Shown piece after piece: positions 1-64,000 of a stretch of 64,000 bases of DNA; within the stretch, counting starts at the first letter, position 1, and each line of letters starts with the position of its first letter. Under the pieces are notes generated by a model. That model saw only the letters and a program-made list of their open reading frames with translations, was not told the DNA's origin and did no database searches. Made by a program: the position numbers and the translations under genes. The stretch comes from Amycolatopsis sp. FBCC-B4732 (GTDB lineage: Bacteria > Actinomycetota > Actinomycetes > Mycobacteriales > Pseudonocardiaceae): contig NZ_CP095376.1 in NCBI RefSeq assembly GCF_023008405.1, positions 310,001 through 374,000 on the forward strand, in the 5' to 3' direction.

Positions 1-233
1 TGACGGCGTCCAACGCCACTTCGCGCGCGTACGTCGCCTTCGAGCGGCTCGCCGTCTCGGTCGACGGCCGCAAGGGCGGTTTCGTCCTCCACCACACCGC
101 CGACGACAGCGGCCTGACGCTCAAGATCCTCGCCGGTTCGGGCTTCGGCGAGCTGGCCGGGATCTCCGGCACGGCGAACATCGAGCTGGACGCCGAGCAG
201 AACCACATGCTGGTCCTCAGCTACGCACTCTGA
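1..233 (+). CDS. DUF3224 family protein, 3' end only
   Basis: The reading frame is open from the window edge to a TGA at 231-233, giving about 76 C-terminal residues. The tail runs from GGFVLHHTADDSG through GSGFGELAGISG to HMLVLSYAL. This pattern (a GxFVL..H strand, then GSGxGELAGxxG, then a short hydrophobic end) is typical of DUF3224, a small beta-barrel family of unknown function. The start lies outside the window. A 20-bp hairpin follows six bases after the stop. The family assignment is from pattern recognition only. Confidence 0.7.
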   Translation, partial: TASNATSRAYVAFERLAVSVDGRKGGFVLHHTADDSGLTLKILAGSGFGELAGISGTANIELDAEQNHMLVLSYAL

Positions 234-238
234 GCGAG

Positions 239-289
239 CACGAAGGCCGTTTCGAGAGCCCCCGATTGACTCTCGAAACGGCCTTCGTG
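239..289. terminator. Perfect 20-bp stem-loop between convergent genes
   Basis: Positions 239-258 pair perfectly with 270-289 around an 11-base loop. The stem contains CGAAGGCCGTTTCGAGAG. It starts 5 bases after the stop of the DUF3224 gene and lies downstream of the protease on the other strand, so it can end transcription from both sides. There is no clear T tract, as is usual in GC-rich actinobacteria. A related hairpin containing AAGGCC is at 35770-35812. Confidence 0.75.
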
Positions 290-346
290 GTTCCCCGCTC
301 CCCGAAGCGGGTGGACGGACCGCCCCGACCACGGCCCGTCCGCGTC

Positions 347-1384
347 CTAGTTGTTCACGATCTGGTCGACGATCTTCTTGGCGTCGTTGATCGGGATGGC
401 GAAGCCGATCCCGACGCTGCCCGCCGAGCCGTTGGCCGAGGCGGACGGGCTGTAGAGCGCCGAGTTGATGCCGATGACGTTGCCCTGCGCGTCGACCAGC
501 GCGCCGCCGGAGTTGCCCTGGTTGATCGAGGCGTCGGTCTGGATCGCGGTGTAGCTGGGCGAGCTCTCGGCCTGGTTGGAGGTGCGGCTGAAGGGCGACT
601 GCTGTTGCTGCTGACCCTCGCCGATGTCCGACAAGTTCCGGTTAAGCGCGCTGACGATGCCGGTGGTGACGGTGTTCTGCAGCCCGCCCGGCGAGCCGAT
701 CGCGACCACCGACTGGCCGACGACCAGCTTGCTCGAGTCGCCCAAGGTCGCGGCCGTCAACCCGCTCGCGTTCTGGGCCTGGACCACCGCGATGTCCGCC
801 TTCGTGTCCGCGCCGACCACGCTGGCCTGGTACTTCTTGCCGTCGGACGTCGTGATCACGACGTTCCGGGCGCCGTCGACGACGTGCGCGTTCGTCAGGA
901 TCCGGCCGTCCGCGGTGAGGATGACGCCGGAACCGATGGCCTCGCCCTGGTCGGTGGTCACGTTGATCTGGACGACGCTCGGCGTCACCTTCGCCGCGAC
1001 ACCGCTGACGTCGCCGGACGTCGAGTTCGAAACCGGCTGCCCGCTCGCGGCCGGCGCGCTCACCGACGTCGTGGTGCCGTCCGCCGAGTTCGTGGTGAGC
1101 CCGACGATCGCGGCCCCGCCGACGCCGCCGACCAGCGCGGCGCCGAGGGCGGTCGCGCTGACGATCAGCGCCACGCGGCCTCCCCTGCGCGGCTTGGTCT
1201 TCAGCGCCGCGGGCGCCTGGCCCGGCTGCTGGAGCGGCGGCTGCGGGGTGAACAGAGGGTTCGGCGCGGCCTGGTGCTGATAGCCGTACTGCTGCTGCGC
1301 GTACGGCCCGTACTGCGGGGTGCTCTGGTGCGGCTGGTGCCCACCGGGTGAGGCGGGGCCGGGCCGACTCTCGTTCTCGGTCAT
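347..1384 (-). CDS. Membrane-anchored trypsin-like serine protease (HtrA/DegP type, no PDZ)
   Basis: This 345-residue S1C-family protease has a Gln/Pro-rich cytoplasmic N-terminus (about residues 1-60), one membrane helix (about 70-96) and an extracellular trypsin-like domain (about 125-345). The triad is visible as His167 (TNAHVV), Asp197 (KADIAVV) and Ser292 (NQGNSGGAL). The protein stops right after the protease domain, so the PDZ domain usual in HtrA, DegP and PepD is missing. A polyglutamine stretch lies between about 258 and 262. It probably acts in cell-envelope protein quality control. The gene is monocistronic and is preceded by an AT-richer intergenic region at 1385-1475. Confidence 0.9.
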   Translation of the reverse strand: MTENESRPGPASPGGHQPHQSTPQYGPYAQQQYGYQHQAAPNPLFTPQPPLQQPGQAPAALKTKPRRGGRVALIVSATALGAALVGGVGGAAIVGLTTNSADGTTTSVSAPAASGQPVSNSTSGDVSGVAAKVTPSVVQINVTTDQGEAIGSGVILTADGRILTNAHVVDGARNVVITTSDGKKYQASVVGADTKADIAVVQAQNASGLTAATLGDSSKLVVGQSVVAIGSPGGLQNTVTTGIVSALNRNLSDIGEGQQQQQSPFSRTSNQAESSPSYTAIQTDASINQGNSGGALVDAQGNVIGINSALYSPSASANGSAGSVGIGFAIPINDAKKIVDQIVNN

Positions 1385-1454
1385 GGCCCTAGGTTCGCGC
1401 CCGTGCTTGTGAACAGCCTGTGGAAATACCTCAGGCTTTGCTGAGAAGAATCAG

Positions 1455-1468
1455 CTGAGAAAACTCAG
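1455..1468. repeat. Short CTGAG/CTCAG inverted repeat
   Basis: CTGAG at 1455-1459 pairs with CTCAG at 1464-1468. Further CTGAGAA and TCTCAG copies flank it at 1441-1447 and 1474-1479. It lies just downstream of the amidohydrolase stop and upstream of the protease gene, so it could be a weak terminator or part of the protease promoter region. Its function is not known. Confidence 0.35.
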
Positions 1469-1475
1469 GCGGTTC

Positions 1476-2798
1476 TCAGTCGAAGAACGTCGGCACGTCC
1501 AGTGCTCCTCCCGCCGCTTCGAACTCGTCGTGCACCGCCTTCCGCAGTTCGGCGTCGCCCAGGTAGTCCGCCGCGGTCAGGGCCAGGCCCAGAGCGCCGT
1601 CGCGGACGCCAGCGTCGCCCGTCTCCGAACCGGCCGCGGCCGCGAACTCCTTGGTGTGCAAGGCGACCGTCGGGTCTGAGACCGCGAGCATCGGGTGCAG
1701 CGCGGGCATGCGGAACGACAGGTTTCCGAGGTCGGTGGATCCCGTGAGCGACTCCGGCACGATGCCCGGTGGCAGCGGCTTGCGGCCGGTGCCCAGCTGG
1801 TTGGCCGTCCAGCGGCCGGCGAGCGCGGTGTTGAACCGGATCGGGAGGTAGGCGGCCTGCGCGTCCCAGGTGAGCTCGACACCGCAGCCGGTCATCGCCG
1901 CCGCGCCCTCCGCGATCGACTTCATGCGCGCGGCGAGGTCGCGCAGGGTCTCGGGGTTCTGGGAGCGCAGGTAGAACAGCAGCGCGGCCCGCGCCGGGAT
2001 GACGTTCGGCCGGGCGCCGCCGTCGGTGAAGACGCCGTGGACGCGGTCGCTCTGCGGGAGTTGCTGCCGCAGCGCCGAAACGCCCTGGTAGGCGGCGACC
2101 GCGGCGTCGAGCGCGTTGCGGCCCATGAAGGGTTGCGCGGACGCGTGCGCGCCGACGCCGTGGAAGACCATCTCCAGCTGACGGCGGCCGAGGAACGGGT
2201 GCAGCGCGATGTCGTGGCTGAACGGGTGCAGCATGATCACCGCGTCGACGTCGTCGAACACGCCCGCGCGGGCCAGGATTTCCTTGCCGCCCCCGCCTTC
2301 CTCGGCGGGCGTGCCGATCAGGCTGACCCGGCCGCCGAGCCGCTCGGCGACGGTGGCGGCGCCGAGGAACCCGCCCGCGGCGGTCGTGCAGATGACGTTG
2401 TGGCCGCAGGCGTGGCCGAGCCCGGGCAGCGCGTCGTATTCGGCGAGCACGGCGATGTGCGGGCCGTCCCGCTCCGGCGTGCTGACGCGCAGCGCGGTTT
2501 CGAGCCCGCCGACGCCGATGGTGGCGTCGTGGCCGTGGCGCTTCAGGAGGTCGGCCAGCGCCTGCACCGAACGGCGCTCGGCGAACCCCTCCTCCGGGTG
2601 CGCGTGCAGATCTTGGCTCAACGCCACCAGATCGGGTGAACCGCGCTCGACCGCGGCCGTCACTTCGGCCCGCGTCGCCTCGTCCGCGCCGGTGTGCGGC
2701 GAGGACAGCGGTTCGGCGGCCGCGACGGCGTCGGCGGTCGCCTCGACCAGGGAACGCAGGTAGCTGTCGTCGGGCGGGACGGGTTCGGCGTGGGTCAT
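1476..2798 (-). CDS. M20 family metallo-amidohydrolase
   Basis: The 440-residue protein is a peptidase M20 / AbgB-type amidohydrolase expected to cleave amide bonds of N-acyl amino acids or similar substrates with a dinuclear metal centre. Visible motifs in order are LHAHPEEGF, GHACGHN (metal ligands), GTPAEEGGGGK (catalytic glutamate pair), MLHPFSHD and STDLGN. The central inserted dimerisation domain (HGVGAHASAQP) is present. Length and motif order fit the family. The substrate cannot be read from the sequence. It is probably cytoplasmic, as no signal peptide is seen. Its stop is close to a CTGAG/CTCAG inverted repeat at 1455-1468. Confidence 0.9.
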   Translation of the reverse strand: MTHAEPVPPDDSYLRSLVEATADAVAAAEPLSSPHTGADEATRAEVTAAVERGSPDLVALSQDLHAHPEEGFAERRSVQALADLLKRHGHDATIGVGGLETALRVSTPERDGPHIAVLAEYDALPGLGHACGHNVICTTAAGGFLGAATVAERLGGRVSLIGTPAEEGGGGKEILARAGVFDDVDAVIMLHPFSHDIALHPFLGRRQLEMVFHGVGAHASAQPFMGRNALDAAVAAYQGVSALRQQLPQSDRVHGVFTDGGARPNVIPARAALLFYLRSQNPETLRDLAARMKSIAEGAAAMTGCGVELTWDAQAAYLPIRFNTALAGRWTANQLGTGRKPLPPGIVPESLTGSTDLGNLSFRMPALHPMLAVSDPTVALHTKEFAAAAGSETGDAGVRDGALGLALTAADYLGDAELRKAVHDEFEAAGGALDVPTFFD

Positions 2799-2837
2799 GG
2801 GGCGATGCTAACCGCCGGGTCCGACAATCCGCGGCGC

Positions 2838-3596
2838 TCAGCCCAGCCGGCCCGCCACGATCTGCGTGACGCCCGCGTACCGTTCGGTGATCCCGGAGAA
2901 GCCGCGGGCGCGCAGGCTCGCCGCGATTTCGCCGCGGTCGAACATCTTCTGCCCGCTCACGATCCCGCCGGCCGAGTCGATCAGACGCGCGGGCTGCCAG
3001 CCGCGGCGGGCGCTGGTCAGCAGGACGATCCGGCCGCCGGGTTTCAGCACGCGCGCGAAGGAGTCCAGCGCGGCTTCCGGTTCGGCGAACATGTGGAGGG
3101 CGGCGAAGCAGCAGACACCGTCCACAGTGGACTCCTTCAGCGGGACCCGCACCGCGTCGGCGCGCAAGTAGGCCACGGTGCCGGGGTTGTCCTCGACGAC
3201 GGCTTTGGTGAGCATCGTGCGGGCGCCGTCGAGCCCGATCGCGAGCCCGCCCGGGGCGACGGCCGCGCCGAACGCGCGCGTGAAGCGGCCGGTGCCGCAG
3301 GCGACGTCGAGCGCCGTCTGCCCGGGTTCGAGGGCGAGGAGCTTCGTGGCGAGGCGGACCTCGCCGGCCATGCTCGGCCCGAACGGGCCTTTGAGCGCGC
3401 GGCCGAGGGTGGGGCGCCAGTACCGCTCGTAGACCTGCGGGAGCAGGGTCGTGCGCATCAGCCGCTGGGTGAGGCCGGTCGGGGGACCGGCCTGGTCCGC
3501 GGTGCCCAGCAGGTCGAGGTAGCCGCCGGTGGTCTGCGCCGGCGTCTCGAGCAGGGCGCTCAGCCGCTCGGGGGCGGTGGTTCGGCTGGTCGGCAT
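2838..3596 (-). CDS. Class I SAM-dependent methyltransferase
   Basis: The 252-residue protein has a Rossmann-type methyltransferase fold. Motif I is TALDVACGTGRFTRAFG at about residues 95-111, followed by the acidic second strand (AIGLDGA), DAVRVPL and a UbiE-like FARVLKPGG motif. The N-terminal ~80 residues resemble the leader seen in small-molecule methyltransferases of the UbiE/COQ5 type. The substrate is unknown. It is divergent from the glycosylase gene, and the shared intergenic region holds a perfect 14-bp palindrome (3642-3655). Confidence 0.85.
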   Translation of the reverse strand: MPTSRTTAPERLSALLETPAQTTGGYLDLLGTADQAGPPTGLTQRLMRTTLLPQVYERYWRPTLGRALKGPFGPSMAGEVRLATKLLALEPGQTALDVACGTGRFTRAFGAAVAPGGLAIGLDGARTMLTKAVVEDNPGTVAYLRADAVRVPLKESTVDGVCCFAALHMFAEPEAALDSFARVLKPGGRIVLLTSARRGWQPARLIDSAGGIVSGQKMFDRGEIAASLRARGFSGITERYAGVTQIVAGRLG

Positions 3597-3641
3597 GACC
3601 CCTCCTGTCGTTCGAATACCGGGAGTATGTCAAATCTCGGG

Positions 3642-3655
3642 CACTCGATCGAGTG
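3642..3655. promoter_or_regulatory. Palindromic operator candidate CACTCGATCGAGTG
   Basis: This perfect 14-bp palindrome lies between the divergent methyltransferase (start 3596) and glycosylase (start 3745) genes, 45 and 90 bases from their starts. TetR- and GntR-type repressors bind sites of this length. No regulator gene is adjacent, so the binding protein is unknown. Confidence 0.4.
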
Positions 3656-3744
3656 AACAATGCCGGGGCTCAGGCGTTCGAGCCCGGAATTGTCGGTGGT
3701 CCTTCCTAGCGTCGCAGGCGAGGTTCCCGATCCGAGGAGGACAG

Positions 3745-4647
3745 ATGACGACTTCGATGCTGGACAGCGAGATCACGGTGCATGGCGAGTTCGACCTCGC
3801 CGCGGCGGCCCGCTTCTTGACCGGGTTCGCCCCGGCCGGGCAGCCGGCGGCGGAGGCGGGCGCGCTCCGTGTGGCGTTCCCGCTCGAGGGGGTGTGGGCG
3901 CCGGTGGGAGCGGTGCTGCGCCAGAGATCGCCCGGCGAGGTGGCGGTGGAGGTCCACGGCCCGCCCGAGCACGCGGCGGCGGTCCTGGCCCAGGTGCGGC
4001 GGATGTGCTCGCTGGACGTCGACGGCACGGCGTTCGCGGAAGCCGGCGCCCGCGACCCCGTGGTTTCCCTGCTGCGAGAGTTGCACCCGGGCCTGCGCCC
4101 GGTGTTGTTCGCCTCGCCGTACGAGGCGGCGTGCTGGGCGGTGCTCAGCCACCGCGTCTGGATGACTCAGGCGGTCCGGCTGCGCCGCCGCCTGGAAGAA
4201 CGCCACGGCACGGAGGTCGACGTCGGCGGCTGCCGGCTGGCGTCGTTCCCACCCCCGGCGGTCCTGGCGAAGCTGGAGTTCATGCCGGGTCTGTCGGGCC
4301 AGAAGGTGCAGCGCCTGCGCGGCATCGCCGAGGCGGCGGCCGCCGGAGCACTGGACGCGGCGACGTTGCGCGCGATGCCCCCGGACGAAGCCCTGGACCA
4401 GCTGCGGCTGCTCCCCGGAATCGGCCGCTTCAGCGCGGAGCTGATCCTGATCCGCGGCGCGGGCCACCCGGACATCTTCCCCCGCGACGAGGGCCGCCTC
4501 CACGAGATCATGCGCGCCGCCTACCACCTGCCGGAGGCGGGCGTGCCGGAGCTGGCCGACATCGCGGAAGCGTGGGCCCCGTTCCGGAGCTGGGTGTCGT
4601 TCCTGTTCCGCGTCGAGGGCGAGGCCCGGTTGAGGGAGTCCCGATGA
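3745..4647 (+). CDS. DNA-3-methyladenine glycosylase II-like protein (AlkA/HhH-GPD)
   Basis: The start ATG at 3745 was chosen because GAGGAGG (3734-3740) is well placed; an upstream in-frame extension lacks this. The 300-residue product has an AlkA-like N-terminal beta region and a helix-hairpin-helix GPD domain. The hairpin is LRLLPGIGRFSAELIL, followed by IFPRDEGRL, whose Asp matches the catalytic aspartate of AlkA. It should excise alkylated bases as the first step of base-excision repair. No Ada/methyltransferase domain is fused. It is followed by a 630-bp gene-free stretch. Confidence 0.85.
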   Translation: MTTSMLDSEITVHGEFDLAAAARFLTGFAPAGQPAAEAGALRVAFPLEGVWAPVGAVLRQRSPGEVAVEVHGPPEHAAAVLAQVRRMCSLDVDGTAFAEAGARDPVVSLLRELHPGLRPVLFASPYEAACWAVLSHRVWMTQAVRLRRRLEERHGTEVDVGGCRLASFPPPAVLAKLEFMPGLSGQKVQRLRGIAEAAAAGALDAATLRAMPPDEALDQLRLLPGIGRFSAELILIRGAGHPDIFPRDEGRLHEIMRAAYHLPEAGVPELADIAEAWAPFRSWVSFLFRVEGEARLRESR

Positions 4648-4664
4648 CGTGATCCGCCGGGAGC

Positions 4665-5251
4665 AGGCCCGGGTGGTTCTCGGACGGGTCCGGGGCAGTG
4701 TGCGGTTCCGGCGGTGGTTCACCGCGTACTTACCGGAGCGCAGCCGGTGCCGGTGCGTGCCAGTCGCGGCGGCTGGCGCGCTGCGTGGCGTTTCCGGCCG
4801 AGCGGTTCCCGCGGCGTGCTGACCCCGCGCCGCGGCTGCCGCGGCCCGCGGTTCATCCCCAGGCCCGGGCGGTTCTCGCACGGGCCCAGGGCGGCGTGCG
4901 GTTCCGGCGGTGGCTCACTGCGCCCGTTCCTGAGCGCAGCCAGTGCCGGTGTGCCGGTGGCGGCTGGCGCACCAGCCCGCGCGCTGCGGGGCGTTTCCGG
5001 CTGAGCGGTTCCCGCGGCGTGTTGTTCCCGCGGTGCGGCTGCCGCGGCCCGCGGTTCGTCCCCAAGCCCGGGCTGCGTGCGGTTCCACCGGTGGCTCATC
5101 GCGCCCGTTCCGAGCGCAGCCAGTGCCGGCGCGAGCCGGTGGCGGCGGCCGGCGCGCCTGCTCGCGCGCTGCGGGGCGTTTCCGGCCGAGCGGTTCCCCC
5201 GGCGTGCTGTTCCCCGCGCCGCGTCCGCCGCGGCCCGCAGTTTGTCCGCAG
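4665..5251. repeat. Three degenerate tandem repeats of about 190-200 bp, no gene
   Basis: Three diverged direct copies run 4665-4860 (196 bp), 4861-5064 (204 bp) and 5065-5251 (187 bp). Each carries in order GCCCGGG, TGCGGTTCC..CGGTGG, GAGCGCAGCC, GGCGTTTCCGG, GAGCGGTTCCC and CCGCGGCCCGC. Internal anchors are 196 and 181 bases apart (tgcggttcc at 4701, 4897, 5078), which breaks any common reading frame. The long frames open here therefore look like GC-rich artefacts. The block lies between two convergent genes. It could be a structural RNA, a protein-binding array or a decayed element. Confidence 0.8.
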
Positions 5252-5280
5252 GTGCGAGCCCACCCTCACACGAAAGGAGC

Positions 5281-5772
5281 CTAAGCCTCACCGATCTTGA
5301 GCGCCCGTGCTCGCTCGCCGGAGTTCTGCGGGTGTATCCGCGTGGCCAGGCACTCCCGGTGGACGACGAGGGTGTGACTGCCCGGGCCGTTGTTGCTGCG
5401 TGAGTCGAGGACGAGCGCGTCGCCGCCGGGGCTCAGCGTGGTCCGTTCACCGCAGAAGTCGCACGGCCAGGTCAACGCCTCGAGGTCGGCGGCGCGGATG
5501 CTGAGGCGCACCGATACCGGCGGGTGCCACCGGCTGATCCGCTGGACCACCGCCTCGACCCGCGCACCGACGGGCGGGAAGAGGGCGAGCAGTTCCTCGT
5601 GGCTGCCCGTGCGCGAAGCGAACAGCTCGATCATGTCGATCGAGGCCGACAGGCCGTCGTCCCCGTGTCCCGCGATCTCGACGAGCACGCCCCACGGGTG
5701 GTGGCTGACGACCCTGGCCTCGACCCGCTGACCGGGCATCAGGGCGAAGCTCTTCGTCTCGAACCGGTCCAT
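5281..5772 (-). CDS. Hypothetical protein with S1/OB-like domain and CxxC/HxxC pair
   Basis: The 163-residue protein begins with an S1-like RNA-binding pattern (PGQRVEARVVSHHPWGVLVEI, about residues 13-33). It ends with Cys104-x2-Cys107 (CDFCGE) and His138-x2-Cys141 (HRECLA), which together could hold one zinc ion. S1 plus zinc suggests nucleic-acid binding, but I do not recognise a named family. It is probably cytoplasmic. The gene converges with the triplicated repeat block and the glycosylase, and is divergent from the M50 peptidase gene, with 121 bases between the two starts. Confidence 0.7.
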   Translation of the reverse strand: MDRFETKSFALMPGQRVEARVVSHHPWGVLVEIAGHGDDGLSASIDMIELFASRTGSHEELLALFPPVGARVEAVVQRISRWHPPVSVRLSIRAADLEALTWPCDFCGERTTLSPGGDALVLDSRSNNGPGSHTLVVHRECLATRIHPQNSGERARALKIGEA

Positions 5773-5893
5773 CGCTCGACGCCACCCATCATCGACGGAA
5801 AGGAGACCACCACGAACCCACTACCGGAGCCCGCGAAACCGCCATCGGCGGGGACTCACCGTAGCCAGATGTCGCCTGTGGTGAGGTGTCCGG

Positions 5894-6676
5894 GTGAGTT
5901 CGCCCGTTCCTCTCGCGCTCGGCAGCCCGGCCGGTGACGCCCTGTCAGCCCTCCGGACGGCCGCCGCCGACACCTCGTCGGCCGGCTCGCTGCTCGAGCA
6001 GGCCCAGACGCCCGCGGTGATCACCCTGGTGGCCGGCGGTGTGGCGCTGCTGGTCGTCCTCGTCGGCGGCTCGCCGTGGCGGCGGGCGCGCAACGTCGTG
6101 ACGATCGTGCACGAGGCCGGGCACGGCCTGGCCGCGGTGCTGGTCGGGCGGCGGCTGCAGGGCATCAAGCTGCACTCGGACACCTCGGGCGTCACCGTCT
6201 CGCGCGGCAAGCCCGAGGGGCCGGGCATGGCGTTCACCGCGATGGCCGGGTACCTGGCGCCGTCGGTGCTGGGGCTGCTGTTCGCCAGCCTGCTGGGCAA
6301 CGACCTGGTCGGCACGGTCCTCGTGCTGATCGCGCTGCTGCTGCTCGGGGTCCTGGTGATGGTGCGCAACGCCTACGGGGTGTTCACCGTCGTCGCCAGT
6401 GCCGCGGTGCTCGCACTGGTCGCGTTCGTCGCGCCGGTCGAGGTGCAGGCGCCGTTCAGCTACCTGGTGACCTGGTTCCTGCTGTTCGGCGGCGTGCGGC
6501 CGGTGATCGAGCTGCAGACGAAACGCCGTCGCGGCCAGGCGCGGGACTCCGACGCCGACCAGCTGGGCCGGCTCACCGCGGTGCCGCCGGTGCTGTGGGT
6601 GCTGGTCTTCGCCGTGGCGACGGTCAGCTGCCTGATCGCCGGCGGGTTGTGGCTCCTGGAGCCCCTGGCCACCTGA
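5894..6676 (+). CDS. M50-type integral membrane metallopeptidase
   Basis: The GTG start at 5894 gives 260 residues with about six membrane segments. The zinc-binding HEAGH motif is at residues 73-77 (VTIVHEAGHGLAAV), inside a membrane-proximal helix, as in the M50B branch of site-2-protease relatives. A later acidic stretch (DSDADQLGRLT) could supply the third metal ligand. It may cleave membrane proteins within the bilayer. No anti-sigma factor gene is adjacent to suggest a substrate. There is no PDZ domain. The next gene, proA, follows after 55 bases. Confidence 0.8.
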   Translation: MSSPVPLALGSPAGDALSALRTAAADTSSAGSLLEQAQTPAVITLVAGGVALLVVLVGGSPWRRARNVVTIVHEAGHGLAAVLVGRRLQGIKLHSDTSGVTVSRGKPEGPGMAFTAMAGYLAPSVLGLLFASLLGNDLVGTVLVLIALLLLGVLVMVRNAYGVFTVVASAAVLALVAFVAPVEVQAPFSYLVTWFLLFGGVRPVIELQTKRRRGQARDSDADQLGRLTAVPPVLWVLVFAVATVSCLIAGGLWLLEPLAT

Positions 6677-6731
6677 GCGAGCCCATGCGGCAAACTGGTC
6701 TCTCGCTGGTCCGCGCGGAGGGAGACGAACG

Positions 6732-7964
6732 ATGGACGAGGTCGCCAAGGCCGTGGAGGAGTGCGCACGGGCGGCGAAGCTGGCCGCGCCGTCGCTCGCC
6801 GCCGCTTCCGCCGAAGCCGTCGACGCCGCGCTGACCGGGATGGCCGAGCGGCTGCTCGCGCACCGCGAAGAGATCCTCGAGGCGAACCGGGCCGACGTCG
6901 AACGCGCGAAGGCCGAGGGGATGAGCGCCGGTCTGCTCGACCGGCTCACCATCACCCCCGAGCGCCTCACCGGCATGGCCGAGCAGCTGCGGCTGCTCGC
7001 CGGCGCGCCGCACCAGGAGCGCTCGGTCGAGCTGTCCACGCTGGACGGCGGGCTGCGGCTGGTCGAACGGCGGCGGCCGGTCGGCGTCATCGGCGCGAAC
7101 TACGAGGCGCGGCCGAACGTGACCGTCGACGTGGCGTCGCAGCTGGTGAAGTCGCGCAACGGCGGCGTGCTGCGCACCGGCTCGGCCGCGCTCGGCTCGG
7201 CGCAGCGGCTGCGCGAGGTCGTCATCGCGCCCGCGCTGACCGAGGCGGGGATCGACGCCGACTGCGTGCAGCTGGTGCCGCGGGTGGAGCGGGAGGCGGC
7301 GTCCGCGCTGGTCCGGCTGCCGAACCTGGTGCCGCTGGTGATCCTGCGCGGCAGCGGCGACAGCACCCGCGCCCTGGCCACCGAGGCGGCGATCCACGGC
7401 GTGGGCACGCTCGCCCATGCCGACGGCGGCGGCGTGCTTTACGTCGACCGCGGCGCGGACGTCACCAAGGCGCGTGACCTGGTCTACAACAGCCTCGACC
7501 GGCTCGGGGTGTGCAACCGGCTGAACCTGCTGCTGATCCACGAGGACATCCACGACGAGGTCTGGCCGGCGATCTCGGACGCGCTGGCCGAGCGGGGCGT
7601 CACGCCGTCGCTGGCCCCGCACGAGCACGCCATCGGCTACGAGTGGGCGCTGGACTCCGACCGGGAGGCGACCGTCACGGTGGCCAAGGTCGGCGCGCTC
7701 GCCGACGCCGTCGGGATCGCCAACGAGCAGACCTCGGGCCTCGCGGCGGGCATCGCCACCGAGGACGAGTCGGCCGCCGACGCGTTCTTCGACGGCTACA
7801 CCGGCACGGGCGTCTTCTGGAACGCGCCCACCCGGCTCCTCGACGGCTTCAAGCTGCTCGCGGTCCCGGAAACCGGCATCAACCTGGACAAGGTGCCCGG
7901 TCCCCGCGGCCCGGTGACGTACACGGACCTCTACGTCCGCCAGTACGCCGTCCTCCCGGCCTGA
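6732..7964 (+). CDS. proA: Glutamate-5-semialdehyde dehydrogenase (gamma-glutamyl phosphate reductase)
   Basis: The 410-residue protein belongs to the aldehyde dehydrogenase superfamily and has ProA hallmarks: VGVIGANYEARPNVTVD, GGVLRTGSAA, the catalytic Cys261 in LGVCNRLNLLLIH, and HEHAIGYEWAL near the C-terminus. It reduces gamma-glutamyl phosphate to glutamate semialdehyde with NADPH in proline synthesis, in the cytoplasm. A GGAGGG-like ribosome-binding site (6718-6723) precedes the ATG. The gamma-glutamyl kinase gene proB is not adjacent. A small gene begins two bases after the stop. Confidence 0.9.
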   Translation: MDEVAKAVEECARAAKLAAPSLAAASAEAVDAALTGMAERLLAHREEILEANRADVERAKAEGMSAGLLDRLTITPERLTGMAEQLRLLAGAPHQERSVELSTLDGGLRLVERRRPVGVIGANYEARPNVTVDVASQLVKSRNGGVLRTGSAALGSAQRLREVVIAPALTEAGIDADCVQLVPRVEREAASALVRLPNLVPLVILRGSGDSTRALATEAAIHGVGTLAHADGGGVLYVDRGADVTKARDLVYNSLDRLGVCNRLNLLLIHEDIHDEVWPAISDALAERGVTPSLAPHEHAIGYEWALDSDREATVTVAKVGALADAVGIANEQTSGLAAGIATEDESAADAFFDGYTGTGVFWNAPTRLLDGFKLLAVPETGINLDKVPGPRGPVTYTDLYVRQYAVLPA

Positions 7965-7966
7965 CG

Positions 7967-8362
7967 GTGCTTCTGCCGATCGACCCGCCGGACGTCCGGC
8001 GCGCGGACCTGATCCGCGTGGCGGGTGACCGTGAATGGGAACAGTGGACCAGCGTTCCCGGTCCCGTCCTCGAGTCGGTGACGGGTGCGGACGCGAAGGC
8101 GCTCGTCAGGCTCGTCTCCGAGCTCCCGGACGCCGGGATGATGCGGTGCTACCACCCGGTGTACGCGCTCAGGGTGCACGGTGCGGAAGGCGTCCTCTTC
8201 GAGATCGCCTTCTGCTTCCGCTGCCACAACGCGCTCGGCTTCGCGGGCGCCGCTCAGACCACGCTCGAAGGGTTCGACCCGGATTCACCGGCGGGGCAGG
8301 AGCTGCGCCGCCGGTTCCGGGCCGCGGACCCTAACGCGGCGGGACGTGAGCCAGCTTCCTGA
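7967..8362 (+). CDS. Conserved hypothetical protein with CxxC motif
   Basis: The GTG at 7967, two bases after the proA stop, opens a 131-residue frame and was chosen for this coupling. The protein has no signal peptide or membrane helix. Its most notable element is a hydrophobic strand running into a Cys pair (FEIAFCFRCHNALGF), which could bind metal or be redox active. I do not recognise the family. Co-transcription with proA is likely from the spacing, but a role in proline synthesis is not implied. Its 3' end overlaps the opposite-strand small gene by 32 bases. Confidence 0.6.
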   Translation: MLLPIDPPDVRRADLIRVAGDREWEQWTSVPGPVLESVTGADAKALVRLVSELPDAGMMRCYHPVYALRVHGAEGVLFEIAFCFRCHNALGFAGAAQTTLEGFDPDSPAGQELRRRFRAADPNAAGREPAS

Positions 8363-8579
8363 GCTCGTCGACCGTCTCGGTCACGTTGGTCAGGAGTTCC
8401 GTCCGAGCTTCCTGGTCGGCGGCGTGGCGGTAGATGGCGGTCGGGCCGTCGCTGATCGCGATCGCGGCGACCAGGCGGCCTTCGGGGTCGCGGGTGAGCC
8501 CGGTGGTCACCGACACCTCCCGGCCGACCGTGTCGACCGTGGTGAGCGTCCGTTCCTTGTACCAGCCTCGCGTGGTCAT
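8331..8579 (-). CDS. Small hypothetical protein, 82 residues
   Basis: The ATG at 8579 opens an 82-residue frame with a balanced, protein-like composition: MTTRGWYKERTLTTVDTV, then short beta-strand patterns, then an acidic helix LLTNVTETVDELRKLAHV. No cysteines, signal or membrane segment are present. No family is recognised. It converges with and overlaps the CxxC gene by 32 bases and is divergent from the RibD-like fusion, with 86 bases between their starts. Confidence 0.55.
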   Translation of the reverse strand: MTTRGWYKERTLTTVDTVGREVSVTTGLTRDPEGRLVAAIAISDGPTAIYRHAADQEARTELLTNVTETVDELRKLAHVPPR

Positions 8580-8665
8580 ACTTCGCAGCTCCGGGGGATG
8601 GGCTCGACGGGGGATACGTCGTAGGACGCCCGGATCCCCGAAGGCGTTACGGCATACTGGTCCGG

Positions 8666-9757
8666 GTGATCTCCCGGCCGCACGTTCTGCTGTCCGCCGC
8701 GCAGTCGCTCGACGGCTACCTCGACGACATCTCGTCCGAGCGGCTCGTGCTGTCCACTGAGGACGATTTCGCCGTCGTGGACCGGTTGCGGGCCGAGGCG
8801 GACGCGATCTTCGTCGGCGCCGGAACCGTGCGGGCCGACAACCCGCGGCTGCTCGTCCGGTCGCCCGAGCTGCGGCGGCAGCGGGTCGAGCAGGGCAAGC
8901 CCGAGCAGCCCGTCAAAGTCACCGTGACCACGCGCGGGCTCGACCCGGAGGCGCAGTTCTTCACCGTGGGCGATAACGAAAAGATCGTCTACGCACCACC
9001 GGGGGCGGCCGGCGAGCTGAAGCGCGTCGCCACCGTCGTGGACGCCGGGAACCCGCCCGACTTCGGCCGCGTCCTCGACGACCTCGGGCAGCGCGGCATC
9101 GGGAAGCTGCTGGTCGAAGGGGGCGGCGGCATCCACACCCGCTTCCTCACCGAAGGCCTGGCCGACGAGCTGCGGCTCGCGATCGCGCCGTTCTTCGTGG
9201 GGCAGCCGGGTGCGCCGCGGTTCGTCGGGCCCGGGCTCTACCCGCGGCCGCTCACCCTGGCCGGTGTGCGGGAGCTGCAGGGGATGGCGATCCTCGAGTA
9301 CCGCGCCGCGGCCGAGCCGAGCGGACCGGACGTCCGGCGGCTCAAGGAAGCGATCGCGCTCGCCGCCGAGTGCCCGCCCAGCCACACCTTCCGCGTCGGC
9401 GCGGTGATCACCGACGCCGGTGGTGAGGTCGTCGCCACCGGGCACTCCGGCGAGGGCGACCCGGCGAACCACGCCGAAGAAGCCGCCCTCGCCAAGTGCG
9501 CCGGCGACCCGCGCCTGGCCGGGGCGACCATGTACAGCTCACTGGAACCGTGCAGCCACCGGAGCTCGCACCCGCGCAGCTGCACGCAGCTGATCCTCGA
9601 CGCCGGGATCCCGCGCGTCGTGTTCGCGTGGCGCGAGCCGCCGGTGTTCGTCGATGCCCGGGGCACCGAACTGCTGCGGCAGGCCGGGCGGCACGTCGTC
9701 GAGGTGCCCGCGCTGACCCCGGAGGTCCAGCGCGAGAACACCCACCTCGACTTCTGA
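8666..9757 (+). CDS. RibD-type bifunctional protein with reversed domain order (reductase, then deaminase)
   Basis: The GTG start gives 363 residues. Residues about 1-215 form a RibD C-terminal / dihydrofolate-reductase-like reductase (LLSAAQSLDGYLD, AIFVGAGTVRADNPRL, KLLVEGGGGIHTRF). Residues about 222-363 form a cytidine-deaminase-like domain with zinc ligands His269-x-Glu271 (HAEEAAL), Cys296 (LEPCSH) and Cys306 (PRSC). Canonical RibD has the deaminase first. Both activities match successive riboflavin-pathway steps on diaminohydroxyphosphoribosylaminopyrimidine, but no other rib gene is nearby. It could be a true RibD, or a specialised pyrimidine-modifying enzyme. Confidence 0.85.
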   Translation: MISRPHVLLSAAQSLDGYLDDISSERLVLSTEDDFAVVDRLRAEADAIFVGAGTVRADNPRLLVRSPELRRQRVEQGKPEQPVKVTVTTRGLDPEAQFFTVGDNEKIVYAPPGAAGELKRVATVVDAGNPPDFGRVLDDLGQRGIGKLLVEGGGGIHTRFLTEGLADELRLAIAPFFVGQPGAPRFVGPGLYPRPLTLAGVRELQGMAILEYRAAAEPSGPDVRRLKEAIALAAECPPSHTFRVGAVITDAGGEVVATGHSGEGDPANHAEEAALAKCAGDPRLAGATMYSSLEPCSHRSSHPRSCTQLILDAGIPRVVFAWREPPVFVDARGTELLRQAGRHVVEVPALTPEVQRENTHLDF

Positions 9758-9767
9758 CGCGCGGCGA

Positions 9768-10979
9768 TCAGCAGGCGCCGTTGTCCTGCCAGACACCCCA
9801 TTCGCCGGTGGTGCCGGGCTCCTCGCCCTGCGTCCACCACTTGGCGGTCCACTTGTGGCTGTTGTGCGAAACGACGTTGTCCTTGACGTAGACCTTCGTC
9901 CGGTCCCACTCGGCCGCGGTGCACGAGCCGCCGCCCGGGGTGGTCGGGGTCGTGGTGGTCGGCGGGGTCGGCGTCGTCTGCGGCGGCGTCGCACCCGCGA
10001 ACCGGACGCTGAACTTCGTGAAGTCCCAGTCGTTCTGCGGGACGTTGCTGCAGACGCCGTTGTCGGTCGTGCCGACGCAGGCGCGGTCGCGGTTGACCGA
10101 CCAGAACGTGAAGCGGCCGAGGCCGTGGCTGGTCGCGTAGTCGTACACCGTCTGGAAGTCGGCGGTGTAGAACATCTCGGCCGCGTCCGATTTGCCGTTC
10201 ATGCCCGAGAAACCCTCGTGCGAGTAGGCGGTCGCGCTGTCCCAGCCCATGTGCGACATGAGCAGGCCGTGCAGGGCCTCCAGCGCCGACACCTGCGACG
10301 AGCCGCCGTTGAAGCCGCCGTCGAACGGCATGATCGAGAAGTTGTTGGGCGTGAACCCGATCGACTTCGCCTGGTCGAGCAGCTGGGTGCCGAACCAGCC
10401 GGTGCCGGCCGCGGTGCCCGGCATGGTCACCGACACGAAGAGGCCGGGGTTGTTGGCCTGCAACGTCTTCGCCGCGCCGAGCTCGTTCGCGATGGCCGCG
10501 GTGTTTTCGTACTCGGGCTCTTCGAGGTCGAAGTCGATGGCCTTGAGCGAGTACTTCGTGACGACCTGCTGGTAGGCGGCCGCGGTCGCGGCGACCGTGC
10601 CGCAGGTCTGGCCGAGCTTCGTGCCGCCGTACCCGCCGACGGAGACGGAGATGTCCCCGCCCGCCCCGCGGATCTTCGAGATCGCCGCGGCGACGGTGGT
10701 GTCGCTGGAAATCGGGTCGGTGCCGTCCCAGGTGGGACTGCAGCCGCCGCCGTTGGGCGCCAGGATGAACGCGAGCTGGAACGCCTTGAGCCCGGTCGCG
10801 TTCATCACGGTGACCGGGTCGGGCGGGTTGTTGCTCTGGGGCATCAGGTACGGCGCCGCGGCGTACCAGTTGTTGCTCAACGCCGCGGTGGCCGCCGGAG
10901 CACCGAGCACAAGGCTGACGGCGGTGGCGGCGAAAGTGGCGGCGGCGAGCCCGACGGCGGCCAGTCTGCTCTTGCGCAT
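9768..10979 (-). CDS. Secreted chitinase: GH18 domain plus chitin-binding CBM5/12
   Basis: The 403-residue protein has a Sec signal peptide (about 1-33, ending APAATAA), a GH18 barrel (about 35-335), a Pro/Thr linker (about 336-352) and a C-terminal carbohydrate-binding module of the CBM5/12 type (352-403: EWDRTKVYVKDNVVSHN, then KWWTQGEEP). The active-site strand is AIDFDLEEPE with Asp149, Asp151 and the catalytic acid Glu153. SVSVGGYGG is the second conserved barrel strand. It should hydrolyse extracellular chitin. A DasR-like operator lies 40 bases upstream, so GlcNAc-dependent control is likely. Confidence 0.9.
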   Translation of the reverse strand: MRKSRLAAVGLAAATFAATAVSLVLGAPAATAALSNNWYAAAPYLMPQSNNPPDPVTVMNATGLKAFQLAFILAPNGGGCSPTWDGTDPISSDTTVAAAISKIRGAGGDISVSVGGYGGTKLGQTCGTVAATAAAYQQVVTKYSLKAIDFDLEEPEYENTAAIANELGAAKTLQANNPGLFVSVTMPGTAAGTGWFGTQLLDQAKSIGFTPNNFSIMPFDGGFNGGSSQVSALEALHGLLMSHMGWDSATAYSHEGFSGMNGKSDAAEMFYTADFQTVYDYATSHGLGRFTFWSVNRDRACVGTTDNGVCSNVPQNDWDFTKFSVRFAGATPPQTTPTPPTTTTPTTPGGGSCTAAEWDRTKVYVKDNVVSHNSHKWTAKWWTQGEEPGTTGEWGVWQDNGAC

Positions 10980-11017
10980 GAGCTGTCCTCCCGGTGGGGA
11001 TCGAGGGTGGACAGATC

Positions 11018-11033
11018 ATTGGACTAGACCATT
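11018..11033. promoter_or_regulatory. DasR-like operator (dre) upstream of the chitinase
   Basis: ATTGGACTAGACCATT matches the known DasR element ACTGGTCTAGACCAGT at 13 of 16 positions, with the TGGNCTAGACCA core. It lies 39-54 bases upstream of the chitinase start, where DasR sites occur in Streptomyces chitinase genes. DasR is a GntR-family repressor released by glucosamine-6-phosphate. The regulator gene is not in this window. Confidence 0.7.
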
Positions 11034-11040
11034 GACGAAG

Positions 11041-13242
11041 TCAAGCCGACGGCGGAGTTCTGGGCGAAACCTGTCGGATAGTCGGGTTTCCAGGAGCGGA
11101 TCCGGTCCGCCCAGCCGCCGTCGGTTTCTCCTCGTGTCCGTTCGGCGAAGCCTGCGCGTCGAGCACGAGCGCGTCGAAGTCCCGGATGGCCTTCCGGACC
11201 GCGGATTCGTGCACCGGGGCAGGCTCGTTCAGCGCCGCGACGGCGTTCGCGTGTTCGCCGGCGGCCTTGCGGACCCCTTGCAGGGCCGAGCCGTCGTCCA
11301 CCCAGTAGTGCGGCAGCGACCGGGCAACCTGGGCCAGCCGGAGCAGGGACAGCCCGATTTTCGCCTTCGAGTGAAGCGCTTTGAGCACGGGGGCCTGGAG
11401 CCCGTCGAACGCCGCCACGGCTCGGAGTGCCCGGTCGAGGTCGCCATCGCGAGCGGTGTCGAGGGCCTGCTGCAACGCCCAGAGCGTGTCGATCTGGTCG
11501 TCGCCGGGGTCGAGGCTGCGCATCGACGCGCTGATCGCGCCGGTGAGATCGTCGAACACCAGGGCGGCGGTGATCGTGTCGATGCTCAACGGCGTCAGCG
11601 GGGTGCGTCGCTGCAGCTCGACGGCCGCTCTCGCGCTGCGCAACAGATCCCTGGCCAGCCCGCCGGACCAGGCGTGGCAAAGCATCGCGACGATCGGCGG
11701 GAACCCGGTGGCCCGCGCCCGGATGACGTCGAGCGACTCGTCCAGCGTCAGCCGCCGGGTGTGAATCACCGTGTCGAACGCCGAGTCGAACGCGTCCCGC
11801 CCGGCGAGCCCCCGGCGTTCGAAGGAGTCGAGGGCATCCGTGGACACGGTGACCACGAAGTGGACTTTCTGGATGTGAAAGAGATCCTTCAGCTCGTTGA
11901 CGATCTCGACCAGGTCGGCGGACTCGCCGATCTTGTCGAGCTCGTCGATGCAGACGATCATGCGCTCGCTCTCGCTGAAGGCCGCGAAGGTCTGCAGCAG
12001 GTCCCGCAGCGCGCCGACGAGCTCGGCCCGGCCGAGGGAACGGCTCTTCAGCTTGACGCCGTTTTCCCTGCTCGACTCCCAGAACGACTGGAACTTCAGC
12101 ACGATCTTGCCGGTGGTCGCCCGTTCGGTTTCCCAGCGCAGGTCGCGGAGCAGTTCCACGGCTCGTTTCACGTGGGGTTTCCGCGTGGCGGTGTCGAGCC
12201 GCTTGACGACCTTGAGGATCTGGCCCGCGAAGAGGGTCACGAGGAAGGCGCTGAGGCCGAACGCGAAGCCGCGGAGAACGTCCAGGCTGACGACAAGAGC
12301 GACCAAGGACACGGAAAAGGCGACGGCCACCAGTCGTCGGAACGTCAGGCGGTCCGCGAACCGGTACAGCCAGTCGGTCAACCGGTCCGGCTGCCGGCTG
12401 ATGATGGCTCCGGCGATCTCGGCCAGCAGCAGCCGGATGAAGTCCCCGGCGTCGTAGCGCACCGGCGACGGCACGACGACCACGGGCCCGGCCATCGCCG
12501 GATCGCTCTGCAGCGCCCGCATGACCGTCGACTTCCCCGAGCCGCGGGTGCCGGCGAGGCCGATCGCCGACGACTCGTGCTCGAGGATGAACTCCTTCAC
12601 GTAGGCCGCGGTCGCCGACCGGCGGACCTGGGTGACGTCCAGTTCGACGAGCCTCGGCGCGTGGGTGGGGAACGCGATGATGCCCTGGGGACCGAGCTCG
12701 TCGTTGATCGACGTGGCGACAGCCTCCTGCACGGCCGCGGCCAGTGAACGGGCGAAGGTGCTGGCTGCTGTCGCGGCCGGTCGCTTGAGCGCGGCCACGG
12801 CTGTCCGTCGTCGCAGCAACCACCCCGACCAGGTGACCACGCAGAGGGTGAGGACGAGGTAGCCACCCGCTTCCACGATGCCGAACTTGCGGCCGATCCA
12901 GCTGTGCTCGGTGTCGAGGGAAAGGAGCTTGAGCAGCTCCGGCTTCGGCACCTGGGTGATGAGCGCGACGAACCCGGCAGCCAGGAGCGTCAGCAGCCCG
13001 AGCAGGAGCAGCCGGGCGACCGAGCGCCGGGTGCGCGTGGTGAGGGCCTCGTCCGCCCGCCGGCGCGCCTCCTCGTAAGCGGTCCGGTCGATCGAAGTCG
13101 CGACGGCGATCGACCCGGCGTGCTCGGCGAGGAGGCGCTCGACGATGACGGCCTGGTGGGCCTGGTAGTGCTTGAACTCCTGCCGCTCGAACACCTCGTT
13201 CGCGATGTCCTCGATCGTGGCGGGGGACTCGACCTCGAGCAT
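11041..13242 (-). CDS. KAP-type P-loop NTPase, membrane-associated
   Basis: The 733-residue protein has Walker A GTRGSGKS at 231-238 and Walker B MIVCIDELD at 428-436. It has two predicted membrane helices before the NTPase (about 77-97 and 122-142) and two more between Walker A and Walker B (about 303-345). Membrane helices inserted between the Walker motifs are the hallmark of KAP NTPases (Kidins220/ARMS and PifA). PifA excludes phage T7 in Escherichia coli, so a defence role is possible but unproven. The start lies 37 bases after the cobN stop, but shared function with cobN is not evident. Confidence 0.8.
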   Translation of the reverse strand: MLEVESPATIEDIANEVFERQEFKHYQAHQAVIVERLLAEHAGSIAVATSIDRTAYEEARRRADEALTTRTRRSVARLLLLGLLTLLAAGFVALITQVPKPELLKLLSLDTEHSWIGRKFGIVEAGGYLVLTLCVVTWSGWLLRRRTAVAALKRPAATAASTFARSLAAAVQEAVATSINDELGPQGIIAFPTHAPRLVELDVTQVRRSATAAYVKEFILEHESSAIGLAGTRGSGKSTVMRALQSDPAMAGPVVVVPSPVRYDAGDFIRLLLAEIAGAIISRQPDRLTDWLYRFADRLTFRRLVAVAFSVSLVALVVSLDVLRGFAFGLSAFLVTLFAGQILKVVKRLDTATRKPHVKRAVELLRDLRWETERATTGKIVLKFQSFWESSRENGVKLKSRSLGRAELVGALRDLLQTFAAFSESERMIVCIDELDKIGESADLVEIVNELKDLFHIQKVHFVVTVSTDALDSFERRGLAGRDAFDSAFDTVIHTRRLTLDESLDVIRARATGFPPIVAMLCHAWSGGLARDLLRSARAAVELQRRTPLTPLSIDTITAALVFDDLTGAISASMRSLDPGDDQIDTLWALQQALDTARDGDLDRALRAVAAFDGLQAPVLKALHSKAKIGLSLLRLAQVARSLPHYWVDDGSALQGVRKAAGEHANAVAALNEPAPVHESAVRKAIRDFDALVLDAQASPNGHEEKPTAAGRTGSAPGNPTIRQVSPRTPPSA

Positions 13243-13279
13243 GTCGGAGTAGTCGCTCGAACCGGTTCGGCGTTACGGC

Positions 13280-16200
13280 TCACTCCGCTTCGAGGTCACC
13301 TTCCAGCGACAGGTACACCTCGCGCATCTTCTCCAGGAGCGCGGGATCCGGCTCTTCCCACAGCCCGCGGTCCGCCGCTTCGTTCAGCCGCTCCACGATG
13401 CCGCGCAGTGCCCAGGGGTTCGCCTGGCGCAGGAACTCCTGGTTCACCTCGTCCAGCACGTAGGACTCGGTCAGCTTCTCGTACATCCAGTCGCCGACGA
13501 CGCCCGCCGTCGCGTCGAAGCCGAACAGGTAGTCCACCGTGGCCGCCAGCTCGAACGCGCCCTTGTAGCCGTGGCGGCGCATCGCCGCCAGCCAGCGCGG
13601 GTTCACCACGCGTGCGCGGAACACCCGGGCCGTCTCCTCGCCCAGCGTCCGCGTGCGGACCGCGTCCGGGGACGTGCTGTCGCCGACGTAGGACGCCGGG
13701 GCCGAGCCGGTCAGCGCGCGGACCGTCGCGATCATCCCGCCGTGGTACTGGAAGTAGTCGTCCGAGTCGGCGATGTCGTGCTCGCGCGTGTCGGTGTTCT
13801 TCGCCGCCACGACGATCCGCTTGTACGAGTTCTCCATGTCCTCGCGCGCCGGGCGGCCGTCGAGGTCGCGGCCGTAGGCGAAGCCGCCCCACACCGCGTA
13901 CACCTCGGCGAGGTCCTTGTCGTCGCGCCAGTTCCCGGAGTCCATCAGCGGCAGCAGGCCCGCGCCGTACGCGCCCGGCTTCGAACCGAAGATCCGCGTG
14001 GTGGCCCGCCGGGAATCGCCGTGGGCGGCCAGGTCCGCGGAAACGTGGTCACGCACGAAGTTCCGGTCCGCCGGTTCGTCCAAAGCGGACACCAGCCGGA
14101 CCGCGTCGTCCAGCATCGTGATCACGTGCGGGAAGGCGTCGCGGAAGAAGCCGCTGATCCGGATGGTGACGTCGATCCGGGGCCGGCCCAGCTCGGCCAG
14201 CGGGATCGCCTCGATCCCGGTCACCCGCCGCGAAGCCTCGTCCCACACCGGCTGGACACCCAGCAGCGCCAGGACTTCCGCGGCGTCGTCGCCGGACGTC
14301 CGCATGGCCGACGTGCCCCACACCGAAAGCCCGACCGAACGCGGCCAGTCGCCGGTGTCCTCGCGGTAGCGCTTCAGCAGCGAGTCCGCCAGCGCCTGCC
14401 CGGTTTCCCAGGCGAGCCGGCTCGGGATCGCCTTCGGGTCGACCGTGTAGAAGTTCCGCCCGGTCGGCAGCACGTTGACCAGCCCGCGCAGCGGCGACCC
14501 GCTGGGCCCGGCCGGGATGTAACCGCCGTCCAGGGCGTGCAGCACCGAGTCGAGTTCCGCGGTCGTGCCCGCCAGCCGCGGGACGATCTCCTCCGCCGCG
14601 AACGAAAGCACCCGCGCGACCTGGGCGTCCGGGGCCACCGACGCGACGGCGGTGGCGTCCCAGCCGCGCATTTCCATCGTCTGCACGAGTTCCCGCGCCG
14701 TCTTCTCGACCGCGTCCACTTCGGACATCGGCGCGTCTTCCTTCAAGCCCAGCGCCGAGCGCAGGCCCGGCACCGCGCCCTGCTTGCCGCCCCACATCTG
14801 GGACGCGCGCAGCATCGACAGCACCAGGTTGACCCGCGCTTCCCCGACCGGTGCCGCGCCCAGGATGTGCAGCCCGTCGCGGATCTGCGCGTCCTTGACC
14901 TCGCACAGCCAGCCGTCGATGTGCAGCAGGAAGTCGTCGAACTCCGCGTCGTGCGGGCGTGCCTCGACGCCGAGGTCGTGGTCGAGCTTCGCGGCCTGGA
15001 TGAGCGTCCAGATCTGGGCGCGGATCGCGGGCAGCTTCGCCGGGTCCATCGCCGCGATGTTCGCGTGCTCGTCGAGCAGCTGCTCCAGCCGCGCCATGTC
15101 GCCGTAGGACTCCGCGCGCGCCATCGGCGGGATCAGGTGGTCGACGATCGTCGCGTGCGCCCGCCGCTTCGCCTGCGCGCCTTCGCCCGGGTCGTTGATC
15201 AGGAACGGGTACACCAGCGGCAGGTTCCCGAGCACGGCGTCCGGCGCGCACGACGCCGAAAGCCCCGCCGTCTTGCCCGGCAGCCACTCCAGCGACCCGT
15301 GCTTGCCGAGGTGGACGACGGCGTGCGCGCCGAACTCCTCCTCCAGCCAGCGGTACGCGGCCAGGTAGTGGTGGCTCGGCGGGAGGTCCGGGTTGTGGTA
15401 GATCGCGACGGGATTCTCGCCGAATCCGCGCGGCGGCTGGATCATGATGATGACGTTGCCGCTCTGCAGCGACGCCAGCACGATGTCGCCGTTGTCGACG
15501 TACAGCTCACCCGGCGCCGGGCCCCAGTGTTCTTCCACCCCCGAACGCAGCTCCGCGGGCAGCGCGTCGAACCACTCCTGGTAGCGCGCGGCGGGTACGC
15601 GGATCGGGTTGCCGGACAGCTGTTCCTCGGTCAGCCACTCCGGGTCCTGCCCGCCGGCCGCGATCAGCGCGTGGATCAGCGCGTCGCCGTCCGGCTGGTC
15701 GGTCCCGGTCGGGTCGACGCCGGGGAAGGCGTCCGGCCCCAGGTCGTAGCCCTGTTCGCGCATTCGCCGCAGCAGCTCGATCGTCGACGCCGGGGTGTCC
15801 AGCCCGACCGCGTTGCCGACGCGGGAGTGCTTCGTCGGGTACGCGGACAGCATCAGCGCGATGCGCCGCTCCGCTGGGGGCGTGTGCCGCAGCCGGGCGT
15901 GCGCCAGCGCGATGCGGGCGACGCGGGACGCGCGTTCGGCGTCCGGGACGTACCGGGGCAGGCCGTCTTCGTCGAGTTCCTTGAACGAGAACGGCACCGT
16001 GATCAGCCGCCCGTCGAACTCCGGCACGGCCATCTGGTTGCCGGCGTCGAGCGGGGAGAGCCCGTCGTCGCTCGCCGCCCACGTCTCGCGGTCGCTGGTC
16101 AGGCACAGCGCCTGCAGGATCGGGACGTCGAGCGCGGCCATCTCGGCGACGTCCCAGGCCTCGTCGTCCCCGCCGGCCCCGACCTCGGACGGCTTCGTGC

Positions 16201-16843
16201 CGCCCGCCGCCAGCACCGTGACCAGCAGGGCGTCCACCTTCCCCAGCTCGGCCATCATCTCCGGCTCGCGCGTCCGCAGCGAAGCGCAGTAGACCGGCAA
16301 CGCGCGCCCGCCGGCGGCCTCGATCTCGTCGGCGAGCGTGTGGACGAACTGCGTGTTCCCGGACAGGTGGTGCGCGCGGTAGTACAGGATCCCGATCACC
16401 GGGCCCTCGGCGCGCGAAGGCCGCTCGAGAACGCCCCAGCCCGGCTGCCGGGCGGGCGGCTCGAAGCCGTCGCCGGTGAGCAGGAGCGTGTCGGAGAGGA
16501 ACCGGTGCAGCTGGGTGAGGTTCGCCGGGCCGCCCTGCGCGAGGTACGCGTGGGCCTCGGCGGCGATGCCCGCCGGGACGGTCGAGAGCTTCATCAGCTC
16601 GGCGTCCGGCGTCTGCTCCCCGCCCAGCACGACGACGTGCGCGCCCGACGCCCGCAGCGTGTCCAGGCCCTCCTGCCAGCTGCGCGGGGTGCCGAGGATC
16701 CGCGCGACGACGATCTTCACGCCGTCGAGCAGCGCCGGCAGCTCGGCGACGTCGAGCCGGGCGGGGTTGCCGAGCCGGTACTCGCCGTCGGCCGAACGGG
16801 CGCTGAGCAGGTCGGTGTCCGAAGTGGACAGCAGCAGGATCAC
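13280..16843 (-). CDS. cobN: Cobaltochelatase subunit CobN
   Basis: The 1187-residue protein is the large, tetrapyrrole-binding subunit of aerobic cobaltochelatase, which inserts cobalt into hydrogenobyrinate a,c-diamide using ATP. Typical segments are visible: ILYYRAHHLSGNTQFV, MLSAYPTKHSRVGNAVGLD, HLGKHGSLEWLPGK and RISGFFRDAFPHVI. Its likely ATPase/VWA partner is the ChlI/ChlD-like fusion at 43.5-45.5 kb. A cobalamin riboswitch fills its leader (16880-17016), so it should be switched off when cobalamin is plentiful. It is separated by about 15 kb from the other cob genes. Confidence 0.97.
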   Translation of the reverse strand: MILLLSTSDTDLLSARSADGEYRLGNPARLDVAELPALLDGVKIVVARILGTPRSWQEGLDTLRASGAHVVVLGGEQTPDAELMKLSTVPAGIAAEAHAYLAQGGPANLTQLHRFLSDTLLLTGDGFEPPARQPGWGVLERPSRAEGPVIGILYYRAHHLSGNTQFVHTLADEIEAAGGRALPVYCASLRTREPEMMAELGKVDALLVTVLAAGGTKPSEVGAGGDDEAWDVAEMAALDVPILQALCLTSDRETWAASDDGLSPLDAGNQMAVPEFDGRLITVPFSFKELDEDGLPRYVPDAERASRVARIALAHARLRHTPPAERRIALMLSAYPTKHSRVGNAVGLDTPASTIELLRRMREQGYDLGPDAFPGVDPTGTDQPDGDALIHALIAAGGQDPEWLTEEQLSGNPIRVPAARYQEWFDALPAELRSGVEEHWGPAPGELYVDNGDIVLASLQSGNVIIMIQPPRGFGENPVAIYHNPDLPPSHHYLAAYRWLEEEFGAHAVVHLGKHGSLEWLPGKTAGLSASCAPDAVLGNLPLVYPFLINDPGEGAQAKRRAHATIVDHLIPPMARAESYGDMARLEQLLDEHANIAAMDPAKLPAIRAQIWTLIQAAKLDHDLGVEARPHDAEFDDFLLHIDGWLCEVKDAQIRDGLHILGAAPVGEARVNLVLSMLRASQMWGGKQGAVPGLRSALGLKEDAPMSEVDAVEKTARELVQTMEMRGWDATAVASVAPDAQVARVLSFAAEEIVPRLAGTTAELDSVLHALDGGYIPAGPSGSPLRGLVNVLPTGRNFYTVDPKAIPSRLAWETGQALADSLLKRYREDTGDWPRSVGLSVWGTSAMRTSGDDAAEVLALLGVQPVWDEASRRVTGIEAIPLAELGRPRIDVTIRISGFFRDAFPHVITMLDDAVRLVSALDEPADRNFVRDHVSADLAAHGDSRRATTRIFGSKPGAYGAGLLPLMDSGNWRDDKDLAEVYAVWGGFAYGRDLDGRPAREDMENSYKRIVVAAKNTDTREHDIADSDDYFQYHGGMIATVRALTGSAPASYVGDSTSPDAVRTRTLGEETARVFRARVVNPRWLAAMRRHGYKGAFELAATVDYLFGFDATAGVVGDWMYEKLTESYVLDEVNQEFLRQANPWALRGIVERLNEAADRGLWEEPDPALLEKMREVYLSLEGDLEAE

Positions 16844-16879
16844 GAGGTTCCTCCTCGGGGTCCGCGCCCCGGGTAGACG

Positions 16880-17016
16880 GACGCGCCGGCGGGAGTTCCT
16901 GGCTCCCGGGATCTCTCCCGGTCACAGTGGCGGGACCGCCCCGGATTTGAACCGGGTTCCTCCACCTGCCGACGCGTGGGTTCCAGCTCACTCTCCGGTG
17001 CGGCCGACCCGGCGTC
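16880..17016 (-). ncRNA. Cobalamin riboswitch in the cobN leader
   Basis: Read on the minus strand, the leader contains the conserved AdoCbl aptamer core: a CCGGTTCAAATCCGG-type hairpin, GGTCCCGCCACTGTGA, a GGGAGAGATCCC hairpin, and the B12-box region GGGAGCCAGGAACTCCCGCC. The closing helix is GACGCC (17016-17011) with GGCGCGTC (16887-16880). cobN starts 36 bases downstream, so ligand binding probably blocks translation or causes early termination. A TTCAAATCC stretch resembles a tRNA T-arm, but the rest rules out a tRNA. Confidence 0.95.
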
Positions 17017-17033
17017 AAGGTGACGTGCGCGGC

Positions 17034-18047
17034 TCAGAGCCGCTTGGCCGTGCGGAACGCCTTCGCGTACGTCCCGGACCCGTCGATCAGCGAGACGCCG
17101 CCCGCGTCGCCGAAGGTCGGGCCGTTCGCCACCTTGCGGCTGGACAGCACGCGGTGGTGCCCGTCGCCGTCGATGCCCAGGTAGATGCCCGTGTGCGAGA
17201 CCTGTGGCCCGAGCTGCGGCTCGAGGTTGAAGAACAGCAGGTCACCCGGCTGGAGCCGGCTGAAGTCCGTCACCTGCTTCTTCTCGTCGGGTATCAGCGA
17301 GGTGCCCGGCCCCAGCTCGGCCAGCGCCCACGCCCGCCGCGGCAGGCCGGGGCCCTTCGTGTTCGTGCCGAGCAGCGGGTAGCCCGCCCGGTAGCCGTAG
17401 ACCATCCGCACGAACCCCGAGCAGTCGAGGGACCGGGCGCGCCGCGGCTCCGCGGCCTCGTGGACGCCGTCCGGGAAGTCCCAGCCGATGCCCAGGTAGT
17501 CGTAGAAATCGGACTTCTCGAGCCGCCCCTCGGCGCTGTCCGGGCCGAAGCTGGCGTCCCCGGCCACGCGCAGCTTCTTCACGACCTGGTCGGCCGCGCC
17601 GTCGGTGTACTGCAGCGCCATCGCGAGCACGTCCGGGCCGGTGTCGGCGGCCGCCTTCGGGAACCAGCCGGTGAACCACGGCTCCTTCTCCGCGCCCGCC
17701 TGCCACGGCTGCGGCGCGAGCCGGATCCAGGCCGTCGACGTGATGCCGGCCGTGGTGAACTTCGGCTCGGTGAACGTCCGGGACCGGCCGGTCAGCATGA
17801 CCGTGCGGGAGCCGTCGGTGAACGACGCCAGCTGGGCGCCCGCCCCGTCGCGCACGATCGTCCGGGCCGGGTCGGCCAGCCGGTCGTAGGTGTAGCCGCC
17901 GGTGACGGCCGCCCCCGAGGGCGCGGGCGACGCCGAGATGGCCGTGATGTCCTGCCGGTCCTGCGTGGCGACGTACAGCGCGGCCGCGCCGGACAGGCCG
18001 ATGACCGCGGCGAGGACACCGATCCGGACCGCCTTGCGCATCGTCAC
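17034..18047 (-). CDS. NlpC/P60 family peptidase in the pgs operon
   Basis: The 337-residue protein has an N-terminal hydrophobic anchor or signal (about 7-27), an uncharacterised N-terminal region and an NlpC/P60 domain (about 180-337). Catalytic Cys209 is in SLDCSGFVRMVYGYR, His285 in VSHTGIYLGID, and LQPGDLLFF is present. NlpC/P60 enzymes usually cleave gamma-D-glutamyl bonds. Its start lies one base after the pgsC stop, so it is probably co-expressed with pgsB and pgsC. It may process or release gamma-glutamyl polymer, or remodel peptidoglycan at the export site. The substrate is inferred. Confidence 0.85.
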   Translation of the reverse strand: MTMRKAVRIGVLAAVIGLSGAAALYVATQDRQDITAISASPAPSGAAVTGGYTYDRLADPARTIVRDGAGAQLASFTDGSRTVMLTGRSRTFTEPKFTTAGITSTAWIRLAPQPWQAGAEKEPWFTGWFPKAAADTGPDVLAMALQYTDGAADQVVKKLRVAGDASFGPDSAEGRLEKSDFYDYLGIGWDFPDGVHEAAEPRRARSLDCSGFVRMVYGYRAGYPLLGTNTKGPGLPRRAWALAELGPGTSLIPDEKKQVTDFSRLQPGDLLFFNLEPQLGPQVSHTGIYLGIDGDGHHRVLSSRKVANGPTFGDAGGVSLIDGSGTYAKAFRTAKRL

Positions 18048-18048
18048 C

Positions 18049-18531
18049 TCACACCGTCGGGACCAGGCCGATCAGCACGCCGCTGATCAGCACCGCGTAA
18101 CTGGCCAGGCTGACGCCGCCAGTGGCGAGCATCGTCGCCACCGGCTTCTGCCGGACCAGCTGGTAGGCGACCAGGCCCGGCACCACGAACCCGAGCGTCT
18201 GGTGCACGAACAGCAGCGGGAAGTCGGCCTGGAGGAAGAGCAGCAACGTCGTCTGCAGCAGCACGCCGAGCAGCACGACCGCGGCGAAGAGCCGCTTGCC
18301 GTACAGGATGACCATGCGCTGCAACGCCTTCGTACCGCCGAAGGTCAGCGCCGTCATCAGCACGATGATCGCCGCGCGCCGGTAGTCCTCGACCATCGTC
18401 AGCGCGATCCAGCCGGGCGTGATCATCCCGCCGGGGGACAGGTTCGTCGTCAGGTAGCAGACCAGCGACAGCAGCAGGCCGATGGCGAGCCCGACGGTGG
18501 CGACCTCGGGGGCGAGGGACGTGGTGAGCAT
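18049..18531 (-). CDS. pgsC: Poly-gamma-glutamate synthesis protein PgsC/CapC
   Basis: The 160-residue membrane protein starts MLTTSLAPEVATVGLAIGLL and contains CYLTTNLSPGGMITPGWIAL, a characteristic PgsC/CapC segment. About five membrane helices are predicted, as expected. PgsC works with PgsB as the membrane part of the poly-gamma-glutamate polymerase. Its ATG overlaps the pgsB stop (TGATG), showing translational coupling, and the NlpC/P60 gene follows after one base. The start was chosen from this overlap. A canonical pgsA/capA gene is absent. Confidence 0.88.
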   Translation of the reverse strand: MLTTSLAPEVATVGLAIGLLLSLVCYLTTNLSPGGMITPGWIALTMVEDYRRAAIIVLMTALTFGGTKALQRMVILYGKRLFAAVVLLGVLLQTTLLLFLQADFPLLFVHQTLGFVVPGLVAYQLVRQKPVATMLATGGVSLASYAVLISGVLIGLVPTV

Positions 18532-19709
18532 CAGGAGACCGGTTCCAGTTTCGCGAGTTCCTCGATGAGCAGTTCCCCCTGGCCGTGGATGTTGCCGATG
18601 GCGATCAGCGACGCCTGCCGCTCGACGCCGCCGACGATCCCGCGCAGCAGTTCCCGCGGCGAGCGCGAACCACCCAGGTCGACGACCCGGTCGTGCCACT
18701 CGCTGGGGATCGCGGCGCGGGCGCTGCGGGTCGGTTCGCCGATCAGCACGACGCGTTCCGGGGCGATGCGGGGGATCAGCGCGCCCATCTGGCCGTTGCG
18801 CTCGACGCGGTCCGGCCGGCAGTTGATGATCACGTGCAGCGGGTCGGAGATCGCGCCTTGCGCGCGGAGCTGGTCGATGTTCATCAACGTCGATTCGGGG
18901 TCGTTGGCGGCGAAGACGTTGGCGAAGCGCAGGTGCCGCCGTCCGGCGCGGTACTGGTGGACCTGGAGCACGCCCGGGTCCGGCGGTGCGGCCCACATGC
19001 CGTCGAGCGCCAGCTGCCGGTTGACGCCGAGCAGGTCCGCCACGGCCAGCGCGATGGCGACGTTCTCCTTGAAGGTGATCCAGCCGAAGCCGCGCATCTC
19101 CTGGTCGGACACGGATTCCGGGTCGACGGCGATGAGCTCGCAGTCCCGTTTGGCCGCCTCTTCCTGGAGGATGTGCAGCCGGTCCTTCTCCGCGGTGAGG
19201 CAGATTCCGCCGACCGGCATCGAGCGGGACAGCGAGCGGGCGACGTCGTCGAGGGTCGGGCCCATCTCGGCGAGGTGGTCTTCGCGGACGTTGCACAGCA
19301 CGCCGATCGTGGAGCGGATCAGCTTGCTCTGGTTGATCTCCTGCAGGTCCGGCATCACGGCCATGCATTCGATGACGAGCGCGTCGGGCCGGTAGGCGGC
19401 GGCGCGGCGGACGATGCCGATCTGCTCGACGACGTTGGCGATGCCGAACTTGCGGTAGACCGGCTCTTCGCTGCCGTCGGGGTGGATGAACCGGGCCGCG
19501 GTGCCGGTGGTCTTCGCCGTCGTGACGAGCCCGCCGCCGCGCAGCGCGCCCGCGCAGAGCCGGGTGATGGAGGATTTGCCGCGGATGCCGTTGACGAGCA
19601 CGCGCGTCGGGATGCTGTGCAGGTGCCGGTAGTGCTGGCGCTGTTCGGCGATCCCGGCGGTGAGCATCGCCGCCGATGCCAGGAGCAGCACGACGTAGAG
19701 GAACGTCAC
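18531..19709 (-). CDS. pgsB: Poly-gamma-glutamate synthase PgsB/CapB
   Basis: The 392-residue protein has an N-terminal membrane helix (about 2-20) and a Mur-ligase-like ATP-binding domain with P-loop GIRGKSS at 41-47. Other PgsB-like motifs are TTAKTTGTAARFI, ALVIECMAVMPDLQ, GVLCNVREDHL and VFAANDPEST. Family members join glutamate through gamma-carboxyl groups using ATP. The start lies one base after the preceding Cache/HAMP gene stop. The product could be poly-gamma-glutamate or another gamma-linked amide polymer, as the acceptor cannot be deduced. Confidence 0.9.
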   Translation of the reverse strand: MTFLYVVLLLASAAMLTAGIAEQRQHYRHLHSIPTRVLVNGIRGKSSITRLCAGALRGGGLVTTAKTTGTAARFIHPDGSEEPVYRKFGIANVVEQIGIVRRAAAYRPDALVIECMAVMPDLQEINQSKLIRSTIGVLCNVREDHLAEMGPTLDDVARSLSRSMPVGGICLTAEKDRLHILQEEAAKRDCELIAVDPESVSDQEMRGFGWITFKENVAIALAVADLLGVNRQLALDGMWAAPPDPGVLQVHQYRAGRRHLRFANVFAANDPESTLMNIDQLRAQGAISDPLHVIINCRPDRVERNGQMGALIPRIAPERVVLIGEPTRSARAAIPSEWHDRVVDLGGSRSPRELLRGIVGGVERQASLIAIGNIHGQGELLIEELAKLEPVS

Positions 19710-19710
19710 G

Positions 19711-21918
19711 TCAGACCCCGGCCCCGTCCAGCTCGATGCGCTGGAGCAGCACGGTTTCGTCGGTCGCCGCCCCCACCGGGCGCCGGACCTCGCCGAGCCG
19801 GTCCCGGCCTTCGGTCAGGGCCTGGCGGCAGATCTCGACGCAGGAGGCGATGGTGCCGATCTCGTCCTGCCGCTGCGGGTAGACGACGGCGCCGGTGTCG
19901 CCGCGGGCGATCCGCCGGGCCTCCTCGCCGACCCGTCGCAGCGGCCGCACGACGACCAGGAAGTGCCAGGCGAACAGCATCAGCGCGACGACGGCGGTGA
20001 GCAGGGCGGCGACCCGCGCCCCCGAGCGCACGGTGTTGTCCGCGAGCCCGAGCGAGCCGATCGGCTGCTCGGCGACCACGACCCACTTCAGCGAAGCCGC
20101 GTTGCCCTTGTCGGCCAGGCGCTGCGCCGCGACGAGCGCCGACGACGTCGTCTGGCGGGCGTCCTTGCCGGCTTGCGCCGCGTCGACGCTCTTGATCAGC
20201 GCCGGATCGGTGAGCGCGTCGAAGGCGAGGTAGCCCTCGGTGTCGGCGATGGTCCGCTTGCCCTCGTCGACGACGCGGACGCGGCCGCCGGCCGGCCCGA
20301 GCAGCGCGGCCATCCGCGGCACGTCGTACTCGCCGACCAGGACGTTCTTCGAGTCCGGCAGCGGCGTGAAGGCGTAGACGACCGGGACGCGGCCGCTGGT
20401 GTTGTGCTGGCGCAGCCCTTCGCCGTCCGGCAGCTTGCCGGGGTCGCGCAGGGACTCGCGCCCGGCTTGCAGCACCACCGAGCCCTGCTCGTCGGCGACG
20501 TAGACGCTGCGGAACCGGCTTTCGGTGCCGGCCAGCTGGTCGAGCATGCCGCGCAGCCGGTCCGGCTGCTTCCCCTTGCCGAGCCGCGCGACGGACTGCA
20601 GGTCGGTGAGGCCCTCGGCGAGGCTGCGGCGCAGCGTGTCGGCCGAGCGCGTGACGCGGACGCCGTGTTCGCTGAGCGTGGTCGGCGAGACCTCGGCGTG
20701 CTGCCGCCCGAGCGTCGCGGCGACCGCACCGGACCAGCCGAGCAGCGCCAGTGCGACGAGCACGATGACGAGCTGGGCGGAGAGGAACGGCCGGACCGGC
20801 TTCGCGGGCTTGCGGCGGCGGAGCCGGCAGCGGTAGCGCTCGACCGCGGTCGTGAGGACGTTCACTTCGCGGATCCGCGAGGGCCGGACCGGCTTGCCGA
20901 GCCCGCCGGCCGCGACGGCGAGCGCGTCGGTGCGCAGGCGGCGGATCGGCGCGACGACCGCGCGCCGCAGCAGGACGAACCCGAGCACGGCGAGGACGAG
21001 CAGCGCGGCGGCGGGGATCAGGCCCGGCCAGCGGACCGGCACCGCGTCGACCGGCGAGCGGCCGAACGAGACGACGGACAGGCCGAGGCTGCCGCCGGTG
21101 CCGGACGGCGAGACCGGGGCGTAGGCGACGACGGGGGCGCGCTTGCCCGCCGCTTCGGCGTCGCCGGTGAGGACGCCGGCCTGGCCCGCGGCGGCCGCGG
21201 TCGAGGCGCGGGCGAGCAGTTCCTGCGCGGGCCGGTCGGTCGCGGCGACGTCGGTGCCGTGCGTGTGCAGCACCGCGCCGTCCGAAGTGACCAGGCGGAC
21301 CTGGGTGCCCTCGGCCAGCTCGCCGCCGATCCCGCGCAACGCCGTCGAGACGACGAGGAGCTTGCCGGCGCGGGTCCCGGTGAGCGGGAGCGCGGTCAGC
21401 ACGAGCGGGGTGTCGCCGGGGCGGGCGACCGGGCGGACGGTGAGGCTCGCGATCGCGACTCCCCGCAGCGTCTCCACCGGCACCGGCTCGCCGCGCGTGG
21501 CCGGCACCTTCTGCGAAGCCGGGTCGTAGACGGCGATCCCGCGCCAGTCGTCGTAGGTTTCCCCCAGGCGGGCGAGGAGCGCGTCGTCGTCGGTGGTGTC
21601 GAACACCCCGGAGCCGGCCGCGACCTGCAGGTCACCCGCGGCCGCCGTCGCCGACGTCGCGACGCTCTGCGCGATCCCGGCGGTGGTGCGCTGCCGGCTC
21701 GCGGTGACCTCGTCGGAGACCCGGCCCGCCCGGTCGTCGGCGCGGACCAGGGAAAGCGGGCCCGCGGTGGACAGGTACAGCGCGGTGAAGGCGGCGATGA
21801 GCAGCAGCAGCGCGAACGTCGTCGCGGACGCCACGCCCACCCCGCGCGGGAAGCCCGCTTCCGGGATCTGCGCGCGCAACCGGGCGGCGCGATCGCCGTG
21901 CGGTGTTGGCCGGTTCAC
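19711..21918 (-). CDS. Double Cache-HAMP membrane protein without output domain, first gene of pgs operon
   Basis: The 735-residue protein contains two similar halves, each with a membrane helix, an extracytoplasmic Cache-like region of about 250 residues, a second helix and a HAMP-like segment. The second HAMP is clear (RPLRRVGEEARRIARGDTG). No histidine kinase, GGDEF, methyl-accepting or HTH domain follows, and the protein ends about 60 residues later. It may sense an outside signal or act as a scaffold for the polymerase encoded downstream. Such a protein is not part of known pgs/cap operons. It is divergent from the secreted protein at 22108. Confidence 0.75.
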   Translation of the reverse strand: MNRPTPHGDRAARLRAQIPEAGFPRGVGVASATTFALLLLIAAFTALYLSTAGPLSLVRADDRAGRVSDEVTASRQRTTAGIAQSVATSATAAAGDLQVAAGSGVFDTTDDDALLARLGETYDDWRGIAVYDPASQKVPATRGEPVPVETLRGVAIASLTVRPVARPGDTPLVLTALPLTGTRAGKLLVVSTALRGIGGELAEGTQVRLVTSDGAVLHTHGTDVAATDRPAQELLARASTAAAAGQAGVLTGDAEAAGKRAPVVAYAPVSPSGTGGSLGLSVVSFGRSPVDAVPVRWPGLIPAAALLVLAVLGFVLLRRAVVAPIRRLRTDALAVAAGGLGKPVRPSRIREVNVLTTAVERYRCRLRRRKPAKPVRPFLSAQLVIVLVALALLGWSGAVAATLGRQHAEVSPTTLSEHGVRVTRSADTLRRSLAEGLTDLQSVARLGKGKQPDRLRGMLDQLAGTESRFRSVYVADEQGSVVLQAGRESLRDPGKLPDGEGLRQHNTSGRVPVVYAFTPLPDSKNVLVGEYDVPRMAALLGPAGGRVRVVDEGKRTIADTEGYLAFDALTDPALIKSVDAAQAGKDARQTTSSALVAAQRLADKGNAASLKWVVVAEQPIGSLGLADNTVRSGARVAALLTAVVALMLFAWHFLVVVRPLRRVGEEARRIARGDTGAVVYPQRQDEIGTIASCVEICRQALTEGRDRLGEVRRPVGAATDETVLLQRIELDGAGV

Positions 21919-22107
21919 CTGGGTCCCCAGGGCCCTTTCGGTCGAGCGATCCCGGAAAGTAACGAGCCGCAGGGGCCGTTAGTGGAAGATCCACTCTTTC
22001 GGGTCACATGAAGGTATCGAAGTTGTCAGCGGTGACCGTACAACTGACCCCATGGTGGGACAAACGGCGGCACGGAGTGACGACTGGAGAGCGTAAGTAC
22101 ACTCCTG

Positions 22108-23016
22108 GTGGTGATCAGCCGCCCTCGGACGTTGCTCAGCGTGGTCGGCGTGGTCGTCGCCCTGGCGTTGGCTTTGACATTGGTGCTGGTCCTCGGTGAC
22201 GACGACCCACCACCGCCCGTGCCGGAGGCCGGTTTGGATTCCCTCGTAACGAAGTTCACAGCCGGGCTGTCCGCGGGCCAGGAGTACCGCTCACCGAAAT
22301 CCGACGAACGTCGTACGGCGGCCGCGGGGTTCGCCGCCGTGGTGGATCGCCGCGGCACGGCGGACTTCGAGAAGCTCGGCTTCTCCGTGCGCGACAGCGT
22401 CGACCCGGCGACCGGGCGGCCGTACACGATCGCGGTGAACGAAGCCGGCGGCGACCGGGCGTGGGGGATGTACGTCATCGACCGGTCCGCGCCGCCGTCG
22501 CTCGTGGTGGAGGTGCCGCACCCGGCGTTCGACCTGCGCACCGAACTGTTCGGCGTCGACCTGTTCCGGCGCGTGCCGGGCGCGGTGCTGCTGGTGGCCG
22601 GCGCGCACCGCAAGGCCGACGACGGCAAGGCCGACGTCGCCCACGAAGAGGATTCGGTGTTCCACGTCGTCGCCACCGGGCTCGCGGGGCGCGGGCTGCC
22701 GCAGGTCCAGCTGCACGGCTTCCACGACCAGAACCTGCCCTCGACCGACGTCGTGCTCTCCTCGGGCGCCACGGTCGCCGGGGACGCGGCCCGGCGCGCG
22801 GCCGACCGGCTGACGGCCGACGGGTTCGCCGTCTGCCGCGCGTGGGAAGAGCGCTGCAAGGGCCTGGAAGGCACGACGAACGTCCAGGGGAAGATGGCCG
22901 CGGCGGACGACACGGTGTTCCTGCACGTGGAGATGAGCCGGACGGTCCGCGAATCGCCGGAACGGCGGGCCGACGTCGTCCGTGCGCTGACGGAAGCCGA
23001 TCTCACCAAACCCTGA
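22108..23016 (+). CDS. Secreted or membrane-anchored protein, possible metal-dependent amidohydrolase
   Basis: The GTG at 22108 (or 22111) gives about 302 residues with an N-terminal hydrophobic segment (about 8-30) and an extracytoplasmic domain. Conserved-looking polar motifs are VVEVPHPAFDLRTE, AGAHRKAD, VAHEEDSVFHVV, QLHGFHDQN and FLHVEMSRTVR. These His/Glu/Arg patterns resemble N-formylglutamate amidohydrolase and phage poly-gamma-glutamate hydrolase folds, but I cannot confirm the family. Being divergent from the pgs operon, it could degrade or trim the polymer. A T7 run follows its stop (about 23019-23027). Confidence 0.55.
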   Translation: MVISRPRTLLSVVGVVVALALALTLVLVLGDDDPPPPVPEAGLDSLVTKFTAGLSAGQEYRSPKSDERRTAAAGFAAVVDRRGTADFEKLGFSVRDSVDPATGRPYTIAVNEAGGDRAWGMYVIDRSAPPSLVVEVPHPAFDLRTELFGVDLFRRVPGAVLLVAGAHRKADDGKADVAHEEDSVFHVVATGLAGRGLPQVQLHGFHDQNLPSTDVVLSSGATVAGDAARRAADRLTADGFAVCRAWEERCKGLEGTTNVQGKMAAADDTVFLHVEMSRTVRESPERRADVVRALTEADLTKP

Positions 23017-23042
23017 TACTTTTTTTCGACCGCGACGGGTGA

Positions 23043-23070
23043 TTGACACCACATCCCCGCGCCGTAAAGT
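23043..23070 (+). promoter_or_regulatory. Sigma-70-like promoter of the subtilase gene
   Basis: TTGACA (23043-23048) and TAAAGT (23065-23070) are separated by 16 bases. This is an unusually good match to housekeeping promoter elements for such GC-rich DNA. It lies about 105 bases upstream of the preferred GTG start (23176) of the secreted protease. Confidence 0.6.
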
Positions 23071-23175
23071 GCGGATGCCGGACGCTCTCGCATTCCACGG
23101 TTTCGGCGGAATGGGGTCATGGGGGCTTGCAGCGCGACCGGAGGCAATTTCGATCTCTGTTCGGGGAGGCTCCGC

Positions 23176-26100
23176 GTGCGTCGGAAACAAAAAGCGGCGG
23201 CGATCGCGCTGGCGGCCGGAATGGCGTTTCCCGTTCCCGCGGTCGCCGTGGCCGCACCGGCTCCCGCGGCGGACGGCCAGTCGGTCACGCTCATCACCGG
23301 CGACCGCGTCCGGGTGCTGCCCGGGGCCCGCGGGGCGGCGGCCGCGGTCGTCGTCGAGCCCGGAGCGGGCCGAACCGGGATCGGCTTCCTGCGCGAGACG
23401 AGCACCGGCGGCCGCCCGGGCGACGTCACCGTGGTGCCCGCGGACGCGCTGCCGCTGCTGGCCGCCGGGCGGCTCGACCCGCGCCTGTTCGACGTCTCCG
23501 AACTGCTGCGCCAGCACCTGGCCGACCCCGAACCGGGCCTGCCGCTGATCATGACCTACGCCGCCGGGGCCCGGCCGGCCGCGGCGGCCGCCACGACAGT
23601 CCGGGACCTGCCCAGCGTGCGCGGGGCGGCCGTGCGCCAGGACCGGCGGCGCGGCGCGGAGTTCTGGACCTGGCTCACCGCGTCTCCGGGCACGCTGCGG
23701 CCCGGCATCGGCAAGGTGTGGCTGGACGGCCTGGCCACCCCCGCCCTCGACGTCAGCGTGCCGCAGATCGGCGCCCCGGCCGCCTGGCAGGCCGGCTACA
23801 CCGGCAGCGGGGTCACCGTCGGGCTGCTCGACACCGGCGTCAAGGCCGACCACCCGGACCTGGCGGGCAAGGTCGTGGCCGCCCGCGACTTCACCGGGAC
23901 CCGCCCGGACGCGAGCGACGACCTCGGCCACGGCACGCACGTCGCGGGCATCATCGCCGGCACCGGCGCCGCCTCCGGTGGCCGCTACCGGGGCGTGGCG
24001 CCGGACGCGCGGCTGATCAGCGGCAAGGTGTGCGTCGCCTACGGCTGCCCGGAGTCGGCGGTGATCGCCGGCATGGAGTGGATCGCGCCGCAGGTGCCGG
24101 TGGTCAACCTCAGCCTCGGCGGCGACGCGACCGACGGCACGGACCCGTTGTCCCAGGCGGTGAACACCCTCACCGCGCAGTACGGCACCCTCTTCGTCGC
24201 CCCGGCGGGCAACGACCGGACGCTCGACCTGCCCGAGCCGCTGCCGGTCGTCGCGCCCGCCGCGGCCGACGCCGCGCTCGCCGTCGGCAGCGTGTCCGCG
24301 ACCGACGTGACCAGCCCGTTCTCGAACCGCGGGCCGCGCCTCGGCGACTACGCGGTCAAGCCCGACCTGTCCGCGCCCGGTGAAGGCATCGTCTCGGCAC
24401 GGGCCCCGGGCACGCGGGACGGCGACGCGGCGCCGGTCGACGCCGACTACGCCCGGCTGTCCGGCACGTCGATGGCGGCGCCGCACGTCGCCGGCGTGGC
24501 CGCGCTGCTGCGGCAGGAGCACCCGGACTGGACCGCCGGCCGGCTCAAGCCCACGTTGACCAGCACCGCGCAGCCCACCGGCGACGTCGCGGGTCAGGGC
24601 GCGGGCCGGGTGGACGCGGCCCGCGCGGTCACCCAGCAGGTCACCGCCACCACCGGGAGCCTCAGCTACGGCTTCTTCGCCTGGCCGCACACCACGCCGG
24701 TGACGAAGACCGTGACCTACCGCAACGACGGGGCCACCGCCGTCACCCTCGCGCTCACCAGCTCCGACGGGCTCGTCACGCCGGCCGCGGCCACCGTGGT
24801 GGTCCCCGCGCACGGCACCGCCGGTGTCGGCGTCACCCTCCGGCCCACGGCGGCGGCGACCGGCCCGCACAGCGGCCGGCTGAGCGCGACGGCGCCCGGG
24901 ATCGCCGTGCAGACCGCGTTCGGCGCCACCCTCGAGCGCGAGAGCTACGACGTCACGGTCCGGCTGATCGGCCGGAGCGGCGGGCCCGGCGCGGGCATCG
25001 CCAAGCTCGTCAGCACCACGACCGGGGAAGCGTTCGGCGTCCGGCCGATCGGGGCCGACGGCGTCGCCGTGGTCCGGGTGCCCAAGGGCAGCTACGACCT
25101 CAACGCGTTCGACGTCTCGGGCCAGGCGGTGACCCTGCTGTCCAAGCCCGGGGTCGCGATCACCGCGAACACCTCGTTCACGCTGGACGCCCGCACGGGC
25201 AAGCCGGTGCGCGCGGTGGTCGACCACGCGGACGCGCACCTGCAGTCGGGCGAGCTCGGCCTGGTGTCGGGGAACCCGGCAGGCGACCGCACCAGCACGC
25301 TCGCCTGGCTCGTCCAGCCCGGCAACGAGCTGTTCGCCGCCGGCTCCGGCCGCCAGGTCACCGACCACACGTACGCGATGTACCTGCGGGCCACGCTGGC
25401 CGCCCGCGAGCCGGGCACCGATCCGGCCGGGTACGTCTACCAGCTGGCGCTGCTCGAACGCGGCCGCGTGCCCGCCGACCCGGTGTTCCGGGCGCGCGAC
25501 CGGGACCTCGCCGTCGTCGACGCCCGCTACCGCACCCAGGGCGGGACCACGGACGGCCTGCGCGTCGACTACGCGTCGTTCGGTTTCCCGGGCGCCGACA
25601 GCGGCGCGTACCAGATCCTGCCGCACACGCTGCCGAGTCGGCGGACCGAGTACTACACGCCGGGACCGTCGGTGAGCTGGCAGCACATCCTCGCGGTGTA
25701 CCCGCCGGACCTGACCGACTCGGAGAACCAGTTCTCCTACCGGACCTACCGGCCCGGCGCCCAGCGCGCGGACTGGAACAGCGGCCCGGTGGGGCCCGCG
25801 TTCGGCGCGCCGCGGGACGGCTGGGGCGTGCTGCGCGCGGGTGACCAGCTGACCTACGCGATCCCGGTGGTCTCGGGCAGCGACCCGGAGCAGTACAGCG
25901 CGCCGCCGGTGGGCCTGTCCGGCACGGCGACGCTGTCGCGCGGCGGGGTGGAGCTGGGCACCAGCCCCGATCCGGCCTTCGGGGCGTTCACCGTGCCCGC
26001 CGGCGCCGGCCCGCTCACCCTGCGCTCCGTCGCCACCCGCAGCGTGCCGTGGTCGCTGCTCGGCACCCACGTCGACGTGGCGTGGACGTTCCGCGACACC

Positions 26101-26442
26101 GGCGAGGCCGTTCCGCCGCCGCTCATGGTGGTCCGGGCGCAGGGCGCGCTCGACGACGACAGCCGAGCCCCGGCGGGCCGGCCGTTCCTGCTCGCGCTCA
26201 CGGCGCAGCGGCAGCCGGGGGCGGGCGCGTTCCGCCTCGCGGACCTGCGGGTCGAGACCTCCGCGGACGACGGCACGACGTGGGCGGACGCGCACGCGAT
26301 CCGGCTCGGCGACGGCGGCCTGGCGGTGGTGCGCAACCCGGCGGGGGACAGCTTCGTCTCGCTGCGCATCACGGCCCGCGACACCGAGGGGAACAGCGTC
26401 ACCCAGACCGTGCTCAGGGCGTACCGGACGACGTCAGGGTGA
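23176..26442 (+). CDS. Secreted subtilisin-like serine protease (S8), about 1088 residues
   Basis: The GTG at 23176 was chosen because GGGGAGG (23163-23169) is well placed and a Sec-type signal peptide begins directly (RRKQKAAAIALAAGMAFPVP). An upstream ATG at 23119 adds 19 unlikely residues. The S8 domain holds Asp219 (GLLDTGVKADHPDL), His252 (GHGTHVAGI), the oxyanion Asn346 (PAGND) and Ser432 (SGTSMAAPHVAG). About 600 residues of beta-rich C-terminal domains follow. Streptomyces has similar large exported subtilases. The 3' end overlaps the opposite membrane-protein gene by 29 bases. Confidence 0.92.
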   Translation: MRRKQKAAAIALAAGMAFPVPAVAVAAPAPAADGQSVTLITGDRVRVLPGARGAAAAVVVEPGAGRTGIGFLRETSTGGRPGDVTVVPADALPLLAAGRLDPRLFDVSELLRQHLADPEPGLPLIMTYAAGARPAAAAATTVRDLPSVRGAAVRQDRRRGAEFWTWLTASPGTLRPGIGKVWLDGLATPALDVSVPQIGAPAAWQAGYTGSGVTVGLLDTGVKADHPDLAGKVVAARDFTGTRPDASDDLGHGTHVAGIIAGTGAASGGRYRGVAPDARLISGKVCVAYGCPESAVIAGMEWIAPQVPVVNLSLGGDATDGTDPLSQAVNTLTAQYGTLFVAPAGNDRTLDLPEPLPVVAPAAADAALAVGSVSATDVTSPFSNRGPRLGDYAVKPDLSAPGEGIVSARAPGTRDGDAAPVDADYARLSGTSMAAPHVAGVAALLRQEHPDWTAGRLKPTLTSTAQPTGDVAGQGAGRVDAARAVTQQVTATTGSLSYGFFAWPHTTPVTKTVTYRNDGATAVTLALTSSDGLVTPAAATVVVPAHGTAGVGVTLRPTAAATGPHSGRLSATAPGIAVQTAFGATLERESYDVTVRLIGRSGGPGAGIAKLVSTTTGEAFGVRPIGADGVAVVRVPKGSYDLNAFDVSGQAVTLLSKPGVAITANTSFTLDARTGKPVRAVVDHADAHLQSGELGLVSGNPAGDRTSTLAWLVQPGNELFAAGSGRQVTDHTYAMYLRATLAAREPGTDPAGYVYQLALLERGRVPADPVFRARDRDLAVVDARYRTQGGTTDGLRVDYASFGFPGADSGAYQILPHTLPSRRTEYYTPGPSVSWQHILAVYPPDLTDSENQFSYRTYRPGAQRADWNSGPVGPAFGAPRDGWGVLRAGDQLTYAIPVVSGSDPEQYSAPPVGLSGTATLSRGGVELGTSPDPAFGAFTVPAGAGPLTLRSVATRSVPWSLLGTHVDVAWTFRDTGEAVPPPLMVVRAQGALDDDSRAPAGRPFLLALTAQRQPGAGAFRLADLRVETSADDGTTWADAHAIRLGDGGLAVVRNPAGDSFVSLRITARDTEGNSVTQTVLRAYRTTSG

Positions 26443-26974
26443 CGACGGCGAGCGGGACGGCGAAGGCGGCGGTGGTCAGCAGCCGGAGCACCCGGCGGTG
26501 GGCCAGCCACTCGCCGTCCCAGCCGCCTTCGGTGTCGTAGCGCGTGTTCGCCGTGGTCATCAGGGCCCGGCCGAGCCCGAACCCGGCGCCCGCGGCCAGC
26601 GCGGCGGGCAGCGGCGCGGTGAGCGCCACGGCCACCGCGGCGACGTAGGGCAGGCCGCTGGGCAGGTAGGTGCGGACGCCGGTGCCCATCTCGAACCCGA
26701 ACTGCAGCGGGCCGAGGTGCCGGCCCAGCCGGAAGACGGTGTCGGGCACCAGCCGCCGGTTCTCCGGCAGCCGGAACGACCACACGCCGGTCTCCCGCAG
26801 CAGCACGGCGGCCAGCGCCACGGCCACCACGCCCCAGCGGACGGCGACCGGCAGGGGTGCGCGCAGCAGCGATCCCGCCACCACGAGCACGAGGGCGGTG
26901 AGGGCGCCCCCGCAGACGAGTCCCGCGCAGAACGCCAGTGTCGGTGTGCCCCGCCAGACCGGCGAGCTCAGCAC
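26414..26974 (-). CDS. Polytopic membrane protein of the Mau-like cluster
   Basis: The GTG at 26974 gives 186 residues with about five hydrophobic segments. A polar central stretch (ENRRLVPDTVFRLGRHLG, then QFGFEMGTGVRTYLPSG) looks conserved. It could belong to a membrane redox or biogenesis protein of the CcdA/DsbD type, but no CxxC is seen and I do not recognise the family. It is the last gene of a minus-strand cluster with a six-Cys Tat substrate and a MauD-like thioredoxin. Its end overlaps the subtilase gene. Confidence 0.6.
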   Translation of the reverse strand: MLSSPVWRGTPTLAFCAGLVCGGALTALVLVVAGSLLRAPLPVAVRWGVVAVALAAVLLRETGVWSFRLPENRRLVPDTVFRLGRHLGPLQFGFEMGTGVRTYLPSGLPYVAAVAVALTAPLPAALAAGAGFGLGRALMTTANTRYDTEGGWDGEWLAHRRVLRLLTTAAFAVPLAVVTLTSSGTP

Positions 26975-26992
26975 GGAGGCCGAGTTCCGGCT

Positions 26993-27169
26993 TCAAACGG
27001 AGCCGCTGGTGGCGAAGCCGGCGGCCGCGCACAGGACGAGCCACGCACTCGGCAGCAGCCAGCCCGGCGGCGCGAGCACGGCCGCGCCGGCCACGGCCAG
27101 CGCCGCCACCACGAGCCCGCCGGCGATCGTCAGCGGGTGCCAGCGGCGCCGGGGGAGCGCCGCGGTCAG
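26993..27169 (-). CDS. Possible small two-helix membrane protein
   Basis: After the six-Cys gene a frame encodes RRRWHPLTIAGGLVVAALAV, a second hydrophobic stretch (LLPSAWLVLCAAAGF) and a stop at 26993. No ATG is available. A CTG at 27169 would overlap the previous stop as CTGA, giving 58 residues; GTG codons further in give about 39. The hydrophobic pattern and position inside a compact operon favour a real gene. The start is uncertain, and it is too short to classify. Confidence 0.4.
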   Translation of the reverse strand: MTAALPRRRWHPLTIAGGLVVAALAVAGAAVLAPPGWLLPSAWLVLCAAAGFATSGSV

Positions 27170-27738
27170 AGCTCGGCCCGGCAGATGGTCAGGTAGGTCT
27201 GCCCGGTGCTGCCGTCGCCCCAGAACGTCGAGAACCCGTCCGAGCAGCGGTAGACCCTCTTGTCCGGCGTCGTCCACCGCCACGCGTTCTTGGCGATCGT
27301 CTGGCCGCAGGTGTTGGACAGCGGCTGGTGGTCGACCTGCACGCCGTTCTCGTTCCACGTGCCGTACTTGTGCCAGCCCGCTTCGCAGTACGTGCTGCCG
27401 CGCCAGTAGCCGCCGAAGCAGGCGGCGTAGGTGTTGACGTAGGTGCCGCTGGTGTCGAGCAGCTCGGGGTAGCCGGTGGCGTAGGCGTCCCGGCAGTCGT
27501 TGCGGTCCCAGCCCTGCATGCCGTCGGGGCCGGTCTCGGCGTTCGCCCGCCGCAGCCGCGACAGGCCGGACCAGTCGAGCGCGGTCGCGCCGATCGTCAG
27601 CACCCCGAGCGCCACCGCCCGCAGGAACGTCCGGCGGGCGGTGGTCCCGGGCAGCTTCGACCCCGCCCGCGTGCGCCCGGCGTCCGGCTCGGCCAGGTCA
27701 AGCTCCGGAATCCGCGCCAGCTCGAGTGCCACCGACAT
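27166..27738 (-). CDS. Tat-exported six-cysteine protein (methylamine dehydrogenase light-chain-like position)
   Basis: The 190-residue protein has a twin-arginine signal (ARRTFLRAVALGVLTIG, Arg35-Arg36) after a 34-residue leader, then a mature domain of about 120 residues rich in Trp, Tyr and Gly. It has six cysteines at 82, 107, 118, 144, 165 and 186, enough for three disulfides. Size, Tat export and MauD/MauE-like neighbours recall the methylamine dehydrogenase small subunit MauA, but MauA has about twice as many cysteines and its motifs are not seen. The start overlaps the MauD-like gene by 41 bases. Function unknown. Confidence 0.75.
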   Translation of the reverse strand: MSVALELARIPELDLAEPDAGRTRAGSKLPGTTARRTFLRAVALGVLTIGATALDWSGLSRLRRANAETGPDGMQGWDRNDCRDAYATGYPELLDTSGTYVNTYAACFGGYWRGSTYCEAGWHKYGTWNENGVQVDHQPLSNTCGQTIAKNAWRWTTPDKRVYRCSDGFSTFWGDGSTGQTYLTICRAEL

Positions 27739-28213
27739 CCCCTCCTGCCGTCGGGCCGGCCCAGCCGGCCAAGGTCGTGTCCACGTCGCCCGCGCGGACC
27801 GGGAGCCGCAGCCGCCGGACGCGGCCGTCCTCGTCGGCCAGCATCAGCACCGGCGGCGAGAGGTGCGAGACCGAGCGCCACGCTTCGCCGTCCGAGACCA
27901 CCGGCAGGCCGCGGGCCAGGTCCTGCCACGCCGACGCCGGTTCGTGGGTCAGCAGCGTCGTCCCGGCGCCCAGCTCGGCCAGCCGGTCGACGACGGTCAG
28001 GCAGAGCGGGCAGCCGGAGTCGACGGCCGCCACGACCCGGCCGGCGAACCGCGGCCCGAGGACGACGTCCGGCGGCGCCGCCACGAAGCCGTCGGACGTC
28101 CGGGTGACGATCCCGCGCAGCAGCCGCACCTCGCGCAGCACCGCCGCGAGGCCGAAGAAGAGCACGGCGATCGCGGCCCAGGTGATCAGCAGCACCGCGG
28201 TCGACGTCGTCAT
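27698..28213 (-). CDS. MauD-like membrane-anchored thioredoxin-fold protein
   Basis: The 171-residue protein has one N-terminal membrane helix (about 6-25) and an extracytoplasmic domain with a CPLC redox motif (Cys68, Cys71) in AAVDSGCPLCLTVVDRL. This arrangement matches MauD, which helps form disulfides in the methylamine dehydrogenase small subunit. It probably oxidises or isomerises the six-Cys protein encoded immediately downstream. The start overlaps the stop of the preceding gene (ATGA at 28210-28213), so the two are translationally coupled. Confidence 0.75.
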   Translation of the reverse strand: MTTSTAVLLITWAAIAVLFFGLAAVLREVRLLRGIVTRTSDGFVAAPPDVVLGPRFAGRVVAAVDSGCPLCLTVVDRLAELGAGTTLLTHEPASAWQDLARGLPVVSDGEAWRSVSHLSPPVLMLADEDGRVRRLRLPVRAGDVDTTLAGWAGPTAGGDVGGTRAGADSGA

Positions 28214-28887
28214 CGGCGCTGCCAGCCGACGTCGAGCTCGTCCAGCCAGTCGAGCCGCTCCCGCTCGGTCTTCGCCGCGGAGTCCGCGAGGTGGACCTCG
28301 GCCACCCCGGCCGCGCAGCCCAGCACGAACGACCGGGCGTTCGTCTTCCACACTTCGCCGTGCTTCGTGCGCGCGCCGGCGTGCGGCGGGATCAGCGCGG
28401 CGGCCTCGCGCGGGGCGGGGATGGACAGCGAGCCGTGGTCGCGGACCACGACCACGAGGTGCTCGCCGGCGGGGTCGAGCAGGGTCGCCGGCCGCGGCGT
28501 GACGACCATGCCGCCGACCTGGTCCTCGATGCGCAGGGAGCCGAACAGGCCGGCCACGCGGTCGCGGTGCGGAGCCGGACCGGCGTACACCGTCATCAGC
28601 TCGTGGTAGTCGCCGAGCAGGGTGGCCACGGACGACTGCCCGTCGGCCGCCTCGGCCACGACGACCTCGCGGCCGTGCACGAGCAGGCGTTCGCGGGTGC
28701 GGGCCGGTGCGACGCGGGTGCACGCGAAGTCGTGGTAGCCGCGCGACCCGATCTGGAAGCCGGTGCCGTACGAGCCGCCGACGAACCGGATTCCGGCGAC
28801 GACGTGGGAAACCGGGGCCCCCGCGGAAAGCCCGACGGTGACGCGGCCGCCGCTCGGCGCCGTCAACCGCAGTGTCTGGATCGCCAT
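28210..28887 (-). CDS. Hypothetical protein, first gene of the Mau-like cluster
   Basis: The 225-residue protein has no signal peptide or membrane helix. It shows alternating short beta-strand patterns (VTVGLSAGAPVSHVVAGIRF, LLVHGREVVVAEA, HLVVVVRDHGSLSIP) and ends with an acidic, charged tail. I do not recognise the family. It may be a cytoplasmic partner, for example a Tat-substrate chaperone, but nothing in the sequence proves this. It shares a divergent promoter region with the MauE-like gene and overlaps the MauD-like gene by ATGA. Confidence 0.65.
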   Translation of the reverse strand: MAIQTLRLTAPSGGRVTVGLSAGAPVSHVVAGIRFVGGSYGTGFQIGSRGYHDFACTRVAPARTRERLLVHGREVVVAEAADGQSSVATLLGDYHELMTVYAGPAPHRDRVAGLFGSLRIEDQVGGMVVTPRPATLLDPAGEHLVVVVRDHGSLSIPAPREAAALIPPHAGARTKHGEVWKTNARSFVLGCAAGVAEVHLADSAAKTERERLDWLDELDVGWQRR

Positions 28888-28901
28888 CGGACCTCCGATT
28901 C

Positions 28902-28916
28902 GGCGGATATTCCGCC
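28902..28916. promoter_or_regulatory. Palindrome GGCGGATATTCCGCC in the divergent promoter region
   Basis: This near-perfect dyad (GGCGGA, TAT, TCCGCC) lies 14 bases upstream of the 28887 gene in the AT-richer region between it and the MauE-like gene. It could be an operator controlling both arms of the cluster. The binding protein is unknown. Confidence 0.4.
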
Positions 28917-29027
28917 TTGCGAGACTAACCGACGAATTCGGCTCCGGTCACGATTGTTCGGCCATCGGGCGGCGTGCCTGCCGCCGAATGGGGACGGCAA
29001 TTCTGCCAGCGAATAACATACCGCTCC

Positions 29028-29495
29028 GTGAATGTTTTCTGGACGGCGGCGATGACCGTTTTGTCCGCGACGGGGGCGATTCTTCTGGTCGCGGCCGGGC
29101 TCGGGCACGCGGTGCGCCACCGGGAGCACCGCGCGGTGCTGCGGGCGCACCGCCTGCTGCCCCCGGCGCTCGCCGTCCCGACGACGCTGGTGGAGCTGCT
29201 GCTCGGCGCCGCCGTCCTGCTGGTCCTGCTCGTGGTTCCGGCGGCCGCCACGCCGGCCGTGCTCGCGCAGGCTGTCTTATACGTCGCGTTCGCCGGTTAC
29301 GCGGGCGTGCTGCGCGTGCGACGACCGGGCGTGCCGTGCGGCTGCTTCGGCACCGAGGCCGTTTCGTGGGCCGTGGTGGCGAGAGCGGCCGTGCTCGCCG
29401 CGGGCAGCGCCGGCTGCGCGGCCCTCGGGACGGCGGACCCGCTGTGCGTGGCAGCGGGCGCCGTCCTCGCGATGGCGGCCTACCTGTTTCGCTGA
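29028..29495 (+). CDS. MauE-like integral membrane protein
   Basis: From the GTG at 29028 (ATG at 29052 is an alternative; neither has a clear ribosome-binding site) the product has about 155 residues and four hydrophobic helices. The signature is VAAGLGHAVRHREH, followed later by RRPGVPCGCFGTE, in which the CGC motif is typical of MauE/DoxX-like redox-associated membrane proteins. MauE supports maturation of the disulfide-rich MauA. Here it is divergent from the MauD-like and six-Cys genes and probably belongs to the same functional unit. Confidence 0.75.
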   Translation: MNVFWTAAMTVLSATGAILLVAAGLGHAVRHREHRAVLRAHRLLPPALAVPTTLVELLLGAAVLLVLLVVPAAATPAVLAQAVLYVAFAGYAGVLRVRRPGVPCGCFGTEAVSWAVVARAAVLAAGSAGCAALGTADPLCVAAGAVLAMAAYLFR

Positions 29496-29499
29496 CGCC

Positions 29500-29733
29500 T
29501 CAGGCGGAGCGTTCTCCGAGGCGGGGGAACGGCTTCGTGGAGAACAGGACCTCCACCGAGACCTCGAAGAACTCCGCGATCCGCAGCGCCAGGTAGAGGC
29601 TCGGGCTGTACTCGCCGCGTTCGAGGTAGCCGATCGTCTGGTAGTGCACGCCGAGGGCCTCCGCGAGCTGGCGGCGGGAGATCGACCGCTCCGCGCGCAG
29701 CATCGCGATCCGGTTGTAGACGACCTCACTCAT
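29500..29733 (-). CDS. Small XRE-family (HTH_3) transcriptional regulator
   Basis: The 77-residue protein is almost entirely a Cro/CI-type helix-turn-helix: SRRQLAEALGVHYQTIGYLERGEYSPSLYLALRIAEFF. Such short regulators often control neighbouring ABC exporter genes. Its ATG lies two bases after the permease stop, so it is the third gene of the exporter operon. The palindrome AATGTAG-N8-CTACATT at 31543-31564, in front of the operon, is a good candidate for its autoregulatory operator. Converges with the MauE-like gene, four bases apart. Confidence 0.9.
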   Translation of the reverse strand: MSEVVYNRIAMLRAERSISRRQLAEALGVHYQTIGYLERGEYSPSLYLALRIAEFFEVSVEVLFSTKPFPRLGERSA

Positions 29734-29735
29734 GA

Positions 29736-30587
29736 CTACCCCACACGCTGCATGGCCTTCTCCCGCCGTTCGGCCACCGACGAACCCGCTTCGCGCCGCG
29801 CCATGCGGCGGAGCAGGACCGGGGCCAGTGCCAATCCGATCACGGCCCACGCGACGAGCACGGCGAGGGTCGGCAACGGCCGCCACGACTGGCCGATTTC
29901 GACGACCACCGCGGTGTCCGGCAGCAGCGCCGAGCGCATGCCGAGCCCCAGCCAGTACATCGGGAACACCTGCGCGACGCCCTGCACCCAGCCCGGCAGC
30001 GCGGTGACCGGGTAGAAGATCCCCGAGATCGCGCCCAGGCCCATGATCGGCAGCGTGATCAGCGCGATCGACCGCGGGCTGTTGGTCAGCGAGCCCAGCG
30101 CGGCCCCGAGCGGCAGGGTCGCCACCAGCCCGAGCGCCAGCACCCACACCAGGTGCAGGTACGACCAGCCGCCGTCCGGGGCCAGCGAGTCGAACAGGAA
30201 CAGGCACGGGATCAGCACCAGCAGGATCGAGGTGACCTGCGCGATCGCCACCGCCGTCGTCTTCCCGACCAGGTAGCCGAGCATGCCGTTCGGCGTCGCT
30301 TTCGCGCGCAGCAGCGTGCCGTCCTCGCGGTCGATGGCGAGGTAGCCCGCCGTGCTGTTCAAGCCGTTGAACACGATCCCGGCGCCGAGCACGCCGGGCA
30401 CGGTGGCCGCGCCGAGCGAGAAGCCGGTGCCGGGCAGGGTGGCGTTGCGCATGAAGAACAGCGCGCCGAGGAAGAGCGCGACGAAGACCAGCTGCCCGAC
30501 GACGTCGTCCCGGTTGGTCCAGGTCTGCTTGAACTCGATCCAGCCGCGCGCCAGGCCGGTGCGCAGCGCGGCGGTCTTGGCGTTCAT
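29736..30587 (-). CDS. ABC-2 type exporter permease (DrrB-like)
   Basis: The ATG at 30587 overlaps the ATPase stop (ATGA). The 283-residue protein has six hydrophobic helices and the ABC-2 pattern: RGWIEFKQTWTNRDDVVG near the start, GIVFNGLNSTAGYLAIDRED with the following basic stretch, and GIFYPVTALPGWVQG. It forms the membrane channel for the adjacent ATPase. Related DrrB-type permeases export drugs or secondary metabolites. The substrate is unknown, and no biosynthetic cluster is adjacent. Confidence 0.88.
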   Translation of the reverse strand: MNAKTAALRTGLARGWIEFKQTWTNRDDVVGQLVFVALFLGALFFMRNATLPGTGFSLGAATVPGVLGAGIVFNGLNSTAGYLAIDREDGTLLRAKATPNGMLGYLVGKTTAVAIAQVTSILLVLIPCLFLFDSLAPDGGWSYLHLVWVLALGLVATLPLGAALGSLTNSPRSIALITLPIMGLGAISGIFYPVTALPGWVQGVAQVFPMYWLGLGMRSALLPDTAVVVEIGQSWRPLPTLAVLVAWAVIGLALAPVLLRRMARREAGSSVAERREKAMQRVG

Positions 30588-31510
30588 CGCGCACCCGCTT
30601 CCTGGAGGCCGAGCTCCGTTTCGCCGGCGGTCTCGGCGCGGTGGACCAGCGTCATGTAGGTGTCTTCCAGCGACGCCCGCCGGACCTCGAGGTCCGCGAC
30701 CGCCTCGCCGTGCTGCTTGAACAGGTCGTACACGTACTTCGTCGCTTCGGTCGTCGAGTGCACGAAGCGCTGGTCGCCGACGCTCCAGCGGACTTCGGCC
30801 TCCCCGGCGATCTGCCGGCTCAGCTCGTCGGCCGAGCCGTCGGCGACGATCCGGCCGCCGTTGAGGATGAGGATCCGGTCGGCCAGCTTCTCGGCCTCGT
30901 CGAGGTCGTGCGTGGTGAGCAGGATCGTGGTGTCGAGCTCGTCGGAGAGCCGGTGCACGAGGTCGTGGAACTCGCGGCGCGCCTCGGGGTCGAAGCCCGC
31001 GGTCGGCTCGTCGAGGAACAGCAGCTCGGGCCGCCCGACGATGCCGATCGCGACGTCGAGCCGCCGCCGCTGGCCCCCGGAGAGCTGCTTGAGCTTCTTG
31101 TGCGCGTGGTCGGTCAGCCCGACCGCGCCGATCAGCTCGTCGACGTCCCACGGCCGCGGCATCGACGGCGTCGAGTACGGCGCGTAGTACCGGCCGAGGT
31201 GCGCGAGCAGCTCCCGGACGCGCCACTTCCCGTGGTCGCGCCAGGACTGGAGGACGACCCCCAGCCGCGCCCGCCAGTCCTCCCCGCCGTGCGCCGGGTC
31301 GGTGCCCAGCACGCTCACCTCGCCGGCCGACCGCATGCGGAAGCCTTCGAGGATCTCGATCGTGGTCGTCTTGCCCGCGCCGTTGGGCCCGAGCAGGCAG
31401 ACGACCTCACCGCGGTACGCCTCGAACTCGACCCCGTGCAGCACGTCGTTCGCGCCGTAGCGCATGCGTAGCCCGCGCACGCGGACCACCGGATCGGCTG
31501 GATCTCTCAT
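30584..31510 (-). CDS. ABC transporter ATPase (DrrA-like)
   Basis: The 308-residue ATPase has Walker A GPNGAGKT at 41-48, signature LSGGQRRRLD at 143-152 and Walker B LLFLDEPTAGFDPEA at 163-177. The ~90-residue C-terminal extension after the H-loop is typical of DrrA-type export ATPases. It should power efflux through the coupled permease. It is the first gene of a three-gene operon (ATPase, permease, XRE regulator) with ATGA and two-base junctions. The palindromic operator lies about 33 bases upstream. Confidence 0.92.
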   Translation of the reverse strand: MRDPADPVVRVRGLRMRYGANDVLHGVEFEAYRGEVVCLLGPNGAGKTTTIEILEGFRMRSAGEVSVLGTDPAHGGEDWRARLGVVLQSWRDHGKWRVRELLAHLGRYYAPYSTPSMPRPWDVDELIGAVGLTDHAHKKLKQLSGGQRRRLDVAIGIVGRPELLFLDEPTAGFDPEARREFHDLVHRLSDELDTTILLTTHDLDEAEKLADRILILNGGRIVADGSADELSRQIAGEAEVRWSVGDQRFVHSTTEATKYVYDLFKQHGEAVADLEVRRASLEDTYMTLVHRAETAGETELGLQEAGAR

Positions 31511-31542
31511 CGCACGTCACCCCCATCTGACTGATGCGATCG

Positions 31543-31564
31543 AATGTAGCACACCTACTACATT
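31543..31564. promoter_or_regulatory. Palindromic operator AATGTAG-N8-CTACATT before the ABC exporter operon
   Basis: Seven-base perfect half-sites at 31543-31549 and 31558-31564 are separated by eight bases, so their centres lie 15 bp apart. The sequence is AT-rich against a GC-rich background and includes TACATT, a possible -10 element for the minus-strand operon. Its place in front of an operon that ends with its own XRE regulator suggests negative autoregulation. Confidence 0.6.
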
Positions 31565-31604
31565 TGATTAGACTTCTGCTTCACGCGTGGGCCGGGCAAG
31601 GTCA

Positions 31605-31657
31605 TGAACGAGTCGTTCACCGCGCCGGACGGCATGAACGACTCGTTCATGCCGTCC
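31605..31657. terminator. Two TGAACGA palindromes, one a 31-bp near-perfect dyad
   Basis: TGAACGA-G-TCGTTCA is at 31605-31619. A longer palindrome at 31627-31657 reads GGACGGCATGAACGA on the left, one central base, and its exact reverse complement on the right. The region lies between the divergent ABC operon and the DUF6191-cobG operon and has no gene. The 15-bp core also occurs, with one mismatch, at 59464-59478. It could be a terminator, a protein-binding site or a dispersed repeat. Confidence 0.55.
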
Positions 31658-31745
31658 GCCGTGCCTCTGACCTGCGCCGCGACGCCCGGTGAAAAGTTTC
31701 TCCCGGGTCCGGGAACTTGACCCGCGGTCATCCGGTTCGCCGGGC

Positions 31746-32060
31746 ATGGGTACTTGGCTGGCGCTCGCGCTCCCGGGTGGCGTCGTGGTCCTGCTGGTCG
31801 TGGCCGCGATCGAACTGCGGCCGCGCAAGGACGGCTCGCGCTTCAAGGCGCGGCTGTCCGCGACGTACGTCGAGGAGACGACCGCGTTCCTCTACGGCAC
31901 CAAGCGGCGTGAGCTGGAACACCGGGAAACGATGTCGATGCTCGTCGAGCAGGACGCCGAAGGGGCGCCTCCGTGGCGTGACGTGGACTTGGACGCCGGG
32001 ATCGCGAAGATTCGGGCCCGTTCGGACCCGCCGGGGCCGGAAAACGGCCAGCTACAGTGA
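31746..32060 (+). CDS. Small DUF6191-like membrane protein, first gene of the cobG operon
   Basis: The ATG at 31746 gives 104 residues: one hydrophobic N-terminal helix (MGTWLALALPGGVVVLLVVA), then a charged cytoplasmic tail with KRRELEHRETMSMLVEQDAEGAPPWRDVDLDAG. This layout matches actinobacterial DUF6191 proteins, whose function is unknown. cobG begins four bases after its stop, so it is probably translated from the same mRNA as the precorrin enzymes. A link to cobalamin synthesis is inferred from position only. Confidence 0.7.
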   Translation: MGTWLALALPGGVVVLLVVAAIELRPRKDGSRFKARLSATYVEETTAFLYGTKRRELEHRETMSMLVEQDAEGAPPWRDVDLDAGIAKIRARSDPPGPENGQLQ

Positions 32061-32064
32061 CCCC

Positions 32065-33141
32065 ATGCCGACCCCAGCACGCGTGCGAGCCGACGCGTGC
32101 CCTGGTGTTTTCGCACCGCACGACGCCGCCGACGGGCCACTCGCGCGGGTGCGGCTGCCCGGCGGCACGATTTCCGCGGTCCGGCTGCGCGCGCTGGCCG
32201 ACGCCGCCGAGGCGTGCGGCGACGGCGACCTCCACCTCACTTCGCGCGGCAACGTCCAGCTGCGCGGCGTCACCCGCCCCGGTCTCGCCGAGCGGCTGAC
32301 CGATGCCGGCCTGCTGCCTTCGCCGTCGCACGAGCGGGTCCGCAACGTCCTCGCGTCGCCGTCGAGCGGGCTGCGCGGCGGGCTCGCCGACGTCCGGGGC
32401 CTGGCCGCCGCGCTCGACCTCGCGCTGTGCGCGGCGCCGGAGCTGGCCGCGCTGCCCGGGCGGTTCCTCTTCGCCTTCGACGACGGACGCGGCGACGTCG
32501 CCGGGGAAGGCGCCGACGTCTGCTGGCGGGCGACCGGTCCGGCCGAGGGCACGCTGCTGCTCGCGGGCGGCGACACCGGCCGCCGGGTGGCGCGCGCGGA
32601 CGCCGTCGCCGCGGTGCTCGACCTCGCGCGGGAGTTCGCCCGCGTGCGCGGGACCGCCTGGCGCGTCGCCGAACTCGACGACCCGGCTTGGCGCGGGACA
32701 CCGGTCGCCTTCGCGGACGCCGAAGTCGTGGCCGGGGTGTTCTCGCGGGACGACGGCGGTCTCGCGGCGGGGGTCGTGCCGCGTTTCGGGCAGCTTTCGG
32801 CCGCGCAGGCGCGGGCCCTGGCGGAGTTCGGGACGGCGGTGGTCACGCCGTGGAAGTCCGTGGTCCTGCCGGACGTGCCCGCGGACGTCTTCGAGCGGCT
32901 GGGTTTCGGCGCGACCGCACTGGGCACGACCGCCTGCATCGGCCGGCCCGGCTGCGCGAAGTCGCGCGCCGACGTGCGCGCCGACGCGGTGTTCCGGCCC
33001 GGGCTGCGCGCGCACTTTTCGGGCTGTGAACGGCGGTGCGGCAAGCCGTCGCAGTCCCATGTGGACGTTGTGGCGGAAGCGGACGGATATCGGGTCGACG
33101 GCCGTTGGGTGCCGCTCGACGAGGTGAAGGGAACCCTGTGA
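32065..33141 (+). CDS. cobG: Precorrin-3B synthase CobG
   Basis: The ATG at 32065 gives 358 residues of the nitrite/sulfite reductase-like family. The [4Fe-4S] ligands are Cys291 and Cys297 ([14 protein letters not shown]) and Cys321 and Cys325 (SGCERRCGK). The substrate-side motif [14 protein letters not shown] is typical of CobG. Using molecular oxygen, it hydroxylates precorrin-3A to precorrin-3B, the step that defines the aerobic cobalamin route. Its stop overlaps the cobH GTG start (GTGA). Confidence 0.95.
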
Positions 33142-33761
33142 TCGACTACCTGCGGGACGGTGCCGAGATCTACCGGCACTCGTTCGCCACGATCCGCGAG
33201 GAAGCGGACCTGGCGATCCTGCCCGACGACGTGGCCGGGCTGGCGGTCCGGATGATCCACGCCTGCGGCATGGTCGATCTGGTCGACGACCTGCGCTACA
33301 CCCTCGACGTCGTCGAGTCCGGCCGCGCCGCGCTCGAAGCGGGCGCGCCGATCCTGTGCGACGCGCAGATGATCGCCAGCGGCGTCACCCGCCGTCGCCT
33401 GCCCGCGGCCAACGAAGTGCTGTGCACGCTTTCGGACCCGAGCGTGCCCGGGCTCGCGGAGCGGATGGGCACCACGCGCTCGGCGGCGGCCCTGGAACTG
33501 TGGCGCGACAAGCTCCCCGGCTCGGTCGTGGCGATCGGCAACGCGCCGACCGCGCTGTTCCGCCTGCTGGAAATCCTCGACGAAGGCGTGGGCGCGCCCG
33601 CGGCGATCATCGGCGTGCCGGTGGGCTTCGTCGGCGCCGCCGAGTCCAAAGTGGAACTGGCGAAGCGCGCCCCGGCCCCGTACCTGGTGGTGCACGGCCG
33701 GCGCGGCGGCAGCGCGATGGCCGTGGCCGCCATCAACGCACTCGCGAGCGCCGAAGAATGA
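33138..33761 (+). CDS. cobH: Precorrin-8X methylmutase CobH
   Basis: The GTG at 33138, overlapping the cobG stop, gives 207 residues, the usual CobH length. His41 in [12 protein letters not shown] is the conserved residue that moves the methyl group from C-11 to C-12, forming hydrogenobyrinic acid. [32 protein letters not shown] and [13 protein letters not shown] are further family motifs. The stop overlaps the cobIJ start (ATGA), so cobG, cobH and cobIJ form a coupled operon. Confidence 0.96.
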
Positions 33762-35248
33762 GCCTGGGCAAGCTGTACGGCGTCGGCCTCGGCCCCGGCG
33801 ACCCGGAACTGATGACGGTCAAAGCGGCGCGGCTGATCTCCGAGGCGTCGGTGATCGCGTACCACAGCGCGCGGCACGGCCGCAGCATCGCGCGTTCGGT
33901 CGCCGAGCCGTACCTGCGCGAGGGGCAGATCGAGGAGAAGCTCGTCTACCCGGTCACCACGGAGACGACCGACCACCCGGGCGGTTACGAGGGCGCGATC
34001 GCGGACTTCTACGAGCTGAGCGCGAAGCGGCTGGCGGAGCACCTCGACGCGGGCCGCGACGTCGTCCTCCTCTGCGAGGGCGACCCGTTCTTCTACGGCT
34101 CGTACATGTACATGCACGAACGGCTTTCCGGCCGCTTCGAAGCGATCGTCGTCCCGGGGGTCACGTCGGTGAGCGCGGCGTCGTCGGTCCTCGGCCGCCC
34201 CCTGGTCCAGCGCGACGAGGTCCTGACGGTGCTCCCGGGCACCCTCCCGGCCCCGGAACTGGCCCGCCGCCTGGCCGACACCGACGCGGCGGCCGTCCTG
34301 AAGCTGGGCCGCACGTTCTCTTCGGTGCGCGAAGCGTTCGCGGAGGCGGGAAAGCTCGACGACGCGGTGTTCGTCGAGCGGGCGACGTGGGGGCAGCAGC
34401 GGATCGAGCCGCTGGCTTCGGTGGACCCCTCGACGGTGCCGTACTTCTCGCTGGCTCTGCTGCCTTCGCCGGCTTACGCTTCGCGCCAGTCGCCTGCTGT
34501 CGCTCCGGCTTCTGCCGGGTCCGGTGGCGAAGTCGTGGTGGTCGGCCTCGGTCCCGCGGGTCCTGAGTGGCTGACGCCGGAGGCTTCGGCGGAGCTATCC
34601 GAGGCCGAGCACATCGTCGGGTACGGCCCGTATGTCGCGCGGGTGCCCCAAAAGGCGGGCCAGCAGCGGCACGCGTCGGGCAACCGCGTGGAGGCGGACC
34701 GCGCTCGTGAGGCCCTATCCCTGGCCGCGGCCGGTGCCCGGGTGGCGGTGGTGTCTTCGGGCGACCCGGGCGTGTTCGCGATGGCGTCGGCGGTCCTGGA
34801 GCAGGTCGCGGCGGGCCACGGCACGGGCGTCCGGGTCCGCATCGTCCCGGGCGTGACGGCGGCCCAGGCGGCGGCGTCCCGGGTGGGCGCACCGCTGGGG
34901 CACGACTATTGCGTGCTTTCGCTGTCGGACCGCTTGAAGCCGTGGGAGATCATCGAGAAGCGCCTGGACGCGGCGGGAGCGGCGGATCTCGTGCTGGCGC
35001 TGTACAACCCGGCTTCACGCACTCGGACGACTCAGCTGGCCGACGCTCGTGCGGTCCTGCTCCGCCACCGCGCGCCGTCGACTCCGGTGGTGGTCGCGCG
35101 GGATGTGGGCGGCGCGGAGGAGGAGATCCGCGTCACGACCCTCGGGGACCTCGACCCGTCCACAGTGGACATGCGCTGCCTGCTGATCGTGGGCTCGTCC
35201 CGAACCCGCGCGGAGAACGGTATCGTCTGGACCCCGCGCAGCTACTGA
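33758..35248 (+). CDS. cobIJ: Bifunctional precorrin methyltransferase CobI-CobJ
   Basis: The 496-residue fusion has two tetrapyrrole methyltransferase domains. Residues about 1-240 form CobI (precorrin-2 C20-methyltransferase): [18 protein letters not shown] and [20 protein letters not shown]. After a Ser/Ala/Pro linker, residues about 257-496 form CobJ (precorrin-3B C17-methyltransferase, ring contraction): [17 protein letters not shown] and [19 protein letters not shown]. Both use SAM. Such fusions are common in actinobacteria. The gene ends the operon and is followed by a 14-bp stem-loop (35255-35294). Confidence 0.96.
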
Positions 35249-35254
35249 GGAGGC

Positions 35255-35294
35255 GCCTTTGGTCATAACTGTCTTGACAATTATGACCAAAGGC
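35255..35294 (+). terminator. AT-rich terminator-like hairpin after cobIJ
   Basis: A 14-bp perfect stem (GCCTTTGGTCATAA with TTATGACCAAAGGC) closes a 12-base loop that starts 6 bases after the cobIJ stop. Its low GC content is unusual here and continues into the next 200 bases. It probably ends the cobG-cobH-cobIJ transcript. Confidence 0.75.
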
Positions 35295-35490
35295 TCAGAA
35301 TTTCGATCTTCGCCCGGCGAAGAATTTATTTTTCGCATCCCTGAGCCGCTTGAGCTGCAGAGATGGCAATAACAAGATCAACATTAGCCTTTTGGGTAGT
35401 GCTCGAAAACGGCTTCTTGCGGCACACTTGGTCTTCGGTGTCGCGTCCGGTGTTTCAGCTCGGACGCCTTGGTCTTGTGCCGGGAGAGTC

Positions 35491-35706
35491 ATGGGATTTG
35501 TCTTGGTGCTCGCGGGAGTGGCGTTCGTGGGTGTCGTGATCGTTGCTGCGATCGCCGTAATCGTGCGCCGTGGAAATGCGCTGTGGCTGCTCGTGATAGC
35601 GGGTGTGCTGCTGCTTGCGTTGTTCGTGATCGATCGGGGCGATCCAGCCATGCTCGTCGCGCTGGCCGAACTCGTGAGAAGCATCGGCGGCGCGACCGGG
35701 CCATGA
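35491..35706 (+). CDS. Small hypothetical membrane protein
   Basis: The ATG at 35491, preceded by GGGAGAG, gives 71 residues: two hydrophobic helices (GFVLVLAGVAFVGVVIVAAI and ALWLLVIAGVLLLALFVI) separated by a short basic turn and followed by a small amphipathic tail. The local base composition is lower in GC than the surroundings, and codon use is less biased, which could mean recent acquisition. No family recognised. The stretch 35295-35490 in front holds no other convincing gene. Confidence 0.5.
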   Translation: MGFVLVLAGVAFVGVVIVAAIAVIVRRGNALWLLVIAGVLLLALFVIDRGDPAMLVALAELVRSIGGATGP

Positions 35707-35769
35707 TCAGGATTGCCGTTACCGGCCTTTGTGGTGCGACTGGCTCATCGGGACCCGACCAGAAAGTGG

Positions 35770-35812
35770 GAAGGCCACCTTGAAGAACATAGAGTTCCTC
35801 AAGGTGGCCTTC
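35770..35812. terminator. Stem-loop GAAGGCCACCTTGA between convergent genes
   Basis: GAAGGCCACCTTGA (35770-35783) pairs perfectly with TCAAGGTGGCCTTC (35799-35812), and an inner GAAC/GTTC stem closes a five-base loop. It lies between the small membrane protein and the arabinosyltransferase gene and ends 9 bases before the latter's stop. Likely a bidirectional terminator of the same type as the hairpin at 239-289. Confidence 0.7.
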
Positions 35813-35821
35813 ACGACCGCG

Positions 35822-38800
35822 TCAGCGGGTGGGGTCCTTGCCGTTCGGCTGGCGGGGGCCGGGACCCGGGGACCACCAGCCCGGCACCGTCTTCTCGCCG
35901 TGCACCACCGTCGGGGCGATGCCCTCCGTGAACGGCTCGATCTGCAGCAGCTGGCCCCACGACTGGCTCGGCTGCCCGATCAGGTAGCTCGGCACTTCGG
36001 GCTCCTCGGCCAGCTCCTCCAGCCACCCGATCGGCCCGCCGTTCGTCGACGACGCCCACTGGGCCTCGTCCGCCAGGCCGCCCGCCGTGATGCGGTACGC
36101 CGGGACCTGCGAGATGCCGTCGTGGGACGTCACCGGCTGGACGCACGGGTACACGAACGACGCCGGCCAGTCCACGTACACCGGCTTCGAGCCGATGCGG
36201 TCGGTCAGGGTCGTGAACGTCGGGACGCGGGGGGCGGACGCCGCGATCCAGCCGTCCTCCGTGAGGTCGTTGTCGACGATGTTGATGCGGACCGCGTCCG
36301 TCTCCGGGGGGAGGTCGCGCAGGTTGATGCGGGTGTCGTTCCAGCCGCCGGTACCCGCGCCCGGGGGGAGCATGAACTGGCTGCGGACGATCTTCACGCC
36401 GTCCGGGGTGTTGTGGCCGTAGTCGAGGCTGACCGACGTCGGGCGGCGGGCCGCGCCCGCGGTCGCCACCACGACCTGGCCGTCCGCCCGCTTCTCCGTC
36501 AGCGCGTACCAGTCGCTGCGCAGCCGGCCGGCGCGCGTCTCGGGGTCGAGGAAGCTCGACCACATCGGGACCTTCTCCGGCGTGAACCCGTGCGGCGGCT
36601 CGGCCAGCGGGTCCTTGTCGTCGACCGGGCGGGTGTGGAAGCCGGTCTGGACGCGGCCGTTGTCCTGGTCCGGGTTCGGCAGCGGCGAGTTCTCCTGCGG
36701 CTTCTCCGCGACGGTCCGCTGCTCGGACTGCGTGTGCAGGATGCTCGTCGCCGCGTCGCGCTCGACCATCACGTGGTCGGAGAGGTTGCAGCTCTTGCCG
36801 AACAGGTGCCCGACGTTCGCCGCGCCCAGGCTGTAGCTGCCGGCCTGGTTGTGGATCGCCCACGCCATCGTGACGAACTCGCCCGCCGCCACCAGGCCGC
36901 AGACCACCACCAGCGACAGCGACCCGAGCCGCAGCGCGCGCAGCCGGCCCTCCTGCACCGGCGGGGGTGCGTCCGGCCGGTGCGCGCGGACGTTCTCGAC
37001 GAACGCGTATATCCCGGCGATCGCCGCCGCCACCAGCAGGATCGTCGACAGCGGGATGCCGCCGATCGACGGCGCCACGTTCGTCCACTGGACGCCGAGG
37101 CGCGAGACGAACCAGTACGTGTTCGGCCCGGTCGCGGCCAGCGCGGCGACGACCAGCAGCCCGGCCAGGAAGGCTGCCCGGTTGCGCTGGGACCGCAGCA
37201 CGGTCGAGCTGGTCGCGAGCGCGGTCAGTGCCGCCATCGACGCGCCGACCGCGGCGAACGCGCCGAAGTGGTGCGTCCACTTCGTCGGCGTCAGCGCCAG
37301 CAGCAGGAAGAACAACGCCGTCGTGCCGATCAGGCGGCGCGCGGGGCCGAGCGCCGCGCCCTGGATGCGGCCGCGGCGCAGCAGCATCACCAGGCAGGTG
37401 GCGGTGCAGAGGCCGACCAGCAGCACCGGGAAGCGGCGGGGCGCCGAGCCGTCCGGCAGGCTTTCGAACAACAGCTGGTAGCGCGCGAGTTCCTGGAACC
37501 ACGACAGGTTCGGGCCGACCTGGGTGCGGATCCGGGTCGCCTCCTGCACCGTCGCGAACGTCTGGTCGGCGAACACCACGACCAGCACGAGCAGCCCGGC
37601 CGCGGCGACCGGCGCCAGCACCGGCAGCCAGCCGCTCTCGTTCGCGCGCTGGCGCACCAGCTTGAACAGCGGCCGCGCAGCGACCAGGAACGGCGCCACC
37701 GCGAGCAGCCCGGTCGGCGTCGCGGCCAGGGTGAACCCGGCGGCGGTCAGGCCGAGGCAGAGCGGCAGCAGCCGTCGCGTCACCAGCGTGCGCTCGACCG
37801 CGCAGATCGCCAGCAGCGAGCCGAGCGCGGCCACCGGTTCCGGCCGGACGCCGTTGTTGTAGGGCATCCACCAGATCAGGAACACCGTCGCCGCGGCCCA
37901 GCTGGCCGGGCGGCTGGTGCGGATCTGGGTGCCCAGGCGCGGCATCACCTCGCGGCTGATCAGCAGCCAGCTGAGCACGCCGAGCAGGAACGACGGCAGC
38001 CGGATCCACGGCGGCACCGTGCTGACGTGCGTCATCAGCTCGAACACGTGGTAGAACCAGCCGAACGGCGCCTCGGCGACGCCGAACCAGCGGTGGTAGT
38101 TCGTCAGGTAGCCGGTCGATTCGGTGACCCGGGCCATCGTGAGGATGTAGCCGTCGTCCGAGGTCACCGGCCCGATGAAGACCCACGCGCCGAGCGCTGC
38201 GATCACCGTCGCGTCCCGCAGCGTCAGCCGCCACCAGCCGACCGGCGCCCAGCGCGGGGCGCGGCGCGCGAAGCCGGAGTCGCGCCGCCAGACCGCGATC
38301 ATGCAGCCGATCAACGACAGGATGGCGACCACGCCGACGACGATCTTCAGCGCGGTCGGCGACGTCTGGTAGCGCGTGTCCGGCACGACCGAGACGTGCA
38401 GGCCGGCGATCGGGTCCTTGCTCGAGTTGATCGAGGAGTAGATGCCGACGACGCGGGGCCGCACGTCGCCGTTGGCGTGGAAGATCGGCGTCCCGGCCAC
38501 GGCGAGGGTCATCTGCGTCGCGTCGACGTCCAGTTCGACGTCGCACTTCTCGGCGGGCAGCGGCTGCTGGGCGATCTGCTGACCCTGGCTGGAGGCGAGC
38601 AGCACGCCGTTGTCCACGCGCAGCTGCATGCCGACGCCGTTGCCCGACTTCGGGTCGGTGCGGCCGTCCGGCACGGTGGCGAACAGCAGACCCGGGCCGT
38701 TCGTGCGGGCGTCGACCGAGCGGATCGCCGCGCACGGCAGTTCGGCACGCAGGTCCTGGGCCCAGTACCCGGTCAAGGGCGCGTTGACGGAGCGGGTGTC

Positions 38801-38911
38801 GCTGCCGGTCGGCCAGACGACCTCCGCCGTGTCCTGCACCACCGGCAGGAAGGGGAAAGCCAGCGCGCACAAGGCCGAGAGCAACCCCAGCGCTACGGCA
38901 ATCAGACGCAT
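35822..38911 (-). CDS. Cell-wall arabinosyltransferase (Emb family)
   Basis: The 1029-residue GT-C glycosyltransferase has about 13 membrane helices and the extracellular acidic motif Asp252-Asp253 (VTSDDGYILTMAR). The neighbouring segment TGYLTNYHRWFGVAEAPFGW corresponds to the ethambutol-resistance-determining region of mycobacterial Emb proteins, and NNGVRPEPVAALG is the proline motif. The C-terminal ~350 residues are the extracellular carbohydrate-binding region. It transfers arabinose from decaprenylphosphoryl arabinose to arabinogalactan or lipoarabinomannan. It starts 18 bases after the bluB stop but is functionally unrelated. Confidence 0.95.
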   Translation of the reverse strand: MRLIAVALGLLSALCALAFPFLPVVQDTAEVVWPTGSDTRSVNAPLTGYWAQDLRAELPCAAIRSVDARTNGPGLLFATVPDGRTDPKSGNGVGMQLRVDNGVLLASSQGQQIAQQPLPAEKCDVELDVDATQMTLAVAGTPIFHANGDVRPRVVGIYSSINSSKDPIAGLHVSVVPDTRYQTSPTALKIVVGVVAILSLIGCMIAVWRRDSGFARRAPRWAPVGWWRLTLRDATVIAALGAWVFIGPVTSDDGYILTMARVTESTGYLTNYHRWFGVAEAPFGWFYHVFELMTHVSTVPPWIRLPSFLLGVLSWLLISREVMPRLGTQIRTSRPASWAAATVFLIWWMPYNNGVRPEPVAALGSLLAICAVERTLVTRRLLPLCLGLTAAGFTLAATPTGLLAVAPFLVAARPLFKLVRQRANESGWLPVLAPVAAAGLLVLVVVFADQTFATVQEATRIRTQVGPNLSWFQELARYQLLFESLPDGSAPRRFPVLLVGLCTATCLVMLLRRGRIQGAALGPARRLIGTTALFFLLLALTPTKWTHHFGAFAAVGASMAALTALATSSTVLRSQRNRAAFLAGLLVVAALAATGPNTYWFVSRLGVQWTNVAPSIGGIPLSTILLVAAAIAGIYAFVENVRAHRPDAPPPVQEGRLRALRLGSLSLVVVCGLVAAGEFVTMAWAIHNQAGSYSLGAANVGHLFGKSCNLSDHVMVERDAATSILHTQSEQRTVAEKPQENSPLPNPDQDNGRVQTGFHTRPVDDKDPLAEPPHGFTPEKVPMWSSFLDPETRAGRLRSDWYALTEKRADGQVVVATAGAARRPTSVSLDYGHNTPDGVKIVRSQFMLPPGAGTGGWNDTRINLRDLPPETDAVRINIVDNDLTEDGWIAASAPRVPTFTTLTDRIGSKPVYVDWPASFVYPCVQPVTSHDGISQVPAYRITAGGLADEAQWASSTNGGPIGWLEELAEEPEVPSYLIGQPSQSWGQLLQIEPFTEGIAPTVVHGEKTVPGWWSPGPGPRQPNGKDPTR

Positions 38912-38929
38912 CGGCGCAACGCTAACGGG

Positions 38930-39589
38930 TCAGCGGTCGGCGGCTGACGCAGCCCCCGGATCACGTGGGGTGAACCGCCCGTGGTGGACCGCCTCCGTCA
39001 GGGGACGGCGGTTGCGCCAGCCGTGGCGCTCCAGGTCCGGCACGCTCTCGAGCCGGCTCACCGGGCCCACGCAGAGCCACGCGACCGGCCGGACGCCGTC
39101 CGGGATGCCCAGCAGCTCGCTCAGGAACGGCTCCCGGTAGAAGCTCACCCAGCCGACGCCGAGGCCTTCCGCGGTGGCGGCGAGCCACAGGTTCTGGATG
39201 GCCAGGCACACCGAGTACAGGCCGGCGTCGGCGATGGCGTGCCTGCCGAGCACGTCGGGCGCGCCGCGGGCCGGGTCGTAGGTGACGACGATGCCGAGGC
39301 TCGACTCGAGGATGCCCTCGATCTTGATGTTCGCGAAGGTGCCGGCGCGGTGCTCGGCCAGCTGCGCGGCGAACACCTCGCGCTCTTCGTGGACGTGCTT
39401 CGCGAACTTCTCGCGCGTCGGGTGGTCGTCGACCAGCACGAAGTCCCAGGGCTGGGTGAGCCCGACGCTGGGCGCGGCGTGCGCGGCTTCCAGGACCCTC
39501 GTCAGAGTCGCTTCCGGGACGGGCGCGCCGGTGAACTCGCCGCGGACGTCCCGCCGCTTGCGCAGGACTTCGTAGAACTCTTCGATCAT
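38930..39589 (-). CDS. bluB: 5,6-dimethylbenzimidazole synthase BluB
   Basis: The start at 39589 overlaps the cobK stop (ATGA), giving 219 residues; an upstream ATG at 39604 is less likely. The protein is nitroreductase-like with BluB motifs: EVLRKRRDVRGEF, AAHAAPSVGLTQPWDF, AIQNLWLAATAEGLGVGWVSF and GIPDGVRPVAWLCVG. BluB fragments reduced FMN with oxygen to make the lower ligand of cobalamin. Its place at the end of the cobL-cobK operon supports this over a general nitroreductase. Confidence 0.93.
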   Translation of the reverse strand: MIEEFYEVLRKRRDVRGEFTGAPVPEATLTRVLEAAHAAPSVGLTQPWDFVLVDDHPTREKFAKHVHEEREVFAAQLAEHRAGTFANIKIEGILESSLGIVVTYDPARGAPDVLGRHAIADAGLYSVCLAIQNLWLAATAEGLGVGWVSFYREPFLSELLGIPDGVRPVAWLCVGPVSRLESVPDLERHGWRNRRPLTEAVHHGRFTPRDPGAASAADR

Positions 39590-40305
39590 CGGTGCAGCAC
39601 CCATTCGACGGCTTCCGGGACGGTCGCGGCGGTCTCGGTCACCGGCCGCGGCGGGCGCCGGACGACCAGGACGGGCTTGCCCAGCTCCCGGGCCGCGGTC
39701 AGCTTCGCGCTGGTCCGGCCGCCGCCGGAGTCCTTGGTGACCAGGACGTCGACGCGGCCGAGCAGCTCACGCTCGGCGGCCACTTCGTACGGCCCGCGGG
39801 CGAGGATCAGCTCGTGGTGGCGCGGCAGCGGCGGCTCGGGCGGGTCGACGCAGCGGATCAGGAACCACAGGTCGTCGAGGTGCGCGAAGGCGGGCAGCCC
39901 TTGGCGGCCGCTGGTGAGGAACACGCGCTTCCCCAGGCCGGGGAGCTTTTTCGCGGCGTCGGCGAGGTCGTCCGCCCAGTGCCAGACGTCCCCCGGGCCC
40001 GGCTGCCAGCCCGGGCGGGCGAGCCGCAGCAGGGGAGTGCCGGTGATCCCGGCCGCCTTCGCCGCGTTGGCGCCGATGCGTTCGGCGAAGGGGTGCGTGG
40101 CGTCCACGACGGCTTTCACTGCGTTCTCGCGGAGCCACGCCGCGAGTCCTTCTGCGCCGCCGAAGCCGCCTACGCGCACTTCGCCGACGGGCAGCCGTGG
40201 CCGCGCCACGCGTCCCGCGAGCGAAGAGACAACGCGGACTTCGCGCGCTGTCAGGTCTTCGGCGAGCTCCCGCGCTTCGCCGGTGCCGCCGAGGATGAGG
40301 ATCAC
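39586..40305 (-). CDS. cobK: Precorrin-6A reductase CobK
   Basis: The GTG at 40305 overlaps the preceding stop (GTGA), giving 239 residues. CobK motifs are VILILGGTGEARELAEDL (NADPH-binding start), VDATHPFAERIGANAAKA, RVFLTSGRQGL and VLVTKDSGGGRTSAKL. The enzyme reduces precorrin-6A to precorrin-6B using NADPH. It is coupled upstream to a Gfo/Idh/MocA oxidoreductase and downstream to bluB. Confidence 0.95.
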   Translation of the reverse strand: MILILGGTGEARELAEDLTAREVRVVSSLAGRVARPRLPVGEVRVGGFGGAEGLAAWLRENAVKAVVDATHPFAERIGANAAKAAGITGTPLLRLARPGWQPGPGDVWHWADDLADAAKKLPGLGKRVFLTSGRQGLPAFAHLDDLWFLIRCVDPPEPPLPRHHELILARGPYEVAAERELLGRVDVLVTKDSGGGRTSAKLTAARELGKPVLVVRRPPRPVTETAATVPEAVEWVLHR

Positions 40306-41318
40306 CGGGGACGTCCGTACCCGACGGCCTCGCGCCACCGGTCGAGAGTTCGCAGGTTGGCCAGGGTTTCGGCCCAGGTCAGCTCGGGGGCCTGCCGGTT
40401 CCCGACGTGCGTGGCGACGTGGTCGGCTTCGCGCGCGAAGACACCCTGGGTCGCTTCGACCTCGATGACCTCCGGTTCGCCGCCGGCCGGCGTCAGGATG
40501 ATCTGCGACGTGCCCGGCGTCCGCAGCGGGTGGATCCACGCGGGCCGCGGGATGTGGAGGTGCCCGCGCGAGCCGTACACGCGGATGCCGTCTTCGCGGG
40601 TCAGGCGGATGCCGCACGAGATCGTCGCGAGGATGTCGCCGGGCAGCCGCAGCAGGCCGGTCGCGTACTCGTCGACGCCGTGCTCGCTCAGCCGGGCCAT
40701 CCCGCTGACTTCGAGCGGCTCGACGACGTCTTCGCCGGTGGCGGCCTGGGCGACGAGCCGGGCGAGCGACGTGCAGTAGCAGCCGACGTCGAGGATCCCG
40801 CCTCCCCCGAGCGCCGGATCGCTGAGGCGGGCGGTCTCTTCGGGGTTGCTGTCGAAGGAGAACGAGGTGTCGACCGCGCGGACTTCGCCGATCGCGCCGC
40901 TCGCGACGAGTTCGGCCAGCCGCCGCGTCTGCGGGTGCAGCCGGTACATGAACCCTTCCATGAGGAAGACGTCGTGCGCCCGCGCGGCGGCGATGACCTC
41001 TTCGGCGTCGGCGGCGGTGAGCGTCAGCGGCTTCTCGCACAGCACGTGCTTGCCCGCCTCGGCGGCGGCGATCGCCCAGTCCTTGTGCAGGGCGTGCGGT
41101 GTCGAGATGTAGACGGCGTCGACGCCGGGGTCGGCGAGGAGGTCTTCGTAGCTGCCGTACGCCTTCGGGATGCCGAACCGCGCGGCGAAGTCCCGCGCCC
41201 GCCCGGCATCTCGCGCGCCGACGGCGGCCAGCGTGCCGTGCTCGCTCTCTTGCACACCCGCGGCGAAGTGGCCGGCGATCGTCCCGGCGGCCAGCAGGCC
41301 CCAGCGCAGTTCCGTCAC
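40302..41318 (-). CDS. Gfo/Idh/MocA family oxidoreductase inside the cob operon
   Basis: The 338-residue protein has an N-terminal Rossmann domain (RWGLLAAGTIAGHFAAGV), the EKPLTL motif (VLCEKPLTLT) typical of the family, and GGGILDVGCYCTSLARLV in the C-terminal substrate domain. Members are NAD(P)-dependent dehydrogenases for sugars and related molecules. Stops and starts overlap both cobM (41315-41318) and cobK (40302-40305), so it is made with cobalamin enzymes. A role in cobalamin synthesis is not established; the substrate is unknown. Confidence 0.9.
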   Translation of the reverse strand: MTELRWGLLAAGTIAGHFAAGVQESEHGTLAAVGARDAGRARDFAARFGIPKAYGSYEDLLADPGVDAVYISTPHALHKDWAIAAAEAGKHVLCEKPLTLTAADAEEVIAAARAHDVFLMEGFMYRLHPQTRRLAELVASGAIGEVRAVDTSFSFDSNPEETARLSDPALGGGGILDVGCYCTSLARLVAQAATGEDVVEPLEVSGMARLSEHGVDEYATGLLRLPGDILATISCGIRLTREDGIRVYGSRGHLHIPRPAWIHPLRTPGTSQIILTPAGGEPEVIEVEATQGVFAREADHVATHVGNRQAPELTWAETLANLRTLDRWREAVGYGRPR

Positions 41319-42076
41319 AACGACTCCGGTTGGTCGGCCCGGTCACGGGCACTCGAGTAGAGGAAGCTGTCGGGGAAGTTCGTGGCGGCCAGCACCCGCC
41401 CGACGAAGATCGTGGCCGCGCGGGTCATCCCGGCTTCGCGGACGAGCGCGGGGAGATCGCCCAGCACCCCGCGCACGACGGTTTCCCCGGGCTGGCTCGC
41501 GAGCGCGACGACGGCCACGGGGCAGTCGGCGCCGTAGTGCGGGACGAGTTCGCCGGCCACCCGCTCGACGTGGTTGATGGCGAGGTGCAGCGCGAGCGTC
41601 GCCCCGGTGGCGGCGAACCCGGCGAGCGTCTCCCCGGGCGGCATCTTGGTGGACCGCGCCTGGACGCGCGTGATGACGAGGCTCTGCCCGATCTCGGGCA
41701 CGGTGAGCTCCCGTTTCAGCGCGGCGGCCGACGCGGCGAAGGCGGGCACGCCGGGAACGACCTCGTACGGGACACCGGCGACGTCGAGCCGCCGCATCTG
41801 TTCGGCGACGGCGCTGTAGAGCGACGGATCCCCGGACGTCAGCCGAGCGACGACCTTCCCGTCCTGGTGCGCACCGACCATCCGCGCGACGATCGCTTCG
41901 AGCGCGAGGTTCGCGGTGTCGATGAGGATCGCCTCCCGCGGGCAGTACGCAAGGAGATCGGTGGGCGTCATGCTGCCGGGGTAGAGGCAGACGCCGCACC
42001 GGGCGAGAAGGTCCCGGCCCCGCACGGTGATGAGGTCGGCGGCACCGGGCCCGGCGCCGATGAAGTGGACGGTCAC
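41315..42076 (-). CDS. cobM: Precorrin-4 C11-methyltransferase CobM
   Basis: The GTG at 42076 gives 253 residues of a tetrapyrrole methyltransferase. Motifs are VHFIGAGPGAADLITVRG, GVCLYPGSMTP, RLTSGDPSLYSAVAEQM and VVPGVPAFAASAAAL. It methylates C-11 of precorrin-4 with SAM to give precorrin-5. Its start overlaps the stop of the 60-residue repeat ORF (GTGA), and its stop overlaps the oxidoreductase start. CobF, the next enzyme, is not in the window. Confidence 0.96.
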   Translation of the reverse strand: MTVHFIGAGPGAADLITVRGRDLLARCGVCLYPGSMTPTDLLAYCPREAILIDTANLALEAIVARMVGAHQDGKVVARLTSGDPSLYSAVAEQMRRLDVAGVPYEVVPGVPAFAASAAALKRELTVPEIGQSLVITRVQARSTKMPPGETLAGFAATGATLALHLAINHVERVAGELVPHYGADCPVAVVALASQPGETVVRGVLGDLPALVREAGMTRAATIFVGRVLAATNFPDSFLYSSARDRADQPESL

Positions 42077-42255
42077 CGGCGGCTCCCGAGGATGCGGCCG
42101 GCGGCGGTGGTTGGCCGCCCGCGTAGACTCGGGCGCGTGCGGCCGGCGGTGGCGGTGGTTGGCCGCCCGCGTGGACTCGGGCGTGTGCGGTGGGTGGTGG
42201 CGGTGGTTGGCCGTGCGCTCAGCCTCGGCCGTGTGCGGCTGCTTTCCGTGCTCAT
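42073..42255 (-). CDS. Putative 60-residue Arg/Thr/Pro repeat protein between cobL and cobM
   Basis: The ATG at 42255 overlaps the cobL stop (ATGA), and the stop at 42073-42075 overlaps the cobM GTG (GTGA), so both ends show translational coupling. The 60-residue product has three 16-residue repeats (residues 7-22, 23-38, 39-54) of the type RTRPSPRGRPTTATAG. It contains 15 Arg and one Glu, so it is highly basic and probably disordered. It may bind RNA or an acidic partner, or only carry ribosomes from cobL to cobM. No family is known to me. Confidence 0.6.
   Translation of the reverse strand: MSTESSRTRPRLSARPTTATTHRTRPSPRGRPTTATAGRTRPSLRGRPTTAAGRILGSRR
42106..42249. repeat. Three 48-bp tandem repeats between cobL and cobM
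   Basis: Copies begin at 42106, 42154 and 42202, each with GGTGGTTGGCCG and a CTCGG..GTGCGG block. The first two are highly similar and the third is diverged. The period is 48 bp, a multiple of three, and keeps the frame of the putative basic small protein encoded on the minus strand (42073-42255). Confidence 0.85.
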
Positions 42256-43445
42256 CGGCTGCTCCACTGCGTCACCACCCGGGCCGGCGACCAGCCCGTG
42301 AAGCCGCCCAGTGGGGCCGCTCGCTCCACGCCGATGCGCACCAGCTCGCCGCCGTGCTCCGCGTATGCCCGGGCCAGCACCTGTTCCGCCTCCACCGTCA
42401 CCCCGTGCGCCACCACGCGCGCTCCCGTGGCCACACATGCCTCCAGTACTCCCGTCACCGTCACGCCGCCGCCGATGAACACCGCGTCCGGGGCGGGCAG
42501 TGCGCTCAGCACCTCCGGTGCCTCTCCCGTCACCACCTCCAGTTCCGGTACGCCCAGGTCCACCGCGTTGCGGCCGATCCGCTCCGCTCGCTCGGGGTCT
42601 CGCTCGATCGCGATCGCCCGGTTCAGCCCGTTCAGCCGCGACCACTCGATGCCGACGCTGCCCGCGCCCGCGCCGACGTCCCACAGCAGCTCGCCGGGGC
42701 TCGGCGCGAGCCTCGACAGGGCCGAAACCCGCAGGTCGCGCTTCGTCAGCTGGCCGTCGTGGGCGTACACGTCGTCCGGGATGCCGATCAGGGGCAGTGC
42801 CGGACCCACGCACTCCAGCGCGAACACCGTCAGCGGGCCGGGATCGCCGGACCAGCCGTCGGTGATGCGCTCCTCGGGGCCGCCCAGGTTTTCCAGCGCG
42901 AACAGCTCGCTCTCGCCATACCCCCGCACGGTGAGGAGGGAGCGCAGCGCCGTCGCGTCGGCACCCAGGACGAGCACCCGCCGCCGCGGGGCCAGCACCC
43001 GGGCGACGCGGGCCGACGAGCGGCCGACGATCGTCACCACCTCGGTCTCTTCGGCGGACCAGCCCAGCCGGGCCCGGGCCAGTGTCACCGACGAGACCGC
43101 GGGGAACGCGTCGACCTCGTATCCATGTGCCACGAGCGTAGTGCCGACCCCCGACAAAAACGGGTCCCCGCTGGCCAGGACGCAGATCCGCTGCCCTTCG
43201 TGCTCCGCGATGAACGCGTCGAGCGCCGGCAGCAGCGGCGAGGGCCACGGCACCCCGCCGACCTCCGGCGGCAGGTACGCGAGCTGCCTCGGCGCACCCA
43301 GCACGACGTCGGCGCCGAGGACGAGGGCCTGGGCCGGTTCGGACAGGCCGGGCCACCCGTCGGCCCCGATCCCCACCACCGTCAGGCGGGTGGGGCCGTC
43401 GGGTGCCGCCTGTTCCGAGCCAGGTCGACGTGATTTTTCGCGCAC
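42252..43445 (-). CDS. cobL: Precorrin-6Y C5,15-methyltransferase (decarboxylating) CobL
   Basis: The GTG at 43445 gives 397 residues: an N-terminal CbiE-type methyltransferase (RLTVVGIGADGWPGL, CVLASGDPFLSGVG) and a C-terminal CbiT-type domain (LLWDVGAGAGSVGIEWSRL). CobL methylates C-5 and C-15 and removes the acetate carboxyl at C-12, giving precorrin-8X. It is the first gene of a six-frame minus-strand operon (cobL, small ORF, cobM, oxidoreductase, cobK, bluB). It is divergent from the chelatase gene. Confidence 0.95.
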   Translation of the reverse strand: MREKSRRPGSEQAAPDGPTRLTVVGIGADGWPGLSEPAQALVLGADVVLGAPRQLAYLPPEVGGVPWPSPLLPALDAFIAEHEGQRICVLASGDPFLSGVGTTLVAHGYEVDAFPAVSSVTLARARLGWSAEETEVVTIVGRSSARVARVLAPRRRVLVLGADATALRSLLTVRGYGESELFALENLGGPEERITDGWSGDPGPLTVFALECVGPALPLIGIPDDVYAHDGQLTKRDLRVSALSRLAPSPGELLWDVGAGAGSVGIEWSRLNGLNRAIAIERDPERAERIGRNAVDLGVPELEVVTGEAPEVLSALPAPDAVFIGGGVTVTGVLEACVATGARVVAHGVTVEAEQVLARAYAEHGGELVRIGVERAAPLGGFTGWSPARVVTQWSSR

Positions 43446-43512
43446 GATTTCCCACCCTAAGCGAGGCGGGCGCTGTGCGATGATCGGCCGGTCGCCGACC
43501 TCAGGAGTGCTG

Positions 43513-45471
43513 TTGAAGCCCTACCCGTTCACCGCCGTCGTCGGGTTGCCGGACCTGCGTCTCGCCTTGGTCCTCTCCTCGATTTCGCCCGCCGTCGGCG
43601 GGGTGCTGGTGCGCGGCGAAAAGGGCACCGCGAAGTCGACGATGGTCCGCGCGCTCGCCGGGCTGCTGCCGGGCGTCGACGTCGTGGACGGGTGCCGGTT
43701 CTCCTGCGATCCCGCCGCGCCCGACCCGCTCTGCCCGGACGGCCCGCACGACGGCGCCGCGGCGCACCGGCGGCCCGCCAAGCTGGTCGAGCTGCCGGTC
43801 GGCGCGGCCGAAGACCGCGTCATCGGCTCGCTGCACCTCGAACGCGCGCTGGCCGAAGGCGTCACGGACTTCCAGCCCGGCCTGCTCGCCGCCGCGCACC
43901 GCGGGCTGCTCTACGTCGACGAGGTCAACCTGCTGCACGACCACCTCGTCGACACCCTGCTCGACGCCGCCGCGATGGGCCGCGCGACCGTCGAGCGCGA
44001 AGGCGTTTCCGTTTCGCACGCCGCGCGGTTCGTGCTGATCGGCACCATGAACCCGGAAGAGGGCGAGCTGCGCCCGCAGCTGCTGGACCGGTTCGGGCTG
44101 ACCGTCGAGGTCGCCTCCAGCCGCGACCCCGAGCAGCGCGTCGAGGTCGTCCGCCGGCGCCTCGCCTACGAAGCCGATCCCGACGGTTTCGCCGCGCGGT
44201 ACGCCGAAGAGGATGCCCGGCTCGCCGAGGAGATCGAGTCGGCGCAAAAGCTCCTGCCCGCGGTCAAGCTGCCCGACGACGCCCTGCGCCAGATCGCCGA
44301 GATCTGCGCGTCCTTCGAGGTCGACGGCATGCGCGCGGACATCGTGACCGCCCGCACCGCCGTCGCGCACGCGGCCTGGGCCGGCCGCGACGAGGTCACC
44401 ACCGAAGACGTCCGCGTCGCCGCGCGGCTCGCGCTGCCGCACCGGCGCCGCCGCAACCCGTTCGACGCGCCCGGCATCTCGGAGGAGCAGCTGGAGCAGG
44501 CCCTGCAGGACGCCGGGGCGGGAGAGCAGCCCGGTCCCGAGGACGACGGCCCCGGCTCGGGTTCGACGCCGGACGAGGCCCCGCAGGAGGTTCCCCAGGG
44601 CGACGCTCCGCAGGGGCAGCCGCCGCAGCAGCACCAGAACGGCGGGCAGCAGAACACCGTCGGCGCCGGGGAAACGTTCAAGGCCAAGGTCTTCCGCGTC
44701 AAGGGCATGGGCGAGGGCGAGCGTGGCCGGCGCTCGCGCGCGATCACCGACAGCGGCCGCACCATCGGCGTGCAGCCGCCGAGCGTCCGCGACGGACGGC
44801 CGCACCTGGTCGCGACCGTCAAAGCCGCGGCACCGCACCAGAAAGCCCGCGGCCGCGACGGCGCCGCGCTGAAGCTGTGTCCTGAAGACCTGCGGTACGC
44901 GCGGCGGGAAGGCCGCGAGGGCAACCTCGTGCTGTTCTGCGTCGACGCGTCCGGCTCGATGGGCGCGAAGGCCCGCATGCGCGAGGTCAAGACCGCGGTG
45001 CTGTCGCTGCTGCTCGACGCCTACCAGCGCCGGGACAAGGTCGGGCTGGTCACGTTCCGCGGTGCCGCCGCCGAACTGGCGCTGCCGCCGACGATCAGCG
45101 TCGACGCCGCCGCGTCCCGCCTCGAAGGCCTGCCCACCGGCGGCCGGACGCCGCTGGCGGAAGGGCTGCTGGAGGCCGCGCGAGTGCTGCGCGTCGAGGA
45201 GATCCGCGACCCGCGGCGCCGTCCGCTGCTCGTCGTCGTCACCGACGGCCGCGCCACCAGCGGCCCGGACGCCGTCGCGCGCGCCCAGGCCGCGGCCGGG
45301 CTCCTGACCGGCGTCACGACGGTCGTGATGGACTGCGAGAGCGGCAAGATGCGGCTCGGCCTGGCCGCCGACCTCGCCGCCCACCTGGGCGCGGACCACG
45401 TTCCCCTCGCCGACGTCGCCGCCGAATCGCTGGCGGGCGCCGTCCGCGCCCGGACCGGAAGGGCCGCCTGA
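43513..45471 (+). CDS. Magnesium/cobalt chelatase ChlI-ChlD-like fusion (probable CobN partner)
   Basis: I chose the TTG at 43513, preceded five bases upstream by AGGAG, because family members start near KPYPFTAVVG; an in-frame ATG at 43480 is an alternative. The 652-residue protein has an AAA+ domain (Walker A GEKGTAKST, Walker B LLYVDEVNLL) of the ChlI/BchI type, an acidic and Pro/Gln-rich linker, and a C-terminal VWA domain with the metal-ion motif DASGSMGAK. With CobN it should form the aerobic cobaltochelatase, replacing the separate chelatase subunits CobS and CobT. First gene of a four-gene cob operon. Confidence 0.93.
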   Translation: MKPYPFTAVVGLPDLRLALVLSSISPAVGGVLVRGEKGTAKSTMVRALAGLLPGVDVVDGCRFSCDPAAPDPLCPDGPHDGAAAHRRPAKLVELPVGAAEDRVIGSLHLERALAEGVTDFQPGLLAAAHRGLLYVDEVNLLHDHLVDTLLDAAAMGRATVEREGVSVSHAARFVLIGTMNPEEGELRPQLLDRFGLTVEVASSRDPEQRVEVVRRRLAYEADPDGFAARYAEEDARLAEEIESAQKLLPAVKLPDDALRQIAEICASFEVDGMRADIVTARTAVAHAAWAGRDEVTTEDVRVAARLALPHRRRRNPFDAPGISEEQLEQALQDAGAGEQPGPEDDGPGSGSTPDEAPQEVPQGDAPQGQPPQQHQNGGQQNTVGAGETFKAKVFRVKGMGEGERGRRSRAITDSGRTIGVQPPSVRDGRPHLVATVKAAAPHQKARGRDGAALKLCPEDLRYARREGREGNLVLFCVDASGSMGAKARMREVKTAVLSLLLDAYQRRDKVGLVTFRGAAAELALPPTISVDAAASRLEGLPTGGRTPLAEGLLEAARVLRVEEIRDPRRRPLLVVVTDGRATSGPDAVARAQAAAGLLTGVTTVVMDCESGKMRLGLAADLAAHLGADHVPLADVAAESLAGAVRARTGRAA

Positions 45472-46085
45472 TGCCGCAGGGCAAACCGGAAACCGTGCCG
45501 GACGACGGGCTGACCACGCGCCAGCGCCGCAACCGGCCGTTGCTCGCCGTGCACACCGGCGAGATGAAGGGCAAGTCGACGGCTGCGTTCGGGATGGCGC
45601 TGCGGGCCTGGAACCAGGGCTGGTCGATCGGCGTGTTCCAGTTCGTCAAGTCCGCGAAGTGGCGCGTGGGCGAGGAAGCCGCGTTCAAGGCGCTGGGCAA
45701 GCTGCACGTCGACACCGGCGAGGGCGGCCCGGTCGAGTGGCACAAGATGGGCGAGGGCTGGAGCTGGGCGCGCAAGTCCGGCACCGAAGACGACCACGCC
45801 GCGAACGCGCGTGAGGGCTGGGCGGAGATCAAGCGCCGGCTCGCGGCCGAGGCGCACGGCTTCTACGTCCTCGACGAGTTCTCCTACCTGCTCAAGTGGG
45901 GCTGGCTCGAGGTCGACGACGTCGTTTCCACCCTGGTCTCGCGGCCCGGGCACCAGCACGTCGTCATCACCGGCCGGTACGCGCCGCCGGAGCTGATCGA
46001 TGCCGCCGACCTGGTCGCCGAGATGACCAAGGTGAAGCACCCGATGGACGCCGGCCAGAAGGGCCAGCGGGGGATCGAGTGGTAG
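45471..46085 (+). CDS. cobO: Cob(I)yrinic acid a,c-diamide adenosyltransferase CobO
   Basis: The ATG overlaps the chelatase stop (TGATG). The 204-residue protein has the P-loop GEMKGKST at 30-37 and CobO/BtuR motifs AAFGMALRAWNQGWS and YVLDEFSYLLKWGWLEVDDV. It transfers the adenosyl group of ATP to cob(I)yrinate diamide, forming the carbon-cobalt bond. The short N-terminal extension before the P-loop is usual for this family. It overlaps the cobB start by seven bases. Confidence 0.96.
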   Translation: MPQGKPETVPDDGLTTRQRRNRPLLAVHTGEMKGKSTAAFGMALRAWNQGWSIGVFQFVKSAKWRVGEEAAFKALGKLHVDTGEGGPVEWHKMGEGWSWARKSGTEDDHAANAREGWAEIKRRLAAEAHGFYVLDEFSYLLKWGWLEVDDVVSTLVSRPGHQHVVITGRYAPPELIDAADLVAEMTKVKHPMDAGQKGQRGIEW

Positions 46086-47410
46086 CGCGCGTGGTGATCG
46101 CCGCGCCCGGCTCCGGGCACGGCAAGACCACCGTCGCCGCCGGGCTGATGGCGGCCCTGCGCACGGCCGGGCACCGCGTGTCCGGGCACAAGGTCGGGCC
46201 GGACTTCATCGACCCGAGCTACCACGCGCTCGCCACCGGGCGGCCCGCGCGCAACCTCGACCCCTTCCTGCAGGGCGAGGACCGGCTGATCCCGTTGCTG
46301 CGCCACGGTTCGGCCGGCGCCGACATCGCCGTGATCGAGGGCGTGATGGGCCTGTTCGACGGCGCGCTCGGCACCGAGGGCTACGCCTCGACCGCGCACG
46401 TCGCCCGGCTGCTCGACGCGCCGGTCGTGCTCGTCGTCGACGCTTCGGCCGCTTCGCGCAGCGTCGCCGCGACCGTGCTCGGCTTCGCCCACTACGACAA
46501 CCGCGTGCGGCTCGCCGGCGTCATCCTCAACAAGCTCGGCTCGCAGCGCCACCTCGATGAGATCGCCTCCGCGCTCGAGGCGACCGGCGTGCCGCTCTTG
46601 GGCGCGTTGTACCGCAACGAGGAGATCCACGCGCCGAGCCGCCACCTCGGGCTCGTCCCGGCGGCGGAACGGGCCGCGGAAGCGCAGCACGTGCTGCCCG
46701 CGCTGGCCGCGTGGGTCACCGAAGGCGTCGACCTCGAAGCGATCGTCCGGATCGCCTCCGCCGCACCGGGGCTTTCGGCGCCGCCGTGGGAAGCGCCCGG
46801 TGTGGACGGTCCGCGCGTGACGGTCGCCGCCGCCGGTGGCGCGGCGTTCACCTTCCGCTACACCGAGAACGTCGAGCTGCTGGCCGCGTGCGGGGTCGAC
46901 GTGGTCGACGTCGACCCGCTGCGCGACGAAGCCCTGCCCGAGGGGTGCGCCGGGCTGTACTTCGGCGGCGGGTTCCCGGAAGTGCACGCGGCCGAGCTGT
47001 CGGCGAACACGGCGTTGCGCGCGCAGGTCGCTTCGGCGATCGAGCGCGGGATGCCGGTCAGCGCCGAATGCGCCGGGCTCCTTTACCTGTGCCAGTCCCT
47101 GGATGGCCTCCCGATGGTCGGTGCGGTGCCCGCGGACGCGAAGATGACCGCCCGCGGCAAGCTCGGTTACCGGCGCGCGGTCGCCGTGGAGGACAACCTC
47201 CTGGCCGCGGCCGGGCAGCGCGTCACCGGGCACGAGTTCCACCGCACCGAGGTGACGCCTTCGCACGGCGCCAAGGCGGCCTGGGGCTGGGACCGGCAGC
47301 TGGACGGGTTCGCGTCGCCGACGCTGCACGCGTCCTACCTGCACGTCCACTGGGCCGGGTACCCGGAGCTGGCGCACCGGTTCGCCGCGCGGGTGCGGGT
47401 CCGTGCCTGA
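46079..47410 (+). CDS. cobB: Hydrogenobyrinic acid a,c-diamide synthase CobB
   Basis: The GTG at 46079 opens a frame beginning VVARVVIAAPGSGHGKTTVA, a standard CobB start with P-loop GSGHGKTT at 11-18, and gives 443 residues. The C-terminal glutamine amidotransferase domain has the catalytic Cys331 (SAECAGLLYL). GYRRAVAVEDN and HASYLHVHWAGYPEL are further conserved segments. It amidates the a and c side chains using glutamine and ATP, just before cobalt insertion. Confidence 0.96.
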   Translation: MVARVVIAAPGSGHGKTTVAAGLMAALRTAGHRVSGHKVGPDFIDPSYHALATGRPARNLDPFLQGEDRLIPLLRHGSAGADIAVIEGVMGLFDGALGTEGYASTAHVARLLDAPVVLVVDASAASRSVAATVLGFAHYDNRVRLAGVILNKLGSQRHLDEIASALEATGVPLLGALYRNEEIHAPSRHLGLVPAAERAAEAQHVLPALAAWVTEGVDLEAIVRIASAAPGLSAPPWEAPGVDGPRVTVAAAGGAAFTFRYTENVELLAACGVDVVDVDPLRDEALPEGCAGLYFGGGFPEVHAAELSANTALRAQVASAIERGMPVSAECAGLLYLCQSLDGLPMVGAVPADAKMTARGKLGYRRAVAVEDNLLAAAGQRVTGHEFHRTEVTPSHGAKAAWGWDRQLDGFASPTLHASYLHVHWAGYPELAHRFAARVRVRA

Positions 47411-48419
47411 CTACGACCTCCACCACCACGGCGACCGCGAGGTCGGGCCGGGGCTGGTGGACCTCGCGGTGAACGTCCGCCTCGCGCGGCCGCCTTCCTG
47501 GCTGCGTGCCGAACTGGTGTCCGCTTTGGACGCCCTGGCGGCTTATCCCTCCTCGGCGGACGCCGCGGCGGCGGTGGCCGCGCGGCACGGGCGTGCGGTG
47601 GAAGAAGTCCTGGTCACGGCCGGTGCCGCGGAGGCGTTCACGCTGCTGGCGTCGGCTTTGCGGCCGCGCCGCGCCGTCGTCGTGCACCCGCAGTTCACCG
47701 AGCCGGAGGCCGCGTTGCGAGCCGCCGGGCACGACGTTTCGCGCGTGATCCTGTCCGAAGCGGACGGCTTCGTCCTCGACCCGGCGCTGGTCCCGGCCGA
47801 CGCCGACCTGGTGTTCGTGGGCAACCCGACCAACCCGACTTCGGTGCTGCACCCCGCTTCGGTGTTGCTGGCCTTGACGCGGCCCGGGCGGCTGCTCATC
47901 GTGGACGAGGCGTTCCTGGACGCGGTGCCCGGCGAAGGGGAAAGCCTCGCCGCCGGCCACCCCGGTGTCGTCGTGCTGCGCAGCCTGACCAAGACGTGGG
48001 GCCTGGCCGGGCTGCGGGCGGGGTACGTGCTCGCCGAACCCGGCGTCGTCGAGCGGCTGCGGGCGGTGCAGGTGCCGTGGTCGGTGTCGACCTTGGCCGG
48101 GGTCGCCACGGTGGCGTGCTGCCGGCCGTCCGCTTTGGAGGAAGCCGAGAAGCTGGCCTACGCGGCGGAGTCCGACCGCGAATACCTGGTGTCCGGGCTG
48201 GCTTCGGCGGGCCTCGCCGTGCTCGGCGACCCGCGCGGCCCGTTCGTGCTGGTGCGGGCCCCTGGCGGCGCGGCGCTGCGGGAGCGGCTGCGCGACGCCG
48301 GCTACGCGGTCCGCCGCGGGGACACGTTCCCCGGCCTCGGCCCGGACCACCTGCGCCTGGCCGTGCGTGACCGCGCGACGACGGACGCGTTCTTGAAGGC
48401 GCTGGAAGAAGTTCGCTAA
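47403..48419 (+). CDS. cobC: Cobalamin-pathway PLP-dependent aminotransferase CobC
   Basis: The GTG start at 47403 overlaps cobB by eight bases. The 338-residue fold-type I PLP enzyme has the Schiff-base Lys197 in LRSLTKTWGLAGLRAGYV, TAGAAEAFTLLASAL and GNPTNPTS. It matches actinobacterial CobC (Rv2231c-like). Family members act as L-threonine-O-3-phosphate decarboxylases, supplying the aminopropanol arm, though CobC annotation is partly by position. It is the last gene of the chelatase-cobO-cobB-cobC operon. Confidence 0.9.
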   Translation: MPDYDLHHHGDREVGPGLVDLAVNVRLARPPSWLRAELVSALDALAAYPSSADAAAAVAARHGRAVEEVLVTAGAAEAFTLLASALRPRRAVVVHPQFTEPEAALRAAGHDVSRVILSEADGFVLDPALVPADADLVFVGNPTNPTSVLHPASVLLALTRPGRLLIVDEAFLDAVPGEGESLAAGHPGVVVLRSLTKTWGLAGLRAGYVLAEPGVVERLRAVQVPWSVSTLAGVATVACCRPSALEEAEKLAYAAESDREYLVSGLASAGLAVLGDPRGPFVLVRAPGGAALRERLRDAGYAVRRGDTFPGLGPDHLRLAVRDRATTDAFLKALEEVR

Positions 48420-48500
48420 ACACCGACAGGGGGCTGTCGCCGCCACCGCCCAGAGTGGGCGGAGCCGGGAAACACCCGGTGTGGCAGCGAAAGGAACAGC

Positions 48501-48857
48501 ATGCCCGGATTCAACGACGTCGCCTGGTTCGAGATCGGCGCCACCGACCCGGCGGCCGCCGAACGGTTCTACGGTGACGTCTTCGGCTGGAAGGTCGCGC
48601 AGGACGACACGGCGAGCACCGACACGGCGTACCGGGTGATCGACACCGGCGGCTCGCGCGGCGGGCTCTCCACCGGTACCGAGGACTACGCGATCTTCAC
48701 CGTGCTCGTCGAGGACGTCGCCGCCGCGTGCGAGCGCGCCGAAGCCGCCGGGGGCCGCGTGCAGCGCGCGCCCACCGTCAACCCCGTCGGCGTCACCTTC
48801 GCGCACCTGCTCGACCCGGCCGGCAACCATTTTTCCGTGTTCACCCCGCCAAAGTGA
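48501..48857 (+). CDS. VOC family protein (glyoxalase/bleomycin-resistance fold)
   Basis: The 118-residue protein has the VOC pattern WFEIGATDPAAAERFYGDVFGWKV at the N-terminus and FAHLLDPAGNHFSVFTPP at the C-terminus. The short length means a single VOC domain that probably dimerises. An AAAGGA ribosome-binding site precedes the ATG. Substrate and metal cannot be deduced. It overlaps the convergent WYL regulator by 17 bases. Confidence 0.9.
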   Translation: MPGFNDVAWFEIGATDPAAAERFYGDVFGWKVAQDDTASTDTAYRVIDTGGSRGGLSTGTEDYAIFTVLVEDVAAACERAEAAGGRVQRAPTVNPVGVTFAHLLDPAGNHFSVFTPPK

Positions 48858-49530
48858 GCTGGTCGACGACGCCGTAGGGGATGTCGAGGTCCTCGCGCCG
48901 CAACGGGCGGGGCGGGGGCACCTCGGCGGTGACGGCGACGGAGGTGATCCGGTCGGTGCGGAAAGCGCGGATCTCCTCGCGCAGCCGGCACCACGCCACC
49001 AGGTACCAGTGGCCGGGCTTGCCGACGTACCCGAGCGGCTCGACGTCCCGCCGCGTCACGGCGCCCGCGCGATCGCGGTAGCCGATGCGCAGGACGCGGC
49101 GGGTGTCGAGCACCTGCGGCATCGGCGGTGGGCTGCTCGCGTCGCCGAGCAGGTGGACGCGGGAAGCGAGGTCCTGCGCCGCGGCGGCGTCGTCCTGCCG
49201 CATCGCCGCGACGAGCTTGCGCAGCGCCGAGCCGGCTTCGGCGCGGAAGGGCGTGCCGTCCAGCCGGCGCAGCGCGAGCGCCATCGCGACGGCTTCGCCG
49301 GGCGTGAGGTTGACCGGCGGCAGCGTGTGCGCGCGGTCGAGGCAGTACCCGCCGGTGCGGCCGGGTTCGGCGTAGATCGGGACGCCGGATTGCTGCAGCG
49401 CGCCGATGTCGCGTTCCACGGTGCGGGCGCTGACCTCGAACCTGGCCGCGAGCCAGCGCGCGCTGCGCGGCCTCGGTGCCACGGCGCGGAGCTCTTCGAC
49501 GAGCGCGTACAGACGGTCGGTGCGGTTCAC
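48841..49530 (-). CDS. HTH-WYL transcriptional regulator (YafY type)
   Basis: The GTG at 49530 was chosen because the winged-helix HTH begins right after it: RTDRLYALVEELRAVAPRP, then WLAARFEVSARTVERDIGALQ. The 229-residue product has a C-terminal WYL domain (VEPLGYVGKPGHWYLVAWCRLREEIRAFRTDRI). WYL domains sense nucleic acids or small ligands. It converges with the VOC gene, overlapping it by 17 bases, and could control it, but no operator is evident. The upstream frame extension is an artefact of GC-rich sequence. Confidence 0.9.
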   Translation of the reverse strand: MNRTDRLYALVEELRAVAPRPRSARWLAARFEVSARTVERDIGALQQSGVPIYAEPGRTGGYCLDRAHTLPPVNLTPGEAVAMALALRRLDGTPFRAEAGSALRKLVAAMRQDDAAAAQDLASRVHLLGDASSPPPMPQVLDTRRVLRIGYRDRAGAVTRRDVEPLGYVGKPGHWYLVAWCRLREEIRAFRTDRITSVAVTAEVPPPRPLRREDLDIPYGVVDQLTLAG

Positions 49531-49562
49531 GCGGCCGACTTTAGGGGTGGGGTACGACAGTT

Positions 49563-50297
49563 TCAGGCGAGCGCGAGGAGGGCGGCCGCGACGGCGGCTT
49601 CGACCCCGGCGCCGAGGACGTCTCCGGTGATGCCGCCGAGCCTGGTCGTGCACCGCTTGAGGAGGAGGGCGGTGACTCCGTAGGCGAGGAGTACCGCGAG
49701 CGGTCCGCGCCACCAGGGGAGCCCGGGCAGCAGCGCGCTCAGCGCGGCCGCGGCGAGGCCGATGGCGAGCGCGGCGGTGCGGGGGACCGAGCCGGCGACG
49801 GTGGCGCCGAGGCCTTCCGGGCGCGCGGAGGGGACGCCGTTCGCACAGGCCATGGAGAGCGTGCACCTTCCGATGAGGACGGCGGCGAACGCTTGGTAAG
49901 GGGTGGTGAGGGCGCCGGCTTGGACGAGGAGGGTGAGGACGAGGGTGGCGACGCCGGTGGGGCCCGCGTCGCCGCGGCGCATGACGTCGAGGGCTTTGGT
50001 GCGGTCGTAGGACGCGCCGAGGCCGTCGGCGGTGTCGGCGAGGCCGTCGAGGTGGAGGCCGCGGCTGCCGAGCGCGACGGCCCCGATGGCGAGGGCGGCG
50101 GTGGCGAGGGCCGGGAGGTGGAGCGCTTGCCCGGCGGCGACGACGAGCCCGGCGGCGAGCGCCAGGGGGACGGCGGCGAGGGGGGCCAGGAGCATGGCGC
50201 CGCCGGCCGTGCGGCGGTCGATGACCCGGGGTGCCGGGACGGGGATGGTGGTGAGGGTCCCGACGGCCATCCGCGCGGAGTCGGCCCAGCGGCTCAC
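49563..50297 (-). CDS. cobS: Adenosylcobinamide-GDP ribazoletransferase CobS (CobV)
   Basis: The GTG at 50297 gives 244 residues with about six membrane helices. The family active-site motif GLHLDGLADTADGLGASYDR is present, and RGDAGPTGVATL is a second conserved segment. It joins alpha-ribazole phosphate to AdoCbi-GDP to complete the nucleotide loop of cobalamin at the membrane. It is separated from cobT by a structured 214-bp gap carrying two DnaA-box-like sequences, so it may be expressed separately from cobU-cobT. Confidence 0.93.
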   Translation of the reverse strand: MSRWADSARMAVGTLTTIPVPAPRVIDRRTAGGAMLLAPLAAVPLALAAGLVVAAGQALHLPALATAALAIGAVALGSRGLHLDGLADTADGLGASYDRTKALDVMRRGDAGPTGVATLVLTLLVQAGALTTPYQAFAAVLIGRCTLSMACANGVPSARPEGLGATVAGSVPRTAALAIGLAAAALSALLPGLPWWRGPLAVLLAYGVTALLLKRCTTRLGGITGDVLGAGVEAAVAAALLALA

Positions 50298-50303
50298 GGC
50301 TGG

Positions 50304-50342
50304 TTGTCCACAGGTGGCTCGGCGGCGGCTGAGTTGTCCACA
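50304..50342. promoter_or_regulatory. Two TTGTCCACA boxes upstream of cobS
   Basis: Identical TTGTCCACA sequences occur at 50304-50312 and 50334-50342, exactly 30 bp apart and in the same orientation. TTGTCCACA is the DnaA-box consensus of Streptomyces. Only two copies are present and no dnaA or dnaN gene is near, so this is not a chromosomal origin. They could bind DnaA as a titration or regulatory site in front of cobS. Confidence 0.45.
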
Positions 50343-50379
50343 GATCGCCGAGCGGGGGTTTCGGCGGTGGGGCGGCCGG

Positions 50380-50503
50380 TAGACTGGACTTGGGACGGCC
50401 CCCTGGGAGTGGTGGGGTTTTGTCTTCTCCCGGGGGCGGCCAGGCAGCAACCGCCCGGGCCGGAGCCGGGGGCCGTGGACGTCAGGTCGGGGCCCCCGGG
50501 CGG
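50380..50503 (+). ncRNA. Possible structured RNA in the cobT-cobS gap
   Basis: TAGACT (50380-50385) resembles a -10 element on the plus strand and is followed by strong stems: 50397-50409 with 50427-50441, 50434-50439 with 50451-50456, and 50451-50459 with 50495-50503. The last two share 50451-50456 and the first two share 50434-50439, so they are mutually exclusive. This resembles an attenuator or a small antisense RNA. On the minus strand the same stems would lie in the cobS leader. No known Rfam class is recognised. Confidence 0.35.
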
Positions 50504-50511
50504 CTCGTGCG

Positions 50512-51525
50512 TCACGCCAGGTCCGCCAGCAGGCCCATATCCGCCAGGATCGCCCGGGCCGCTCGCAGGGCCGGGACCGCCTGCACCGCGCCGCTGCCTT
50601 CGCCCAGCCGCAGGCCGAAGTCCAGGATCGGCTCCAAGCCCAGTGCCTTCAGCGCGAACGCCTGCGACGGCTCCGTCGACCGGTGCCCGGCCAGCCACCA
50701 CTGCTCCACGCCCGGGGCGATGTCCCGGGCGACCAAGGCCGCCGCGCCGGAGAACACGCCGTCCAGCAGGACCGGGATGCCTCGGACCGCCGCCTCCACC
50801 AGGAAGCCCGCCGTGGCCGCGAGGCATGCGCTGCCCAGCGTCGTCAGGCGGTCGAACGGGTCCTCGACGCGGCCCTCTGCCCGTGACAAGGCCGCGGCCA
50901 CCGCCGAAGTCTTGCGGGACAGGCCCGCCGCGTCCACGCCCGTGCCCGTGCCGACCACCTCCGCGGCCGGGAGGCCCAGGGAAGCCGCGACCACCGCCGC
51001 GCACACCGCGGTGTTGCCGATGCCCATGTCGCCCGGGATCAGCAGGTCCGCGGCGGCCTCCTCGGCGGCGATCGCCCGGCCCGCCTCGAACGCCGCGCGT
51101 GCTTCGCCGGGAGCCAGGGCGTCCTCGACGTCGATCGAGCCCGAACCGCGGCGGATCTTGTGGGCCGTCACCGCGGCCGGTACGTCCGAACCGTCCCAAT
51201 CCACGCCGAGGTCGGCCACCCGGACCTGCGCGCCGACCTGCGCGGCCAGCACGTTCACGCCGCTCTTGCCCGCCAGGAACACCCGGACCATCGCCGCCGT
51301 CACCTCGCGCGGGTACGCCGAGAGCGCCGACACGCCGTGGTCGCCCGCGAAGACCACCACCCGGACGTCGTCGAGCGGGCGCGGCGGGACGCTGCCGTGC
51401 GCCGCGGACAGCCAGGCCGCGAGCTCCTCCAGCCTGCCGAGCGCGCCGAGCGGTTTGACCAGGCCGTCGAGCCGCTCCAGCGCGGCGGCGCGGGCGGCGG
51501 GGTCGGGCACGGGTACGTCGAACAC
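50512..51525 (-). CDS. cobT: Nicotinate-nucleotide--dimethylbenzimidazole phosphoribosyltransferase CobT (CobU)
   Basis: The GTG start gives 337 residues. Family motifs are LVKPLGALGRLEELAAWL, VVFAGDHGVSALSAYPREVT, LLIPGDMGIGNTAVCAA and the C-terminal DFGLRLGEGSGA, whose Glu is the catalytic base. It makes alpha-ribazole 5'-phosphate from dimethylbenzimidazole and nicotinate mononucleotide. BluB in this window supplies the dimethylbenzimidazole. It follows cobU by 12 bases. This CobT is unrelated to the chelatase subunit of the same name. Confidence 0.95.
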   Translation of the reverse strand: MFDVPVPDPAARAAALERLDGLVKPLGALGRLEELAAWLSAAHGSVPPRPLDDVRVVVFAGDHGVSALSAYPREVTAAMVRVFLAGKSGVNVLAAQVGAQVRVADLGVDWDGSDVPAAVTAHKIRRGSGSIDVEDALAPGEARAAFEAGRAIAAEEAAADLLIPGDMGIGNTAVCAAVVAASLGLPAAEVVGTGTGVDAAGLSRKTSAVAAALSRAEGRVEDPFDRLTTLGSACLAATAGFLVEAAVRGIPVLLDGVFSGAAALVARDIAPGVEQWWLAGHRSTEPSQAFALKALGLEPILDFGLRLGEGSGAVQAVPALRAARAILADMGLLADLA

Positions 51526-51537
51526 GGGCGCCTCCAG

Positions 51538-52140
51538 CTACAGGTCGAGCGCCCGGCCCGCGACGACCAGCACGACCCGGTCGGCGTCGGCGGACACCCG
51601 GTTGTTGAGTGCGCCCAGCACATCACGGAACAGCCGTCCGGACGACGTTGCGGGCACCACACCGCTGCCGACTTCGTTGCTGACCGCGACCACCGGCACC
51701 CGCGCCGCGGCCCACGCGGCGAGGAAGTCTTCGAGCCGGTCGTCCAGCCGGTGCTCCCAGCCGCGCTTCTGTTCCCACGCGCCGACGTCGTCGAGGACGC
51801 GGGAGAGCCAGGTGCCGAGGCAGTCGATGAGCAGCGGCTCGGTCGCCGTGCGCAGGGTGCCGGCGAGGTCGGTCGTCTCGACGGTCTTCCAGTGCGACGG
51901 CCGCCGCGCCTGGTGCGCGGCCACCCGGGCGGCCCATTCGGGGTCGTCTTCGCCCGCGGGCAGGCCGGGCGCGACGTAGACGAGGTGCGGGTGGCCGGCG
52001 ACGAGCCGCTCGGCGTGCCGCGACTTCCCCGAGCGGACCCCGCCCAGGACGAGCACCTTGCCTTCGTCGCGTCCGTACCGGCGGAGGGCGCGTGCCAGGG
52101 TCTCGAGGTACCCGGCGAGCCGGTAGGTCAGCTTGGTCAT
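51538..52140 (-). CDS. cobU: Adenosylcobinamide kinase / guanylyltransferase CobU (CobP)
   Basis: The ATG at 52140 gives 200 residues. About 38 N-terminal residues precede the P-loop GGVRSGKSRHAE, longer than in Salmonella CobU. Other motifs are LIDCLGTWLSR and VSNEVGSGVVP. It phosphorylates adenosylcobinamide and then adds GMP, giving AdoCbi-GDP. Start-to-start distance to the divergent cobD gene is only 36 bases, so the two promoters must overlap the coding starts or give leaderless mRNAs. Confidence 0.94.
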   Translation of the reverse strand: MTKLTYRLAGYLETLARALRRYGRDEGKVLVLGGVRSGKSRHAERLVAGHPHLVYVAPGLPAGEDDPEWAARVAAHQARRPSHWKTVETTDLAGTLRTATEPLLIDCLGTWLSRVLDDVGAWEQKRGWEHRLDDRLEDFLAAWAAARVPVVAVSNEVGSGVVPATSSGRLFRDVLGALNNRVSADADRVVLVVAGRALDL

Positions 52141-52176
52141 ACCCGGCATTGTGGTGCACGCGCTACCGTGCGCCAC

Positions 52177-53103
52177 GTGCCACTCCGTCTAGGGACAACA
52201 GCGGCCGGACTCGTTACCGGATACGTCGCCGACGCGCTGTTCGGTGACCCCCGAACGGGTCATCCGGTCGCCCTGTTCGGCAGTGCCGCGGCTCGCCTGG
52301 AACACCGTCTGTGGGCGGACTCGAAGCCGCGCGGAGTCGCGTACGCGGGGTTGTGCACCTTCGCCGCCGTAGGGCTGGGCGTCGCGCTTCAGACGGCGAC
52401 GCGGCGACGCCCCTTCGCGCGCTTCGCGGTCACCGCCGCGTCCACCTGGGTCGTGCTCGGGGGCCGTGGGCTCGCCGCCGAAGGCGCCGAAATGGCCAGA
52501 CTGCTCGAAGCGGGCGAAGTGCCCGGAGCGCGTCAGCGGCTGTCGCACCTCTGCGCGCGCGACGCGACAACGCTCGACACCGCCGAGCTGACCCGCGCGG
52601 CCACCGAGTCGATCGCCGAGAACACGTCGGACGCCGTGGTCGCGCCGCTGTTCTGGGGTGCGGTCGCCGGGCTGCCGGGCCTGCTCGGGTACCGGGCGCT
52701 CAACACGCTCGACGCGATGGTCGGCTACCGCTCCCCGCGGTACCGGAACTTCGGCTGGGCCGCGGCGCGGGCCGACGACGTGGCCAACCTGGTGCCCTCG
52801 CGGCTGGGTGCGGCGCTCGTGGTGGTGTGCGCGGGCGGCCGGGCGCGGGAATCCTGGCGGGTGTGGCGCCGGGACGGTTCGCGGCACCCCAGCCCGAACG
52901 CCGGCCAGGTCGAGGCGGCTTTCGCGGGCGCGCTGGGCATCCGGCTCGGCGGCACGAACAGCTACGGCGGTGAGGTCGAGAGCCGGGCGAGGCTGGGGGA
53001 CGGGCGCGACCCGGAGCCGGTGGACCTGAGGCGCGCGGTGCTCTTGTCCCGCCTGGTCGGGGCGGTGGCGGTCCTCGCCGCGGCCGCGGTGGCGGCGCGA
53101 TGA
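52177..53103 (+). CDS. cobD: Adenosylcobinamide-phosphate synthase CobD (CbiB)
   Basis: The GTG at 52177 gives 308 residues with several membrane helices. CbiB motifs are GYVADALFGDPRTGHPV, ESIAENTSDAVVAPLFWG and GYRSPRYRNFGWAAARADDVANLVPSRL. It attaches the aminopropanol (phosphate) arm to adenosylcobyric acid. The 3' end overlaps the cobQ start by ATGA. The longer upstream frame is antisense to cobU and was rejected. Confidence 0.94.
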   Translation: MPLRLGTTAAGLVTGYVADALFGDPRTGHPVALFGSAAARLEHRLWADSKPRGVAYAGLCTFAAVGLGVALQTATRRRPFARFAVTAASTWVVLGGRGLAAEGAEMARLLEAGEVPGARQRLSHLCARDATTLDTAELTRAATESIAENTSDAVVAPLFWGAVAGLPGLLGYRALNTLDAMVGYRSPRYRNFGWAAARADDVANLVPSRLGAALVVVCAGGRARESWRVWRRDGSRHPSPNAGQVEAAFAGALGIRLGGTNSYGGEVESRARLGDGRDPEPVDLRRAVLLSRLVGAVAVLAAAAVAAR

Positions 53104-54581
53104 GCGGCCTTCTCGTCGCCGGGACGACGTCCGATGCCGGGAAGAGCCTGGTCACCGCCGGGATCTGCCGGTGGCTCGCGCGTCGCGGCGTCCGTGTGGC
53201 GCCCTTCAAGGCCCAGAACATGTCCAACAACTCGATGGTCTGCGGCGACGGCGCCGAGATCGGCCGGGCGCAGTGGGTGCAGGCCCGCGCCGCCGGGGTC
53301 GAGCCCGAGGCCGCCATGAACCCCGTGCTGCTCAAGCCGGGCAGCGACCGGCGCAGTCACGTCGTCGCGCTCGGGAAGCCGTTCGGGACGCTCGAAGCCG
53401 GCGAGTACGCCACCGGGCGGGCCGGGCTCGCGGAGATCGCCTTCCAGGCGTTCGAGGACCTCAGCGGGCGCTACGACGTCGTCGTCTGCGAGGGCGCCGG
53501 CAGCCCGGCGGAGATCAACCTCCGCGGCGGCGACTACGTCAACATGGGGCTGGCGCGACGGTTCGGCCTGCCCGTGCTGGTCGTCGGCGACATCGACCGC
53601 GGGGGCGTGCTGGCCGCGATGTTCGGCACCCTCGCGCTGCTTTCGGCCGAAGACCAGGCGCTCGTCGCGGGCTGGGTGGTCAACAAGTTCCGCGGCGACG
53701 TCGGCCTGCTGCGCCCGGGCCTGGACAGCCTCGAAAAGGTCACCGGACGGCCCGTGCTGGGCGTCCTGCCCTGGCTCGACCGCGTGTGGATCGACTCCGA
53801 GGACGCGCTGGCGGCCGCGGGCTGGCGCCGGGAGACCCACGGTCGTGGCCTGCGCGTGGCCGTCGTGCGGTTCCCGCGCGCGTCCAACGCCACCGACGTC
53901 GACGCGCTCGCCGCCGAGCCCGGGGTCACCGTCACGCTGACCGCCGATCCGGACGTCGTCGTGGCCGCGGACGTCGTCGTGCTGCCCGGTTCGCGCGCCA
54001 CCGTCGACGACCTCGCCTGGCTGCGCGAGCGCGGCCTCGACACGGCGGTGGCGGCCCGTAAGACCGCCGGCCGGCCGGTGCTCGGCATCTGCGGTGGCTA
54101 CCAGATGCTCGCGGAGTCCATTGTGGACGACGTCGAGTCCGGGGCCGGTACGGTGCCCGGCCTCGGCCTGCTGCCGACGCGGGTGACGTTCGCCGCCGAG
54201 AAGGTCCTCGCCCGGCCGTCGGGCGAATGGCGCGGCAACCCCGTGCACGCCTACGAGATCCACCACGGTTCGGTGACTGTGAACACCACCGGGGAGTCCT
54301 TTTTGGACGGTGTACGCGCCGGCCCGGTGTGGGGCACGATGTGGCACGGCGCCTTCGAGAACGACGCTTTCCGCCGCGCGTGGCTCACCGAAGCGGCGGC
54401 GCAGGCGGGCATCGAGTGGGCCCCGGCGCCCGATGCGCCCGGGTTCGGGGACCTGCGCGAAGAAATGCTCGACAAGCTCGCGGACGCGATCGAGGAGCAC
54501 CTGGACGCGGCGACGCTGCTGGCGTTGCTCGACCGGGGCGCGCCGGCGGGACTTCCGTTCGTCCCGCCGGGCGCTCCCTAG
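53100..54581 (+). CDS. cobQ: Cobyric acid synthase CobQ
   Basis: The 493-residue protein has the N-terminal ATPase domain (LLVAGTTSDAGKSLVTAG, then PFKAQNMSNNSMV, a CobQ-specific motif) and a C-terminal glutamine amidotransferase with Cys331 (LGICGGYQML) and His416 (MWHGAFEND). It amidates the b, d, e and g side chains of adenosylcobyrinate diamide. It is coupled to cobD by a four-base overlap. The last ~20 residues are Gly/Pro-rich. It converges with cbtA, with adjoining stops at 54581 and 54582. Confidence 0.97.
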   Translation: MSGLLVAGTTSDAGKSLVTAGICRWLARRGVRVAPFKAQNMSNNSMVCGDGAEIGRAQWVQARAAGVEPEAAMNPVLLKPGSDRRSHVVALGKPFGTLEAGEYATGRAGLAEIAFQAFEDLSGRYDVVVCEGAGSPAEINLRGGDYVNMGLARRFGLPVLVVGDIDRGGVLAAMFGTLALLSAEDQALVAGWVVNKFRGDVGLLRPGLDSLEKVTGRPVLGVLPWLDRVWIDSEDALAAAGWRRETHGRGLRVAVVRFPRASNATDVDALAAEPGVTVTLTADPDVVVAADVVVLPGSRATVDDLAWLRERGLDTAVAARKTAGRPVLGICGGYQMLAESIVDDVESGAGTVPGLGLLPTRVTFAAEKVLARPSGEWRGNPVHAYEIHHGSVTVNTTGESFLDGVRAGPVWGTMWHGAFENDAFRRAWLTEAAAQAGIEWAPAPDAPGFGDLREEMLDKLADAIEEHLDAATLLALLDRGAPAGLPFVPPGAP

Positions 54582-55340
54582 TCAGGCGGCGACGGCGACG
54601 GCCTTCTTGTTCAACGCCTTCTCCGCGAACGCGCCGAACGCCAGGCCCAGCGCGAGCCACAGCGTCACCTGGGTGCCGACCGACGCCGTGCGGAAGCTCC
54701 ACAGCGTCGACGCCGGGAACTCCGCCGGGACCTCGTCGACCACCGGCATCAGCCAGGCCACCACGCCGATCACGACGAGGTAGCCCGCCGCGGCGAGGAG
54801 GAAGCCGTTCCAGGCGCCGAAGCGGTCGGCCAGCTTGCGGCCGAACACCGTCGCGAGGATGCCCGCGAGCAGGGACACCGCGACGAACCCGAAGTAGAGC
54901 TCGGTGCGCGAGCCGATCGTGCCCGGCTGCCCGACCGCGGGCGGGTTGGCCGGGTACTTCAGGAACGGCACCAGGAACACCACGGTGAACGCGCCCGCCG
55001 TGAGCAGCAGGGCCGTCACGCGGGGGCGCAGGTTGCCGAGGCGTCCTTGGGCGAACGCGAAGGCGAGCGAGAGCAGGCCGCCGATCGCCACGCCGTAGAC
55101 GAGGACGCCGGCGAGCAGGCCGGCGGTGCTCTGGACGTCCCGGGGGACGAGCTCCTCTTCGTGCTCTCCAGCGGGCTCGGCGCCGGTGCCCGCGTCGTGC
55201 GAGTGGGAATGGCCGCCGGACTCTTCGAGGCCGATGGCGGTGTTCACCGACGGCTCACCGAAGGCGTAGGCGAACCCGAACGCGAGCACACCGGCGATCA
55301 GGCCCGCGAGCATGCCGCGGACCAGCAGGGTCTTCATCAT
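54582..55340 (-). CDS. cbtA: Cobalt transporter subunit CbtA
   Basis: The 252-residue protein has about six membrane helices and begins LLVRGMLAGLIAGVLAFGFAYAFGEP, the CbtA start. A loop contains HSHSHD, a likely metal-binding site, and PANPPAVGQPGTIGSRTELYF is a conserved CbtA segment. CbtA and CbtB are predicted cobalt importers regulated by cobalamin riboswitches in many bacteria. It starts 18 bases after the cbtB stop and shares the upstream riboswitch. Confidence 0.92.
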   Translation of the reverse strand: MMKTLLVRGMLAGLIAGVLAFGFAYAFGEPSVNTAIGLEESGGHSHSHDAGTGAEPAGEHEEELVPRDVQSTAGLLAGVLVYGVAIGGLLSLAFAFAQGRLGNLRPRVTALLLTAGAFTVVFLVPFLKYPANPPAVGQPGTIGSRTELYFGFVAVSLLAGILATVFGRKLADRFGAWNGFLLAAAGYLVVIGVVAWLMPVVDEVPAEFPASTLWSFRTASVGTQVTLWLALGLAFGAFAEKALNKKAVAVAA

Positions 55341-55358
55341 GGGAGTGCGTGCCGCCGA

Positions 55359-55568
55359 TCAGTGGCAGGGGAAGGCCAGCAGGTGCCGGCCGTCGTGCAC
55401 GAACTCGTGGACGTACATGTTCGCGAACACCGCGGTGGCGCCCTGCTCGGCGCTCACGAAGTACAGCGCGATCAGCGCGAGGAGCACCACGAACACCGCC
55501 CACGGCACGATCTCACGGATCGGGATGCGGATCGGGAGCGGGACGGCGGGAACTGCCGTGTGGGACAT
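55359..55568 (-). CDS. cbtB: Cobalt transporter subunit CbtB
   Basis: The ATG at 55568 gives 69 residues, the expected size; an upstream ATG at 55601 is inside the riboswitch-to-start leader and less likely. One membrane helix (IVPWAVFVVLLALIALYFVS) is followed by the signature His-rich C-terminus HEFVHDGRHLLAFPCH, which should bind cobalt outside the membrane. GAGGAGG-like bases precede the ATG. It is controlled by the adjacent cobalamin riboswitch. Confidence 0.92.
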   Translation of the reverse strand: MSHTAVPAVPLPIRIPIREIVPWAVFVVLLALIALYFVSAEQGATAVFANMYVHEFVHDGRHLLAFPCH

Positions 55569-55607
55569 GAGCGTGGCCTCCTCGGGCTTTCGCGGCCTCA
55601 TCGGGGT

Positions 55608-55712
55608 CGGTCACGAGGGTCCGGGTCTGGCTTCCCCCTGGCGGGGGTCACAGTGGCGCGACCGCGCGGACTTGCACCGCGTTCCGGAATCTCCTCGTCT
55701 GGCCGGTTGAGC
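55608..55712 (-). ncRNA. Cobalamin riboswitch controlling cbtB-cbtA
   Basis: On the minus strand the region reads GCGGTGCAAGTCCGC, then CGGTCGCGCCACTGTGA, then CCCCCGCCAGGGGG and GAAGCCAGACCCGG, the standard AdoCbl aptamer core and B12 box. ACGAGG and CCCTCGT form the closing helix. It ends about 40 bases before the cbtB ATG. High cobalamin should reduce cobalt uptake. Confidence 0.95.
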
Positions 55713-55754
55713 GTAGGTCCGCCGTTCCGCGCGCGTCAATGTGACAATGCCGCG

Positions 55755-56660
55755 GTGACTCGAATGGTGGCGGCCCTCGATGTGGGCGGGACGACGATCA
55801 AGGCGGCGTTGCTCGACGAGCAGCTCCAGCCCCAGGCGGCACTGCGGGCGGAGACGGCCCGCAGCGCGGACGGGACGGCGCTGGCGGCGCAGGTCGTGGA
55901 CATCGTGGCCGCGCTGGCGGAGCAGGCGGGCACCGGGCAGCCCGCCGCCGTCGGCGTCGTGGTGCCCGGGATCGTCGACGAGCAGACCCGGATCTGCCAC
56001 TTCTCCGCCAACCTCGACTGGCGCGAAGTGCACTTCGGCGAGCTCCTGGAAGGGCGGCTGGGGCTGCCGGTGGCGTTCGGGCACGACGTCACCGCGGGCG
56101 GCATCGCCGAGTTCCGGGTCGGCGCCGGGCAGGGTGCGACGAACGCGGCGTTCATCCCGGTCGGCACCGGGATCGCGGCCGCGCTGCTGCTCGACGGCCG
56201 GATCCACCGCGCGCACGGGCAGGCGGGCGAGGTCGGCCACATCGACGTGGGCCACCCCGGCAAGTGCGGCTGCGGCGCGACCGGCTGCCTGGAGGCGATC
56301 TCGTCGGCGGCCGCGATCGCCCGCCGCTACACCGAGCGCACGGGCCGCCCGGCCGACGGCGCCCGCGAAGTGGTCGAGCTGGCCCGCGGCGGCGACGAGG
56401 TCGCGGTCGCGGTGGTCCAGGACGCCCTCGACGGGCTCGGCCACGGCATCCGGACGCTGCTGACGCTGCTCGGCCCGGAAGTGATCGTCCTGGGCGGCGG
56501 CCTGTTCACCGCGGCCGACTACGTGCTGGAGCCGGTGCGCGAGTGGCTGGCCGCGCACCTGACGTTCCAGACGATGCCGGAGCTGCGGATCGCGAAGCTG
56601 GGCGACGAAGCCGGCCGCCTGGGCGCCGGCCTGCTGGCCCTGGACCTGCTGGACGGCTAA
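55755..56660 (+). CDS. ROK family sugar kinase (glucokinase-like)
   Basis: The GTG at 55755 (or ATG at 55764) gives about 301 residues. The N-terminal phosphate-binding motif is AALDVGGTTIKAALLDE, and the ROK zinc motif is GHIDVGHPGKCGCGATGCLEAISS. No HTH domain precedes it, so it is a kinase, not a ROK repressor. It probably phosphorylates glucose or a related hexose or amino sugar with ATP. It converges with a DeoR-type regulator, overlapping by four bases, which may control sugar genes. Confidence 0.9.
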   Translation: MTRMVAALDVGGTTIKAALLDEQLQPQAALRAETARSADGTALAAQVVDIVAALAEQAGTGQPAAVGVVVPGIVDEQTRICHFSANLDWREVHFGELLEGRLGLPVAFGHDVTAGGIAEFRVGAGQGATNAAFIPVGTGIAAALLLDGRIHRAHGQAGEVGHIDVGHPGKCGCGATGCLEAISSAAAIARRYTERTGRPADGAREVVELARGGDEVAVAVVQDALDGLGHGIRTLLTLLGPEVIVLGGGLFTAADYVLEPVREWLAAHLTFQTMPELRIAKLGDEAGRLGAGLLALDLLDG

Positions 56661-57448
56661 GCCAGGAGGACGTCGACCCCGGCCGCTTCGAACGCCGCGA
56701 CGTGGCCGGGGTCCGCGCCCGAATCCGTGATCAGCCGGTCGACCGCCGTCGTGTCGCAGATGCGGGCGAAGGCGTGGCCGCCCAGCTTGCCGCTGTCCGC
56801 GATCACCACCACGTGCCGGGCCCGCGAAGCCATCAGCCGGTTGATGCTCGCCTCGCCCTCGTGGTGGGCGTACGCGCCGCGCTCGGCGTCGAACGCGTCC
56901 ACGCCGAGGAACAGCAGGTCGAGCGTGATCTGGTCGAGGAACAGGGTCGCCAGCGGCCCGGTCAGCTCGAAGGAGTGCTGCCGGGCGACGCCGCCGGTCA
57001 CCACGATCTTGATGTGCGGGCGCACCGCCAGCTCGTGGGCGATGTTGAGCGCGTTGGTCACCACGGTCAGGGCCGGGGAGCCGTCCCGGCCGGGTGCTTC
57101 CGGGCGCAGCGCGAGCGCGCGGGCGACCTGGGTGCTCGTCGTGCCGCCGTTGAGCCCGATCACCATGCCGCGTTCGACCAGGCCGGCGGCGGCGGCGCTG
57201 ATGCGCTGCTTTTCGGGGGCGTTGCGCGCGGCTTTGTGCCGCAGCGGCAGGTCGTAGGCCACGTTACTGGCCACCGCGCCGCCCCGCGTGCGGGTCAGCA
57301 GCCGGCGCCCGGCCAGGTGGTCAAGGTCGCGCCGGATCGTCGCGGGGGAGACGTCGAGCTCTTCCGCGGAGGCCTCGACGTCGATCTTTTCCCGCTGCCC
57401 CACCATGTCCAGCAGTGCGCTGAGCCGTTCGTGCCGGTCCAAGCCCAT
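56657..57448 (-). CDS. DeoR family transcriptional regulator
   Basis: The 263-residue protein has the DeoR winged HTH (RLSALLDMVGQREKIDVEA, EELDVSPATIRRDLDHLA) with TRTRGGAVA, and a DeoRC sensor domain (GLNGGTTSTQVARAL, LGVDAFDAERGAYAH) that binds phosphorylated sugars. DeoR proteins usually repress sugar uptake and catabolism genes. Its neighbour, the convergent ROK kinase, could make an effector sugar phosphate. No clear operator is seen upstream. Confidence 0.93.
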   Translation of the reverse strand: MGLDRHERLSALLDMVGQREKIDVEASAEELDVSPATIRRDLDHLAGRRLLTRTRGGAVASNVAYDLPLRHKAARNAPEKQRISAAAAGLVERGMVIGLNGGTTSTQVARALALRPEAPGRDGSPALTVVTNALNIAHELAVRPHIKIVVTGGVARQHSFELTGPLATLFLDQITLDLLFLGVDAFDAERGAYAHHEGEASINRLMASRARHVVVIADSGKLGGHAFARICDTTAVDRLITDSGADPGHVAAFEAAGVDVLLA

Positions 57449-57508
57449 CCCTCCGCAGCACCTTCCCGAGCTGCCAAGGTACTACGCGTGACGGTGCCGG
57501 GACGCGGA

Positions 57509-57536
57509 AACGCGGGCCCCGTGTGGGGCCCGCGTT
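57509..57536 (-). terminator. GC-rich hairpin after the lectin gene
   Basis: A 12-bp perfect stem, AACGCGGGCCCC with GGGGCCCGCGTT, closes a four-base GTGT loop. It starts 15 bases after the lectin stop on the minus strand and lies upstream of the DeoR gene. A good factor-independent terminator candidate. Confidence 0.7.
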
Positions 57537-57551
57537 CCGGTGCCTAGCGGA

Positions 57552-58184
57552 TCAGAACCACCACTGGGACTTGCCGCCCGCGATGAAGTCCCACAGCTGC
57601 AGCTTCGTGCCGTTGCCGCCCACCGTGCCCTCGGCGGTCAGGTAGCGCGGGCTGGCCGGGGTCTGCTGGCGCAGGTAGCCCTCGGGGATCTCGGTCAGGC
57701 TCCACCACTGGTTCTTGCCACCGGCCTGGAAGTCCCAGAGCTGGATCTTGGTGCCGTTCTTGCCGATCGAGTTCGCGTCGGCGTCGAGGTACCGGCCGCT
57801 CTGGTAGTTCTGGAACCGGTAGTAGCCCTCCGGGTTCTGCGTCAGCCACCACGCCTGGTTCGGGGCGGTGTCGTTGCAGTCCCACAGCTGGACCTTCGTG
57901 CCGTTGGCGTTGATGGTGTTCGCGTCGGCGTCCCAGCAGCGGCCGAAGGCCGCGGACTCGATGATGTACGGGCCCGGGTCGACGGCCGCGGCGGCCATCG
58001 TGTTCGTCGACTTCTTCTGCTGGACGCCGGCCACCTTCGCCGGGCGCAGCTTGAGCTGGCCGAGCGAGGAGACCGCGGTGCCCTTGCCGTCGGCGGGCGC
58101 GGCGCCGGCCTGCGGCACGGCGATCAGGCCGAACAGGCCCGCGGTCGCGGCGACCGTCACCATCAGGCGCTTCATCTTCGTCAT
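57552..58184 (-). CDS. Secreted ricin-type beta-trefoil lectin
   Basis: The 210-residue protein has a signal peptide (about 1-28, KRLMVTVAATAGLFGLIAVP) and a C-terminal RICIN/CBM13-like domain (about 70-210) with three QxW-like repeats ending NQAWW, NQWWS and SQWWF, each preceded by NGTKxQLWD. No catalytic domain is fused. It should bind galactose-containing or other sugars outside the cell; the specific ligand is unknown. Two hairpins lie in its leader. Confidence 0.88.
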   Translation of the reverse strand: MTKMKRLMVTVAATAGLFGLIAVPQAGAAPADGKGTAVSSLGQLKLRPAKVAGVQQKKSTNTMAAAAVDPGPYIIESAAFGRCWDADANTINANGTKVQLWDCNDTAPNQAWWLTQNPEGYYRFQNYQSGRYLDADANSIGKNGTKIQLWDFQAGGKNQWWSLTEIPEGYLRQQTPASPRYLTAEGTVGGNGTKLQLWDFIAGGKSQWWF

Positions 58185-58234
58185 CGTTCCCCTTTTCGGA
58201 TCATCGGTGTGCTGACGACGAAGGCGCGCGGCAA

Positions 58235-58265
58235 CCGGCGCCGGGCCGCTGCGGCCCGGCGCCGG
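58235..58265. repeat. 14-bp inverted repeat upstream of the lectin gene
   Basis: CCGGCGCCGGGCCG pairs perfectly with its complement across a three-base loop (58249-58251). It lies 51 bases upstream of the lectin start and 179 bases upstream of the ArsR-like gene. A second, 8-bp stem GAGACCGC/GCGGTCTC follows at 58291-58318. Together they may separate or regulate the two divergent genes. Confidence 0.6.
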
Positions 58266-58443
58266 GAAGTGCCGGCGAATCCCCCTCGTCGAGACCGCGA
58301 ACCCCCGAAAGCGGTCTCTGAAACCATCATTCAGGGCCGGTCCGTCCCCGTCGAGAAGATTTCCCGGAGAGGCAAAAACGCAGGTCAGATATGTAACGGA
58401 ACGAGATCTTCACCCGATGGAGGGGCAAAGACCCGGGGGGATC

Positions 58444-59430
58444 GTGCGCATCGAACTGACGTTGCCGGACCTCGTCCGCGTCGGCCTCGCCGCCGCGGCC
58501 GACCCGATGGGTGAGCTGGCCGCGAGCCTGCAGCTCCTGCAGCGGCGCGACGGCGGCCGCAACGCGGCTTCCGCGGCGTTCAACCGGTGGCGCTACCGCG
58601 TCTGGCAGGGGCTGCCGGACTCCGCGGCGGTGCTGATGTGGCTGTGCCGGCCGGACGCGCCGATCCCGGAGTTCCTGGTGCCCGCGGCGGGCCGCTACGA
58701 CCTCGAGACGGGGCTCGCGGCGGTGCTGAAGGCGGATCCGGTGAGCCTCAAGGCATCGCTGCGCACCGCGCCCCCCGACCATGACCTGCCGTCGTGGGCG
58801 GCCGCGTTCGCCGACGGCGACACCGCGGGCCTGCCCCGATTGGTCCAGGCCATGCAGGACTACCACGACCTGGCGGTCGCGCCGGGCTGGGACGCGGTGT
58901 GCGCGCAGGTGGACGCGGACCTCGGGATGCGCACGCAGGTGCTGCTCCACGGCGGCGTCGACGCGCTCCTGACCGGCCTGCGCCCGAAGATCCGCTGGGC
59001 GGCACCGGTCCTGGAGGCCGACGACGGGCTCCCCGGCTCGCTCCCGTCGGAAGGCACCGGCCTGCTGCTGGTGCCGACGTACTTTTCCGTGGGCCCGGCG
59101 CTGGTCCCGCCGGTGCCGGGCGGCGTGCCCCGGCTGCTCTACCCGTGCGTCCGCCACGCGGCGCACGCCGCGGGCCTCGACCGGGCGGTCCGGAAGCCGC
59201 CGGGCAACGCGCTGGCGGACCTGCTGGGCCCGACCCGCGCGGCGGCGCTGACCATCCTGGCGGTCGGCTGCTCGACGTCGGAACTGGCGGCCCGGCTGGG
59301 GGTCACGCCGTCGGCGGTCAGCAAGCACACGACGGTGCTGCGGCGCGCCGGGCTGATCATCACGCACCGGGAGCGCAACACCGTGCTGCACTCGCTCACC
59401 CCGCTGGGAAGCGCTCTCTTGGACAGCTGA
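58444..59430 (+). CDS. ArsR-like winged-helix regulator with large N-terminal domain (DUF5937 type)
   Basis: The GTG at 58444, preceded by a GGGGGG run, gives 328 residues beginning RIELTLPDLVRVGLA, the usual start of this regulator type. The first ~250 residues form an uncharacterised domain. The C-terminal ~75 residues form an ArsR-like HTH (LAVGCSTSELAARLGVTPSA, VSKHTTVLRRAGLI). No metal-binding CxC box is present. Function unknown; it may control the divergent lectin gene. Confidence 0.85.
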   Translation: MRIELTLPDLVRVGLAAAADPMGELAASLQLLQRRDGGRNAASAAFNRWRYRVWQGLPDSAAVLMWLCRPDAPIPEFLVPAAGRYDLETGLAAVLKADPVSLKASLRTAPPDHDLPSWAAAFADGDTAGLPRLVQAMQDYHDLAVAPGWDAVCAQVDADLGMRTQVLLHGGVDALLTGLRPKIRWAAPVLEADDGLPGSLPSEGTGLLLVPTYFSVGPALVPPVPGGVPRLLYPCVRHAAHAAGLDRAVRKPPGNALADLLGPTRAAALTILAVGCSTSELAARLGVTPSAVSKHTTVLRRAGLIITHRERNTVLHSLTPLGSALLDS

Positions 59431-59463
59431 GGACCGGGGCCGTCCGGGGTGCGGCGGATGTAG

Positions 59464-59478
59464 TGAACGACTCTTTCA
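59464..59478. repeat. Third copy of the TGAACGA palindrome
   Basis: TGAACGACTCTTTCA matches the 15-bp palindrome found twice at 31605-31649, with one mismatch. It overlaps the TetR stop codon at 59476-59478 and lies 34 bases after the convergent ArsR-like stop, so it could act at gene ends. Confidence 0.5.
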
Positions 59479-60084
59479 TGACGTCCGGTCCCGGGAATCA
59501 TGGTCGGGTGCCCTGCCGAGCGCGGCGGTCGCCGCCACCAGTTCGGCCAGCGCTTCCCGGCAAAGCTCGCCGAAGCCGCGTTCGTCCGACGGCTCCAGCC
59601 ACCGCTGGAAGCCCGTGGTGAAGGCTAGGCCGCCGATCTCGGCCGCCAGGCTCGCCGCCGGTTCGCCGACGCCGCGTTCCCGCAACGCCTCGGCCATCGC
59701 GGCCCGCAGTTTCGCGCGCTTGAGCAACTCTCGTTCCCGCAGGTCGCTGTGGCCCGCGACCACCACCTGGACCTTGCGCGCCCACTCGCGCCGCTCGGGC
59801 CCGAACACCTCGCCGATCGCCGTCAGGGCCGCCGAGATCGCCTCGACCGGCGTCGCTTCCGCGGGCGCCGAAGCGATCGAGCCGGAAAAGAGGCGGCTCA
59901 GGATGTCCTGGCCCGCGAACAGCACTTCGCGCTTGTCGGCGTAGTGGCGGAAGAACGTGCGCTTGGTGAGCCCGGCCCGCTCGGTGATCTCGGCGACCGT
60001 GACGCTCTCGTAGCCCCGGTCGAGGAACTCCGCCACGGCGGCGCGCATCAGCCGCTCGCGCGTGTTCGGCTCCCACCGGCTCAT
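59476..60084 (-). CDS. TetR family transcriptional regulator
   Basis: The ATG at 60084 gives 202 residues with the TetR N-terminal HTH: TRERLMRAAVAEFLDRGYES, then VTVAEITERAGLTKRTFFRHYADKRE, followed by a helical ligand-binding domain. It is divergent from an NAD-dependent epimerase gene, and two copies of a GATGNCAC-N3-GTGTCATC operator lie between them. It therefore probably represses both itself and the epimerase. The inducer is unknown. Confidence 0.93.
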   Translation of the reverse strand: MSRWEPNTRERLMRAAVAEFLDRGYESVTVAEITERAGLTKRTFFRHYADKREVLFAGQDILSRLFSGSIASAPAEATPVEAISAALTAIGEVFGPERREWARKVQVVVAGHSDLRERELLKRAKLRAAMAEALRERGVGEPAASLAAEIGGLAFTTGFQRWLEPSDERGFGELCREALAELVAATAALGRAPDHDSRDRTS

Positions 60085-60100
60085 GGGGCCCAGCTTAGGC

Positions 60101-60151
60101 GATGGCACCGGGTGTCATCACGGTGCTACGGTGATGGCACCAAGTGTCATC
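60101..60151. promoter_or_regulatory. Two palindromic operators between the TetR and epimerase genes
   Basis: GATGGCACCGGGTGTCATC (60101-60119) and GATGGCACCAAGTGTCATC (60133-60151) have the same dyad (GATGNCAC-N3-GTGNCATC, one mismatched pair each) and are 32 bp apart, about three helical turns. Two copies in the only promoter region shared by a TetR gene and its divergent neighbour are a strong sign of TetR binding. Confidence 0.8.
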
Positions 60152-60168
60152 ACTGCGCGGAGGTCGTC

Positions 60169-61044
60169 ATGCGTGTTTTCGTCACCGGTGCGTCGGGCTG
60201 GATCGGCTCGGCCCTCGTCCCCGAACTCCTGGGCGCCGGCCACGACGTCGTCGGCCTGGCCCGGTCGGACGGCTCGGCCGCCGCGATCGAGGCCATGGGC
60301 GGCGAGGCGCTCCGCGGCGGCCTGACCGACCTCGAGCTGCTCCGGAACGCCTCAGCGGACGCCGACGGCGTCGTCCACCTGGCCTTCGGGCACGACTTCA
60401 GCCGGATCGAGGAAACGATCGAGACCGACGCGCGGGCCGTCGAAGCGATGGGCTCGGCGCTGGCCGGCAAGCCGTTCGTGGTCGCGTCGGGCACGCCGGT
60501 CGTGCCCGGGCGCGCGTCCCTGGAGGACGACAACCCGGACGGCGCCGGTCCGGTCGCGGGCCGCACCGAGATCGCCCGCGCGGTGGTCGCGATGGCCGGG
60601 CGCGGGGTGCGGTCGTCCGTCGTCCGCCTGCCGCGGTCGGTGCACGGCGAAGGCGACAACCACGGCTTCATCGCCCAGCTGATCGGCCTGAACCGCGAAA
60701 AGGGCGTCTCGGCCTACGTCGGCGACGGAACGCAGCGCTGGCCCGCGGTGCACGTCGTGGACGCCGCACACCTGTTCCGCCTGGCACTGGAGCAGGCCCC
60801 GGCGGGCGCGGTGCTGCACGCGGTCGGCGACGAAGGCGTGGCGATCCGCGACCTGGCCGAGGTGATCGGCACCCGGCTGAACCTGCCGCCCACGTCGGTT
60901 CCGGCCGGGGAGCTGGGCTTCCTGGGCCTGATCCTGTCGGTGGACCAGCCCTCGGGCAGCGCGCGCACGCAGGAGCTGCTCGGCTGGCGCCCGACGCGGC
61001 CCGGCCTCCTCGAAGACGTCGAGAAGGGCCACTACTTCGGGTAG
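60169..61044 (+). CDS. NAD(P)-dependent epimerase/dehydratase family protein (extended SDR-like)
   Basis: The 291-residue protein starts MRVFVTGASGWIGSALVPEL, the glycine-rich nucleotide-binding motif of extended SDRs. ARAVVAMAGRGVRSSVVRLP and WPAVHVVDAAHLFRLAL are common in this group of uncharacterised NAD-dependent epimerases. The usual YxxxK motif is not obvious (GRTEIAR at that place), so it may be a non-catalytic or atypical member. The TetR regulator and its paired operators just upstream suggest induction by a small molecule. Confidence 0.85.
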   Translation: MRVFVTGASGWIGSALVPELLGAGHDVVGLARSDGSAAAIEAMGGEALRGGLTDLELLRNASADADGVVHLAFGHDFSRIEETIETDARAVEAMGSALAGKPFVVASGTPVVPGRASLEDDNPDGAGPVAGRTEIARAVVAMAGRGVRSSVVRLPRSVHGEGDNHGFIAQLIGLNREKGVSAYVGDGTQRWPAVHVVDAAHLFRLALEQAPAGAVLHAVGDEGVAIRDLAEVIGTRLNLPPTSVPAGELGFLGLILSVDQPSGSARTQELLGWRPTRPGLLEDVEKGHYFG

Positions 61045-61054
61045 GAGTGGGACA

Positions 61055-61094
61055 GCGCCGGCGGAGGTGGCGACAGTGACACCCCCGCCGGCGC
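61055..61094. terminator. GC-rich bidirectional hairpin between epimerase and gltD
   Basis: GCGCCGGCGG (61055-61064) pairs perfectly with CCGCCGGCGC (61085-61094), and an inner GGTG/CACC helix extends the stem past one mismatch. It lies between two convergent stops (61044 and 61100) and should stop transcription from both sides. Confidence 0.75.
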
Positions 61095-61099
61095 CGGGC

Positions 61100-62548
61100 T
61101 TACGCGATCGGCCGGTCCGTCGGCGCGATCGGGGCGGGCAGGAAGTCCCGCCCGGTCAGGAAGGCGTCGACGCCGGCCGCGGCGCTGCGGCCCTCCGCGA
61201 TCGCCCAGACGATCAGGGACTGGCCGCGGCCCATGTCGCCGGCCACGAACACGTTGTCGAGGCTCGTCTTGAACGCCTTGTCGCGGACGACGTTGCCGCG
61301 CCCGTCCAGCTCGACGCCGAGGTCTTCGAGCAGGCCCTGCTTCTGCGGGCCGAGGAAGCCCATGGCCAGCAGGACGAGCTGCGCGGGCAGCTCGCGCTCC
61401 GAGCCCTCGACGGGGACGAACTTACCGCCCTCGTTGCGCACCTCGACCAGCTTCAGAGCCCGCACGCGGCCGTCGGCGTCGCCCAGGAACTCCTGCGTGT
61501 TCACCGCGTACAGCCGCTCGCCGCCCTCTTCGTGCGCCGAGGACACCCGGTAGATCATCGGGTACGTCGGCCACGGGTGGGCGTCCGAACGGGACTCCGG
61601 CGGCTTGGGCATGATCTCCAGCTGCGTCACCGAACGCGCGCCCTGGCGGTGCGACGTCCCGACGCAGTCCGCGCCCGTGTCACCGCCGCCGATGACGACG
61701 ACGTCCAAGCCCTCGGCCGAATACGGCGAGACGTCGAGGTCGCCTGAGGCGACCCGGTTGGCCGGCGGCAGGAATTCCATGGCCTGGTGGATGCCGTCCA
61801 GTTCGCGACCGGGGATCGCGAGGTCGCGCCAGTCGGTGGCCCCGCCGGCGAGCACCACGGCGTCGTGGGCCAGCAGCTCGGACACCGGCAGGTCCGCGCC
61901 GACGTTCACCGACGCCCGGAACTCCGTGCCCTCGGCTTCCATCTGCGCGAGCCGGCGGTCGAGGCGGGACTTCTCCATCTTGAACTCGGGGATGCCGTAG
62001 CGCAGCAGCCCGCCGATCTTGTCGGCCCGCTCGAAGACCACGACGCTGTGGCCCGCGCGCGTGAGCTGCTGCGCCGCGGCGAGTCCCGACGGGCCGGAGC
62101 CCACGACCGCGACCTTCTTGCCGGTCTTCACCGCGGGCACTTCCGGCGTGATCCAGCCCTCTTCGAAGGCGCGGTCGACGATGGAGATCTCGACGCGCTT
62201 GATCGTCACCGGGTCGTCGTTGATGCCGAGCACGCACGCGGTTTCGCACGGCGCCGGGCACAGCGTGCCGGTGAACTCCGGGAAGTTGTTCGTCGCGTGC
62301 AGCCGCTCGATGGCCTGGCGCCAGTCGTCCCGCCACACCAGCGTGTTCCACTCGGGGATGAGGTTCCCGAGCGGGCAGCCCTGGTGGCAGAACGGGATGC
62401 CGCAGTCCATGCAGCGGCCGGCCTGCTTCTCCAGCTTCGTCGACGCGAAGTCTTCGTAGACCTCGCGCCAGTCCATCAGCCGGAGGTCGACCGGACGGCG
62501 CTTCGGCTCTTCGCGGGTGGTGGTCAGAAAGCCCTTGGGGTCAGCCAT
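61100..62548 (-). CDS. gltD: Glutamate synthase (NADPH) small subunit GltD
   Basis: The 482-residue protein has the N-terminal Cys pattern for two [4Fe-4S] clusters (Cys46, 49, 54 and 58 in [18 protein letters not shown]; then CPAPCETAC), an FAD-binding motif [17 protein letters not shown] and an NADPH-binding motif [14 protein letters not shown]. It feeds electrons from NADPH to the large subunit for glutamate formation from 2-oxoglutarate and glutamine. Its start overlaps the gltB stop by eight bases. Confidence 0.97.
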
Positions 62549-64000
62549 GTGCGGCCTCCATGATCGCCTCGTTCACGTCGCGCCCGTCGCGCTCGGCCTG
62601 CACCTGGGCGGCGAGCACGCGCTTGTAGTCCTTCGGCATGACCTTCCCGAAGCGGTCGACGCCCGCGTCCCAGTCGGCCAGCAGTTCCCGCGCGACGGCG
62701 GATTCCGTTTCGTCGTAGTGCTTTTCCAGCGTTTCGCGCAGGAAGTCCGCGTCCTCGGAGTCGAGCGGGTCGAGGTCGACCATCTCCGGGTTGACGCGGT
62801 GCGCGGGCAGGTCGAGCACGTAGGCGATGCCGCCGGACATGCCGGCCGCGAAGTTCCGCCCGATCGGGCCGAGCACGACCATCCGGCCGCCGGTCATGTA
62901 CTCGCCGCCGTGGTCGCCGACGCCTTCGACGACGGCCAGCGCGCCGGAGTTGCGCACGCAGAACCGCTCGCCGACCTTGCCGCGGATGAAGATCTCGCCG
63001 CTCGTGGCGCCGTAGGCGATCACGTTGCCGGCGATGATCTGCTCTTCGGCGACGTAGCTGGCTTCCTTCGGCGGCCGCACGATCAGCCGGCCGCCGGAGA
63101 GGCCCTTGCCGACGTAGTCGTTGCCGTCGCCGATCAGCCGCAGCGTGATGCCCTTCGGCACGAACGCGCCGAACGACTGGCCCGCCGTCCCGGTGAAGGT
63201 GACGTCGATGGTGTCGTCGGGCAGGCCTTCGCCGCCCCACCGCTTGGTCAGCTCGGAGCCGAGCATGGTGCCGACGGTCCGGTTCACGTTGCGCACCGGC
63301 AGTTCCAGCCGCACCTTGTCACCGGAGTTCAGCGCGCCTTCGGCCAGCTGGATCAGCGTGTTGTCGAGCGCCTTCTCCAGCCCGTGGTCCTGCCGCGTCT
63401 GCTGCAGGCGCAGCCCGGCCGGGGCCAGCTCGGGCACGTGGAAGATCGGCGACAGGTCCAGCCCGGCCGCCTTCCAGTGCTCGACGGCCTTGCGCTTGTC
63501 GAGGAACTCGGCGTGCCCGACCGCCTCGGCGATCGACCGGAAACCGAGCTCCGCCAGGTACTCGCGCACTTCCTGGGCGATGAACTCGAAGAAGTTGACG
63601 ACGTATTCGGCCTTGCCGCTGAACTTCTCGCGCAGCTTCGGGTTCTGTGTCGCGACGCCCACCGGGCACGTGTCGAGGTGGCAGACGCGCATCATGATGC
63701 AGCCCGACACCACCAGCGGCGCGGTCGCGAAGCCGAACTCCTCGGCGCCGAGCAGCGCCGCGACAATCACGTCGCGGCCGGTCTTGAGCTGGCCGTCGGT
63801 CTGCACGACGATCCGGTCGCGCAGCCGGTTGGCCAGCAGCGTCTGCTGCGTCTCGGCCAGGCCGAGCTCCCACGGGCCACCGGCGTGCTTGATGGACGAC
63901 AGCGGCGACGCGCCCGTCCCGCCGTCGTGACCCGAGATGAGCACGACGTCCGCGTGCGCCTTGGACACGCCCGCCGCGACCGTGCCGACGCCGACCTCGG
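62541..64000 (-). CDS. gltB: Glutamate synthase large subunit GltB, C-terminal part
   Basis: The frame runs from the window edge (position 64000) to a stop at 62541, covering about 486 C-terminal residues. It includes part of the FMN/synthase domain ([20 protein letters not shown]), the [3Fe-4S] motif [20 protein letters not shown] and the C-terminal GXGXG beta-helix domain ([18 protein letters not shown]: [20 protein letters not shown]). The N-terminal glutaminase domain lies outside the window. It precedes gltD in one operon. Confidence 0.97.

What the first reader, a model, noticed from the sequence alone, without database searches (positions are those of the whole stretch)
26414..29495. 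Mau-like redox cluster built around a Tat-exported six-cysteine protein
A twin-arginine six-Cys protein of 190 residues is coded next to a MauD-like CPLC thioredoxin, a divergent MauE-like membrane protein, another polytopic protein, a possible two-helix peptide and an unknown 225-residue protein, mostly with overlapping ends. In methylotrophs MauD and MauE serve only the disulfide-rich small subunit of methylamine dehydrogenase, also a Tat substrate. No large subunit, amicyanin or MauG is present here. The cluster may make a new disulfide-rich, perhaps cofactor-bearing, exported protein.
Basis: partly seen in the sequence, partly recalled or inferred. Interest (0 to 1): 0.75.

Follow-up and report, generated by a model that had tools for sequence, protein, structure and literature searches.

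The report
Selenium-containing MauF in disulfide-protein cluster
Two neighbouring genes that looked separate are most likely one selenium-containing membrane protein, a relative of the poorly understood MauF of methylamine-eating bacteria, and it sits with MauD, MauE and an exported cysteine-rich protein in many actinomycetes, which points to a selenium-dependent machine for maturing an exported disulfide-rich protein.

Summary
The cluster is real. In 42 of 42 loci found through the six-Cys Tat protein, MauD, that protein and the polytopic protein keep order and strand; the 225-aa protein is in 38, MauE within the flank in 31. But the "two-helix peptide" and the "polytopic protein" are one gene, in frame across a TGA (window 26993-26995) with conserved protein on both sides in the window and 41 of 42 loci. 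Selenocysteine is the reading: selA is in 40 of 40 host genomes, the own genome has selD, tRNA-Sec, selA and a selB-like gene, synonymous sites after the TGA are constrained, and hairpins there are conserved. The fused protein is homologous to MauF, the TGA falling on MauF's SPCG cysteine. In other actinomycete classes this codon is TGA in 10 of 10 selA-positive and Cys in 3 of 3 selA-negative classifiable genomes. MauF is not in the 119-entry selenoprotein inventory I read. Selenium itself, the exported protein's function and any cofactor are unproven; homology of its mature part to MauA was not shown.

The parts
26414..27169 (-). Selenoprotein MauF (251 aa, mostly helical, about 7 membrane helices by eye). 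Likely CTG start at 27169 in a 4-nt CTGA overlap with the six-Cys stop codon; start codon is inferred
   Evidence: in-frame across TGA, conserved both sides; homology to MauF; AF2 pLDDT 91.2, pTM 0.90
26993..26995 (-). UGA codon read as selenocysteine (residue 59), at the position of the MauF SPCG cysteine
   Evidence: TGA in window and 41 of 42 loci; TGA/TGC column in distant homologues; hhalign
26950..26984 (-). SECIS-like element: two stem-loops starting 8 nt after the UGA
   Evidence: consensus fold and pair counts on 33 of 43 rows; synonymous-site constraint in the 14 codons after UGA; folding energy alone not significant
27166..27738 (-). Tat-exported six-Cys protein (CYS6), the presumed substrate of the cluster
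   Evidence: no significant Pfam match in the window protein; 3 of 123 homologues touch DUF7268, best E 0.00042
27698..28213 (-). MauD-like membrane-anchored thioredoxin with CPLC; overlaps CYS6 by 41 nt
   Evidence: present in 42 of 42 loci
28210..28887 (-). 225-aa protein of unknown family (P225), no signal peptide by eye; overlaps MauD start by 4 nt
   Evidence: present in 38 of 42 loci
29028..29495 (+). MauE/DoxX-type membrane protein with CGC, divergent from the rest (start codon uncertain)
   Evidence: Pfam PF07291 E 1.1e-16; within the flank in 31 of 42 loci

Best explanation
The cluster makes and matures an exported disulfide-rich protein with a selenium-dependent Mau machine. The gene at 26414-27169(-) is a Sec-containing MauF: UGA 26993-26995 is decoded as Sec with the help of a hairpin directly downstream and the genome's sel genes and tRNA-Sec (strongly supported by comparison, not by experiment). 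Sec59 sits where MauF of methylotrophs has its single conserved membrane Cys (shown by alignment). Inferred mechanism: the six-Cys protein is exported by Tat; on the outer face MauD (CPLC) makes or reshuffles its disulfides; MauF, a DsbD/CcdA-like membrane protein with one reactive selenol, and MauE (CGC) exchange electrons between MauD and the membrane or cytosol so that the disulfides are set correctly. P225 would be a cytoplasmic helper of unknown role. That selenium gives a fast, over-oxidation-resistant step is general knowledge applied here, not tested.
For: TGA with conserved frame on both sides in window and 41 of 42 loci, SGSx[TGA]SxNSA or GxNSA, plus L008 and both copies in L089, of which L007 is the first; invariant G51, S55-S57, U59, N62-A64 over the 38 of 43 rows aligned. 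The Ser at +4 is TCG, TCA or AGC (28, 10, 4 of 42), so amino acids, not only bases, are kept. selA over cut-off in 40 of 40 host genomes against 226 of 396 in the phylum sample. selA/selB/selD genes within the flank in 17 of 42 loci of 7 genera in differing arrangements; ARAGORN finds tRNA-Sec in 14 of 20 loci scanned. Own genome: selD, tRNA-Sec, selA and an adjacent selB-like gene. MauF homology: hhalign 93.5% E 2.2e-7 direct, 98.6% and 99.4% through the intermediate family. Codon at the MauF Cys position is TGA in 8 and TGC in 2 distant loci printed. Of 18 matched genomes 14 could be classed: Sec form 11 of 11 selA+, Cys form 0 of 3 selA+ (Fisher 0.0027). Synonymous constraint after UGA: 9 of 11 columns against 14 of 106, MWU 6.4e-5. 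Hairpins: 97.7% of cells paired, 0 of 500 shuffles reach the covariation score. Pfam DsbD_2 touches one distant member (E 3.8e-5, 24.1 bits, just under the 24.9 cutoff).
Against: No selenium or peptide measured. Hairpin folding energy is not special: z 0.20 to -1.77 in 9 sequences, median rank 0.44 within the gene. The hairpins were derived from the same alignment; double changes are few and the +3 slid control has as many (3 pairs, 5 cells), and L048-L051 were not in that alignment. No full-length Cys form among the 120 listed of 214 close homologues (candidates capped); Cys forms come only from other classes and methylotrophs. L041 has lost the Sec segment yet its genome has selA. Direct MauF match is moderate (93.5%). 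Mature six-Cys protein does not align to MauA. Foldseek gives no PDB match at E 0.001 for either model. MauE is not in the flank of 11 of 42 loci. The electron path, and whether MauF reduces, oxidises or isomerises, is inference.
Confidence: 0.8

Rival explanations
1. The two ORFs are separate, translationally coupled membrane proteins and TGA is an ordinary stop.
For: The protein collection holds the second half as a stand-alone protein, 193 aa or shorter in all 120 rows listed; in 35 of the 42 rows with the TGA (window and 41 loci) a possible start codon lies 18 nt after it.
Against: Codons between TGA and that 'start' are conserved as protein; in L043, L044, L045 and L048-L051 the first start lies 24 to 147 nt after the TGA although the residues before it are still conserved; the codon lines up with a Cys codon in homologues; selA 40 of 40.
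Confidence: 0.04
2. TGA is read through, but as another residue or by low-level suppression, without selenium.
For: Folding energy of the downstream hairpin is unremarkable.
Against: Position equals a Cys in homologues, and the 3 genomes with Cys lack selA; tRNA-Sec and sel genes beside the cluster in part of the loci.
Confidence: 0.03
3. Selenoprotein MauF is right, but the cluster builds a quinone-type (Trp-derived) cofactor enzyme like methylamine dehydrogenase rather than only a disulfide-rich protein. (Not exclusive of the best explanation.)
For: W153 and W155 invariant, W77 and W122 near-invariant. Tat signals resemble MauA's, clearly for the second Cys-rich family (89% on the signal region), hardly for the six-Cys protein (6.6%).
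Against: No MauB in G000; MauG not searched; mature domain does not align to MauA.
Confidence: 0.12
4. The exported protein is a RiPP-like secreted product, as proposed in print for other MauE/MauD clusters of Streptomyces. (Not exclusive of Sec-MauF.)
For: decRiPPter paper reports 3 candidate families with mauE, one also with mauD, precursors with at least 8 Cys (PMC7794033, passages read).
Against: 190-aa Tat protein with a well predicted C-terminal half (pLDDT about 90 over residues 91-190 with one dip); no exporter or peptidase among the core genes. The S8 protease neighbour is in the flank of 20 of 42 loci.
Confidence: 0.06

Closest known systems
MauF of methylotrophs (Paracoccus denitrificans mau cluster, L075)
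   Same: Homologous membrane protein, same reactive position (SPCG Cys aligned with Sec59), next to MauE and MauD
   Different: Sec instead of Cys; a six-Cys protein in the place of MauA; no MauB in the genome; no amicyanin or MauG among the cluster genes by eye
MauE/MauD (methylamine dehydrogenase accessory proteins)
   Same: Pfam MauE match; MauD-like anchored thioredoxin with CxxC
   Different: Window MauD gives no significant Pfam or NCBIfam match; MauE lies on the other strand
DsbD/CcdA superfamily (Pfam DsbD_2)
   Same: Sub-cutoff matches of two distant Sec-MauF proteins (E 3.8e-5 and 0.046); membrane thiol chemistry implied
   Different: One conserved Sec/Cys, no second conserved Cys in 38 sequences; the window family itself does not match DsbD_2
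Known prokaryotic selenoproteins (119 families/subfamilies, PMC13188914 Table 1)
   Same: UGA, downstream hairpin, sel genes, Cys homologues
   Different: No MauF-type entry; of the NCBIfam selenoprotein models only TsoB is touched, by 1 of 38 members at E 0.098
decRiPPter MauE/MauD candidate families
   Same: MauE, once with MauD, beside a Cys-rich small protein in Streptomyces
   Different: Selenoprotein and MauF not mentioned in the passages read

Membership tests
Selenoprotein | In-frame UGA with conserved protein on both sides | tested here: met
   window and 41 of 42 loci, 38-row alignment
Selenoprotein | Cys at the same position in homologues | tested here: met
   TGC in L060, L063, Cys in L067, MauF SPCG
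Selenoprotein | Sec machinery in the same genome | tested here: met
   selA in 40 of 40; own selA, selD, tRNA-Sec, and a selB-like gene beside selA just under its cutoff
Selenoprotein | SECIS hairpin after UGA | tested here: inconclusive
   for: conserved hairpins and synonymous constraint; against: energy not significant, few double changes
Selenoprotein | Selenium found in the protein | not testable with these tools
   needs 75Se or mass spectrometry
MauF | Sequence homology to MauF | tested here: met
   hhalign 93.5% direct, 99.4% for the intermediate family
MauF | Linked to MauE and MauD | tested here: met
   MauD 42 of 42, MauE in the flank 31 of 42
MauF | Needed for methylamine dehydrogenase | not testable with these tools
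   role of MauF in methylotrophs is recalled, not read
Methylamine dehydrogenase light chain (MauA) | Homologous mature domain | tested here: inconclusive
   no alignment of the mature part (0.25%; Tat signal only), MauA profile of 5 sequences
Methylamine dehydrogenase | Large subunit MauB in the genome | tested here: not met
   PF06433 none in G000, control rings in the Paracoccus plasmid W01
DsbD/CcdA fold | Fold or profile match | tested here: inconclusive
   DsbD_2 sub-cutoff in two distant members; no clear PDB match

The most novel reading that the evidence does not exclude
Actinomycetota widely run selenium-dependent Mau machines in which Sec-MauF is the catalytic centre, each tailored to its own Tat-exported Cys-rich protein (6 Cys here, 18-25 in a second family). 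Methylotroph MauF does the same with Cys, so MauF is the missing redox enzyme of quinone-cofactor protein maturation, and the actinomycete substrates may themselves carry a new Trp-derived cofactor.
Probability: 0.2. Interest if true: 0.92.

Novelty: new variant of a known kind. Interest (0 to 1): 0.82.

Why it matters
It adds a membrane selenoprotein family that a 2026 inventory of 119 families does not list, hidden because gene prediction stops at the UGA. The Cys-to-Sec swap names one reactive residue in MauF, whose role in methylamine dehydrogenase maturation is, to my knowledge, open, and so makes it testable by a single-residue mutant. It also defines, with genome evidence, families of exported Cys-rich actinomycete proteins that each keep a dedicated maturation machine.

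Tried and rejected

Rows dropped: from the fused alignment L011, L014, L017, L018 (near copies) and L041, leaving 38 of 43; from the hairpin alignment L010, L011, L014, L017, L018, L041 and L048-L051, leaving 33 of 43; from the synonymous test 10 further near relatives, leaving 28; from the Sec/Cys count 4 of 18 genomes (G138 and G628 look spurious, G536 and G622 unclear or too short). P225 stays without family.
Full report
Observation. The window lies in a 10.19-Mb one-contig genome (G000); its nearest named relatives by this protein are Amycolatopsis. The six-Cys Tat protein has no significant Pfam or NCBIfam match (3 of 123 homologues touch DUF7268, best E 0.00042), 115 homologues at E 0.001 or better in the protein collection, and constant features: RR, six Cys, W122, W153 and W155 invariant in 35 diverse sequences.

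Neighbourhood. A scan of genome contigs with the six-Cys alignment, which knows nothing of the other genes, gave 42 loci. Profiles built from the window's genes found MauD and the polytopic protein in 42 of 42, the 225-aa protein in 38 of 42 and MauE within the fetched flank in 31 of 42; MauD, six-Cys and polytopic protein keep order and strand in 42 of 42, and P225-MauD-six-Cys-polytopic in 38 of 42. MauE was not sought elsewhere in the other 11 genomes.

One gene, not two. Reading upstream of the polytopic ORF, the first stop is TGA in the window and all 42 loci; in the window and 41 of 42 it is the stop that ends the two-helix ORF, flanked by SGSx before and SxNSA or GxNSA after. The exception is L041 (Arsenicicoccus piscis), where the stretch around that codon is missing. 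In the 38 sequences aligned (of 43) G51, S55, G56, S57, residue 59, N62, S63 and A64 are invariant. The supposed start codon of the second half is not constant: 18 nt after the TGA in 35 of 42 rows, 24 to 147 nt in the other 7, while the residues before it remain. The Ser at +4 is coded TCG, TCA or AGC (28, 10 and 4 of 42), so selection acts on protein. The start lies in a 4-nt overlap with, or a few bases after, the six-Cys stop in most loci; in the window this would be CTG at 27169.

Why selenocysteine. selA (TIGR00474) is over cut-off in 40 of 40 genomes that hold the 42 loci, against 226 of 396 genomes drawn across the phylum. In the genus sample of 36, 6 of 18 selA-positive and 0 of 18 selA-negative genomes hold the six-Cys gene (Fisher 0.019). 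In 17 of 42 loci of 7 genera selA, selB or selD genes (labels mine, from sequence) lie in the flank, in different orders and directions, and ARAGORN finds tRNA-Sec in 14 of the 20 loci given to it. The own genome has selD, tRNA-Sec and selA together and a selB-like gene directly after selA, 241.8 bits against a cut-off of 242.25. L089 holds selA, selB, selD, tRNA-Sec and two copies of the MauF, MauD, six-Cys and P225 genes with one MauE, both mauF copies with TGA. Formate dehydrogenase, the usual reason for Sec, shows no TGA in the 4 of 21 matches listed for G000.

RNA element. The 14 codons after the UGA are the most synonymously constrained stretch of the gene: 9 of 11 testable columns at p 0.05 against 14 of 106 elsewhere, Mann-Whitney 6.4e-5, best of 113 windows beginning at the UGA (28 of the 38 rows). 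Consensus folding of 33 of 43 rows gives two hairpins, the first 8 to 10 nt after the UGA with a 6-nt loop; 97.7% of cells pair, three pairs show double changes, and none of 500 shuffles reaches the covariation score. Against it: sliding the partners by +3 gives as many double changes, though only 29.8% of cells then pair, the structure comes from the same alignment, and folding energies alone are ordinary. I call it SECIS-like.

Identity: MauF. A phylum search with the fused alignment matched 18 of 396 genomes. The distant ones are mostly about 220-aa proteins with WSP-x-GxSML or like, where x is TGA in L058, L059, L061, L064, L065, L066, L068 and L069 and TGC in L060 and L063; L067 reads Cys, L062/L081 reads TGA, and G729 has one TGA. 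Real mau clusters were then fetched: MauF of Paracoccus, Methylobacterium and Indioceanicola carries STWSPCGYSS. Profile comparison: window family against MauF 93.5%, E 2.2e-7, 173 columns; window family against the distant family 98.6%, E 1.1e-15; distant family against MauF 99.4%, E 6.4e-22; Sec59 falls on the MauF Cys. Of the 18 genomes I could class 14: the Sec form is in 11 (G000 and 10 others), all selA-positive, the Cys form in 3 (G461, G572, G795), all without a selA match (Fisher 0.0027). Four (G138, G536, G622, G628) were set aside; all four have selA. In the regions fetched around the distant MauF genes, MauD or MauE profiles match in 10 of 11 (L078-L088, all but L087), and a second family with 18-25 Cys and a mostly twin-arginine signal is in 9 of those 11 (L078, L079, L080, L082-L086, L088); L081 has another 10-Cys Tat protein between MauD and MauF.

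Mechanism. Shown: gene content, UGA, Sec/Cys column, twin-arginine signal, six conserved Cys, C-x-x-C in 43 of 44 MauD matches and C-G/A-C in 31 of 32 MauE matches. Inferred: Tat exports the six-Cys protein; MauD sets or reshuffles disulfides outside; MauF's single selenol and MauE's Cys pair connect MauD to the membrane or the cytosolic thiol pool. One distant MauF just misses the DsbD_2 cutoff, which fits membrane thiol transfer. MauF has one conserved reactive residue, so the partner must be another protein, most simply MauD or MauE.

What is known. Section 7, parts 1 and 2 of 3, of PMC13188914, with its Table 1 of 119 families and subfamilies, lists no MauF or methylamine entry, and the words MauF, methylamine, CcdA, Actinobacteria do not occur in its main text. 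Passages of PMC12013277 and PMC9312934 show none either. Of Pfam models, at most 3 of 38 members of the fused family match any one (DUF543, best E 0.0081), the best single match being SoxE_N at 0.0007; of NCBIfam models, at most 1 of 38 (best E 0.02), among them the selenoprotein TsoB at 0.098. PMC5029168 (passages) lists Amycolatopsis vancoresmycina DSM 44592 as having an orphan SelD; the genome of NRRL B-24208 searched here has selA (G809). PMC7794033 (passages) had noticed MauE and MauD beside Cys-rich proteins in Streptomyces and read them as possible RiPP clusters. That MauE and MauD are essential in Paracoccus is from the title of its reference 66; the role of MauF is recalled only.

Verdict. 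The finding is real and better than described: a conserved, very probably selenium-dependent Mau-type maturation cluster. Open: selenium by experiment, the direction of electron flow, the role of P225, and what the exported protein does.

Noticed in passing
window 23119-26442 (+): Subtilase (Pfam S8, E 4.8e-57) converging on the MauF gene; an S8 gene lies in the flank in 20 of 42 loci of 5 genera, so it may belong to the wider module in some genera.
   Followed up: partly
L078-L080, L082-L086, L088: A second family of Cys-rich, mostly twin-arginine proteins (18 to 25 Cys) sits with Sec-MauF (Cys-MauF in L086) and MauD or MauE in other actinomycete classes; probably another substrate family.
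   Followed up: partly
L089 (G239): Two diverged copies of the core cluster lie near selA, selB, selD and tRNA-Sec, both with TGA in mauF.
   Followed up: partly
L041: Arsenicicoccus piscis lacks the segment of MauF that holds the Sec codon and has Pro-Thr repeats at the end of the six-Cys protein; selA is still in the genome.
   Followed up: partly
L030 10546-13824: About 3.3 kb separate the six-Cys gene from the selenoprotein gene, elsewhere mostly overlapping or close; content not examined.
   Followed up: no
L012 genome (G809): Amycolatopsis vancoresmycina DSM 44592 was tabled in PMC5029168 as an orphan-SelD organism; strain NRRL B-24208 searched here has selA and the Sec-MauF cluster.
   Followed up: partly
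window 31717-35248 (+): Cobalamin-type genes: nitrite/sulfite reductase-like half domain, precorrin-8X methylmutase, tetrapyrrole methylase.
   Followed up: no
window 29500-31510 (-): ABC transporter ATPase and an XRE-type HTH domain next to mauE.
   Followed up: no
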